35,597 bases of DNA, taken from positions 1-35,597 of the forward strand of contig JAQIBX010000171.1 of the NCBI GenBank assembly GCA_027858895.1, given 5' to 3'. Positions 1-35,597 of the stretch are shown here, piece by piece. A program made the position numbers and the translations under genes. Under the pieces are notes generated by a model. The model had not been told where the DNA came from and did no database searches. It worked only from the letters and a program-made list of their open reading frames with translations. Source of the stretch: Desulfuromusa sp. Lineage in GTDB: Bacteria > Desulfobacterota > Desulfuromonadia > Desulfuromonadales > Geopsychrobacteraceae. How positions within the stretch are numbered: the stretch's first letter is position 1; each line of letters begins with the position of its first letter.

Positions 1-216
1 CCACAACAATTACGCAGACTGGCTGCTACGCGAATGCCTTACGGCAAACACGCTGGGAGGTTATTGGTGGATCTGCCGGAACCCTATGTTGTTTGGCTGG
101 TTGGCAATCAGCTTCCGAGCGGGTTGCTGGGGCAGCAGTTGCTGGAAATTTACGAAATCAAGGTCAATGGGCTTGAAGATCTGTTGCGTCCGCTGATCCC
201 GCGAGAGAGTCGATGA
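1..216 (+). CDS. DUF3820 family small protein (partial, 5' end outside window)
   Basis: The frame is open from base 1, so the start lies upstream of the window; the ATG at 34 is an internal Met inside the conserved MPYGKHAG motif. Visible hallmarks of the DUF3820 family (also named putative quorum-sensing-regulated virulence factor) are MPYGKHAGRLLVDLPEPYVVW near the start of the visible part and EIKVNGLEDLLRPL near the C-terminus. The family is about 70-80 residues and its biochemical role is not established. The stop overlaps the next gene by 4 bp (ATGA), which suggests translational coupling with the tRNA-dihydrouridine synthase. The family call is from motif memory and is fairly safe; the function is unknown. 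Confidence 0.75.
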   Translation, partial: PQQLRRLAATRMPYGKHAGRLLVDLPEPYVVWLVGNQLPSGLLGQQLLEIYEIKVNGLEDLLRPLIPRESR

Positions 217-1175
217 CACATCTTCCCTGGTCTGAGGGGTCGACCCCGCTGATGCTGGCTCCGATGCAGGGGTTGACCAATGAAGCTCTGCGTGCCTGCT
301 ATATTGAACGCTATCATCCTGATGTCGTTTTTACCGAATTCGTGCGAGTGCAAACGCAATCTAGAAAGCGGATCGCTCGAGCTGAGCTGGCAGAGATTGC
401 GACTTACTGTTTGAGTGTTCCCCTGGTTGTGCAGTTAATCGGCAATAGTGGCTTGGCTTTGGCAGAGGCGGCAAAACAGGTTCAGGATGTTGGTTGCCAC
501 CATTTGAATCTGAACCTTGGCTGTCCATATGGCCGGATGACAACCGGTGCGACTGGTGGTGAGCTACTCAAGGATCCAGGCAAGCTAGCTGAATTGTTAA
601 CTGCGCTCCGGCAGGCGATTCGGGGTAGTTTTTCGATCAAGTGCCGAGCTGGTTATAATGACCTGCAGCAAGTGTTTGAATTATTACCGATTTACGAAGA
701 GAGTGGTGTCGACTATCTGATTCTGCACCCGCGGACTGTCGCTCAGGAATATAGTGGCTGGGCCGATCATGATTTAACTGCCCAAATTGCCCGTCAAACC
801 AACCTCCCGGTTATTGCTAACGGCGATATCAACAATGCTGCAACCGGGCGGAGACTCTTGCAAGAAACCAACGTTGCGGGATTGATGCTTGGCAGGGGCG
901 CTTTGGCTGATCCCTGGTTGTTCCAGAGGATTCGCGGTAAGTTGCCGGATGAAGTTGACGAAGCGCAGCGGCGACGGGATTTGTTTGAGCTGCTGACCGA
1001 CCTGCTGCCTCGTTATCTGGTGAAGTTCTGTGGCGAACGTCAGACATTGATGAAGATGAAGGATCTCCTGAACTTTATCCCTGATGATTGCTTGCAGCGT
1101 GATATCGGTAAGCTGAAGCGGGCAACGACTGTCGCGCGTTTTTCGGCGGTGCTGGAAAGTAACTTTTTCTGCTGA
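213..1175 (+). CDS. tRNA-dihydrouridine synthase (Dus family, DusC-like)
   Basis: A 320-residue FMN-dependent TIM-barrel enzyme that reduces uridine to dihydrouridine in the tRNA D-loop using NADPH. The start of the barrel is APMQGLTN. The NLGCPYGR segment carries the expected catalytic Cys104, SIKCRAGY the FMN-contacting Lys143, LHPRT the active-site His172, and VIANGDI plus LMLGRGAL the FMN phosphate loops. Length and motif order match the family, and the short N-terminus and the 'GCPYGRM' variant look closer to DusC-type than DusA/DusB, but target uridine cannot be read from sequence. The ATG overlaps the upstream stop (ATGA). A 355-bp gap with a new promoter follows, so gltB is a separate unit. 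Confidence 0.9.
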   Translation: MTHLPWSEGSTPLMLAPMQGLTNEALRACYIERYHPDVVFTEFVRVQTQSRKRIARAELAEIATYCLSVPLVVQLIGNSGLALAEAAKQVQDVGCHHLNLNLGCPYGRMTTGATGGELLKDPGKLAELLTALRQAIRGSFSIKCRAGYNDLQQVFELLPIYEESGVDYLILHPRTVAQEYSGWADHDLTAQIARQTNLPVIANGDINNAATGRRLLQETNVAGLMLGRGALADPWLFQRIRGKLPDEVDEAQRRRDLFELLTDLLPRYLVKFCGERQTLMKMKDLLNFIPDDCLQRDIGKLKRATTVARFSAVLESNFFC

Positions 1176-1234
1176 TTGATTTTAAATTCTCCATTTCGAT
1201 GCGGACTGTTGGATTCGTTGCCGGGGTTTTGAGT

Positions 1235-1264
1235 TTGACAGGGGGGGGCTACTGAGTTTATAAA
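1235..1264 (+). promoter_or_regulatory. Predicted sigma-70 promoter of gltBD
   Basis: TTGACA at 1235-1240, an 18-bp spacer containing a G8 run, and TATAAA at 1259-1264. Transcription would start near 1270 and give a leader of about 260 nt before gltB. The -35 hexamer is perfect. Sigma-70 is inferred from consensus only; I see no -24/-12 element in this gap. Confidence 0.6.
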
Positions 1265-1300
1265 AGAATATTAAATTTAGCTAGCCGATCAATGTACAAT

Positions 1301-1514
1301 CACCGGCAAATAAAGGTGGCTCAAAGCACCACAGGCGTGATCCTCAGGGCAGTTTGAAGTGCCGGTGCAGACGGTCAATCCACATGAACCTGTTAGTTTT
1401 CTTCAGAGGTTGATTACATCAGCTCCTCTGTAGGCCGCCCTTATTGCGGTCGCTTAATCAGTTAGGTGAAAATCCGCGTTGTAGCGGATGTCCCTAGCGT
1501 GACCTGTTTCCACC
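1301..1514 (+). promoter_or_regulatory. Structured 5' leader of gltB (candidate cis-regulatory RNA)
   Basis: This stretch accounts for most of the 355-bp gap between dus and gltB. Stems visible by eye: CACCGGCA (1301-1308) with TGCCGGTG (1360-1367), closing a loop that holds GGTG/CACC (1315-1318/1327-1330); CAGAGG/CCTCTG (1404-1409/1425-1430) with inner TGAT/ATCA; GGCCGC/GCGGTC (1433-1438/1446-1451, one G-U); ATCCGC/GCGGAT (1472-1477/1484-1489, 6-nt loop) enclosed by GGTG/CACC (1464-1467/1511-1514). There is no U-tract before gltB, so control of translation or antitermination is more likely than a simple terminator. It does not match the riboswitch consensus sequences I know (c-di-GMP, cobalamin, FMN, SAM, glutamine). 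Function is inferred. Confidence 0.5.
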
Positions 1515-1536
1515 CCCCTACAACCAAGGAATGACC

Positions 1537-4500
1537 ATGACAAACCATTTTGGCATGCCACCTGCCCAGGGTTTATACGACCCCAGTAACGAACACGACA
1601 GCTGTGGTGTTGGTTTCATCGCTAACATCAAGGGCCGTAAAAGTCATAGTATCGTCAAGCGGGGCATCGAGATTCTCTGTAACCTGACCCATCGCGGTGC
1701 TGTGGGTGCTGATCCGCTGGATGGTGATGGCGCTGGTCTGATGCTGCAGATGCCTGATGCTTTCTATCGCGAGGTCTGTGATTTCAAGCTGCCAATGATT
1801 GACGAATTCGGCGCTGGCATGGTGTTTTTACCGCAAGACAGTGCATGCCGCGCTGCCTGCATCTCGGTGCTGGAACGTGAGCTCACCCGCGTCGGTTGCA
1901 GCATCCTCGGTTGGCGCGATATCCAGACGGATGGTAGTACCATTGGCCGCAATGCTCGTTCCGTAGAGCCGTTGGTCATGCAGATCTTTGTCGGTCGGGG
2001 CAAAGTCGAGACCAGCCAACTTGAGCTGATGCTTTATCTGGCCCGCAAGCGGGCGGAGAATGAGATCTGTAACGGCAAGCTTGCCGGCGAGGAACTGTTC
2101 TATGTCTGCTCGCTCTCCAGTCGCACCATTCTCTACAAGGGGATGCTCCTCTCCGAGCAACTGAATACCTTTTACCCCGAACTGGATGATGAGCGACTGG
2201 TCAGCGCAATTGCTTTTGTCCACCAGCGCTACAGTACCAACACTTTTCCGACCTGGGATCTGGCCCAACCTTTCCGCTATGTTGCGCACAATGGCGAGAT
2301 CAATACCCTGCGTGGCAATATTAACCGGATGCGTGCACGGACCGCTCTGTTTGCACATCTCGAATTAGCTGATGGGGTCCCGGATCTTGACCCAGTCATT
2401 GTAGAAGGCAGTTCTGACACTGCCTGTTTTGATAACGCTCTCGAACTATTGCTGGTTACTGGTCGGAGCCTGGCTCATTCGCTGGCGATGATGGTTCCCG
2501 AAGCTTGGGCCTCCAAGGCTCACCTGCGACCCGATGTCAAAGGTTTCTTCGAATACCACGCCACCATGATGGAACCTTGGGATGGCCCGGCTAATCTCGT
2601 GGCCTGTGATGGTCGTCAGGTCGTCGCGATTCTTGATCGTAACGGCCTGCGCCCGGCACGCTACTGGATCACCGACGACGACGAGATTATCTATGCCTCC
2701 GAGGCTGGCGTTCTCGACATTCCTCCCGAGAAGATTTTGCGTAAGGAGCGCCTGGCTCCCGGCAAAATGATCTTGGTCGATGTCGAAATCGGCAAGTTTA
2801 AAGAAGACCACGAGATCAAGGGTGACCTTGCTGCGGCCGAGCCTTATGCTTCCTGGGTGAGCGAGTATCTGATCTCTCTCGATGATCTGCCGACTCCGGT
2901 CACTGGGCGAGTTCCCAGTCGCGGCGAACTGCGGGACAAACAGGGGAGCTTTGGCTATACCCTCGAAGAAATGCGCGTAGTCTTGGCCCCAATGGCACTC
3001 AACGGTCAGGAGCCAGTCGGTTCGATGGGGACCGATACACCGATTGCAGTGTTATCGAAGCAAAGTAAGTTGCTCTATTGGTATTTCAAGCAGCTCTTTG
3101 CTCAGGTCACCAACCCGGCTATTGATCCCCTGCGCGAAGAGGTGGTCATGAGCTTGACCCAGTATCTGGGACCGGCGCGCAACATTTTGATGCCTGGACC
3201 AGAACACTGCCGCATGTTGGCAATTGAGCATCCGATCATTACCAATGATGTCCTCGAGCAATTACGTCACAGCGACCTGCAGAACTTTCAAGGGACCACC
3301 CTGAGCACCCTCTTTGATGCAGGTCAAGGCCCCGAATCTCTGAAGAAACGACTGAAGGCCTTGTATACCGAGGCCGAGGCTGCTGTCGATGCAGGCCGCA
3401 CTCTTCTGGTTCTCTCTGACCGTGGGGTCTGTGCGCAAAAAGCTCCAATTCCAGCTTTGCTCGCGCTTTCGGGAATCAATCACCATCTGATCCGGGTTGG
3501 AAAACGTAGCCAGTGCTCACTCATCGTTGAAACTGGCGAAGCGCGTGAAGTGCATCACTTTGCCCTGCTGCTTGGCTACGGTGCAACGGCGATCAATCCC
3601 TACCTTGCATTTCAGACCTTGCAGAATATGGTTCACGAAGGGATGCTGCCAAGATTGGACGGCAATGAGCGTGGCGAAGATGAAACCAGCATCGTCGATC
3701 AGTACAGCAAAAATTACATTAAGGCGATCGGCAAGGGCCTGCTTAAGGTTTTTTCCAAGATGGGGATCAGCACCCTGCAAAGTTATTGTAGTGCCCAGAT
3801 CTTTGAGATTGTCGGCCTGGATCAGGATTTTACAGACAAGTATTTTCCCGGCACCGCCTGTCGCATCGGTGGCGCAGATCTGAATGTGATTGCCACCGAG
3901 AGTTTGATGCGTCACCGGTCTGCGTACGCTGAACAACTGGACGTCAACCGTGATCTGGAACGCGGGGCTGAATACTCCTGGCGTCGTGAAGGGGAGATCC
4001 ATTTGATGAATCCGGAGGTCATCGCTCTGCTGCAGAATGCCGTGCGCTCTGGTAGTCGTGAGATCTTCAAGCAATACTCCAACCAGGTCAACGAACAGGG
4101 CGAGCGACTCTACACTCTGCGTGGTCTGTTCAAGTTCACGCCGCAGAATCAGCCCGTTGCTCTGGATGAAGTCGAACCGGTCTCTGCCATCGTCAAGCGC
4201 TTCTGTACTGGCGCGATGAGCCTCGGCTCGATCTCTCCCGAGGCGCATGAAATTCTGGCTATCGCCATGAACCGCCTCGGTGGCAAGTCGAATACCGGTG
4301 AAGGTGGCGAGGATCCGCGCCGTTTCACTCCCGATGAAAACGGCGATTTGCGCCGCAGTGCCATCAAACAGGTCGCATCGGGGCGTTTCGGCGTCACTCC
4401 ACACTATCTGGTCAACGCCGACGAGCTGCAAATCAAAATTTCGCAGGGGGCCAAACCCGGCGAAGGTGGCCAACTGCCTGGTCACAAGGTGAATGAATAC

Positions 4501-6099
4501 ATCGGTTCGCTGCGTTACAGCGTCCCCGGTGTGACATTGATCTCGCCGCCACCACATCATGATATCTATTCGATTGAAGATCTGGCCCAACTGATTTTCG
4601 ACCTGAAGAACTGCAATCCCAAGGCCGAGATCACTGTTAAATTGGTGAGTGAAGTCGGTGTCGGCACTGTCGCTGCGGGTGTCAGTAAAGGGCATGCCGA
4701 GCGCGTCATCATCGCTGGCTACGACGGCGGCACCGGCGCCTCTCCAACATCGTCGATCAAACACGCCGGGATTCCCTGGGAGATAGGTCTTGCGGAAGCT
4801 CAACAAACGCTGGTGCTCAACGACTTGCGTGGCCGCATTATCGTTCAGACCGATGGCCAGCTGCGTACCGGACGTGATGTCATTATAGCCGCCATCCTCG
4901 GGGCAGAAGAATATGCTTTTGCCACCGTGGCACTGGTCACTATTGGCTGCGTCATGATGCGTAAGTGTCATCTCAATACCTGCCCGGTCGGCGTTGCCAC
5001 CCAGGACAAATCGCTGCGCGCCAAATTTAATGGCAAAGCCGAACACGTGATCAACTTCTTCACCTTCCTCGCCGAAGAGGTGCGTGAATTGATGGCCGAT
5101 TTAGGCGTGCGGAGTCTGGATGAACTGGTTGGACAGACGCAGTATTTAGAGATGGATGGCGCGATCAAACATTGGAAGAATCAGGGTTTGGACTTCTCGC
5201 GAATTCTGGCTAAGCCCCAGGTCGATTCTGAGGTCGCCACCCGGCACATCCGGGGACAGGATCACGGTCTGGAACAGCAACTGGACAACCGGTTGATCGA
5301 GCTTGCTGCGCCAGCCCTCGAACGTAAGGAGTCGGTGCATATCGAAATGCCGATCCGCAACTCCAATCGGACCTTTGGCACCATGCTCTCGGGCCAGATT
5401 GCTATGCAGCACGGTCGTGAGGGCTTGCCCGGGGGGACCATCGGTATCACCCTGACCGGTGTTGCTGGTCAGAGTTTTGGAGCATTTCTTGCCCCCGGTA
5501 TTGATCTGCGTCTTATCGGCGAAGGCAATGATTATGTCGGCAAGGGGATGGCCGGAGGGCGTCTCGTTGTCCGCCCCGCCCCCGAGGCCAGGTTCGTCTG
5601 GCATGAGAACTCGATTGTCGGCAATACCGTGCTCTACGGTGCAACCGGCGGCGAAGCTTACTTTGCCGGTAAGGCCGGTGAACGCTTTTGCGTGCGCAAT
5701 TCAGGTGTCACTGCAGTTGTTGAAGGGATGGGTGATCATGGCTGCGAATATATGACCGGTGGCCGTACGATCTGTCTGGGTCGCACCGGCCGCAATTTCG
5801 CCGCCGGGATGTCGGGCGGTTTTGCCTACGTTTTTGACGATGACAGGCGCTTCCGCCGGCGCTGCAATCAGACAATGGTTGGCCTCGAGCAGATGTCTGT
5901 CGATGACTATGATGCTAAGTGGTTGCACCAGATTATCACCAGACACCATGAACTGACCGGCTCGCCACGTGCAGCCAAGATTCTGAAATCCTGGAGCGAA
6001 TATCTGACGCGCTTTGTCCGCGTCTTTCCCAACGAATACCGCCGGGCGTTGTCAGAACGGGCCGCCAAGGCCGAGCAGAAGGAGGCTTTCAATGGGTGA
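1537..6099 (+). CDS. gltB: Glutamate synthase [NADPH] large subunit
   Basis: GOGAT alpha subunit, 1520 residues, makes two glutamates from glutamine and 2-oxoglutarate and completes the GS-GOGAT ammonium assimilation route in the cytoplasm. The mature N-terminal nucleophile of the class II amidotransferase domain is the Cys of HDSCGVGF (about residue 23). The FMN/synthase domain begins at GAMSLGSISPEAHE (about residue 890) with GGKSNTGEGGEDP. The 3Fe-4S cysteines lie in CVMMRKCHLNTCPVG (about 1140). The C-terminal GXGXG beta-helix contains GGTIGITLTGVAG (about 1300). AAGGA at 1526-1530 abuts an ATG at 1531 but is 6 nt from the ATG at 1537, so I prefer 1537. gltD follows with an 8-bp overlap. 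Full length, no defects. Confidence 0.97.
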   Translation: MTNHFGMPPAQGLYDPSNEHDSCGVGFIANIKGRKSHSIVKRGIEILCNLTHRGAVGADPLDGDGAGLMLQMPDAFYREVCDFKLPMIDEFGAGMVFLPQDSACRAACISVLERELTRVGCSILGWRDIQTDGSTIGRNARSVEPLVMQIFVGRGKVETSQLELMLYLARKRAENEICNGKLAGEELFYVCSLSSRTILYKGMLLSEQLNTFYPELDDERLVSAIAFVHQRYSTNTFPTWDLAQPFRYVAHNGEINTLRGNINRMRARTALFAHLELADGVPDLDPVIVEGSSDTACFDNALELLLVTGRSLAHSLAMMVPEAWASKAHLRPDVKGFFEYHATMMEPWDGPANLVACDGRQVVAILDRNGLRPARYWITDDDEIIYASEAGVLDIPPEKILRKERLAPGKMILVDVEIGKFKEDHEIKGDLAAAEPYASWVSEYLISLDDLPTPVTGRVPSRGELRDKQGSFGYTLEEMRVVLAPMALNGQEPVGSMGTDTPIAVLSKQSKLLYWYFKQLFAQVTNPAIDPLREEVVMSLTQYLGPARNILMPGPEHCRMLAIEHPIITNDVLEQLRHSDLQNFQGTTLSTLFDAGQGPESLKKRLKALYTEAEAAVDAGRTLLVLSDRGVCAQKAPIPALLALSGINHHLIRVGKRSQCSLIVETGEAREVHHFALLLGYGATAINPYLAFQTLQNMVHEGMLPRLDGNERGEDETSIVDQYSKNYIKAIGKGLLKVFSKMGISTLQSYCSAQIFEIVGLDQDFTDKYFPGTACRIGGADLNVIATESLMRHRSAYAEQLDVNRDLERGAEYSWRREGEIHLMNPEVIALLQNAVRSGSREIFKQYSNQVNEQGERLYTLRGLFKFTPQNQPVALDEVEPVSAIVKRFCTGAMSLGSISPEAHEILAIAMNRLGGKSNTGEGGEDPRRFTPDENGDLRRSAIKQVASGRFGVTPHYLVNADELQIKISQGAKPGEGGQLPGHKVNEYIGSLRYSVPGVTLISPPPHHDIYSIEDLAQLIFDLKNCNPKAEITVKLVSEVGVGTVAAGVSKGHAERVIIAGYDGGTGASPTSSIKHAGIPWEIGLAEAQQTLVLNDLRGRIIVQTDGQLRTGRDVIIAAILGAEEYAFATVALVTIGCVMMRKCHLNTCPVGVATQDKSLRAKFNGKAEHVINFFTFLAEEVRELMADLGVRSLDELVGQTQYLEMDGAIKHWKNQGLDFSRILAKPQVDSEVATRHIRGQDHGLEQQLDNRLIELAAPALERKESVHIEMPIRNSNRTFGTMLSGQIAMQHGREGLPGGTIGITLTGVAGQSFGAFLAPGIDLRLIGEGNDYVGKGMAGGRLVVRPAPEARFVWHENSIVGNTVLYGATGGEAYFAGKAGERFCVRNSGVTAVVEGMGDHGCEYMTGGRTICLGRTGRNFAAGMSGGFAYVFDDDRRFRRRCNQTMVGLEQMSVDDYDAKWLHQIITRHHELTGSPRAAKILKSWSEYLTRFVRVFPNEYRRALSERAAKAEQKEAFNG

Positions 6100-7570
6100 T
6101 CCACGCGGATTTATGAAGCATGGCCGTCGCGACAAGACCATGCAGGCGGTCAACGCACGTCTGCAACATCACAGTGAGCACTATGACTATCCACGCGAGG
6201 AGAAGGTCAAGACCCAGGCTTCGCGTTGTATGGATTGTGGTGTCCCCTTCTGTATGACCGGATGCCCGCTGGGAAATTTGATCCCGGAATGGAATGATCT
6301 GGTCTATCGCGGACAGTGGGAACAAGCCCTGCGCGCCCTGCATGCAACCAATAACTTCCCGGAGTTTACCGGTCGCGTCTGCCCGGCACCTTGCGAGACC
6401 TCCTGCGTGCTTGGCATTAACGAACCGGCGGTGACGATTAAGCTGCAAGAAGTATCCATCGTTGACAAGGGCTTTGAAGAGGGTTGGATTCTCCCGCAAC
6501 CACCAGCACTGCGCAGCGGTAAGACCGTAGCCGTGATCGGCAGTGGCCCTGCTGGCCTGGCTTGTGCCCAGCAACTCAACCGCGCTGGTCACAGGGTCAC
6601 GGTGTTCGAGAAGGCCGACCGCGCTGGTGGTTTGTTGATGTACGGCATTCCTCACTACAAGCTGCGCAAGGAGAAGGTGCAACGCCGTATAGATCTTCTT
6701 GCTGCTGAAGGGATTGAATTCGCCTACTCCTGTGATATCGGAAAAGATAGGTCGTTTGCCGATATTAAATCCTCCTTCGATGCGGAGGTGATCGCCACGG
6801 GGGCAGAAGAACCGCGCGACCTTCCTGTTGAGGGACGCGAACTGGACGGTATCCACTTTGCGATGGAGTTCCTCCCCGAACAGAATCGCGCTAACTGGGG
6901 GGATGAGGATGTCGCTGCACTCCATCCCAATAAGCAAGTGATCAATGCCAGAGGGAAGAAGGTCATCGTTATCGGTGGCGGCGATACCGGGTCGGATTGT
7001 ATTGGTACTTCACTGCGGCAAGGCGCGGCAAGTGTGGTCAACTTCGAACTTCTCGACCAACCCCCCGAAGAGCGCAGCGCCAGCAATCCCTGGCCGCAAT
7101 GGTCACGCATTATGCGCGTCAGTTCTTCGGTCGAAGAGATGACTACCACCGGTGGCGAGGTCTATTACGAGATCATGACCACCCGTTTTCTCGGTGATAA
7201 AGGGCGCATCACTGGCCTGGAAACGGTTAAAATCATCTGGGCCAACGGTCGTCCGGAGAAGATCGCCGGAAGCGAACAGATCTGGCAATGTGACTTCGTC
7301 CTGCTGGCAATGGGCTTCCTTGGACCGCGTTCTGAACTGCTCAGCCAAATTGGCTGCGCAACGGACCAACGGTCCAATATCACGACCGACATCAAGACGC
7401 GCATGAGTTCGATCGATGGCGTCTTTGCTGCCGGTGATTGCCGTCGTGGGCAGAGTCTGGTTGTTTGGGCGATCAGCGAGGGACGTGAAGTCGCCCGTTG
7501 CGTCGACGAGTACCTGACTGGCTCCCAAAGTTTGTTGCCCAAAGTGCGTCTAGAGCCTTTCGTCTACTGA
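6092..7570 (+). CDS. gltD: Glutamate synthase [NADPH] small subunit
   Basis: GOGAT beta subunit, 492 residues, passes electrons from NADPH through FAD and two 4Fe-4S clusters to GltB. The N-terminal cluster cysteines are in CMDCGVPFCMTGCPLG and CPAPCETSCVLG. The FAD-binding loop is VIGSGPAGLACAQQL (about residue 148) and the NADPH loop VIVIGGGDTGSDC (about 290). The C-terminal FAAGDCRRGQSLVVWAI is the conserved FAD-contacting helix. The ATG at 6092 is preceded by AAGGAGG (6079-6085) and overlaps the gltB stop by 8 bp, which fits equimolar, coupled synthesis. The frame is open further upstream inside gltB, but no family residues lie there. Confidence 0.96.
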   Translation: MGDPRGFMKHGRRDKTMQAVNARLQHHSEHYDYPREEKVKTQASRCMDCGVPFCMTGCPLGNLIPEWNDLVYRGQWEQALRALHATNNFPEFTGRVCPAPCETSCVLGINEPAVTIKLQEVSIVDKGFEEGWILPQPPALRSGKTVAVIGSGPAGLACAQQLNRAGHRVTVFEKADRAGGLLMYGIPHYKLRKEKVQRRIDLLAAEGIEFAYSCDIGKDRSFADIKSSFDAEVIATGAEEPRDLPVEGRELDGIHFAMEFLPEQNRANWGDEDVAALHPNKQVINARGKKVIVIGGGDTGSDCIGTSLRQGAASVVNFELLDQPPEERSASNPWPQWSRIMRVSSSVEEMTTTGGEVYYEIMTTRFLGDKGRITGLETVKIIWANGRPEKIAGSEQIWQCDFVLLAMGFLGPRSELLSQIGCATDQRSNITTDIKTRMSSIDGVFAAGDCRRGQSLVVWAISEGREVARCVDEYLTGSQSLLPKVRLEPFVY

Positions 7571-7591
7571 CCTGCACAGCAACTCAGCGGT

Positions 7592-7647
7592 ACTGCGTTG
7601 TCAACTATCGAGAGTAGTTGACAACGCGCAGTGACGGCAGTTTTTTT
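7592..7647 (+). terminator. Strong hairpin terminator after gltBD
   Basis: Arms 7592-7607 (ACTGCGTTGTCAACTA) and 7615-7632 pair almost perfectly around a 7-nt loop, with a 2-nt bulge in the 3' arm. A T7 run follows at 7641-7647, about 8 nt past the stem. It closes the gltBD operon. No clear promoter consensus was found between here and the kinase start at 7859. Confidence 0.75.
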
Positions 7648-7858
7648 GGGTTGCTGATTGACTTAAGTCTGCTTCGTGACAGTCAATTCTTTGCTGTGAT
7701 TCGCGAGATCAACAGTCGCCTGATTATTGTGTCTAAAAGATGAACTCTTCCACCACCAACCAGCTCATGTTATAAACTTCCACATATTTTATTTGGACTG
7801 TTCTTGGGACTGAAACCACTCGGACTTGATAAATTCAGGTCTAGCTCTGTGGGGGCAC

Positions 7859-9826
7859 ATGATTCGCCATCCTTTCGTTTTTTTTAACAATCTAAAAATT
7901 CGCTGGAAACTGTTGGTTATTATTCTACCGTTGGTGGTCATTCCTATTTTTCTGCTCGGTGGAACCATCGGTTACATTGCCACGAATCAGGCTTATAAAG
8001 GGTTAGCGAGCACCAGTAAGGCTGACCTTGACCATATGGCTAGTTTTACCCTTGATCTGTTGGAGGGGCATTATCGTCAATTTGAAGTGTCTCGCAAGGA
8101 TAAAAAAAGAATTGTCCAGCAGGAAATGAAAACTTTGGTTAGATTTGCCCGCAATCAGATCAATGAGCAACAAGAACCGATTGTATCAGGGACTATTGAT
8201 CTGGCAACCGGTCAGAAAATAATTCGCAATAGCTTTAAAAAAGTAAGTATTGGTAGCAGTGGCTATCTGTTTGCTCTCACCACCAAGGGGGTTTTAACTG
8301 TTCATCCTAGTCGTGAGGGGGAAAATATCATTGAGGTGCAGGATGAGGAAGGTCGCTTCTTTATCCGTGAGCTTATCGAAAAGGCACTGGCATCTAACCC
8401 AGAAGAAATCCTCTATACGATCTACCCATGGCAGAATGAAGAACTAGGAGACAGACGATCACGAAACAAAATAGTTGCCTATTCCTACTGCCGTAAGTGG
8501 GACTGGATTGTCGCTGCGGGTGGATACCTTGATGAAACCTATGACAATCCTGCATTTGAAAAAAAAGCTCTGACAGCTCTTGCTCAGCAGATCAAAAACA
8601 AAAGAGTCGGAAAAACCGGATACATCTATGCTATGTCCAGTAATGGCGTGTTGACCATTCATCCTGATGCCGAGGGACAAAACCTTCTATCTGTCAATGA
8701 TAATGAAAGTCGGGTTTTTACAGCTGAGATGATTGCAAAAAAAAATGGCTGGATTCGCTACCCGTGGCGTAATCCAGGAGAAAAAAAAGCTCGGATGAAG
8801 ATTGTTCGCTACCGTTATTTTGAACCTTGGGACTGGATTATTGCTGTTGGCAGTTACGAAGATGAATTTTACGAAGCAGCAAATAATCTTAAATGGCAAA
8901 TTGCCAAATATGTGTTGCTATTGCCGTTAGTGGTTGGATTAATCGCCACCGTTTTATTATTCTGGGCCTCTAAGATTCTGACCGATCCGATTCATAAAAT
9001 GATCTTGGTCATCCGCAAAGTCAAACAAGGGCGATTGGATGAGAAGATGCCGGTAAAAAATCACGACGAGCTTGGGGAAATGGCGATGTCCTTCAACCGT
9101 ATGACCCAGATGATAAAAAAGAACCAGGCGCTGGAAGCAACCCTTGCCCAGCAGGGGAAAATGGCTTCACTTGGAGTGCTTTCCTCGGGAGTTGCCCATG
9201 AAATTAATAACCCTCTTGGTGTCATCCTGGGCTATGCTGCTCACCTGGAAAGCAAGATAGAAAAAGACGATCCCAACTATACTTTCATTAGTGAGATAAA
9301 GCGGGAGAGTAAGCGTTGTAAAAAGATTGTCCAGAATTTGCTCAGCTATTCACGGACTCCCAGACCGGTTCTTGAACCCACCGATGTCAACCGTTTGCTC
9401 CATCAAATTATTGATTTTGCCGGAAATCATTCTGATCTTTACCATGTTCACATCGTCGAGAGCTTTGCTGCCGATATCCCAACATTTTCAACCGACATGG
9501 ATCAACTCCGCCAAGTTTCTATCAACCTGCTGCTCAATGCGGCATCCGCATCTACTGAAGGAGGGGAGATTAGAGTTTCAACCCGCCTTGATGCAGATCA
9601 ATATGTTCGTATCGAGTTTTCCGACGAGGGTGAAGGGATCTCTGATGAAAATCAGGAGAAAATATTTGAACCTTTTTTTACCACAAAAACCCGAGGAACC
9701 GGCTTAGGTCTTGCTATTACCAAACAGATCATTGATATGCACCAAGGTGAAATTTTTATAGATTCAGCAATTGGGCGAGGAACAACGGTTGTCGTTCGGT
9801 TACCCTTGGTCCGGGAAGAATATTAA
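7859..9826 (+). CDS. Membrane sensor histidine kinase with tandem Cache domains
   Basis: A 655-residue sensor. TM1 (about 17-42) and TM2 (about 350-372) bracket an extracytoplasmic region holding two copies of a single-Cache-like unit: GSSGYLFALTTKGVLTVHP and GKTGYIYAMSSNGVLTIHP, each followed by YPW and a WDWI(V/I)A segment. Cache domains of this sort bind small organic ligands, often carboxylates. HAMP follows (about 375-425), then HisKA with His447 in VAHEINNPLG, and HATPase with the N-box NLLLNAASA, DEGEGI, and FEPFFTTKTRGTGLGLAI. The ATG at 7859 has a G-rich Shine-Dalgarno (7851-7855); a TTG at 7826 is in frame but less likely. The partner regulator is the next gene, 208 bp downstream. 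The adjoining carboxylate transporters suggest the signal, as inference. Confidence 0.9.
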   Translation: MIRHPFVFFNNLKIRWKLLVIILPLVVIPIFLLGGTIGYIATNQAYKGLASTSKADLDHMASFTLDLLEGHYRQFEVSRKDKKRIVQQEMKTLVRFARNQINEQQEPIVSGTIDLATGQKIIRNSFKKVSIGSSGYLFALTTKGVLTVHPSREGENIIEVQDEEGRFFIRELIEKALASNPEEILYTIYPWQNEELGDRRSRNKIVAYSYCRKWDWIVAAGGYLDETYDNPAFEKKALTALAQQIKNKRVGKTGYIYAMSSNGVLTIHPDAEGQNLLSVNDNESRVFTAEMIAKKNGWIRYPWRNPGEKKARMKIVRYRYFEPWDWIIAVGSYEDEFYEAANNLKWQIAKYVLLLPLVVGLIATVLLFWASKILTDPIHKMILVIRKVKQGRLDEKMPVKNHDELGEMAMSFNRMTQMIKKNQALEATLAQQGKMASLGVLSSGVAHEINNPLGVILGYAAHLESKIEKDDPNYTFISEIKRESKRCKKIVQNLLSYSRTPRPVLEPTDVNRLLHQIIDFAGNHSDLYHVHIVESFAADIPTFSTDMDQLRQVSINLLLNAASASTEGGEIRVSTRLDADQYVRIEFSDEGEGISDENQEKIFEPFFTTKTRGTGLGLAITKQIIDMHQGEIFIDSAIGRGTTVVVRLPLVREEY

Positions 9827-9828
9827 AT

Positions 9829-9870
9829 AGTGCTCATCCGCAAAACGATGGATGGGCACTAGGCAGTTTT
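9829..9870 (+). terminator. Hairpin just after the kinase gene
   Basis: AGTGCTCATC (9829-9838) pairs with GATGGGCACT (9851-9860) with one G-U pair; AGGCAGTTTT follows. The T-run is short, so this may reduce rather than stop transcription into the response regulator. Confidence 0.45.
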
Positions 9871-9883
9871 CATATGGGAAATG

Positions 9884-10008
9884 AGCAATTTATTGCAAGG
9901 TCAAGGAAATCAAGGGCTTGCACGGAGGCGTACACCGGTACGCCGCACAAGCAAGGCCGCAGATTGACGCTGAGATTGTAAAAAAGGGCCGTTTCCGGGT
10001 GAAAACTA
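9884..10008. repeat. Palindromic intergenic repeat-like element between kinase and regulator
   Basis: The element has a central stem GGCGTAC/GTACGCC (9927-9933/9938-9944) with a GCTTG/CAAGC outer arm (9916-9920/9948-9952), and flanks GAGCAATTTATTGCAAGG and GGGCCGTTTCCGGGTG. From memory, similar blocks are scattered in intergenic regions of Desulfuromonas/Geobacter-type genomes; I cannot verify this here. A minus-strand open frame across it (9870-10115) is a by-product of the repeat, not a gene I would call. Confidence 0.45.
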
Positions 10009-10034
10009 AATAGACAAGAACTTAGGATCACATC

Positions 10035-11396
10035 ATGGCCAAAAAAATTATGATTATCGATGATGAGGAAGGTCTCTGCCGAATGATGTCCATTGTCTTG
10101 ATGGATGATGGCCATGCTGTTCGCACCTTTAGTGATCCACGAGAGGCCGTCGAGCTATTTCGACCGGGCACCTGGGATTTGGTTATCAGCGATATTAAAA
10201 TGCCAGGGATGAATGGTCTGGAAGTTCTGCAAAGAATCAAGGCCTGCGAACCGCATATCCCAATCATTGTGATTACTGCCTTTGCTACGGTAGAGATGTC
10301 CATTCAGGCGTTGCGTAAAGGCGCCTATGATATGTTGACAAAACCATTTGAGCCAGAAGAACTGCTATTCCGGGTGCGCAACGCATTGAATCAGAAAGAA
10401 TTGATGACGGAAAATCAGCAATTGCGTGCAGAGCTGGCAGGAAAATACAACTTCGACAAGATTATTGGTGCTTCAACGATATTGCAGCAACTGCTCAATA
10501 AAGTCGAAAAAGTTGCTGCTCGTGACACCTCTGCTCTGATTACTGGTGAATCTGGAACCGGTAAAGAACTGATAGCTCAAGCCATTCACTATAATTCTCC
10601 ACGTAAGGAAAAGCCTTTCATTGCGATTAACTGCGGCGCTATCCCCGCTTCGGTGCTGGAAAGTGAGCTGTTTGGACATAAAAAAGGTGCTTTTACCGGA
10701 GCTAACTCAGATAAAGATGGGTTGTTTAAGGCTGCTGACGGGGGAACCCTGTTTCTGGATGAAATAGGTAATTTGCCCATAACGGTGCAGAAAACTTTGT
10801 TGCGTTTTTTACAAGAGCAGGAATTTCACCGGGTTGGTGATACCGTTCCGACTCAGGTCGATGTCAGGCTGATTTCTGCAACCAACTCCGATCTGGAAAA
10901 AGAGGTTGTAGAAGGAACCTTCCGGGAAGATCTTTTTTATCGACTGAATGTTATTAACCTGCATCTACCACCCCTGCGACAGCGCAAAGCGGACATTGCC
11001 CTTCTGTCCGCCCATTTTATCGAGCAACAAAATAAAAAGTTTAACACTTCTGTTGCGGGCTTTTCAGCTGAAGCTCAACAGGTCACCATCGATTATGCCT
11101 GGCCTGGAAATATTCGCCAGTTGAAAAATGTTATTGAAGCGTGCATGACGATTGAAACCGAACAAGAAATCAGTTTGGCAACGGTGGCTCAATTTATTGA
11201 GATTGATTCCAGTGTAGGTAGCAGCGAAGATTACAATCATGCTTTGGCACATTTTGAGATCGATTATCTGCGCCAGCTTCTGACTTCAGTGGATGGGAAT
11301 ATTGAGGAAGCAGCAAAGAAAGCGAGCATGAATATGGCAACAATCTACCGGAAATTGAAAAAATATGGATTGCGCAAAGAGGATATGCTGAACTGA
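10035..11396 (+). CDS. Sigma-54-dependent response regulator (NtrC family)
   Basis: A 453-residue transcription activator. The receiver domain (1-120) has the acidic pair in MIIDDEEG, phosphoacceptor Asp53 in VISDIKMPG, and Lys103 in LTKPFEP. The AAA+ domain (about 142-375) has Walker A GESGTGKE (about 168), the sigma-54 contact loop GAFTGA (about 218) and Walker B GGTLFLDEIG (about 236). A Fis-type helix-turn-helix ends the protein (GNIEEAAKKASMNMATIYRKL is the recognition region). All key residues are present, so it should activate sigma-54 promoters after phosphorylation by the kinase encoded just upstream. The likely local target is the -24/-12 promoter at 14355-14371 with the 18-bp palindrome at 14441; that link is inference from proximity and geometry. 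Confidence 0.95.
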   Translation: MAKKIMIIDDEEGLCRMMSIVLMDDGHAVRTFSDPREAVELFRPGTWDLVISDIKMPGMNGLEVLQRIKACEPHIPIIVITAFATVEMSIQALRKGAYDMLTKPFEPEELLFRVRNALNQKELMTENQQLRAELAGKYNFDKIIGASTILQQLLNKVEKVAARDTSALITGESGTGKELIAQAIHYNSPRKEKPFIAINCGAIPASVLESELFGHKKGAFTGANSDKDGLFKAADGGTLFLDEIGNLPITVQKTLLRFLQEQEFHRVGDTVPTQVDVRLISATNSDLEKEVVEGTFREDLFYRLNVINLHLPPLRQRKADIALLSAHFIEQQNKKFNTSVAGFSAEAQQVTIDYAWPGNIRQLKNVIEACMTIETEQEISLATVAQFIEIDSSVGSSEDYNHALAHFEIDYLRQLLTSVDGNIEEAAKKASMNMATIYRKLKKYGLRKEDMLN

Positions 11397-11442
11397 CGGC
11401 TAGAAGTCAGGTTGGCGCCACTGACAAATTAAGGTGACTAAG

Positions 11443-11787
11443 CTAAAAAATAACCACTTCAAGACGAAACATCTCCATAAAGGTCATTCCCACCGGCTTC
11501 ATGACCCACAGTGCAAGGGCGCAGATAATCAGAAAAACCATCGTCCAATTGAGAATCTGGGTTCGTAGCGTCCAGTTTGGCTCTTTACGTGGATTACCAT
11601 CTTTATCCAGCTTTGGTGAACGAGTACGCGGATTTTTACGTAATAATCGTCCGGAGGAGAGAAAGATGAGGCCCGAGACAAGAAACTGGGGCATAACATC
11701 GGTACTGAGGACCCCAGCTGTCAGCATGATGGCATAATAAACCAGGGCAACCAACCCTAGAATTGTCATTTGTTGACCAAGATTCAT
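11443..11787 (-). CDS. Small membrane protein, unknown function
   Basis: A 114-residue protein I do not recognise. Two closely spaced hydrophobic segments lie at about residues 8-45 (LVALVYYAIMLTAGV, FLVSGLIFLSSG), then a basic cytoplasmic-like loop rich in Arg/Lys/Pro (LLRKNPRTRSPKLDKDGN), then a third segment at about 80-100 (MVFLIICALALWVM). It lies downstream of, and on the same strand as, the AceTr/MFS transporter genes with a 141-bp gap, and converges with the response regulator gene. No good Shine-Dalgarno is visible; Met7 is an alternative start. It might be an accessory subunit of the transporter cluster, but nothing in the sequence proves that. Confidence 0.6.
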   Translation of the reverse strand: MNLGQQMTILGLVALVYYAIMLTAGVLSTDVMPQFLVSGLIFLSSGRLLRKNPRTRSPKLDKDGNPRKEPNWTLRTQILNWTMVFLIICALALWVMKPVGMTFMEMFRLEVVIF

Positions 11788-11928
11788 CGTTTTGTGCCAC
11801 TTGTTTTTGATTGGTAGAAAATAGTGTTTCCATAGATGAAAATACCCGCAAGCTGTTTTTTTTTCAACTTGAATCGTGTTTAATCAAGACACTTTGCAGC
11901 CAAGCTGAATAGGTAAAAATACTTTGGT

Positions 11929-12519
11929 TCAGGATTCATTAGCTTCGACAGCGATATCAGCCCATTCCCCCAAAGGCAATATCACCCGACCCCGCACTTG
12001 ATTACAGGTCTGCGCTATAACCATATACGCCGCGACCAGTGAGGCAAATATCCCGGTACCGCTACCGACAAACAGAAAAACCCGGTCAGCGCGCAAATAA
12101 TCCATTGCCAGAGCCAGAAAGAAGAACATCATCGCTCCGTAAAGGGCTTGAATCGCAACACTTTGGCGAAAGCTAGCGAGAAATATAATCGAAATAAACA
12201 GACCCCAGAGGCTCATAAAGGAGAACATCGTGACTGGATCAGGGTGGCGGCCCACTCCAAGTTGTGGGGCAATTTCATAACTGAACAACGATAACCAGAA
12301 AATTCCCAGCGGCAATAATGTCGCCGCAGCATAGGCATGTCCCTGTTGTTGACTACGAATTCCGAGCAGAAGCTGTGTGCAGCCTCCACCAAGAAGGATC
12401 GCTCCGGTCAGGTATATTGGTGGATTAAAGGGTTCGATCTGGCTGAAGATATAAGCTACCAATGTTACAGCCAACGCCAGCAATCCTAGCGTTGGCAATC
12501 TGTCTTGCTGCGTGGTCAT
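11929..12519 (-). CDS. AceTr/SatP (GPR1/FUN34/YaaH) family transporter
   Basis: A 196-residue protein with six predicted membrane segments. The order of motifs follows the acetate/succinate transporter family: LGLLALAV near the N-terminus (in place of the usual NPAPLGL), LPLGIFWLSLFSYE in the middle, SLWGLFISIIF, and the terminal RVILPLGEW, which is close to the family's conserved TVLPLG ending. The missing NPAPLGL signature is unusual and may change substrate selectivity. I place the start at the ATG of MTTQQ (12519), which has GGGAG 5 nt upstream; an in-frame upstream ATG at 12573 would force a 34-nt hairpin into the coding sequence. It follows the OFA transporter gene with a short gap, probably in one operon. 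Likely cargo is acetate or another short monocarboxylate. Confidence 0.72.
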   Translation of the reverse strand: MTTQQDRLPTLGLLALAVTLVAYIFSQIEPFNPPIYLTGAILLGGGCTQLLLGIRSQQQGHAYAAATLLPLGIFWLSLFSYEIAPQLGVGRHPDPVTMFSFMSLWGLFISIIFLASFRQSVAIQALYGAMMFFFLALAMDYLRADRVFLFVGSGTGIFASLVAAYMVIAQTCNQVRGRVILPLGEWADIAVEANES

Positions 12520-12537
12520 GATCGCTCCCATGCTATT

Positions 12538-12571
12538 GGAGAGAGCCTTGTCCCGAGACAGAGCTCTCTCC
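12538..12571 (-). promoter_or_regulatory. Intercistronic hairpin between MFS and AceTr genes
   Basis: GGAGAGAGC (12538-12546) pairs perfectly with GCTCTCTCC (12563-12571). The stem sits directly before the preferred AceTr start and after the MFS stop. With no U-run it is better read as an mRNA stability or expression-ratio element than as a terminator. Role inferred. Confidence 0.4.
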
Positions 12572-12594
12572 ATAGGTGGTAGATGGTCAAGCAG

Positions 12595-14313
12595 TTAATC
12601 CTGAACCTGCTGCAGAATCAGGTCTTCCTCTTCGATAAAAACCTCTTCTGTCTCGGTTACTGTTGCTGTTGCTTTCTGCGTACGCAGGGTCATGGCCATC
12701 ATTGCACCGACAAGAAGCAATACGCCGGCAACGATGAAGGATGAATCCATGCTGCCGGTTTTAACTTTCAGCATCTCAGAGACCCGTACCAGAACAAATG
12801 CGCCAATACCCCAGGCGGAGAACAGCAGGCCATAATTCATGCCGAAGTGTTTCATCCCCCAGCTATCCTTGGCAAACGATGGGAACAGGGAAAGGTTGGT
12901 TCCATAGTTGAAAACCATTACCGTTACCAGCAGCGCCACCAGAATCGGGCTGCTGCCCTTGCCACCGAGAATAGGAATCGCAGCAAACATCAGACATGCC
13001 TGAAAAGCCAACATGATACACAACGTTGTTGCTCGACCAATTTTGTCTGAAACTACACCTGCAATCAGTCGTCCGGCAGCATTACCGACCGACATGATGA
13101 CCACAACCAGGAAGGCCATTTCACCCATTGATGCTTTAGCCAGCCCTTTGGCACTGCCGATAACCATTAGTCCAGCACCTGAACCAATAAAGAAACAAAG
13201 CCACAGGGTGTAGAATTTTGCGTTAGTAAAAAGCTGTGACGGTTTCAGATCGGGAACGGTTGAAACTGTTTTGGTTTCCATCTGTTTGGCATCTGAATCA
13301 GCAACATAGCCTTCTGGTGGATTAGAGATCAGCATACCCAGACCGCTGACCACTATCGCAAAAGCAATACCAAAATACATCATCGACTGCTGTAGACCAA
13401 CTGTCGCTAACAGATATTTAGCCAGTGGGGCAATATAGACTGACGCCAAGCCAAAACCGGAGACGACAATTCCAGCGATCAGTCCGGTTTTGGCCGGAGA
13501 AAACCACTTTAATGCCGGTGGCGTTGCCGCCGAATAGCCGAAGCCGATCCCGGTTCCTGCCAACATCCCGAAACCAGCCACCCAAGCCCAATAATTGGTC
13601 GTTTGTGAAATCCAGACAAAACCGGCACCAACCAGTAACCCACCGATTGCACAGGTGGCTTTAGGGCCAAACTTATCCTGAAATTTCCCTGCAATAATCA
13701 TTGCAGCTGCAAATGCCAGACATGCAACGGCATAAGGGTCGTTGATGCTTGCTGCATTCCAGGAAAAGGCGCCTTCTCCGCCAGCGGCGATTGAATCTGC
13801 TATAGCACCTTTAAAAATACTCCAAGTATACAGAATGCCCAGCGCCAGGTTGATCCCAGTACCGGCTAGCACAACCTGCAGGCCGCGATGTTTAATTTTT
13901 TGTGGTTGCATAATAGTTCTCTCCCTTGTTGGCAGTTCCGCGACCAAAGAATCGGATTCTTCGGCAAGATCGGAATTTAGTTTATTGCATCGATAAGAAG
14001 ACGTTACGTCTTTAAGGCGTTGGGATAGTGGCCATTTATTACTGAATTTGATCTTGATAGGCGTGTGGTTTACGTGAGGTCTGATTTCAGGCGCAGGTGA
14101 CGTTAGTGGAATAGATTTTTTGGTCGACCCAGTTCGACCTGCGAACTTTTCAAGAACTTCCGGGTGACTTGTAGCCAGGTCGTCAAATTTGTCGCATTCC
14201 AGGTAACGGGAGGAGCAGAAGTGAGACATTGCTACAACGTCATACGGAGAAATATAGTCTTCGCCCACATCGCAAAACTTTTTATTGTGGTCAAAATAAG
14301 GACATATCGGCAT
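12595..14313 (-). CDS. OFA-family MFS carboxylate transporter with Cys-rich N-terminal extension
   Basis: The 572-residue frame has two parts. Residues 135-572 form a standard 12-TM major facilitator of the oxalate/formate antiporter family (GLQVVLAGTGINLALGILY in TM1; the loop AGKFQDKFGPK). Residues 1-50 carry four spaced cysteines (CPYFDHNKKFC, HFCSSRYLEC) like a small metal-site peptide, followed by an 80-residue hydrophilic linker. Translation from 14313 is supported by AAGGAGG 5 nt upstream. An internal in-frame ATG at 13911 also has a good site (GGGAG), and starts exactly where normal family members begin. Both products may be made, or an upstream peptide gene may have lost its stop. 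Transcription probably begins near 14345 from a sigma-54 promoter. Substrate likely a short carboxylate such as acetate, formate or oxalate. Confidence 0.85.
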   Translation of the reverse strand: MPICPYFDHNKKFCDVGEDYISPYDVVAMSHFCSSRYLECDKFDDLATSHPEVLEKFAGRTGSTKKSIPLTSPAPEIRPHVNHTPIKIKFSNKWPLSQRLKDVTSSYRCNKLNSDLAEESDSLVAELPTRERTIMQPQKIKHRGLQVVLAGTGINLALGILYTWSIFKGAIADSIAAGGEGAFSWNAASINDPYAVACLAFAAAMIIAGKFQDKFGPKATCAIGGLLVGAGFVWISQTTNYWAWVAGFGMLAGTGIGFGYSAATPPALKWFSPAKTGLIAGIVVSGFGLASVYIAPLAKYLLATVGLQQSMMYFGIAFAIVVSGLGMLISNPPEGYVADSDAKQMETKTVSTVPDLKPSQLFTNAKFYTLWLCFFIGSGAGLMVIGSAKGLAKASMGEMAFLVVVIMSVGNAAGRLIAGVVSDKIGRATTLCIMLAFQACLMFAAIPILGGKGSSPILVALLVTVMVFNYGTNLSLFPSFAKDSWGMKHFGMNYGLLFSAWGIGAFVLVRVSEMLKVKTGSMDSSFIVAGVLLLVGAMMAMTLRTQKATATVTETEEVFIEEEDLILQQVQD

Positions 14314-14354
14314 GGTTTCCTCCTTAATAACTGTGTTCTATAGCTGTGGTTCAA

Positions 14355-14371
14355 TCGCAACCCGCATGCCA
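14355..14371 (-). promoter_or_regulatory. Predicted sigma-54 (-24/-12) promoter of the transporter operon
   Basis: Read on the minus strand: TGGCATGCGGGTTGCGA. GG and GC are separated by exactly 10 bp, as RpoN requires, and the boxes match TGGCAY-N5-TTGC. The predicted start is near 14345, leaving a 32-nt leader with AAGGAGG before the ATG at 14313. The neighbouring genes include an NtrC-type regulator. Confidence 0.7.
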
Positions 14372-14440
14372 ACTTTTAAAATAAAATATCGAATAATTAC
14401 GATAGGTTGGCGACGGATGGATTTTTCTTGGAAGTGCCTG

Positions 14441-14458
14441 TTTCGCAAATTTGCGAAA
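14441..14458. promoter_or_regulatory. Perfect 18-bp palindrome, candidate enhancer (UAS) site 1
   Basis: TTTCGCAAATTTGCGAAA is a perfect dyad. Its centre lies about 105 bp upstream of the predicted sigma-54 start near 14345, the usual distance for an enhancer-binding protein site. The probable binder is the response regulator at 10035-11396; this is inference. Confidence 0.6.
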
Positions 14459-14611
14459 AGAAGTTCATTCTGTTGGCTGGAGAATCTCAGTGGGAATGAA
14501 GTGTTGTTATGCTTGTTAAGTCCTGATTTTTATCGTTTTTTAGAAAAGAAAAATCTTCGATCTGGTACAAAAAAACGTGGTTTTGCACTTTTAAAAAGCA
14601 CTTCATGTTTT

Positions 14612-14629
14612 TTTCGCAAATATGCAAAA
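14612..14629. promoter_or_regulatory. Imperfect copy of the palindrome, candidate enhancer site 2
   Basis: TTTCGCAAATATGCAAAA matches the palindrome at 14441-14458 at 16 of 18 positions. The two are 171 bp apart start to start, close to 16 helical turns, so they could lie on the same DNA face. The rest of the 14314-14961 gap is AT-rich and holds no convincing gene; an open plus-strand frame at 14312-14647 looks accidental. Confidence 0.45.
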
Positions 14630-14808
14630 AAACAGGTGGCGGTCTGAAATCAGGTTGACAGATACATGGAACTATTCTCAAACCTTTGTCTGCACTTAAT
14701 ATGGTTTGTCGTGTTGGTTGATTAAATCATTACTTTAAGATTCGTTGTAAAAGCTGGTGTAATTGCTGAAATTTAGCGTTCTCTCTTCACAAGATATTCA
14801 CAGCTGAT

Positions 14809-14856
14809 TGGCAATATGTTGTGTCTATGAAGTAAAAAAGATACTAGATGTAGTGA
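14809..14856 (+). promoter_or_regulatory. Tandem NrdR-box-like sites upstream of nrdD
   Basis: Box 1 TGGCAATATGTTGTGT (14809-14824) and box 2 ATACTAGATGTAGTGA (14841-14856) each match about 12 of 16 positions of the NrdR consensus ACACWATATATWGTGT. They start 32 bp apart, the roughly three-turn spacing typical of NrdR repressor pairs. NrdR is the ATP/dATP-sensing repressor of ribonucleotide reductase genes, which fits the gene downstream. Confidence 0.6.
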
Positions 14857-14961
14857 TTTTGTCTTGGGTCGCTAAGACACTTATGCTAATGTCTTCGACG
14901 TTACATTTTGATCATTTTTGTTGACATTATTTTCCTGCTCAGATGGGCAGGGAGGGGCACA

Positions 14962-16950
14962 ATGGTAGAATTTATTCGTAAGCGTGATGGTCGTCTGGTT
15001 CCGTATCTAGAAGATAAAATCTCCCAGGCTATTATCAAGGCGGTCAGTTCAGTCGGTGGGAGTGATTTTGAGAGAGTTTCTGATATCACCCGTCAGGTCG
15101 GCGGGATACTTTCGGTTCTCTACAAGGGTGATCGGTTTCCAACCGTTGAAAATGTGCAGGATCTGGTTGAGAAAATCTTAATTGAAAATGGTCATGCGCA
15201 AACGGCCAAAGCTTATATTCTCTATCGTAAGCAACATGAAAGCCTGCGTAAAACTCGTGAATTCATGCAGGAATCGATTGAGTCTATCGATTCCTACCTG
15301 GTGCGTGAAGATTGGCGAGTTAACGAAAATGCCAATATGGGTTATTCGCTGCAGGGTCTCAACAATCATATTGCTGCCAATATTACCAGTCACTACTGGT
15401 TGAATAAAATTTACCCTGATGACATTGCCAATGCCCACCGCGATGGAGAATTTCACATCCACGATCTCGGCATGCTATCTGTTTATTGCTGTGGCTGGGA
15501 TTTGAAGGATCTTCTGCTGAAGGGTTTTACTGGAGCCTACGGTAAGGTTCAGAGTGCTCCGCCGAAACATTTCCGCACTGCTTTGGGGCAGGCGGTCAAT
15601 TTTTTCTATACCCTGCAGGGGGAGGCAGCGGGCGCCCAGGCATTTGCCAACTTTGACACTCTGCTGGCACCCTTTATCGCCCACGATCAATTAAGCTATG
15701 CCGAGATTTTACAATCACTGCAGGAATTTGTTTTCAATATGAATGTGCCGACCCGGGTCGGATTCCAGACACCATTTACTAATATCACCTTGGATATGAT
15801 GGTGCCGTCGAATATGGCGCAGGAGGCGGTCGTCATTGGCGGCGAGTTGACGGATCGTTGTTACGGCGAATTCCAGGCTGAAATGGATCTGTTGAATCGG
15901 GCTTTCTGTGAAGTGATGATGCAGGGTGACTCTTCGGGCCGGATCTTTTCTTTTCCGATCCCAACCTATAACATTACCAAAGACCTGGACTGGGAGAGCG
16001 AGCGCTTGCGTCCGGTCTGGGAGATGACAGCGAAATACGGTATTCCCTATTTCAGTAATTTCGTTAATTCCGATATGGATCCCGAAGATGCTCGTTCCAT
16101 GTGTTGTCGACTGCGCCTTGATAATCGCGAATTGAGACGTCGGGGTGGTGGCTTGTTTGGCTCCAATCCGATGACTGGATCAATCGGCGTGGTCACCATT
16201 AATCTGCCTCGAGCTGCCTATCTAGCCAATGATAAGGCCGAGTTTTTTGCCCGTATCAGCAAGCTGATGAAGTTGGCATTTCAGTCACTGGAGATCAAGC
16301 GCAAGCAACTGGAGCGCTTTACTGCAGATGGTCTTTACCCTTATAGCAAGTTTTATCTATCAGCCATCCGTGAGCGCAGTGGTAACTTCTGGGATAACCA
16401 TTTTTCAACTATTGGTCTGATTGGTATGCATGAAGCCTGTCTCAATTTGTATGGTAGTGGCATAGACAGTGAAACAGGGCAGGCTTTATCTCAGGCAACG
16501 CTTGAGTATATGCGTAAGCAGCTTGAGGCTTTTCAGGAGGAGACCGGCCATCTCTATAATTTGGAGGCCACTCCAGCGGAGGGAACCAGCTTCCGGCTTG
16601 CCAATCGTGACCGCAAAAGTTTTCCAGACATTATTTGTGCCGGGGATGAAGAGCCCTATTACACCAATTCAACCCAATTACCGGTCGGCATAACTGAGGA
16701 CATTTATGAGGCTTTAACCCATCAGGATAAGATGCAAACCCTTTATACGGGTGGCACAGTTTTTCACGGGTTTTTGGGGGAGCGGTTGGAAGATTGGCGC
16801 AGCGCACGGCTCCTGGTCAAGCGGATTTCTGAAACCTTTCATTTGCCTTATTTTACTCTGAGTCCAACGTTTACCATCTGCCCGGTGCATGGCTACATAT
16901 CGGGTGAACATTTTTCTTGTCCTCATCACCAAGAGGGTCAGGCGGCGTAG
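14962..16950 (+). CDS. nrdD: Anaerobic (class III) ribonucleoside-triphosphate reductase, large part lacking the glycyl-radical tail
   Basis: A 662-residue protein that reduces ribonucleotides to deoxyribonucleotides under anoxia. The N-terminal ATP-cone (about 3-90) starts VEFIRKRDGRLVPYLEDKI. The barrel contains SVYCCGWDL (about 175), SMCCRLRLD (about 380, where the thiyl-radical cysteine is expected) and NPMTGSIGVVTINLPR. It ends with CPVHGYISGEHFSCPHH and six more residues, so it holds Cys640 and Cys653 of the C-terminal zinc site. The last part of that site and the glycyl-radical loop found in ordinary NrdD are absent; they are encoded by the next small gene. The stop TAG (16948) is in a different frame from that gene, so readthrough cannot join them. 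ATG at 14962 follows GGAGGGG; an in-frame ATG at 14908 lacks support. Upstream NrdR-like boxes suggest dNTP control. Confidence 0.95.
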   Translation: MVEFIRKRDGRLVPYLEDKISQAIIKAVSSVGGSDFERVSDITRQVGGILSVLYKGDRFPTVENVQDLVEKILIENGHAQTAKAYILYRKQHESLRKTREFMQESIESIDSYLVREDWRVNENANMGYSLQGLNNHIAANITSHYWLNKIYPDDIANAHRDGEFHIHDLGMLSVYCCGWDLKDLLLKGFTGAYGKVQSAPPKHFRTALGQAVNFFYTLQGEAAGAQAFANFDTLLAPFIAHDQLSYAEILQSLQEFVFNMNVPTRVGFQTPFTNITLDMMVPSNMAQEAVVIGGELTDRCYGEFQAEMDLLNRAFCEVMMQGDSSGRIFSFPIPTYNITKDLDWESERLRPVWEMTAKYGIPYFSNFVNSDMDPEDARSMCCRLRLDNRELRRRGGGLFGSNPMTGSIGVVTINLPRAAYLANDKAEFFARISKLMKLAFQSLEIKRKQLERFTADGLYPYSKFYLSAIRERSGNFWDNHFSTIGLIGMHEACLNLYGSGIDSETGQALSQATLEYMRKQLEAFQEETGHLYNLEATPAEGTSFRLANRDRKSFPDIICAGDEEPYYTNSTQLPVGITEDIYEALTHQDKMQTLYTGGTVFHGFLGERLEDWRSARLLVKRISETFHLPYFTLSPTFTICPVHGYISGEHFSCPHHQEGQAA

Positions 16951-17039
16951 CTCATAACTGAAAAGGGGACTGAATTCATATTCTGTCTCCCGATTATCCG
17001 GGGACAGACCAAAGGTCAGTCCCCTAACACTCTAACTGA
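16951..17039. repeat. MITE/REP-like palindromic element in the nrdD intercistronic gap
   Basis: Terminal arms AGGGGACTGA (16964-16973) and TCAGTCCCCT (17016-17025) are perfect inverted repeats, with a second inner stem TCTGTCTCCC/GGGGACAGA (16982-16991/17000-17008). Flanks CTCATAACTGA (16951-16961) and CTCTAACTGA (17030-17039) differ by one inserted base and look like a target duplication. Taking the element out would not restore an unbroken nrdD, because the TAG lies outside it. It resembles the GGGGACAG-type palindromes at 28691-28799. Confidence 0.55.
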
Positions 17040-17056
17040 GAAGTGAGGAGGTCGTA

Positions 17057-17203
17057 ATGGCAACAAAGTGTGACGGGAAAACCGAAGTATATTCACGGGT
17101 ATGTGGATTTTTTCGACCGGTTCAACAATGGAATCGTGGCAAAAAAGAAGAGTTTAAAGAGCGTTCTGAATATGTTGTTGTGACCAAGGAGCAAAAACAC
17201 TGA
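17057..17203 (+). CDS. Stand-alone glycyl-radical domain of class III ribonucleotide reductase
   Basis: A 48-residue gene with AGGAGGT 4 nt before its ATG. The sequence begins MATKCDGKTEVYSRVCGFF and continues RPVQQWNRGKKEEFKER, the C-terminal tail of class III NrdD (compare RVCGYL and the FNAGKQEEVKRR-type ending of E. coli NrdD). Gly17 in RVCGFF would carry the radical; Cys5 aligns with the last zinc cysteine that the large subunit lacks. It lies 106 bp after the nrdD stop in another frame, and its own TGA overlaps the probable start of nrdG. So the active enzyme should be a two-polypeptide complex whose radical tail can be made in excess or replaced, as GrcA does for pyruvate formate-lyase. 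The homology is seen in sequence; the exchangeability is inference. Confidence 0.9.
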   Translation: MATKCDGKTEVYSRVCGFFRPVQQWNRGKKEEFKERSEYVVVTKEQKH

Positions 17204-17904
17204 AAACGATTCGAATTAAAGGTTTTCAGGGAACCAGTTTGCTCGATTTCCCCGGACGGGTTGCTTCGCTGGTCTTTACTGGCGGTTGTAATTTGACTTG
17301 TCCTTTTTGTCACAATGCCGGGTTGGTTCTGGATCCTGATAGCTATCCAGACTATCCCCTTGATGAGTTGCTGGCAGACCTGAAACAGCGTGAGGGTTTT
17401 ATCGATGGGGTTGTAATATCGGGCGGAGAACCGACCATCGATGCTGGTCTGCCGGCATTTTTATCGCTGCTAAAAGAGAGAAACCTGCAAGTTAAGCTCG
17501 ACAGTAACGGCCTGGCGCCGGAAGTTATTGCTCATTTGCTGGAACAGCAATTGGTTGATTACTTTGCTATCGACATAAAAACCAGCCTCAGTCGCTACAA
17601 TGAACTTCATACGATACCGGTTGCGACAGAAGCTTTGCGTGAAACGGTGAAAATTCTAAAAAAAGCGCCCGTTGAAGTTGAGTTTCGCACCACCTGCATT
17701 CCACATCTGGTAGCAGAAGCCGAAGTTGATGGAATGGGGCAGTTGCTGCATGGCGCCCCACTCTGGGTTTTTCAGCAATATGTTCCGTTACACGCCATGG
17801 TTGAAGAGTTGCAACAATATGATGTTTATAGGCCTGAACAACTTTATGCTTTGGCAGAGAGAGCCAAAGGATATGTAGATCAGATTCAAGTTCGGGGAAT
17901 CTGA
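17200..17904 (+). CDS. nrdG: Anaerobic ribonucleotide reductase activating protein (radical SAM)
   Basis: Radical SAM activase, 234 residues as called. The 4Fe-4S/SAM motif is CNLTCPFCHN, followed by SGGEPT and KLDSNG. It abstracts hydrogen from the NrdD glycine and here should act on the separate 48-residue protein. The conserved beginning IKGFQGTSLLDFPGRV lies upstream of the first in-frame TTG (17239), and no ATG, GTG or TTG exists between it and the upstream stop at 17167. The best start is CTG at 17200, 8 nt after AAGGAG (17186-17191) and overlapping the TGA of the previous gene (CTGA). That start is rare but explains the whole conserved N-terminus. Similar activases serve other glycyl enzymes; the neighbours make the NrdD role clear. 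Confidence 0.88.
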   Translation: MKTIRIKGFQGTSLLDFPGRVASLVFTGGCNLTCPFCHNAGLVLDPDSYPDYPLDELLADLKQREGFIDGVVISGGEPTIDAGLPAFLSLLKERNLQVKLDSNGLAPEVIAHLLEQQLVDYFAIDIKTSLSRYNELHTIPVATEALRETVKILKKAPVEVEFRTTCIPHLVAEAEVDGMGQLLHGAPLWVFQQYVPLHAMVEELQQYDVYRPEQLYALAERAKGYVDQIQVRGI

Positions 17905-17916
17905 AATATTTTGGTA

Positions 17917-17957
17917 GTATTCAGGGGCCATGTACTTGTTACGTGTCCCCTGAATAC
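17917..17957. repeat. Palindromic REP-like hairpin after nrdG
   Basis: GTATTCAGGGG (17917-17927) is a perfect inverted repeat of CCCCTGAATAC (17947-17957), with extra pairing inside the 19-nt loop. It lies 12 nt past the nrdG stop. No T-run follows, so it is more likely a repeat that protects the mRNA 3' end than a standard terminator. Its core (CAGGGG...CCCCTG) resembles the other palindromes of the window. Confidence 0.6.
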
Positions 17958-17977
17958 AGTTAATAACTCACAAGGTC

Positions 17978-18135
17978 GCGGGGTTGCGCTCCCGCCCGTC
18001 GTCTTCATTTCTTTGTGCGACCAAAGAAACGAAGCAAAGAAAGACGCCCGAACTCATCCCTGGTGGCAGCCTCTAATGATGAATCAGATGTCTACGTTGG
18101 AGGGGGTACCGGCAGTCTTTAATTCTGTGGGGTAA
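17978..18135. other. Repeat-like non-coding stretch before the hipBA module
   Basis: An open plus-strand frame (17911-18135) covers this stretch but starts inside the hairpin and shows no protein-like conservation. The block TTTCTTTG...CCAAAGAAA...CAAAGAAA (18008-18042) has internal repeats, and from memory resembles a decayed block often seen in proteobacterial intergenic DNA. I call no gene here. Confidence 0.35.
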
Positions 18136-18188
18136 ACTGCCCACTGAAGAAAACCCGAATAAATGATTGGCTGAAAGGTTCAGCTTAA

Positions 18189-18227
18189 AAGCCCCTGAAT
18201 TCCGGTGAGTTCGGGGGCTTATTTTTT
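18189..18227 (+). terminator. Rho-independent terminator upstream of hipB
   Basis: AAGCCCCTGAA (18189-18199) pairs with TTCGGGGGCTT (18210-18220, one G-U), followed by ATTTTTT. It insulates hipBA from the nrd operon. A very similar terminator closes hipBA. Confidence 0.75.
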
Positions 18228-18324
18228 GGTTGGATATTCTCCTCAGCTATCTGGAAGACCGCCTTTTTTGAGTAGATAACATCCACACCAAGAACAGCCT
18301 TACTATTTCTAACGTTTATAAAAA

Positions 18325-18352
18325 TTGACAATAACTGCTATATTTGTATATT
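18325..18352 (+). promoter_or_regulatory. Predicted hipBA promoter
   Basis: TTGACA (18325-18330), 16-bp spacer, TATATT (18347-18352). The start would be near 18359, only about 6 nt before the ATG at 18365, so the transcript may be nearly leaderless. No Shine-Dalgarno is visible, in agreement. HipB-type antitoxins usually bind here to repress their own operon. Confidence 0.5.
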
Positions 18353-18364
18353 ATTACGAACATT

Positions 18365-18694
18365 ATGGCTAAAAAGAAAATCTACATGTATCCGGGTGAG
18401 GCTAAGCAGCTCGCAGGCTTAGGGCAAAGGCTCAAGGACGCGAGGCTTCGCCGACGCTTCTCAATGGAGACTGTGTGCGCTCGTGCCGGCATATCGCGCA
18501 CGACTCTGTACAAGGTTGAGGGCGGCGATTCATCGTCGGCATTTGGACACTATGTTCAAGTGCTGAGAGTTTTGGGTCTCCTCGACGATTTATCTTTCCT
18601 GGCAAAGGAAGATGTTTTGGGCCGCAAACTTCAGGACGAGTCGATGCCCCAGAGAAAGAGAGCACCCCGTTCAAAGGTGAAGAAAGATGGTTAA
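18365..18694 (+). CDS. hipB: HipB-like XRE-family antitoxin/transcription regulator
   Basis: A 109-residue protein with an XRE helix-turn-helix at about residues 15-70: LGQRLKDARLRRRFSMETVC then ARAGISRTTLYKVEGGD. The C-terminus is basic (RKRAPRSKVKK). As the antitoxin of a type II module it should bind HipA and its own promoter. The preferred ATG at 18365 lies just after the predicted promoter; an in-frame ATG at 18344 would fall within the -10 region and is unlikely. The stop overlaps hipA by 8 bp (ATGGTTAA), so antitoxin and toxin synthesis are coupled. Confidence 0.85.
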   Translation: MAKKKIYMYPGEAKQLAGLGQRLKDARLRRRFSMETVCARAGISRTTLYKVEGGDSSSAFGHYVQVLRVLGLLDDLSFLAKEDVLGRKLQDESMPQRKRAPRSKVKKDG

Positions 18695-19925
18695 ACCAAG
18701 AGACCAGATTTGGGTGTGGCTTGATGATCCCGATTTCGGTCCGCTTCAACATATCGGAATTCTCTCAAGGGGGGTAAAGGGGAGCATCAGTTTTGCTTAT
18801 CAAGACGACTGGCTCCTAGGGCGAGACAACTTTCCACTTGATCCAGAACTGGATATGTTCGCTGGGGAGTTCTATCCAAGAAACTCAAACTTTGGTGTCT
18901 TTATGGATTCATGTCCTGATCGCTGGGGGCAAGTTTTGATGAAACGCCGCGAAACCATAGTAGCAAAAGAGGCGGGGAGAGTGCTGCGAACGTTGGATGC
19001 ATGGGACTTCCTTCTTGGTATTCAGGACTGTACCCGCATGGGGGCGCTGAGATACAGCCGCCCTGATGAAGAAAATTATCTGTCCGATGAAGAGCTTGCC
19101 GCTCCACCTGTTTCGAAAATTTCCGAACTTCAAGAAATTGCATATGAGCTGACCAAGAAAAAACTAGCAAGTCCGGAAAAAATCAAGGAATGGTTGAAGG
19201 TACTCGTAGCGCCGGGAGCCTCCCTTGGTGGGGCACGCCCCAAGGCAAACATTGAGGACGAGACAGGCCATCTCTGGATAGCCAAATTTCCATCGGCGAA
19301 TGATGAGTACGATGTTGCCCTGTGGGAAAAACTTCTTCACGACCTGGCATATGACTGCGGGATAAATGTTCCCGATTCACAGGTTCTCCAAGTCGGATCA
19401 GGTTACCACACATTCATGGTGAAGCGATTTGATCGCAACAGGACCGATCGCTATTTCTATGTATCAGCCATGACTATGCTTAACCATATCGACAGCGAAG
19501 ATGCCAACTATCTTGAGCTTGCGAACTTTATCTCCACTATGGGCGTCCCAGGCACAATTAAAGTTGACCTGAAAGAGCTTTTTACTCGAGTGGTATTCAA
19601 TGTTGCTACTGCCAATCGAGATGATCACTTACGCAATCATGGTTTTATTAGAAAGCCATCCGGGTGGATACTCTCTCCTGCTTTTGATATGAACCCATCA
19701 TTCAAGAAAGAGGAACATGTCCTGTCAATCGATACCGATCAACATGATGCGGATATTCAGACCGTGATCAATACGGCTCCTTTTTATCGCCTCAGTGAGA
19801 GTGAGGCTGGCGAAATCACAGAGAAGGTTCTTGGAATAATTTCGGGGTGGCGAACCCGTGCCCGGAGGTTAGGTCTGTCCAGCTATGATTGTGACGAAGC
19901 AGAGCATCTATTCTTGGCAAAATAA
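18687..19925 (+). CDS. hipA: HipA-family Ser/Thr kinase toxin
   Basis: 412 residues, near the usual 400-440. HipA kinases phosphorylate glutamyl-tRNA synthetase or other targets and cause growth arrest and persistence. The N-terminal subdomain (about 5-110) has WVWLDDPDFGPLQHIG. The ATP-binding part has GASLGGARPKA (about 180) and LWIAKFPS. The catalytic loop is ANRDDHLRNHGF (catalytic Asp about 311) and the Mg-binding AFDMNPS follows (about 331). All core residues appear intact, so the toxin should be active. It overlaps hipB and ends just before a strong terminator. The actual target is not readable from sequence. Confidence 0.93.
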   Translation: MVKPRDQIWVWLDDPDFGPLQHIGILSRGVKGSISFAYQDDWLLGRDNFPLDPELDMFAGEFYPRNSNFGVFMDSCPDRWGQVLMKRRETIVAKEAGRVLRTLDAWDFLLGIQDCTRMGALRYSRPDEENYLSDEELAAPPVSKISELQEIAYELTKKKLASPEKIKEWLKVLVAPGASLGGARPKANIEDETGHLWIAKFPSANDEYDVALWEKLLHDLAYDCGINVPDSQVLQVGSGYHTFMVKRFDRNRTDRYFYVSAMTMLNHIDSEDANYLELANFISTMGVPGTIKVDLKELFTRVVFNVATANRDDHLRNHGFIRKPSGWILSPAFDMNPSFKKEEHVLSIDTDQHDADIQTVINTAPFYRLSESEAGEITEKVLGIISGWRTRARRLGLSSYDCDEAEHLFLAK

Positions 19926-19947
19926 TTAGCAGAATTACAGTTAAAAG

Positions 19948-19978
19948 CCCCAGCCTGGTATTCCAGACTGGGGTTTTT
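19948..19978 (+). terminator. Rho-independent terminator after hipA
   Basis: The stem at 19948-19958/19963-19973 (CCCCAGCCTGG with CCAGACTGGGG, one mismatch) has a 4-nt loop and a T5 tail. The lead-in CAGTTAAAAGCCCC nearly repeats CAGCTTAAAAGCCCC at the terminator upstream of hipB. Confidence 0.85.
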
Positions 19979-19999
19979 AATAGAGATAGATTGAGCCTC

Positions 20000-20254
20000 T
20001 CAGAGTTGTATTTTGTGACAGAACAAGCAGCGGAATTTTGAAGGATGGTCTTCTGCAAAGGGAACGTCATTGTCATTGTGGCAATCTTCACAAAATTTCT
20101 CAGCTGCTTTTTTCCCATCAGTTTTAACGATGTCGTAAAATTTTAGGTGAATCTCATCTTTTGGTACCGGTTTGGTTGTTTCTTCGGGTGCCATCCAGAG
20201 AAATATAATAATGGCCAAAGCCCCCAAAAGAAGCAATATATCGCGCCTTTTCAT
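20000..20254 (-). CDS. Small membrane-anchored di-heme c-type cytochrome
   Basis: An 84-residue protein with an N-terminal hydrophobic segment (about 5-22, LLLLGALAIIIFLWM) and two CXXCH haem-binding motifs, CEDCH (55-59) and CLFCH (76-80), spaced 16 residues apart. The likely location is the periplasmic face of the inner membrane, as an electron carrier. AGGAG is 7 nt before the ATG. It follows the 110-residue membrane-protein gene by 61 bp on the same strand, so they are probably one operon. I do not recognise a named family. The spacing of the motifs recalls small cytochrome domains of the NapB/NapC or c7 type, but the match is loose. Confidence 0.8.
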   Translation of the reverse strand: MKRRDILLLLGALAIIIFLWMAPEETTKPVPKDEIHLKFYDIVKTDGKKAAEKFCEDCHNDNDVPFAEDHPSKFRCLFCHKIQL

Positions 20255-20315
20255 GAATATCTCCTGCGAGAAAAATTGAGTTTAAATGTGTGAAACAACG
20301 TTGAAGGGTTAATTA

Positions 20316-20648
20316 TTATTCCGATTTGATAAACAGGAGGTAGATAAACAGGAAAACAACCACCGCGCCGCCGCCAACAATAATCCAGAGACCCCCACTT
20401 GCAATTCCTTCTACGCCGGTTCCTTTGCTGAGCGCTAAGGAAACGACCAGAGCAAAACCGCCGATCCCGCTGATAAAACCCGCTATTGTCCGCCAGCCCA
20501 TAAAGTAGGTGAAGAGTATGATGATTGCAAATCCCCCCAGAAACCAGGGGTTGGTGCTCAGGTCGCCAATGTTCCAGTCCTGCAACTGTTGCATGACTTG
20601 ATCAGTACGAAAATTATCCAGATACTGCTTAATGTCGGTCCAACTCAT
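20316..20648 (-). CDS. Small membrane protein, unknown function (cytochrome neighbour)
   Basis: 110 residues, with a hydrophilic N-terminus (MSWTDIKQYLDNFRTDQVMQ) and three hydrophobic segments at about 35-50, 55-70 and 85-108. The sequence GLWIIVGGGAVVVFLFIYLL forms the last. GAGGAG lies 6 nt before the ATG. It has no cysteines or histidines that could bind haem, so a role as membrane anchor or quinone-side partner of the following di-heme cytochrome is possible, but that is inference from position alone. Confidence 0.75.
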   Translation of the reverse strand: MSWTDIKQYLDNFRTDQVMQQLQDWNIGDLSTNPWFLGGFAIIILFTYFMGWRTIAGFISGIGGFALVVSLALSKGTGVEGIASGGLWIIVGGGAVVVFLFIYLLFIKSE

Positions 20649-20755
20649 ATCTTCTCCTCATCGGATCTGCTGAACAAAGGGCTTCAGTAGTTTCCAGATG
20701 GATAGAATAGTAGCAGATTGTGTATCGATGGGAAAGTGGTAAAAGCCCGTAAATC

Positions 20756-20784
20756 TTGACTTTATCAAGGGGCTTAACTAGGAT
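20756..20784 (+). promoter_or_regulatory. Predicted sigma-70 promoter of murI
   Basis: TTGACT (20756-20761), a 17-bp spacer and TAGGAT (20779-20784). Transcription would start near 20791, giving a leader of about 60 nt before the GTG of murI. Confidence 0.5.
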
Positions 20785-20850
20785 GACATGCTTGGTTTTT
20801 AGACTGATCTTGATGCTTATTTTGTTATAAAATGTCATGATGGAGCTTCT

Positions 20851-21645
20851 GTGCAACATCGTTCGATTGGTATATTCGATTCTGGAGTCGGTGGCTTGAC
20901 GGTTTTTAAAGAGATTGCCCGGTTACTGCCAGAAGAAAATTTGATCTATCTCGGTGATACCGCCCGGGTTCCTTATGGAACCAAAAGTGTCGAAACGGTT
21001 CGGCGTTATGCTCTGGAAGCTGCCGAGTTTTTGGTCGGCCAAGGAGTCAAACTGTTGGTCGTCGCATGCAACACTGCTTCAGCGGTTGCTCTTCCCCTTT
21101 TGCGGGAACGCTTTCAGTTGCCGGTGATTGGGGTGATAGAGCCCGGTGCCCGGCGTGCCGTAGAAAGCCGCAATCGCCGGATTGGGGTTATCGGCACCGA
21201 AGGGACGATCAATAGCAATCGTTATCCTGAGGCAATTCATGCCTTGTTGCCCGATGCACAGATATTTTCTGCACCATGCCCTTTATTTGTTCCCTTGGCC
21301 GAAGAAGGCTGGGCAGAACACGAAATCGCCAGATTGACCGCGACGGAATACTTGCAGCCTTTGTTGGCCGCTAAAATTGATACTCTGGTTCTTGGTTGCA
21401 CCCACTATCCACTGTTGCGTAATACTTTGCGGCAAGTTCTTGGCGAAGCTGTTGCTCTGGTGGATTCAGCGGAAGAAACAGCAAAATCGGTGCAGCAGCT
21501 TTTCCAGCAACAAGGGCTGGCGAACCCTGAATCAGGAGGTCAACGCACTTTTTTTGTGACCGATGTTCCGACCCGATTTGAACGTGTCGGGCAGGCATTT
21601 TTAGGGTCTCATTTGGGGCGGGTTGAACAGGTACAAATAGGGTAA
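20851..21645 (+). CDS. murI: Glutamate racemase
   Basis: 264 residues. Converts L- to D-glutamate for peptidoglycan. The signature segments are IGIFDSGVGGLTV (Asp10), VACNTASA with catalytic Cys73, and LGCTHYPLL with catalytic Cys183. The start is GTG at 20851 with GGAG 5 nt upstream; the ATGs just upstream are out of frame. A 19-bp gap separates it from the GerMN gene, so they probably share a transcript. Confidence 0.96.
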   Translation: MQHRSIGIFDSGVGGLTVFKEIARLLPEENLIYLGDTARVPYGTKSVETVRRYALEAAEFLVGQGVKLLVVACNTASAVALPLLRERFQLPVIGVIEPGARRAVESRNRRIGVIGTEGTINSNRYPEAIHALLPDAQIFSAPCPLFVPLAEEGWAEHEIARLTATEYLQPLLAAKIDTLVLGCTHYPLLRNTLRQVLGEAVALVDSAEETAKSVQQLFQQQGLANPESGGQRTFFVTDVPTRFERVGQAFLGSHLGRVEQVQIG

Positions 21646-21664
21646 TAGCGTTGATGAGGGCACG

Positions 21665-22321
21665 ATGAAAAAATTGTTGTTAAGCCTGCTTGGGGTATTG
21701 CTGGTTGGAGTTCTGGTTGGTTATGGAATCAGCTGGTTTTTTCAGCAGGCACAAAATACTGCTGAAGAGGTTCGGGTTGTTATCGCCAAGGACGTTCCGG
21801 TTCGTGAAGTTCAACTCTACTTTACCGCGCCGCTGGGTTCTTTTCTGGTAGCAGAACCTTATGAAATTCCTGCTTGTGATGAAGATCGTGATTGCATTCA
21901 CAGTCTGTTGCAGGGCTTGATCAAAGGTTCTCAGCAAAAGAACCTTGCGGTGTTGCCGAAAGAAACAAAAATTCTTGCTGTAGAGGTGGAGAACGATCTG
22001 GTTCGGGTTAATTTTTCCAAGCAACTGGTTGATTTTCACCCGGGAGGAAGTTTGACGGAGTTACTGTCAATCTACAGCTTGGCCAACAGCCTGAATGAAA
22101 ACTTTCCCTATGTTCGACAATTGCAAATACTGATAGAAGGCGAGCTGCGGCAGACTTTAAAAGGGCATGCTCGTATCGATCAACCGATATATGCTGATTT
22201 CAGTTTTAGTGAACCGCCATTGACGGGTTCACTTCCTGAACAGGGAGAAATCAATACCGATGGTCAGGGGCTAAGCATTGAGAAACTTATCCAGGATAGC
22301 AATTCTTCTGGAAATAACTGA
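21665..22321 (+). CDS. GerMN-domain membrane-anchored protein
   Basis: 218 residues. An N-terminal membrane anchor or uncleaved signal (LLLSLLGVLLVGVLVGYGIS, residues about 4-24) is followed by one GerMN domain (about 45-175): VQLYFTAPLG, CIHSLLQGLIKG, a VRVNFSKQLVDFHPGG motif, and a terminal LQILIEGE strand. GerMN was named from Bacillus GerM; in Gram-negative species the domain occurs in envelope proteins of unclear role. Two cysteines (CDEDRDC) lie before the central helix. Co-transcription with murI suggests a link to cell-wall function, as inference. Confidence 0.8.
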   Translation: MKKLLLSLLGVLLVGVLVGYGISWFFQQAQNTAEEVRVVIAKDVPVREVQLYFTAPLGSFLVAEPYEIPACDEDRDCIHSLLQGLIKGSQQKNLAVLPKETKILAVEVENDLVRVNFSKQLVDFHPGGSLTELLSIYSLANSLNENFPYVRQLQILIEGELRQTLKGHARIDQPIYADFSFSEPPLTGSLPEQGEINTDGQGLSIEKLIQDSNSSGNN

Positions 22322-22396
22322 AAAAAACAGGGAAGATCGTTGAGTCATTCAGGCTGTTGCGGTATAGGTTAACATCCTATTAGTAGAGGAATATCC

Positions 22397-22897
22397 ATGA
22401 TTGTTGGGTTTAACCACAATGTTTCTTATCGGAGTGTCGATTTCCATGTCCAGACAGAGGATGGTGGACTGAAAAGACCCCAGTTAGTGACCCTGCTTTA
22501 TCATGGTGGAACCATCATTGCGTCACAAAAAACAAGCTACGCTGATATTATCAAGGTTGATGCACTTGACCACGTCGTTGAGGAACTGGCGAAAGAGCAG
22601 CATAAGGGAATGTTACGGCGTTTGACCAAAGGTGAGTTTGATGAGCGGATTGTGGAACTTGGCATACCTCTGGGCGCTTCAGCAAGCCAGCCGTCCCAAC
22701 CGTTGAACATAACCGAATCATCGCCAGCTGAATCTGTGCAACCGGAAGAAAAATCGATCACAGTTCCCACCCCCGAACCGGTGACCATTATTGAAGAACC
22801 ACTGGTCGATAAATTCCGTCAGCCAAAAGTGTCTCACGAACCCAGCCTTGATGATCTGATCTATGCCTACCTGACAGCAGGACAGAAGCAAGAATAG
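22397..22897 (+). CDS. Conserved hypothetical protein
   Basis: 166 residues with AGAGGA 6 nt before the ATG. The N-terminal 90 residues (FNHNVSYRSVDFHVQTEDGG, then a helix EELAKEQHKGMLRRL) look like a compact, conserved cytoplasmic domain; I recall similar sequences in Geobacter-type genomes without a named function. The C-terminal half is a Pro/Ser/Glu-rich linker ending in a short helix, SLDDLIYAYLTAG, that resembles a docking peptide. No membrane segment or signal is present. It lies 75 bp after the GerMN gene and may belong to the same operon. Confidence 0.75.
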   Translation: MIVGFNHNVSYRSVDFHVQTEDGGLKRPQLVTLLYHGGTIIASQKTSYADIIKVDALDHVVEELAKEQHKGMLRRLTKGEFDERIVELGIPLGASASQPSQPLNITESSPAESVQPEEKSITVPTPEPVTIIEEPLVDKFRQPKVSHEPSLDDLIYAYLTAGQKQE

Positions 22898-23110
22898 CGC
22901 TATTTTAAAATCACATATTTTTACTCAATAAACGCACAATTTTTGATGAAACCCGTCACCACCCATTATCGATACTGACCCCTCCCTGAATTGTCTATTT
23001 GATTTACAGCAATCTTCTTTTCTTAAATATCAATTGTTATGTACGGAATTATATCAAATTATCACATGTCTCTAGTAAAATCAGGGACTTTGGGCGATAG
23101 TTTTTCAACA

Positions 23111-23121
23111 GCCTGTTAGGC
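23111..23121 (-). terminator. Weak hairpin downstream of dsbA
   Basis: On the minus strand GCCTAACAGGC is followed by TGTTGAAAAAC. The stem is only 4 bp. It is the only candidate 3' end for the redox cluster in the 269-bp gap between the convergent genes at 22897 and 23167; nothing else is visible there. Confidence 0.3.
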
Positions 23122-23166
23122 AGTGGGAAATGGAATTGTTCACATCCACTCTCTATAGATACAAAT

Positions 23167-23820
23167 TTACTTCGGGTACTTTGCATCAAGCTCAGTCTGA
23201 ATCAATTGCTGTAATTGTCTGTAACCAAAGGTTTGGAGCGGTTTTCCATTAACAAAGTAGCCAGGAGTTTTTTGCACATTCAGTGTTTTCACGTCGGCCA
23301 TATCTTGTTCAATAATTTTTGCAATAGCAGGGTCATGCATATCTTTTTTGATTTGCTCGATATCCACGCCTGCTTTGGGCAGAAATCCCCATAACTTTTG
23401 CGGCTGCCAGTTGCCGTGGCTGGCCCAAACATTTTGCGATTTAAACATAACATCCAGGGTTTCCCAGTACTTCCCCTGCATTCTGGCGGCTTCAAGAATC
23501 TTGACAAAATCATCTGCGCCGTCATGGAAGGGGGCGTAGCGAAGAACCAGTTTGATTTTGCCTGGATTGGCGGCCATGATCTGTTTGATAAAGGGGGCAA
23601 AGGCGGCACAGGTTTCACAGGCCGGGTCCATAAACTCAACCAGATAAACTTTCGCATCATCGCTGCCAAGCGTCTGAGAATGGTCTCTGATGAAAAGTTC
23701 AGCGTTTTCTTCCGCCATAAAACCATACTTTTCAGACTGTTGGTCTTTATAGTAGTTGCTGCCGATCACAAAAGCTAAGACCAATACCAGAATTGCGGAA
23801 CCGAACATTGCGTACTTCAT
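23167..23820 (-). CDS. DsbA-family periplasmic thiol oxidoreductase
   Basis: 217 residues. An N-terminal membrane anchor or signal (about 4-20) precedes a thioredoxin fold with active site CETC (Cys68-Cys71, in MDPACETCAAF), the DsbA helical insertion (about 100-175) and the cis-Pro loop QKTPGYFVNG. It should introduce or shuffle disulfides in exported proteins. Its ATG overlaps the stop of the DsbB gene by 4 bp, so the oxidant pair is made together. The CETC dipeptide is unlike the CPHC of E. coli DsbA, so its redox potential probably differs. Confidence 0.9.
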   Translation of the reverse strand: MKYAMFGSAILVLVLAFVIGSNYYKDQQSEKYGFMAEENAELFIRDHSQTLGSDDAKVYLVEFMDPACETCAAFAPFIKQIMAANPGKIKLVLRYAPFHDGADDFVKILEAARMQGKYWETLDVMFKSQNVWASHGNWQPQKLWGFLPKAGVDIEQIKKDMHDPAIAKIIEQDMADVKTLNVQKTPGYFVNGKPLQTFGYRQLQQLIQTELDAKYPK

Positions 23821-24257
23821 TTAGATGTTCTCCTCTTCAGGATAATTAAAAGGGCTATGAGGGTCGAAAATGCGAAAAAAGAAAGCATTGGGATTGATAT
23901 AAATCCAAACAATTCTATGTATTTTTCTGTACAAGAAACGCCCTTCGAGCAGGGCTGGATATTTTCCGGGATGATTCCGGCATAGAGCAAGGTATGGTAA
24001 AGGGCCGTCAAACCACCCACTATGGCAAGAGGCAGGGCATACTTGATAACGCTTTTATCAAAAGTGGGGAAAAGGCCAACTGCAAAAATAAAGATTAAAG
24101 GAAACAAGCAGATTCTCTGATACCAACAGAGGACACAGGGCTCATACTCCAAAACATAGCTGAAAAAGACACTTATCGTGGTTGACACGCTGACCAAAAG
24201 CCAACACAGAAAAAGCAGCGTCCAGTTTGTATTAGTTGCTTTGTCGGGCTGAGACAT
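23817..24257 (-). CDS. dsbB: DsbB-family disulfide bond formation membrane protein
   Basis: 146 residues, four membrane helices. The first periplasmic loop has the active-site pair in EPCVLCWYQR (Cys41-Cys44), the second loop the pair in QPCSKGVSC. DsbB reoxidises DsbA and passes the electrons to quinone. I prefer the ATG at 24257, with GGAG 9 nt upstream; the frame opens further to a TTG at 24272. The position between ccdA and dsbA marks a thiol-redox operon. Confidence 0.9.
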   Translation of the reverse strand: MSQPDKATNTNWTLLFLCWLLVSVSTTISVFFSYVLEYEPCVLCWYQRICLFPLIFIFAVGLFPTFDKSVIKYALPLAIVGGLTALYHTLLYAGIIPENIQPCSKGVSCTEKYIELFGFISIPMLSFFAFSTLIALLIILKRRTSK

Positions 24258-24329
24258 ATTTAAATTCTCCAAAATAGTGCGGTGATTGATGCAAAAATCG
24301 CGGGGCGAATGCCGCTTTTCATCCAGAAA

Positions 24330-25079
24330 CTATCCTTGTACCGGAATCCACTGGTAGAAAAACATGGTGATTGGTCCCAGCAGATTGAACATGAGCATGA
24401 GGCCGACAGCAATCAGCATCACACCGGTGCCAATTTCAATCAGGCGGATGTATTTCCTAATCCGCTTAAATGCCGTTAGAAACTGATGAAAGAGAAGGCC
24501 CGAGACCAAGAATGGAATGCCCAGCCCCAGAGAATAAAACGCGAGCAAAACGACTCCCTCACCGACTTGACCGGAAGAAGCTGCCACCATCAGAATTGAA
24601 GCAAGAATGGGACCGATGCAAGGGGTCCAGCCAGCTGCAAAGGCGATCCCGACCACGAATGTGCCGATAAAGCCACTCGGTTTTTTATGCAGTTGAACCC
24701 GCTTTTCGCCAAGCAGGGCACCAAAATGAAACAGGCCGGTTATATGAACTCCAAACAGGAGAATCATCAACCCGCCGATTTTCTCAACCCATTCAAGTCC
24801 CTCACGCAGAAAGGCTTGGATTTGCGTAGAAGCGATGCCGGCAATCGCACCGAGCAGAATAAAAATAACGGAAAACCCCAGGATAAAACAAAGGGAATGG
24901 AGCAAAACCGTTATGCGGACCTTGGCACTGGGCTGTGCTTCATCAAGTTGACTGAAAGACAGGCCGGTAATATAGGTCAGGTACGATGGAATCAGCGGTA
25001 ACACGCAGGGTGAGGCAAAGGATAAAATCCCGGCGGTAAACGCAATCCAGTAGGTTATGTCAGCTGTTTCCTGAAGCAA
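24330..25079 (-). CDS. ccdA: CcdA/DsbD-type transmembrane thiol transporter
   Basis: 249 residues, six to seven membrane segments. The two redox cysteines lie in SPCVLPLIPSY (Cys25) and GWTPCIGPIL (Cys154), the hallmark of CcdA. It moves reducing equivalents from cytoplasmic thioredoxin to periplasmic thioredoxin-like proteins, for cytochrome c maturation. The start is TTG at 25079, 6 nt after an AAGGA that overlaps the end of the previous gene; no better start is available. It lies 3 bp after the TlpA-like gene, its probable partner. Confidence 0.92.
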   Translation of the reverse strand: MLQETADITYWIAFTAGILSFASPCVLPLIPSYLTYITGLSFSQLDEAQPSAKVRITVLLHSLCFILGFSVIFILLGAIAGIASTQIQAFLREGLEWVEKIGGLMILLFGVHITGLFHFGALLGEKRVQLHKKPSGFIGTFVVGIAFAAGWTPCIGPILASILMVAASSGQVGEGVVLLAFYSLGLGIPFLVSGLLFHQFLTAFKRIRKYIRLIEIGTGVMLIAVGLMLMFNLLGPITMFFYQWIPVQG

Positions 25080-25082
25080 TGT

Positions 25083-25601
25083 TTATCCTTTGGTTAAGCT
25101 CTTGAAATAGGTAATCGCCTTCGTACTGGACCAGTCAAGGGGGCCGATGACCTTTTGGGCAATCGTCCCATCTTTGCGAATGATATAGGATTCGGGAAAC
25201 TTATAAACCCCGTAGAGTTGCTGCACGACCGCTTTATCATCGTAAAGAATGGGAAAAGTGTGGGGATTCTTTTTTAGAAAATCAGGCACAATGGTTCGGC
25301 CATTTTTCTCTGTATTGATTGCCAGTATGACAAAATCGTCACCAGCCATGACTTCATTAAGTCGCTCCATCGAAGGCATCTCTTCAATGCACGGTGGACA
25401 CCAGGTAGCCCAGAAATTCACCATGACAACCTTGCCGCGAAAACTTGCAAGAGAGACCGGGTTGCCTTCTGTATCTTCAAGCTGAAAGTCAGGGGCAATA
25501 TCGCCGGCAACAACTGATACAACTGTAGGCATATTGGTATAAATGTAGCCAGCACCGCCTACCAACACGAGTAAAACAATAATTAACGCCAGTCGACGCA
25601 T
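25083..25601 (-). CDS. TlpA/ResA-like thioredoxin, membrane-anchored
   Basis: 172 residues. An N-terminal membrane anchor (about 4-24) is followed by the AhpC/TSA-thioredoxin-type fold: APDFQLEDTEG, then VNFWATWCPPC with Cys68-Cys71, then the cis-Pro loop YKFPESYII. Proteins of this kind reduce haem-binding cysteines of apocytochrome c, or other periplasmic disulfides, using electrons from CcdA, whose gene follows by 3 bp. AAAGG lies 7 nt before the ATG. It is first of the four redox genes. Confidence 0.9.
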   Translation of the reverse strand: MRRLALIIVLLVLVGGAGYIYTNMPTVVSVVAGDIAPDFQLEDTEGNPVSLASFRGKVVMVNFWATWCPPCIEEMPSMERLNEVMAGDDFVILAINTEKNGRTIVPDFLKKNPHTFPILYDDKAVVQQLYGVYKFPESYIIRKDGTIAQKVIGPLDWSSTKAITYFKSLTKG

Positions 25602-25786
25602 ATAGAACCTTTCTTCTTTTCACAGCAACGGTATTTTTTTCATAAAAAGTCACGGTATAAAAATCGTGGTCTTTTCATGCCTAATCGATAGATGCTTGCT
25701 AAACGCCTCAATTTGGGGGGCTATTTCGCCAGGTTTTACGAGTGACTCAAGCTATGTCTTAGCTGTCAGGAAAGAGCGAGAGGAGT

Positions 25787-26242
25787 TTATTGTAGAAGGA
25801 TAACTGTCCGCAGGGCCATTACGGCCTGAGGGGGTGGCAACTGGGAAGCAAGGCTCAGGTTGGCAAAACGCGCAACCCCTGACTTTTGGGCAGGAATGAA
25901 AGGGAGATGAGTCTGATCAATATCAGTTGCAGTCATTTTACTTAGCGGACTGGTCCGATTTGAGGGAGTAATGACCGAAGAATACACAGGAGAATCTAAA
26001 CAGTCTTCCTCCACTACAGACAAAAATAGACCGGTTTGAGCGACTTTTTCGCTCTGCTGTAGTTCATCGTCAATAGTGTGGCAAACGGCCCAACATTGAC
26101 CGACAGGATTAAACTCCAAGTGGGAATGGCTTTCCACCCTCTGGCACCAAAAAGATGCATTTGCGGTACTGAAGCTAAGCAATAGATAGATCAACACAAA
26201 AAATCGGGTGATCCACTTTGCATGTAGGGTGTGTGTCAGCAT
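25787..26242 (-). CDS. Secreted hypothetical protein with conserved-looking cysteines
   Basis: 151 residues, signal peptide (about 1-29, cut after ANA). The mature part has FWCQRVESHSHLEFNPVG, then QCWAVCH, then EDCLDSPV, and a Pro/Thr-rich C-terminal half ending in a hydrophobic strand. I recall similar small exported Cys/His proteins in related genera, but no named family. It lies 185 bp upstream of the thiol-redox genes on the same strand and its four Cys make it a possible client of DsbA; this is inference. The 269-bp gap beyond it (26243-26511) holds a 7-bp hairpin (AGCATCC/GGATGCT, 26377-26393) and no gene. Confidence 0.6.
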   Translation of the reverse strand: MLTHTLHAKWITRFFVLIYLLLSFSTANASFWCQRVESHSHLEFNPVGQCWAVCHTIDDELQQSEKVAQTGLFLSVVEEDCLDSPVYSSVITPSNRTSPLSKMTATDIDQTHLPFIPAQKSGVARFANLSLASQLPPPQAVMALRTVILLQ

Positions 26243-26511
26243 GACAGGTGCCTTAAAATAGAAACCACCACAAAAAAACTATTCCTCAACCAATACCAGC
26301 TTTTCTAAATGAAAACGAGGGGGGAAGTCTCTTTTTCTAACTACGCATTTGCACAGTTTTTATTGGTCCCCCCCGTAGCATCCGAAGGATGCTGACAAAC
26401 TTGGCGGGATGATGGGTGGTAAAGGCCACAAGGGGTATTGCGAGGATTGCAACCGGTCCTGTAATCAGGGCAGGTGATTTATGAATGCTTGGCATATTTG
26501 CTCAGAATATA

Positions 26512-27642
26512 TCATGAGACCAGACTATTAGCTGGCTGCTGCTGATTTGCCAGATCCATATTATGCATATACAGGGTTTGGCTCGGGAAGGCGATTTCGA
26601 GCCCGATCTTTTCCAAGCTCTCCATAATCTTCAGACAAAGATCTTCGCGCGCGTCAAGGTATTCTCCCCAGATGGTGCTGGTGGTGAAGCAGTAGACCAT
26701 GATGTCGAGGGAGGAGGCGCCGAATTCGGTAAAGTTAACCAGGGAAAAATCCTGCTGAATGGCAGGGTGTTCCCGCAACAGTTGTCTGATGCCGGCTACG
26801 GCTTGGCGCATTAGTGCCGGAGTTGTGGCGTAGGTGACCCCAATGGTTAATTTGATGCGGCGTTTTGGCATCTGGCTGATGTTGTCGATCGACATATTCA
26901 TCAAAACACTGTTGGGAACGGTGATCAGGGTTTCGGAAAAAGTTCGAATCCGGGTTGAACGGAAGCCAATTTCTTCTACCGTCCCCTCCATATCACCCGC
27001 TTTGACCCAGTCACCGATGGTGAAAGGTCGATCGAGGAGAATCATGATCGAGCCGAATATGTTGGATAGAGTGTCTTTTGCGGCCAGAGCTATTGCCAAA
27101 CCGCCTAACCCCAGAGAAGCGAGTAAGCCGGAGATCGAATAACCAAGGTTCTGAACCAGCATGAGAACGGCTAAAAAAACAATAAATACCCGTATGGTTT
27201 TACGAATGAAAGGAACCAGATGATCGTCAAGGGTTGATTCAGTAACTTTGGCCCAATGGCCCAGCCACTGTTCAATAATGGCAACCAGGTTGTAACAGAG
27301 CCAGGCAAGGTTGAAAGTCAGCAGTATTTGAACCCCATGCCGAGCCATCCGGTCAAGGTTGGTTGGCTGAGTTGGTAGCTGTAAAATCTCGACTCCGAGA
27401 TAGCAACCGATCACAACGATCAGAAGCTCAGCGGGCTTGTTGAGAATTTTGAGCAGAAAGTTATCCATCTGGCTGGATGTTTTTTGTGCCGCCTTAAAGA
27501 TTGATTTGGTAAACAGGTGGGCAAGAACCCGTTTAAGCAAGAGGGCGACAAATAAAACTGCAAAAGCAATGATAAGGCGGCTCAAACTGATGCCAATGAC
27601 AGTTTGATCGATCAGTTGCTGAAAATAGGAGAATTTTTCCAT
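26512..27642 (-). CDS. MscS-family mechanosensitive channel
   Basis: 376 residues. Five probable N-terminal membrane segments: four before the pore, then the pore helix in GLGGLAIALAAKDTLSNIFG (about 190-215), followed by the beta domain (GDWVKAGDMEGTVEEIGFR) and the mixed C-terminal domain. MscS channels open under membrane tension and release solutes during osmotic downshock. The length is between the short MscS (about 286) and large YnaI/YbdG types. No calcium-binding or extra sensor domains are seen. Confidence 0.92.
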   Translation of the reverse strand: MEKFSYFQQLIDQTVIGISLSRLIIAFAVLFVALLLKRVLAHLFTKSIFKAAQKTSSQMDNFLLKILNKPAELLIVVIGCYLGVEILQLPTQPTNLDRMARHGVQILLTFNLAWLCYNLVAIIEQWLGHWAKVTESTLDDHLVPFIRKTIRVFIVFLAVLMLVQNLGYSISGLLASLGLGGLAIALAAKDTLSNIFGSIMILLDRPFTIGDWVKAGDMEGTVEEIGFRSTRIRTFSETLITVPNSVLMNMSIDNISQMPKRRIKLTIGVTYATTPALMRQAVAGIRQLLREHPAIQQDFSLVNFTEFGASSLDIMVYCFTTSTIWGEYLDAREDLCLKIMESLEKIGLEIAFPSQTLYMHNMDLANQQQPANSLVS

Positions 27643-27691
27643 CCTGCAATAAACTCCGCAGCAGAGTCACAATGAACCCTGCGACTAGATG

Positions 27692-28183
27692 TTATTTTTC
27701 CCAGAGTCCGAGCCCTTTTTTCTGGGCTTTTTTTTCGGCTTTGAGAAAATCTTTTTTATATTTAAAATCATAGCGGCGAAACACTGTTGCCAGACCATTT
27801 TCCAATAGAGCCAGATTCAGCATGTCTCCGTTTGGCAAATAGACATAGGCAAGCAGTCGGTCATACTTATCTTCCTGTATTTTGTCAAATTCAAGCCTGA
27901 CCCTTGTCCCTTTGATATTGCGAATATTATAATTTTTTGCCTGACGGGAAATTTTGCGTAGGGCTTTAGCCTCAATATGAAGTTTTTCCGTGTAGAAACG
28001 ATCCCTTGTTGATGCTTTGTACTCTGGGGTGTCGATGCCAAGCAAGCGCACTTTGCCAATATTTTCGATCATCAGTGTGTCGCCATCGTAAACCCACAAA
28101 ACTTGTCCAGTGAGCTCTGTCGCATGGGCTGATCCTAGCAGCAGAAAGAGGAGGGCTAATACCAGACAAAATCTTTGCCACAT
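27692..28183 (-). CDS. Secreted thermonuclease-like (SNase) nuclease
   Basis: 163 residues. The signal peptide (about 1-21, cut after AHA) precedes an OB-fold nuclease domain: VYDGDTLMIENIGKVRLLGI with catalytic-type Arg46 and DTPE (51-54), then QEDKYDRLLAYVY with Glu104/Asp108/Arg109, then VFRRY. These match the staphylococcal nuclease catalytic set, so it should cut DNA and RNA in a calcium-dependent way outside the cytoplasm. It follows the small membrane-protein gene by 3 bp, and likely shares its transcript. The C-terminal tail is Lys-rich. Confidence 0.88.
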   Translation of the reverse strand: MWQRFCLVLALLFLLLGSAHATELTGQVLWVYDGDTLMIENIGKVRLLGIDTPEYKASTRDRFYTEKLHIEAKALRKISRQAKNYNIRNIKGTRVRLEFDKIQEDKYDRLLAYVYLPNGDMLNLALLENGLATVFRRYDFKYKKDFLKAEKKAQKKGLGLWEK

Positions 28184-28186
28184 GTT

Positions 28187-28609
28187 TTAGCGACCCCAGA
28201 AAAACCGCGCAAAGAATCCTGTAACCCCTCCCCAGACCAGATTGGAGACAACAATTAATAGCGGTGTCAGCATGCCTAGATCGAACCCTGCCATCCCTTT
28301 ATGGTAGACGTATGGGTAAAGATAGAAAATGGCGGTCAATGTCGGCAGGAGTGAAAACCAGAGTCCTTTGCGAGCCCAGTGTCGGCGATGACGGGGGATC
28401 CCAACGGTGAAAAAAAATCCCAACCCCCAAAATCCACCAATGAACATCTGTGGATAGAGTTTTGAAAGCTCCAGGGTTTGAGGCATTTTAACCCCGATGA
28501 GATTTGTGATGCCCCATTCATTACATCCCCAAAGAAACAGACTACAGGCTAGGGCTCCGAGCAGACCAGCGACAAAACAGACCGCAAATAACGCGCTACT
28601 TTTTGGCAT
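28187..28609 (-). CDS. Small membrane protein, unknown function
   Basis: 140 residues, four probable membrane segments (about 5-25, 53-70, 83-100, 115-135) with a basic PRHRRHWARKG loop between the second and third. AGGAGG lies 4 nt before the chosen ATG (28609); another Met 6 codons upstream has no site. I do not recognise the family. It is placed 3 bp before the nuclease gene. Confidence 0.65.
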   Translation of the reverse strand: MPKSSALFAVCFVAGLLGALACSLFLWGCNEWGITNLIGVKMPQTLELSKLYPQMFIGGFWGLGFFFTVGIPRHRRHWARKGLWFSLLPTLTAIFYLYPYVYHKGMAGFDLGMLTPLLIVVSNLVWGGVTGFFARFFWGR

Positions 28610-28690
28610 GGTTCCTCCTGCATACATTGCATTACAAGATGGCTATTGAGTCCTGCATGGTGCTAGTTTAGGCAACTTTGTAGTAATCTC

Positions 28691-28799
28691 GGGACTGTCC
28701 CCAGCACCATCGGGGGCTGTCCCAAGAGTTACGAGCCATGAAACTGTGGTGGTTCGCACCGCAAAAACCTGGGACAGCCCCCGTGCGGGGACAGCCCCG
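28691..28799. repeat. REP/BIME-like nested palindrome
   Basis: Inner arms GGGGGCTGTCCCA (28712-28724) and TGGGACAGCCCCC (28770-28782) are perfect 13-bp inverted repeats. Outer arms GGGACTGTCCCC (28691-28702) and GGGGACAGCCCC (28787-28798) extend them. Elements of GGGACTGTCCC type are known in bacteria as targets moved by REP-associated tyrosine transposases (IS200/IS605 relatives); no such transposase is in this window. It lies just past the larE stop and could form its mRNA 3' end. Confidence 0.75.
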
Positions 28800-28822
28800 G
28801 ATTTGCTGCCATCTAACCGGAT

Positions 28823-29638
28823 TCAGGTCTCAGGCAAGATCTCATTCATGCTACCGCTGCGGTATCCTTGCAGATCAAGGGTCACATAGTCAAATCCATT
28901 TAACTTAAACGCTTCAACCAAGTCGAGGCGGAGTGTTCCCTCCAATAATCTGGCGATCTCTTCAGGAGCAACTTCAATTCGAGCCAGTTGATTATGACAA
29001 CGAACCCGGTAATGTGAAAAACCTTGCAAGCGCAGCCAGGTTTCACATTGATCGACCTGTTTTAATCCCTCAAGGGTAATCCGGTTTCCGTAGGGAAAGC
29101 GGGTGGCAAGGCAGGCAAAGGGTTGCTTGTTCCAAGTGGATAGACCAAGTTGTCGACTTAATGCTCTAACTTCCTGTTTTGTGAGGTTGGCCTCCAAAAG
29201 TGGTGAGTGGATTTTTAGCTGAATGACGGCTTTTTGACCTGGCCGGTAATCATCTTGATCATCAAGGTTAGAGCCGTCGAGCAATGTTTTGCAATCGGTC
29301 TTTGCCACCTCTTTTAAAAATAGACTGAACAGGTTGTGTTTGCAGTGGTAACAGCGTTGCAGCTCATTTTTGACAAAATCAGCCAGCTCCATTTCGTTGC
29401 TGTTGATCAATTGTTGCCGGACGCCAAATTCCTTGGCGAGCAGTGTGCTCTGTTCTATTTCATAGCTGGGAAAAATCGGGGATGTTGCCGTGAGGGCGAG
29501 AACGTTATCCGCTCCAAGGCTGTCGCAGGCAACTTTAAGCAGGAGGGTTGAATCAACCCCCCCTGAAAATGCAATAACGACAGAACTAAACCCAGACAGG
29601 ATATTTTGCAGGTGTTGATACTTTTCCTCCAGGCTCAT
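28823..29638 (-). CDS. larE: LarE-like ATP-dependent sacrificial sulfur transferase
   Basis: 271 residues. The PP-loop SGGVDS (25-30) activates the substrate with ATP. Cys176 in QPFACLATRFPYG sits exactly at the position of the sulfur-donating Cys176 of Lactobacillus plantarum LarE, which makes the nickel-pincer cofactor of lactate racemase and related LarA-type enzymes. RCYHCKHNLF (96-99) adds a CxxC pair. Neither larB, larC nor larA is visible nearby, so this copy is an orphan in the window; it may act in another sulfur transfer. It follows the Rrf2 regulator gene by 6 bp, with which it should be co-transcribed. Confidence 0.85.
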   Translation of the reverse strand: MSLEEKYQHLQNILSGFSSVVIAFSGGVDSTLLLKVACDSLGADNVLALTATSPIFPSYEIEQSTLLAKEFGVRQQLINSNEMELADFVKNELQRCYHCKHNLFSLFLKEVAKTDCKTLLDGSNLDDQDDYRPGQKAVIQLKIHSPLLEANLTKQEVRALSRQLGLSTWNKQPFACLATRFPYGNRITLEGLKQVDQCETWLRLQGFSHYRVRCHNQLARIEVAPEEIARLLEGTLRLDLVEAFKLNGFDYVTLDLQGYRSGSMNEILPET

Positions 29639-29644
29639 AACGAA

Positions 29645-30121
29645 TCAGATGAAATACATGAAGCGATGATCCAGCTCTTTTTCCAGCCCCATCTCCTGTC
29701 CCTGCTCACACAGATCTTTTAAGCTGATAGAACCAAAATATTCCCCGAGGATACGGCTCCCTTCGGCCCAGATATGCTTGGTGGGGCATTGGTTGTCAAA
29801 ATCACAGGAAGGCGCTGCTTCACCATCTTTACGATGTCCCTTGATACAGTTGACCAGCAGTAATTCCCCTTCAGCGGCCAGGACAATTTCTTTAACCGTG
29901 ATTTCTTCGGCAGGTTTCATCAAGCTGTATCCGCCTTGGGGCCCACGGCGGCTTTTCAGCAAGCCAGCTTTTTTCAGATCCTGAAAGATTTGCTCAAGAT
30001 AGCGCGGTGAGATATTTTGCCGCCGGGAAATATCCTTAATCTGTGCCGGTAGATTTCCGGCATGAAAAGCCATATCAAACATGGCCCGAACGCCGTAGCG
30101 GCTTTTGGTAGAAAGTTTCAT
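29645..30121 (-). CDS. Rrf2-family regulator with Fe-S-type cysteines
   Basis: 158 residues. The winged helix (1-70) has the family start MKLSTKSRYGVRAMFDMA and IFQDLKKAGLLKSRRGPQGGY. Cys92, Cys106 and Cys112 (LVNCIKGH, PSCDFDNQCPTKHIW) sit where IscR, CymR and RsrR-type members hold an iron-sulfur ligand set, so it may sense Fe-S status, redox or cysteine supply. AAGGAG lies 7 nt before the ATG. Its promoter carries a dyad (30154-30175) that could be its own operator. It shares a transcript with larE. Confidence 0.9.
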   Translation of the reverse strand: MKLSTKSRYGVRAMFDMAFHAGNLPAQIKDISRRQNISPRYLEQIFQDLKKAGLLKSRRGPQGGYSLMKPAEEITVKEIVLAAEGELLLVNCIKGHRKDGEAAPSCDFDNQCPTKHIWAEGSRILGEYFGSISLKDLCEQGQEMGLEKELDHRFMYFI

Positions 30122-30152
30122 AGGTTTATCTCCTTAAGTTGTTATGCTGATC

Positions 30153-30181
30153 AATATAGGAATCTTAACCAATATTGTCAA
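30153..30181 (-). promoter_or_regulatory. Promoter and candidate operator of the Rrf2-larE operon
   Basis: On the minus strand: TTGACA (30176-30181), 17-bp spacer, TATATT (30153-30158), a near-consensus sigma-70 promoter. Plus-strand arms ATATAGG (30154-30160) and CCAATAT (30169-30175) form an interrupted dyad that covers the -10 and most of the spacer, a good place for autorepression by the Rrf2 protein. Confidence 0.65.
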
Positions 30182-30213
30182 GAATAAAGCACGCTTTTTA
30201 ATGGGGGATTCTG

Positions 30214-30236
30214 CCGTACACAGATCCTCTGTACGG
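30214..30236. promoter_or_regulatory. Inverted repeat in the Rrf2/thioesterase divergent region
   Basis: CCGTACA/TGTACGG (30214-30220/30230-30236) with two further pairs inside. It lies between two divergent genes and could be an operator or a hairpin in a leader RNA. No T-run follows. Role unknown. Confidence 0.35.
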
Positions 30237-30332
30237 ATTTGTCGGTAAGGTTGCTTTTCTGCCTCTGCTATGGCTACATGAGAAACTGTAATATGGTCGT
30301 TTCAGAGAGTTTCAATGTCCAGGGAGGGTGCG

Positions 30333-30740
30333 ATGAAGCAGTACCAATTCCAACTAGAATTTCAAGTGCGGGACTATGAATGTGACATGCAAGGGCATGT
30401 TAACAATGCAGTTTATCTGAATTATCTGGAACATTGTCGTCATGAATTTATTAAGACCCTTGGGCTTGATTTTTCTGAACTGGTCAGGCGTGGAATCAGC
30501 CTGGTGGTCATCCGGGCAGAAGTGGATTACAAGTATTCATTGTGCAGTGGTGAACGTTTTATGGTCGGTGTCATGCTGGAACGGGTTTCCCCTTTGCGCT
30601 ATCGATTTGTTCAGGATATCTATCTGCTGCCGGAGAAAAAACTGGTCTTAAGGGCGCGGGTGGTTGGAACTGGGGTCAACGCTGAGGGACGACCGCAGTT
30701 GCCGAAAGAGATCAGTGCTGCTTTGGATGAAATTTCTTGA
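30333..30740 (+). CDS. Acyl-CoA thioesterase, 4HBT hot-dog fold
   Basis: 135 residues, a single hot-dog domain. The motif DMQGHVNNAVYLNYLEHCR (Asp18, His22) is the 4-hydroxybenzoyl-CoA thioesterase/YbgC signature with catalytic Asp18. It should hydrolyse acyl-CoA thioesters in the cytoplasm; substrate unknown. AGGGAGG lies 5 nt before the ATG at 30333; an in-frame ATG 18 nt upstream has no site. The gene appears to be a single-gene unit. Confidence 0.9.
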   Translation: MKQYQFQLEFQVRDYECDMQGHVNNAVYLNYLEHCRHEFIKTLGLDFSELVRRGISLVVIRAEVDYKYSLCSGERFMVGVMLERVSPLRYRFVQDIYLLPEKKLVLRARVVGTGVNAEGRPQLPKEISAALDEIS

Positions 30741-30812
30741 TAGCTGTGGGAGAGTAACAAAGATTCATACTCATTCGCCGCGGCAATTATCCAAAACTTA
30801 GTATTTTTCCCT

Positions 30813-33800
30813 TCATTCCGTTTTTTTGCCCTTTTCTCTTTGCAGCAGTGAATTGATCTGCTCTGCAGGGACAGGGCGGCTATATAAATATCCCTGTGCC
30901 TCATCACAGCCAAGGCTGGCCAGGAAATCCCTTTGGGCTGTAGTTTCTATTCCTTCAGCCGTAACCTGAAGCTTTAGACTGTGTCCCAAGGCAATGATCG
31001 CCCTGACAATTGCTTCATCCTCAGAACTTTTCTGGATATCGTTGATAAAGGACCGATCAATTTTCAAGCGGTTAACTGGCAAGCGTTTGAGGTAATTCAA
31101 TGACGAATGTCCAGTTCCAAAATCATCAATCGATAGTTCGACGCCAAGGTCACGGATTTGCTGTAGCACAGTAATGGCCTGCTCCGGATGTTGCATGATG
31201 AACCCCTCGGTGATCTCCAGTTCTAGAGAGTCGCCAGGCAGACCCGTTTCCAATAAGATTTTTTGTACCATTTCCGGCAATTGTTTTTGCTGAATTTGCC
31301 GACCAGACAAATTGACCGCAATTCTACGAATTTCGAAACCCTGTGCTCGCCAACTCACCAATTGTTGACAAGCGGTTCGTAAGATCCACTCTCCCATTGG
31401 AATAATAAGTCCGGTTTCTTCGCTTAAAGGGATAAAGTTATCTGGTAAAATCAATCCCACCTCTGGGTGTTGCCAGCGAACCAGAGCTTCACAGGAAACG
31501 ATTTTTTCTTCCGAGAAAGTAACTTGCGGTTGGTAATAGAGAATCAGTTCCTTCCTTTCCAGAGCTCGGCGTAGCTGGCTTTCCAACATGACTCGTGCAT
31601 AGGCCTCCTCGGTTAATTTGGGAGAATAGATTTGAAAACAATTCTTACAGTTCTCTTTGGCTTTGTACATTGCCGTATCGGCATTCTTCAGTAGAAGATC
31701 GACAGAATCACCATCATCAGGAAAAACTGTAATGCCAATACTGCCACTTAAATAAAACTCGTAATCACCCACGCTAAAAGGCTGTTTCAACCGCTTCAGC
31801 AATTGCTCTGCTCGAATGGTCACATCATGAATTGAACGGACTTGATCCATAACTACAACAAATTCGTCCCCACCAATGTGGGCCACCGTATCGACTTTCC
31901 GACTGTGCTCTTTTAACCTTTCGGCGACTTCCCGAAGAACTTCGTCGCCCGCTGCATGTCCCAGACTATCGTTGACATGTTTAAAGTTATCTAAATCAAT
32001 AAATAAGACCGCACCTTGATTCCTCCCCCTGATAGCTTGCTGGATAGAGTGATTAAGACGTGCGTGAAGCAGCTGTCGGTTGGGAAGTTCTGTCAAAGGG
32101 TGGTGGTGAGCCTGATGATCGAGTTTCTGGATCACATCGTTGATTGCTGAGATATCCGAAAATACACCGACATAATGGGTGATTTCATTCCTATCATCAC
32201 GGATTGAGCTGATCGTCAACCACTCAGGATAAGTTTCCCCGTTTTTTCTCTTATTCCAAATTTCCCCCTGCCATTGTCCAGATTTCTCCAAGGATTGCCA
32301 CATCTGTTGATAATACGCTTGATCATGACGGTCCGACTTTAGAATTCTCGGATTTTCCCCTAGAATCTCATTGTCAGGGTATCCGGTGATACGACAAAAA
32401 GCTGGATTGATGGCCTTGATAGTTCCCTCTCTGTCAGTAATAATGATCCCTTCGGTGGTGCTTTCAAAAACCTTGGCCGACAGGATCAATTCTTTTTCCT
32501 GCTCTGTTTGGTTGGTGATATCGCGTGCTCTGATGACTGCGCCACTGATCCGTCCATTGTTCTCGAGGTAGGGCGTTAATGAAATGTCCATGTTCCGAAG
32601 TCCAACCCCCGGATATTCCAACCAACATTCGTAACTGAGAGGGACTCCAGAAAGGCAGTCACTCATTTTCTTCTCTACAACTTTTTTATAACGATCTTTG
32701 TCAATGATATCAGCGACATTCTTACCAATGATATCTTTTTCTTCCAGGCCGTAGTAAGTCAAATATACGTTATTTGCAGACAGATAGGTGCGATCAGTAT
32801 CGATAAAGGCGATCAGATCAGTATTGGTGGTAATAACCTTTTCATAACGCCGCAAAAGCATTTCAACATGATGACGTTTAATCGTTAGAGCAAAAAAATC
32901 TGCCAGTTGCTTGATTGTTTCCTGATCCTCTTTTGTGTATTCAGGTCCCGCATTGGCCAGGGTAATTTGCCCGAACCGTTTGTCATCGATCATAACGGGA
33001 ACGGTCATAGGCTGTTGCAGGGGAATATGCCCAGAAAGTAATCCTTGTATTGCTTCTGTCTCGGGCAGAGAGTCGGAAGTATTACCTTTAAATTCTCCGG
33101 AACCCTCCCGGTGTAATGCCGAAAAAATAACTTCACTATTTTTGAGGGAAATCAAGGGTTCGAGTGTTGTAGATATCGTGTCCTGCTGTTGGGGATGTTC
33201 GTCTGTATGGACAATCAGGCCACCGGTTTTTGCATCAATCTCTCCGATAAAACCCAGCGAACTGCCGGTGAGAATTTTAGCCTGGCGAAGAACCTGTTGG
33301 GCAATATCCGCTAAGGTCTGCTCTTTCGTAAGCAAAGGGTGGTAGAGCTCAGAGATTGCCGTACGCAGCTTGAGATCTTTTTCAATCAGTTTTTGTTGTT
33401 TGATCTGTTCGGTGATGTCATGGACTACCGTGATGCTCCCTTGTATTTGGTCATTTTCTAAAAATGGGGTACTGACGGTACTGACCGAGAAGGGAAATCC
33501 CTGTTGATGCTTGAAATCCATATGGGGACAACGCTTAACCTTTGATATGGGGTCAAGTTGGAGTGGGCATCTTTGTCCAGGAAAGCTCATATGGAAAATA
33601 TCATGGGCATTCTGGCGTAATAGCTCTCCAGCAGGGTAACCGAGCATCTTTTCCATAGCCGGATTGATATAGGTGATATCCCCCCTGATATCGATAGCGT
33701 AAACCCCTTCACCCATAGATGAACTAATCGTTTTCAGGAGCTTCTGCTCTTTTCTTTTTTGCTCCAGCACTGATTGTAGAAAGCCGCGATACAGAGCAAC

Positions 33801-34808
33801 TACAAACAGAATGAGCCCTGTCACCAGGTAATAAAGCCAGAAGTAATCAGCTAGTTTTTGAATTTGTGGTTCCGGGGTGGTACCAACTAAATAACCGCCG
33901 TTTTCACCTCCAGTATTTAGAACCGGATGAAACACAGCGGAGAATAATTCATTATTCCAGCTAATAAATTGGGAAAATGCCACCCCCTGTGACATTTTGA
34001 TTTTTACCTGATCGTTGCTTTTTAAAACTTTGAGCAAACTTTGTATTTTTGTCGTTATTTCTTTGTTTTGTTCCTGGTCTAACGAAAGCTCTGGGATGTG
34101 TCTACGTCGAGTAAAGTCTTGGTGGATTTCGTTGGTAATATAATATTTCTTCTGCTCTTTAAGTAATTTATCAAAAAGGTCCACTTTCTTTTGAAAGAAA
34201 ACAAACTCTGTCTTGCTGGAGGTTTCAAGCTGTTGAACCTTGCGGTAAATTGTACGATAGGGGTTACTGACTTCAACCGAACCAACATGCTCACCATGGT
34301 ATATAAGGGGGTAGACATGCCGATAACCATCGAGAACCATACCACGTTCATAGCCATGGACCGCACGGAGAGACTTATTAACCAATACAATCGAGGGACG
34401 CGACTCAGTCAAGTCATCATCGCCTTTTTGTGGCATCCGAAAGCATAGCATGGAGCGATTATCTGGAAACTGAAAATGGAGGATTTCGGCAACGTCTTTT
34501 TTGCTGCGCTGATAAGTTTCAAACAAAGATCTATACAGCAGACCTCGTTGGGTACGTTGTTCTATCCCTTCACTGTGAACGATCTTCTGGACTAAAGAAA
34601 GAATCTTATCCTGTTTCAAAACCTCATTAAAAAATGTATCGGCCAGAATTCGATTCGATTGCAATACGCTGGAATAAGCCGTCTGCTGGGTTATTGTGCG
34701 CTGATCAAGGGCGCCTACTTTGAAATGTTTGTAGGTTGTTTGAAAGGCATAACCGATCACAAACATGGCAAAGACATAAAACAGCAAGAGTCTGCCCCAA
34801 ACCTTCAT
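30813..34808 (-). CDS. Membrane c-di-GMP signalling protein (Cache-like, PAS, GAF, PAS, PAS, GGDEF, EAL)
   Basis: 1331 residues. TM1 (about 5-22) and TM2 (about 321-343) enclose a 300-residue periplasmic sensor, whose YPLIYHGEHVGSVEVS segment resembles double-Cache type domains. Then PAS (about 355-470), GAF (about 500-650), PAS (about 660-775) and PAS (about 780-900). The diguanylate cyclase domain has intact GGDEF (about 979). The phosphodiesterase domain starts with EALVRW (about 1107) and has DDFGTGHSSLNYLKRL with the metal Asp pair. Both domains have their key residues, so synthesis and breakdown of c-di-GMP are both possible. The start overlaps the stop of the PhnD-like gene by 4 bp (ATGA), so the two are coupled. 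Confidence 0.92.
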   Translation of the reverse strand: MKVWGRLLLFYVFAMFVIGYAFQTTYKHFKVGALDQRTITQQTAYSSVLQSNRILADTFFNEVLKQDKILSLVQKIVHSEGIEQRTQRGLLYRSLFETYQRSKKDVAEILHFQFPDNRSMLCFRMPQKGDDDLTESRPSIVLVNKSLRAVHGYERGMVLDGYRHVYPLIYHGEHVGSVEVSNPYRTIYRKVQQLETSSKTEFVFFQKKVDLFDKLLKEQKKYYITNEIHQDFTRRRHIPELSLDQEQNKEITTKIQSLLKVLKSNDQVKIKMSQGVAFSQFISWNNELFSAVFHPVLNTGGENGGYLVGTTPEPQIQKLADYFWLYYLVTGLILFVVALYRGFLQSVLEQKRKEQKLLKTISSSMGEGVYAIDIRGDITYINPAMEKMLGYPAGELLRQNAHDIFHMSFPGQRCPLQLDPISKVKRCPHMDFKHQQGFPFSVSTVSTPFLENDQIQGSITVVHDITEQIKQQKLIEKDLKLRTAISELYHPLLTKEQTLADIAQQVLRQAKILTGSSLGFIGEIDAKTGGLIVHTDEHPQQQDTISTTLEPLISLKNSEVIFSALHREGSGEFKGNTSDSLPETEAIQGLLSGHIPLQQPMTVPVMIDDKRFGQITLANAGPEYTKEDQETIKQLADFFALTIKRHHVEMLLRRYEKVITTNTDLIAFIDTDRTYLSANNVYLTYYGLEEKDIIGKNVADIIDKDRYKKVVEKKMSDCLSGVPLSYECWLEYPGVGLRNMDISLTPYLENNGRISGAVIRARDITNQTEQEKELILSAKVFESTTEGIIITDREGTIKAINPAFCRITGYPDNEILGENPRILKSDRHDQAYYQQMWQSLEKSGQWQGEIWNKRKNGETYPEWLTISSIRDDRNEITHYVGVFSDISAINDVIQKLDHQAHHHPLTELPNRQLLHARLNHSIQQAIRGRNQGAVLFIDLDNFKHVNDSLGHAAGDEVLREVAERLKEHSRKVDTVAHIGGDEFVVVMDQVRSIHDVTIRAEQLLKRLKQPFSVGDYEFYLSGSIGITVFPDDGDSVDLLLKNADTAMYKAKENCKNCFQIYSPKLTEEAYARVMLESQLRRALERKELILYYQPQVTFSEEKIVSCEALVRWQHPEVGLILPDNFIPLSEETGLIIPMGEWILRTACQQLVSWRAQGFEIRRIAVNLSGRQIQQKQLPEMVQKILLETGLPGDSLELEITEGFIMQHPEQAITVLQQIRDLGVELSIDDFGTGHSSLNYLKRLPVNRLKIDRSFINDIQKSSEDEAIVRAIIALGHSLKLQVTAEGIETTAQRDFLASLGCDEAQGYLYSRPVPAEQINSLLQREKGKKTE

Positions 34809-35597
34809 TTGAAGACTCCATCGGTATCCACCTTCTTGGCCAAGTCAGTAATCATTCTGAAATCATCGACTGTGACCGGGATTGCTCCATATTTAATCAG
34901 AGCCCCCCAGTCTTTAGTTAATTCGGCATCCTTTTGGTTTTTCAATGGTTCCAGTGCTAGCAAATGTTTTCTCACCTTATCTATTTCGGCATTACTAAGA
35001 GTACGCTGGTTGGCGACCAGGACAAAGCTGGGGATAGATTCACTTTCAGCGATCAGATTAAGTCCGAGAGGCTGAAACTGTTTGCCGATGGATGTTTTGA
35101 TGCCACAGGCGGAAAATTTACCTGCGATGACAGCTAAGGCACAGTTGGGGTGGGTTCCGATATATTCAAATTTATTATCGGCAAGGCTTAAACCCCGCTG
35201 ATTGAGCAGGTGTTCGGTCATCATAAAACCACAGGTACAATAGGGTTGGGTTAAAGCGAATTGTTTGTTTTTGAGATCGAACATTTGCAAATTATCGGCA
35301 GAGAATACCCCCATAGAGCAGGTAAATCCACTGCTACCATCGGAGTTCAAGAATTGCAGAAGAGGGATGACGTTGGGATCTTGATTTGCAATCATAACAA
35401 AGGGAAGCGGACCGAGAAACGCCAGATCGATCTCATCGAAAACCAGTGCGTCTACAACCTTTTTGTTACTGCTTTGGAAGGCAAATTGAACCGGTCGCTG
35501 AAGTACGCTTTCCAGGTATTTAATAAATGGGTAAAACTCTTGACGGATGTGTTCTTCACTGTACATTGGTAAGGGGCCGAACCGAACTGGCGCAGCA
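34805..35597 (-). CDS. PhnD/SsuA-like periplasmic substrate-binding protein (partial, 5' end outside window)
   Basis: The frame continues through the window edge; residues FGPLPMYSEEHIRQEFYPFI show the start of the mature phosphonate/phosphite-binding fold, with the signal peptide outside. LVFDEIDLAFLGPLPFVMI and the C-terminal helix ALEPLKNQKDAELTKDWGAL follow the PhnD pattern. No ABC permease or ATPase is seen, and the gene overlaps the GGDEF/EAL gene. This suggests use as a ligand sensor for that protein rather than import. Three clustered Cys (FTCSMG, PYCTCGF) are unusual for this family. The binding-protein call is firm; ligand unknown. Confidence 0.85.
   Translation of the reverse strand, partial: AAPVRFGPLPMYSEEHIRQEFYPFIKYLESVLQRPVQFAFQSSNKKVVDALVFDEIDLAFLGPLPFVMIANQDPNVIPLLQFLNSDGSSGFTCSMGVFSADNLQMFDLKNKQFALTQPYCTCGFMMTEHLLNQRGLSLADNKFEYIGTHPNCALAVIAGKFSACGIKTSIGKQFQPLGLNLIAESESIPSFVLVANQRTLSNAEIDKVRKHLLALEPLKNQKDAELTKDWGALIKYGAIPVTVDDFRMITDLAKKVDTDGVFK

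Follow-up and report, generated by a model that had tools for sequence, protein, structure and literature searches.

A conserved four-cysteine module and a conserved internal start in a predicted sigma-54-controlled monocarboxylate transporter gene of Desulfuromusa

The gene at 12595-14313 of the window, the 35,597-nucleotide stretch of Desulfuromusa sp. DNA analysed here, joins a four-cysteine (Cys4) module through a linker to an OFA-type transporter. On the whole we favour reading it as a gene for monocarboxylate uptake under sigma-54 control, with two genuine starts and a Cys4 domain that would be an independent regulatory part. Comparison of sequences supports the identity of the domain, its existence as a separate gene, selection on the in-frame read-through and conservation of the internal start; what we say of metal, partner and direction of control is inferred. 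New here are the unnamed module found across the class, its occurrence on two transporters that are unrelated to each other, and a conserved layout with two starts. The gene is made up as follows.

12595..14313, minus strand: long form, Cys4 module plus linker plus OFA/L-lactate-type MFS transporter, 572 aa (NF049980, SfMCT)
12595..13911, minus strand: predicted short form, plain OFA transporter starting at the internal ATG, 438 aa (conserved internal start)
14146..14313, minus strand: Cys4 module, residues 1-56 (C4, C14, C33 and C40; CDVG, YIS and D25 conserved), pN/pS 0.18
13996..14067, minus strand: conserved linker segment, residues 83-106, around KIKFSNKWPLSQRLKDV, pN/pS 0.28
14319..14325, minus strand: Shine-Dalgarno of the long form, AAGGAGG
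13919..13927, minus strand: internal Shine-Dalgarno, AAGGGAGAG

The transporter body passed the curated SfMCT model NF049980 (381 bits against a cutoff of 320, residues 145-532) and aligned to structure 6G9X across residues 152-549. It scored under the cutoffs of the oxalate/formate antiporter equivalog TIGR04259 (156 bits, curated cutoff 335) and of the broader TIGR00890 (201 bits, cutoff 375). By curated model the gene is an OFA/SfMCT L-lactate-type MFS gene, and lactate transport is its predicted function. The long form starts at ATG 14313, which the earlier note had credited with a good ribosome site; AAGGAGG is indeed present at 14325-14319. The in-frame ATG at 13911 is codon 135. The SfMCT model begins at residue 145, so this ATG is the expected start of a plain OFA protein, in agreement with the note, which had placed it at the normal OFA beginning and given it a ribosome site of its own; the sequence there is AAGGGAGAG. 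At the other end of the protein (window 12598-12630), an acidic EEEDLxLQ-like tail is kept in relatives and the residues before it are variable.

Residues 1-134 matched no Pfam or NCBIfam family. Their cysteines, at positions 4, 14, 33 and 40, have the C-x9-C-x18-C-x6-C spacing claimed for them. In a 28-row alignment of modules C4, C14, D15, V16, G17, S22, D25, C33, C40 and L46 were invariant, and among the screened module copies the fourth cysteine was absent from only one sequence, on an acetate transporter (L051/L079). A profile built from 28 modules detected the module in 204 of the 277 genomes searched from the host's class and in 24 of 395 genomes sampled across the phylum. Searches with the module in Pfam and NCBIfam returned no family, the profile had no match in PDB (best E 1.3) and a plasmid collection gave no match. 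The literature on Geobacter acetate/lactate transport, SatP and Cys-rich domains held nothing on the module, and AlphaFold2 produced no usable model of either the module (25 sequences, pLDDT 64) or the full-length protein (18 sequences, pLDDT 41). Judged by its conservation, the Cys4 module is an independent domain, uncharacterised and absent from the domain databases searched. Its four cysteines probably hold a metal, as Zn or Fe-S, in a metal- or redox-binding site.

The earlier note had raised the fusion of a small Cys-peptide gene to a transporter gene and had proposed a search of relatives for the peptide as a separate gene. This was borne out: elsewhere in the class, in orders other than the window's, a gene encodes the module by itself. 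The neighbouring order has it as a small gene of about 60 residues, and the matches listed there fall in short frames (about 64-190 codons). Within the window's order the module is joined either to OFA, giving frames of about 500-690 aa, or to a GPR1/FUN34/YaaH acetate transporter (about 250-350 aa), a second partner unrelated to OFA, and some genomes carry one fusion of each kind. The module appears to have been joined in this order to the cluster's first transporter, be it of OFA or acetate type. One module-acetate transporter gene, in a draft genome (L102:2963-3815), is split by a frame shift that is probably an assembly error.

We surveyed the neighbourhoods of 30 stand-alone loci from the neighbouring order. 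At 27 of them the module gene adjoined one family of membrane proteins of about 360 aa, without a Pfam or NCBIfam name, and an OFA gene was near 10. Members of the membrane family, at L145:5995-7182, L147:8079-9152 and 25 further stand-alone loci, are possibly a transporter or partner. Across genomes, the module was present in 86 of 88 that bear OFA and in 11 of 46 that do not (Fisher p about 3e-20, with phylogeny not corrected).

The surroundings of the gene in the window contain the following features, and the whole cluster recurs in close relatives.

14356..14371, minus strand: sigma-54 promoter TGGCATGCGGGTTGCG (-24/-12); none of 100 shuffles was as good
14442..14457, no strand assigned: perfect palindrome TTCGCAAATTTGCGAA, also present upstream in L041 and L043
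14613..14628, no strand assigned: second copy of the palindrome, imperfect, 2 mismatches
11929..12573, minus strand: GPR1/FUN34/YaaH acetate uptake transporter, the cluster's next gene, here without module
11443..11787, minus strand: small membrane protein, the conserved third gene of the cluster, with a weak TctB-like match below the Pfam cutoff
10035..11396, plus strand: NtrC-type sigma-54 response regulator
7826..9826, plus strand: dCache-HAMP-HisKA-HATPase sensor histidine kinase

The sigma-54 promoter predicts a 5' UTR of about 33 nt, and a similar site lies upstream of the module gene in 86 of 96 loci, stand-alone genes included. Both marks of a sigma-54 regulon were found, namely a -24/-12 promoter and an NtrC-type activator nearby. 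The palindrome TTCGCAAATTTGCGAA is likely a regulator or enhancer site. GSU2490, an oxalate-formate antiporter listed in a G. sulfurreducens RpoN study, was dropped as support since its promoter is assigned to RpoD. The dCache kinase and NtrC-type regulator usually adjoin fused genes and about half of the stand-alone genes; in the survey the same regulator was near 14 of the 30 stand-alone modules.

Four distant relatives carry a HisKA phospho-acceptor domain, above the Pfam cutoff, between the module and the MFS transporter.

L157:7038-8867: module-HisKA-MFS gene
L158:7671-9533: module-HisKA-MFS gene
L159:7326-9500: module-HisKA-MFS gene
L160:5372-7228: module-HisKA-MFS gene

In these domains the His is present and the ATPase domain absent, and the same kinase-regulator pair was seen, within the stretch examined, in three of the four relatives. 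A derivation of the fused HisKA as a copy of the neighbouring kinase was unsupported, as the fused domains resemble each other far more. The position of HisKA between module and transporter supports, without proving, communication of the N-terminal region with the two-component pair. Physical or functional coupling of the module to that pair, for which gene neighbourhood and the HisKA fusions are the evidence, has in our judgement slightly less than an even chance. Alternatively, the module may be unrelated to the pair and act as a tag, structural or metal-binding, by which carboxylate transporters are stabilised or localised, in which case the shared neighbourhood would merely reflect sigma-54 co-regulation. 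As would suit a tag, the module occurs on two transporter families, and no regulator gene lies within 6.5 kb of half of its stand-alone copies. A tag does not, however, account for a phospho-acceptor domain placed between module and transporter, nor for stand-alone genes that often follow a regulator gene. We regard it as a possibility of some weight, though not a probable one.

The internal start was conserved throughout the fusions. In each of the 50 non-redundant fusions an ATG or GTG at the internal site follows a Shine-Dalgarno by 5-10 nt, with GTG in the place of ATG in L026 and L103. Across the fusions the Shine-Dalgarno is kept in all three codon phases, and in distant members the same site encodes other residues (HRGGID in L136, SSRSKT in L138, EGRSNS in L139). 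On average the Shine-Dalgarno has a strength of -9.5 kcal/mol, compared with -5.4 for synonymous recodings, and among 859 other internal Met codons in these genes only 20 follow one as strong; the internal site was picked as the best of few Met codons near the core, which brings a mild bias. Gene by gene, only 26% of synonymous tests fell below 0.05, a weakness explained by Lys/Arg-Glu-Glu codons being naturally Shine-Dalgarno-like. Retention of the site in other codon phases is the stronger argument.

Relatives that lack the in-frame module also kept the site. Module-less OFA genes nest within the fused clade (97/98); they keep the Shine-Dalgarno and, in most cases, the linker segment. The module was lost from OFA in f12 and f4 relatives. 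L060, L062 and L064 have an out-of-frame leader whose end overlaps the start of OFA as ATGA, and in L110 a stop lies just upstream of the same Shine-Dalgarno and ATG, so in these four the internal start must serve. The ATGA overlap suggests translational coupling after module loss. The module-Shine-Dalgarno-ATG layout also recurs in five fusions of one acetate-transporter branch (L021, L101, L102, L107 and L115), and no strong internal start was found in the divergent acetate-transporter fusions of family f12. By these comparisons the internal start is more than chance, conserved and selected. The earlier note had offered two products or a fusion, and the two readings are compatible; two products are very likely in the light of this conservation of start and ribosome site, and we are confident, short of certainty, that the cell makes both the long and the short protein.

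It is unlikely that only the long form is made and that the internal sequence either arises incidentally from Lys/Arg-Glu-Glu codons or makes the ribosome pause so that the domain can fold ahead of the first membrane helix. The synonymous null, which already averages -5.4 kcal/mol, the mostly non-significant one-gene tests and the divergent acetate-transporter fusions that have no internal start do fit such an account. It leaves unexplained the start codon at 5-10 nt in every fusion, with GTG where ATG was lost, the retention of the Shine-Dalgarno where it encodes RGG, SRS or GRS, and the use of the same start as the sole one in L060, L062, L064 and L110.

The converse has a small probability in our view: all transporter would then come from the internal start, and upstream of it would be a vestigial cistron or a leader, joined in frame without function. 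The out-of-frame leaders with their ATGA overlap fit it, as do the f12 and f4 relatives whose OFA lost the module, but the first ribosome site is strong, and both the frame and the encoded protein have been kept. The 50 non-redundant fusions have 29 linker lengths, every one in frame. A comparison of 12 close genes gave pN/pS values of 0.18 in the module, 0.28 in linker segment 83-106 and 0.12 in the transporter core, indicating translation of, and selection on, the long form; the flanking linker gave 0.72-0.74. In-frame read-through is, on this comparative evidence, under selection. The earlier description of the linker as unlike either part had overlooked the conserved segment at about 83-106. 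The segment has the consensus PIxIKFxNKWPLSxRL, with F90, W94 and P95 invariant, and outlasts the module in relatives from which the latter is gone. Acetate-transporter paralogues without the Cys4 module (L105:2494-3405 and L101:15-893) have a similar segment, KPFxVxWP, indicating that the linker segment also travels alone. An assembly or sequencing error that joined two genes at the window locus, which the earlier note had considered and to which the stops or frame shifts between the parts in L060, L062, L064 and L110 might point, was rejected as having virtually no chance, because the frame is open in independent genomes, with at least 50 non-redundant homologues that include the isolate Desulfuromusa kysingii (L033).

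The gene shares its transporter body with the SfMCT-type L-lactate:H+ symporter, an OFA family MFS protein of known structure (6G9X; PMC6573034), by both the NF049980 score and the 6G9X alignment. The SfMCT chain, however, has a short N-terminus (alignment from its residue 19) and no Cys4, whereas the window gene has 134 extra residues ahead. The GPR1/FUN34/YaaH (SatP) family bears the same module in many relatives and supplies the adjacent gene in the window, but it is unrelated to OFA and its window copy has no module. As a published analogue of the Cys4 module, the closest appears to be STAC, a small cytoplasmic domain found alone or between SLC5 transporters and kinases such as CbrA and CrbS and associated with carbon/acetate use (PMC7918813, PMC7096432). 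Like STAC, the module occurs alone or joined to a transporter and in company with two-component parts, an analogy only, since the transporters differ. STAC follows SSS/SLC5 transporters within kinases, whereas the Cys4 module stands ahead of MFS or YaaH with the kinase as a separate gene; the only signalling part fused to it is HisKA, in distant members only, unlike the STAC kinases. Their sequences were compared only through searches of Pfam and PDB with the module profile, which gave no match. Bacterial genes with alternative in-frame starts, which give N-terminal proteoforms and have been studied by Ribo-RET (PMC11005335), have the same plan of a single gene with two in-frame starts and a long and a short form. 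Here, by contrast, retention of the two starts extends across an order, and the layout recurs on a second transporter family.

MFS proteins usually have an N-in topology, which would place the Cys4 domain in the cytoplasm. Under our reading of two genuine starts, the first would give a transporter with a cytoplasmic Cys4 domain and the conserved linker segment, and the second a plain transporter whose transport would be ungated. The domain, with Zn or Fe-S bound, may serve as a sensor or adapter that adjusts (gates) the transporter, or that signals the transporter's state to the neighbouring dCache kinase and NtrC-type regulator. In the neighbouring order this role would fall to a separate module protein, often encoded between two-component genes and membrane-protein or transporter genes. 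More speculatively, the Cys4 domain could be an exchangeable transporter-to-two-component coupler, separate or fused to two unrelated carboxylate transporters, through which the metal/redox state inside the cell or the transport flux would control both uptake and the sigma-54 operon; the internal ribosome site would set the ratio of coupled to plain transporter, and in distant relatives HisKA would be a docking domain alongside the module.

Separate gene, two-start fusion, loss of the module with the start kept, and insertion of HisKA form a natural series that makes it directly testable what the domain and the internal start do. The layout points to a new way to regulate organic-acid uptake. 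Iron- and sulfur-reducing bacteria of sediments and electrodes feed on the acetate and lactate that they take up, and the control of the transporters is poorly known. Found in about three quarters of the class genomes, alone or on two transporter families, the domain may represent a shared layer of this control.
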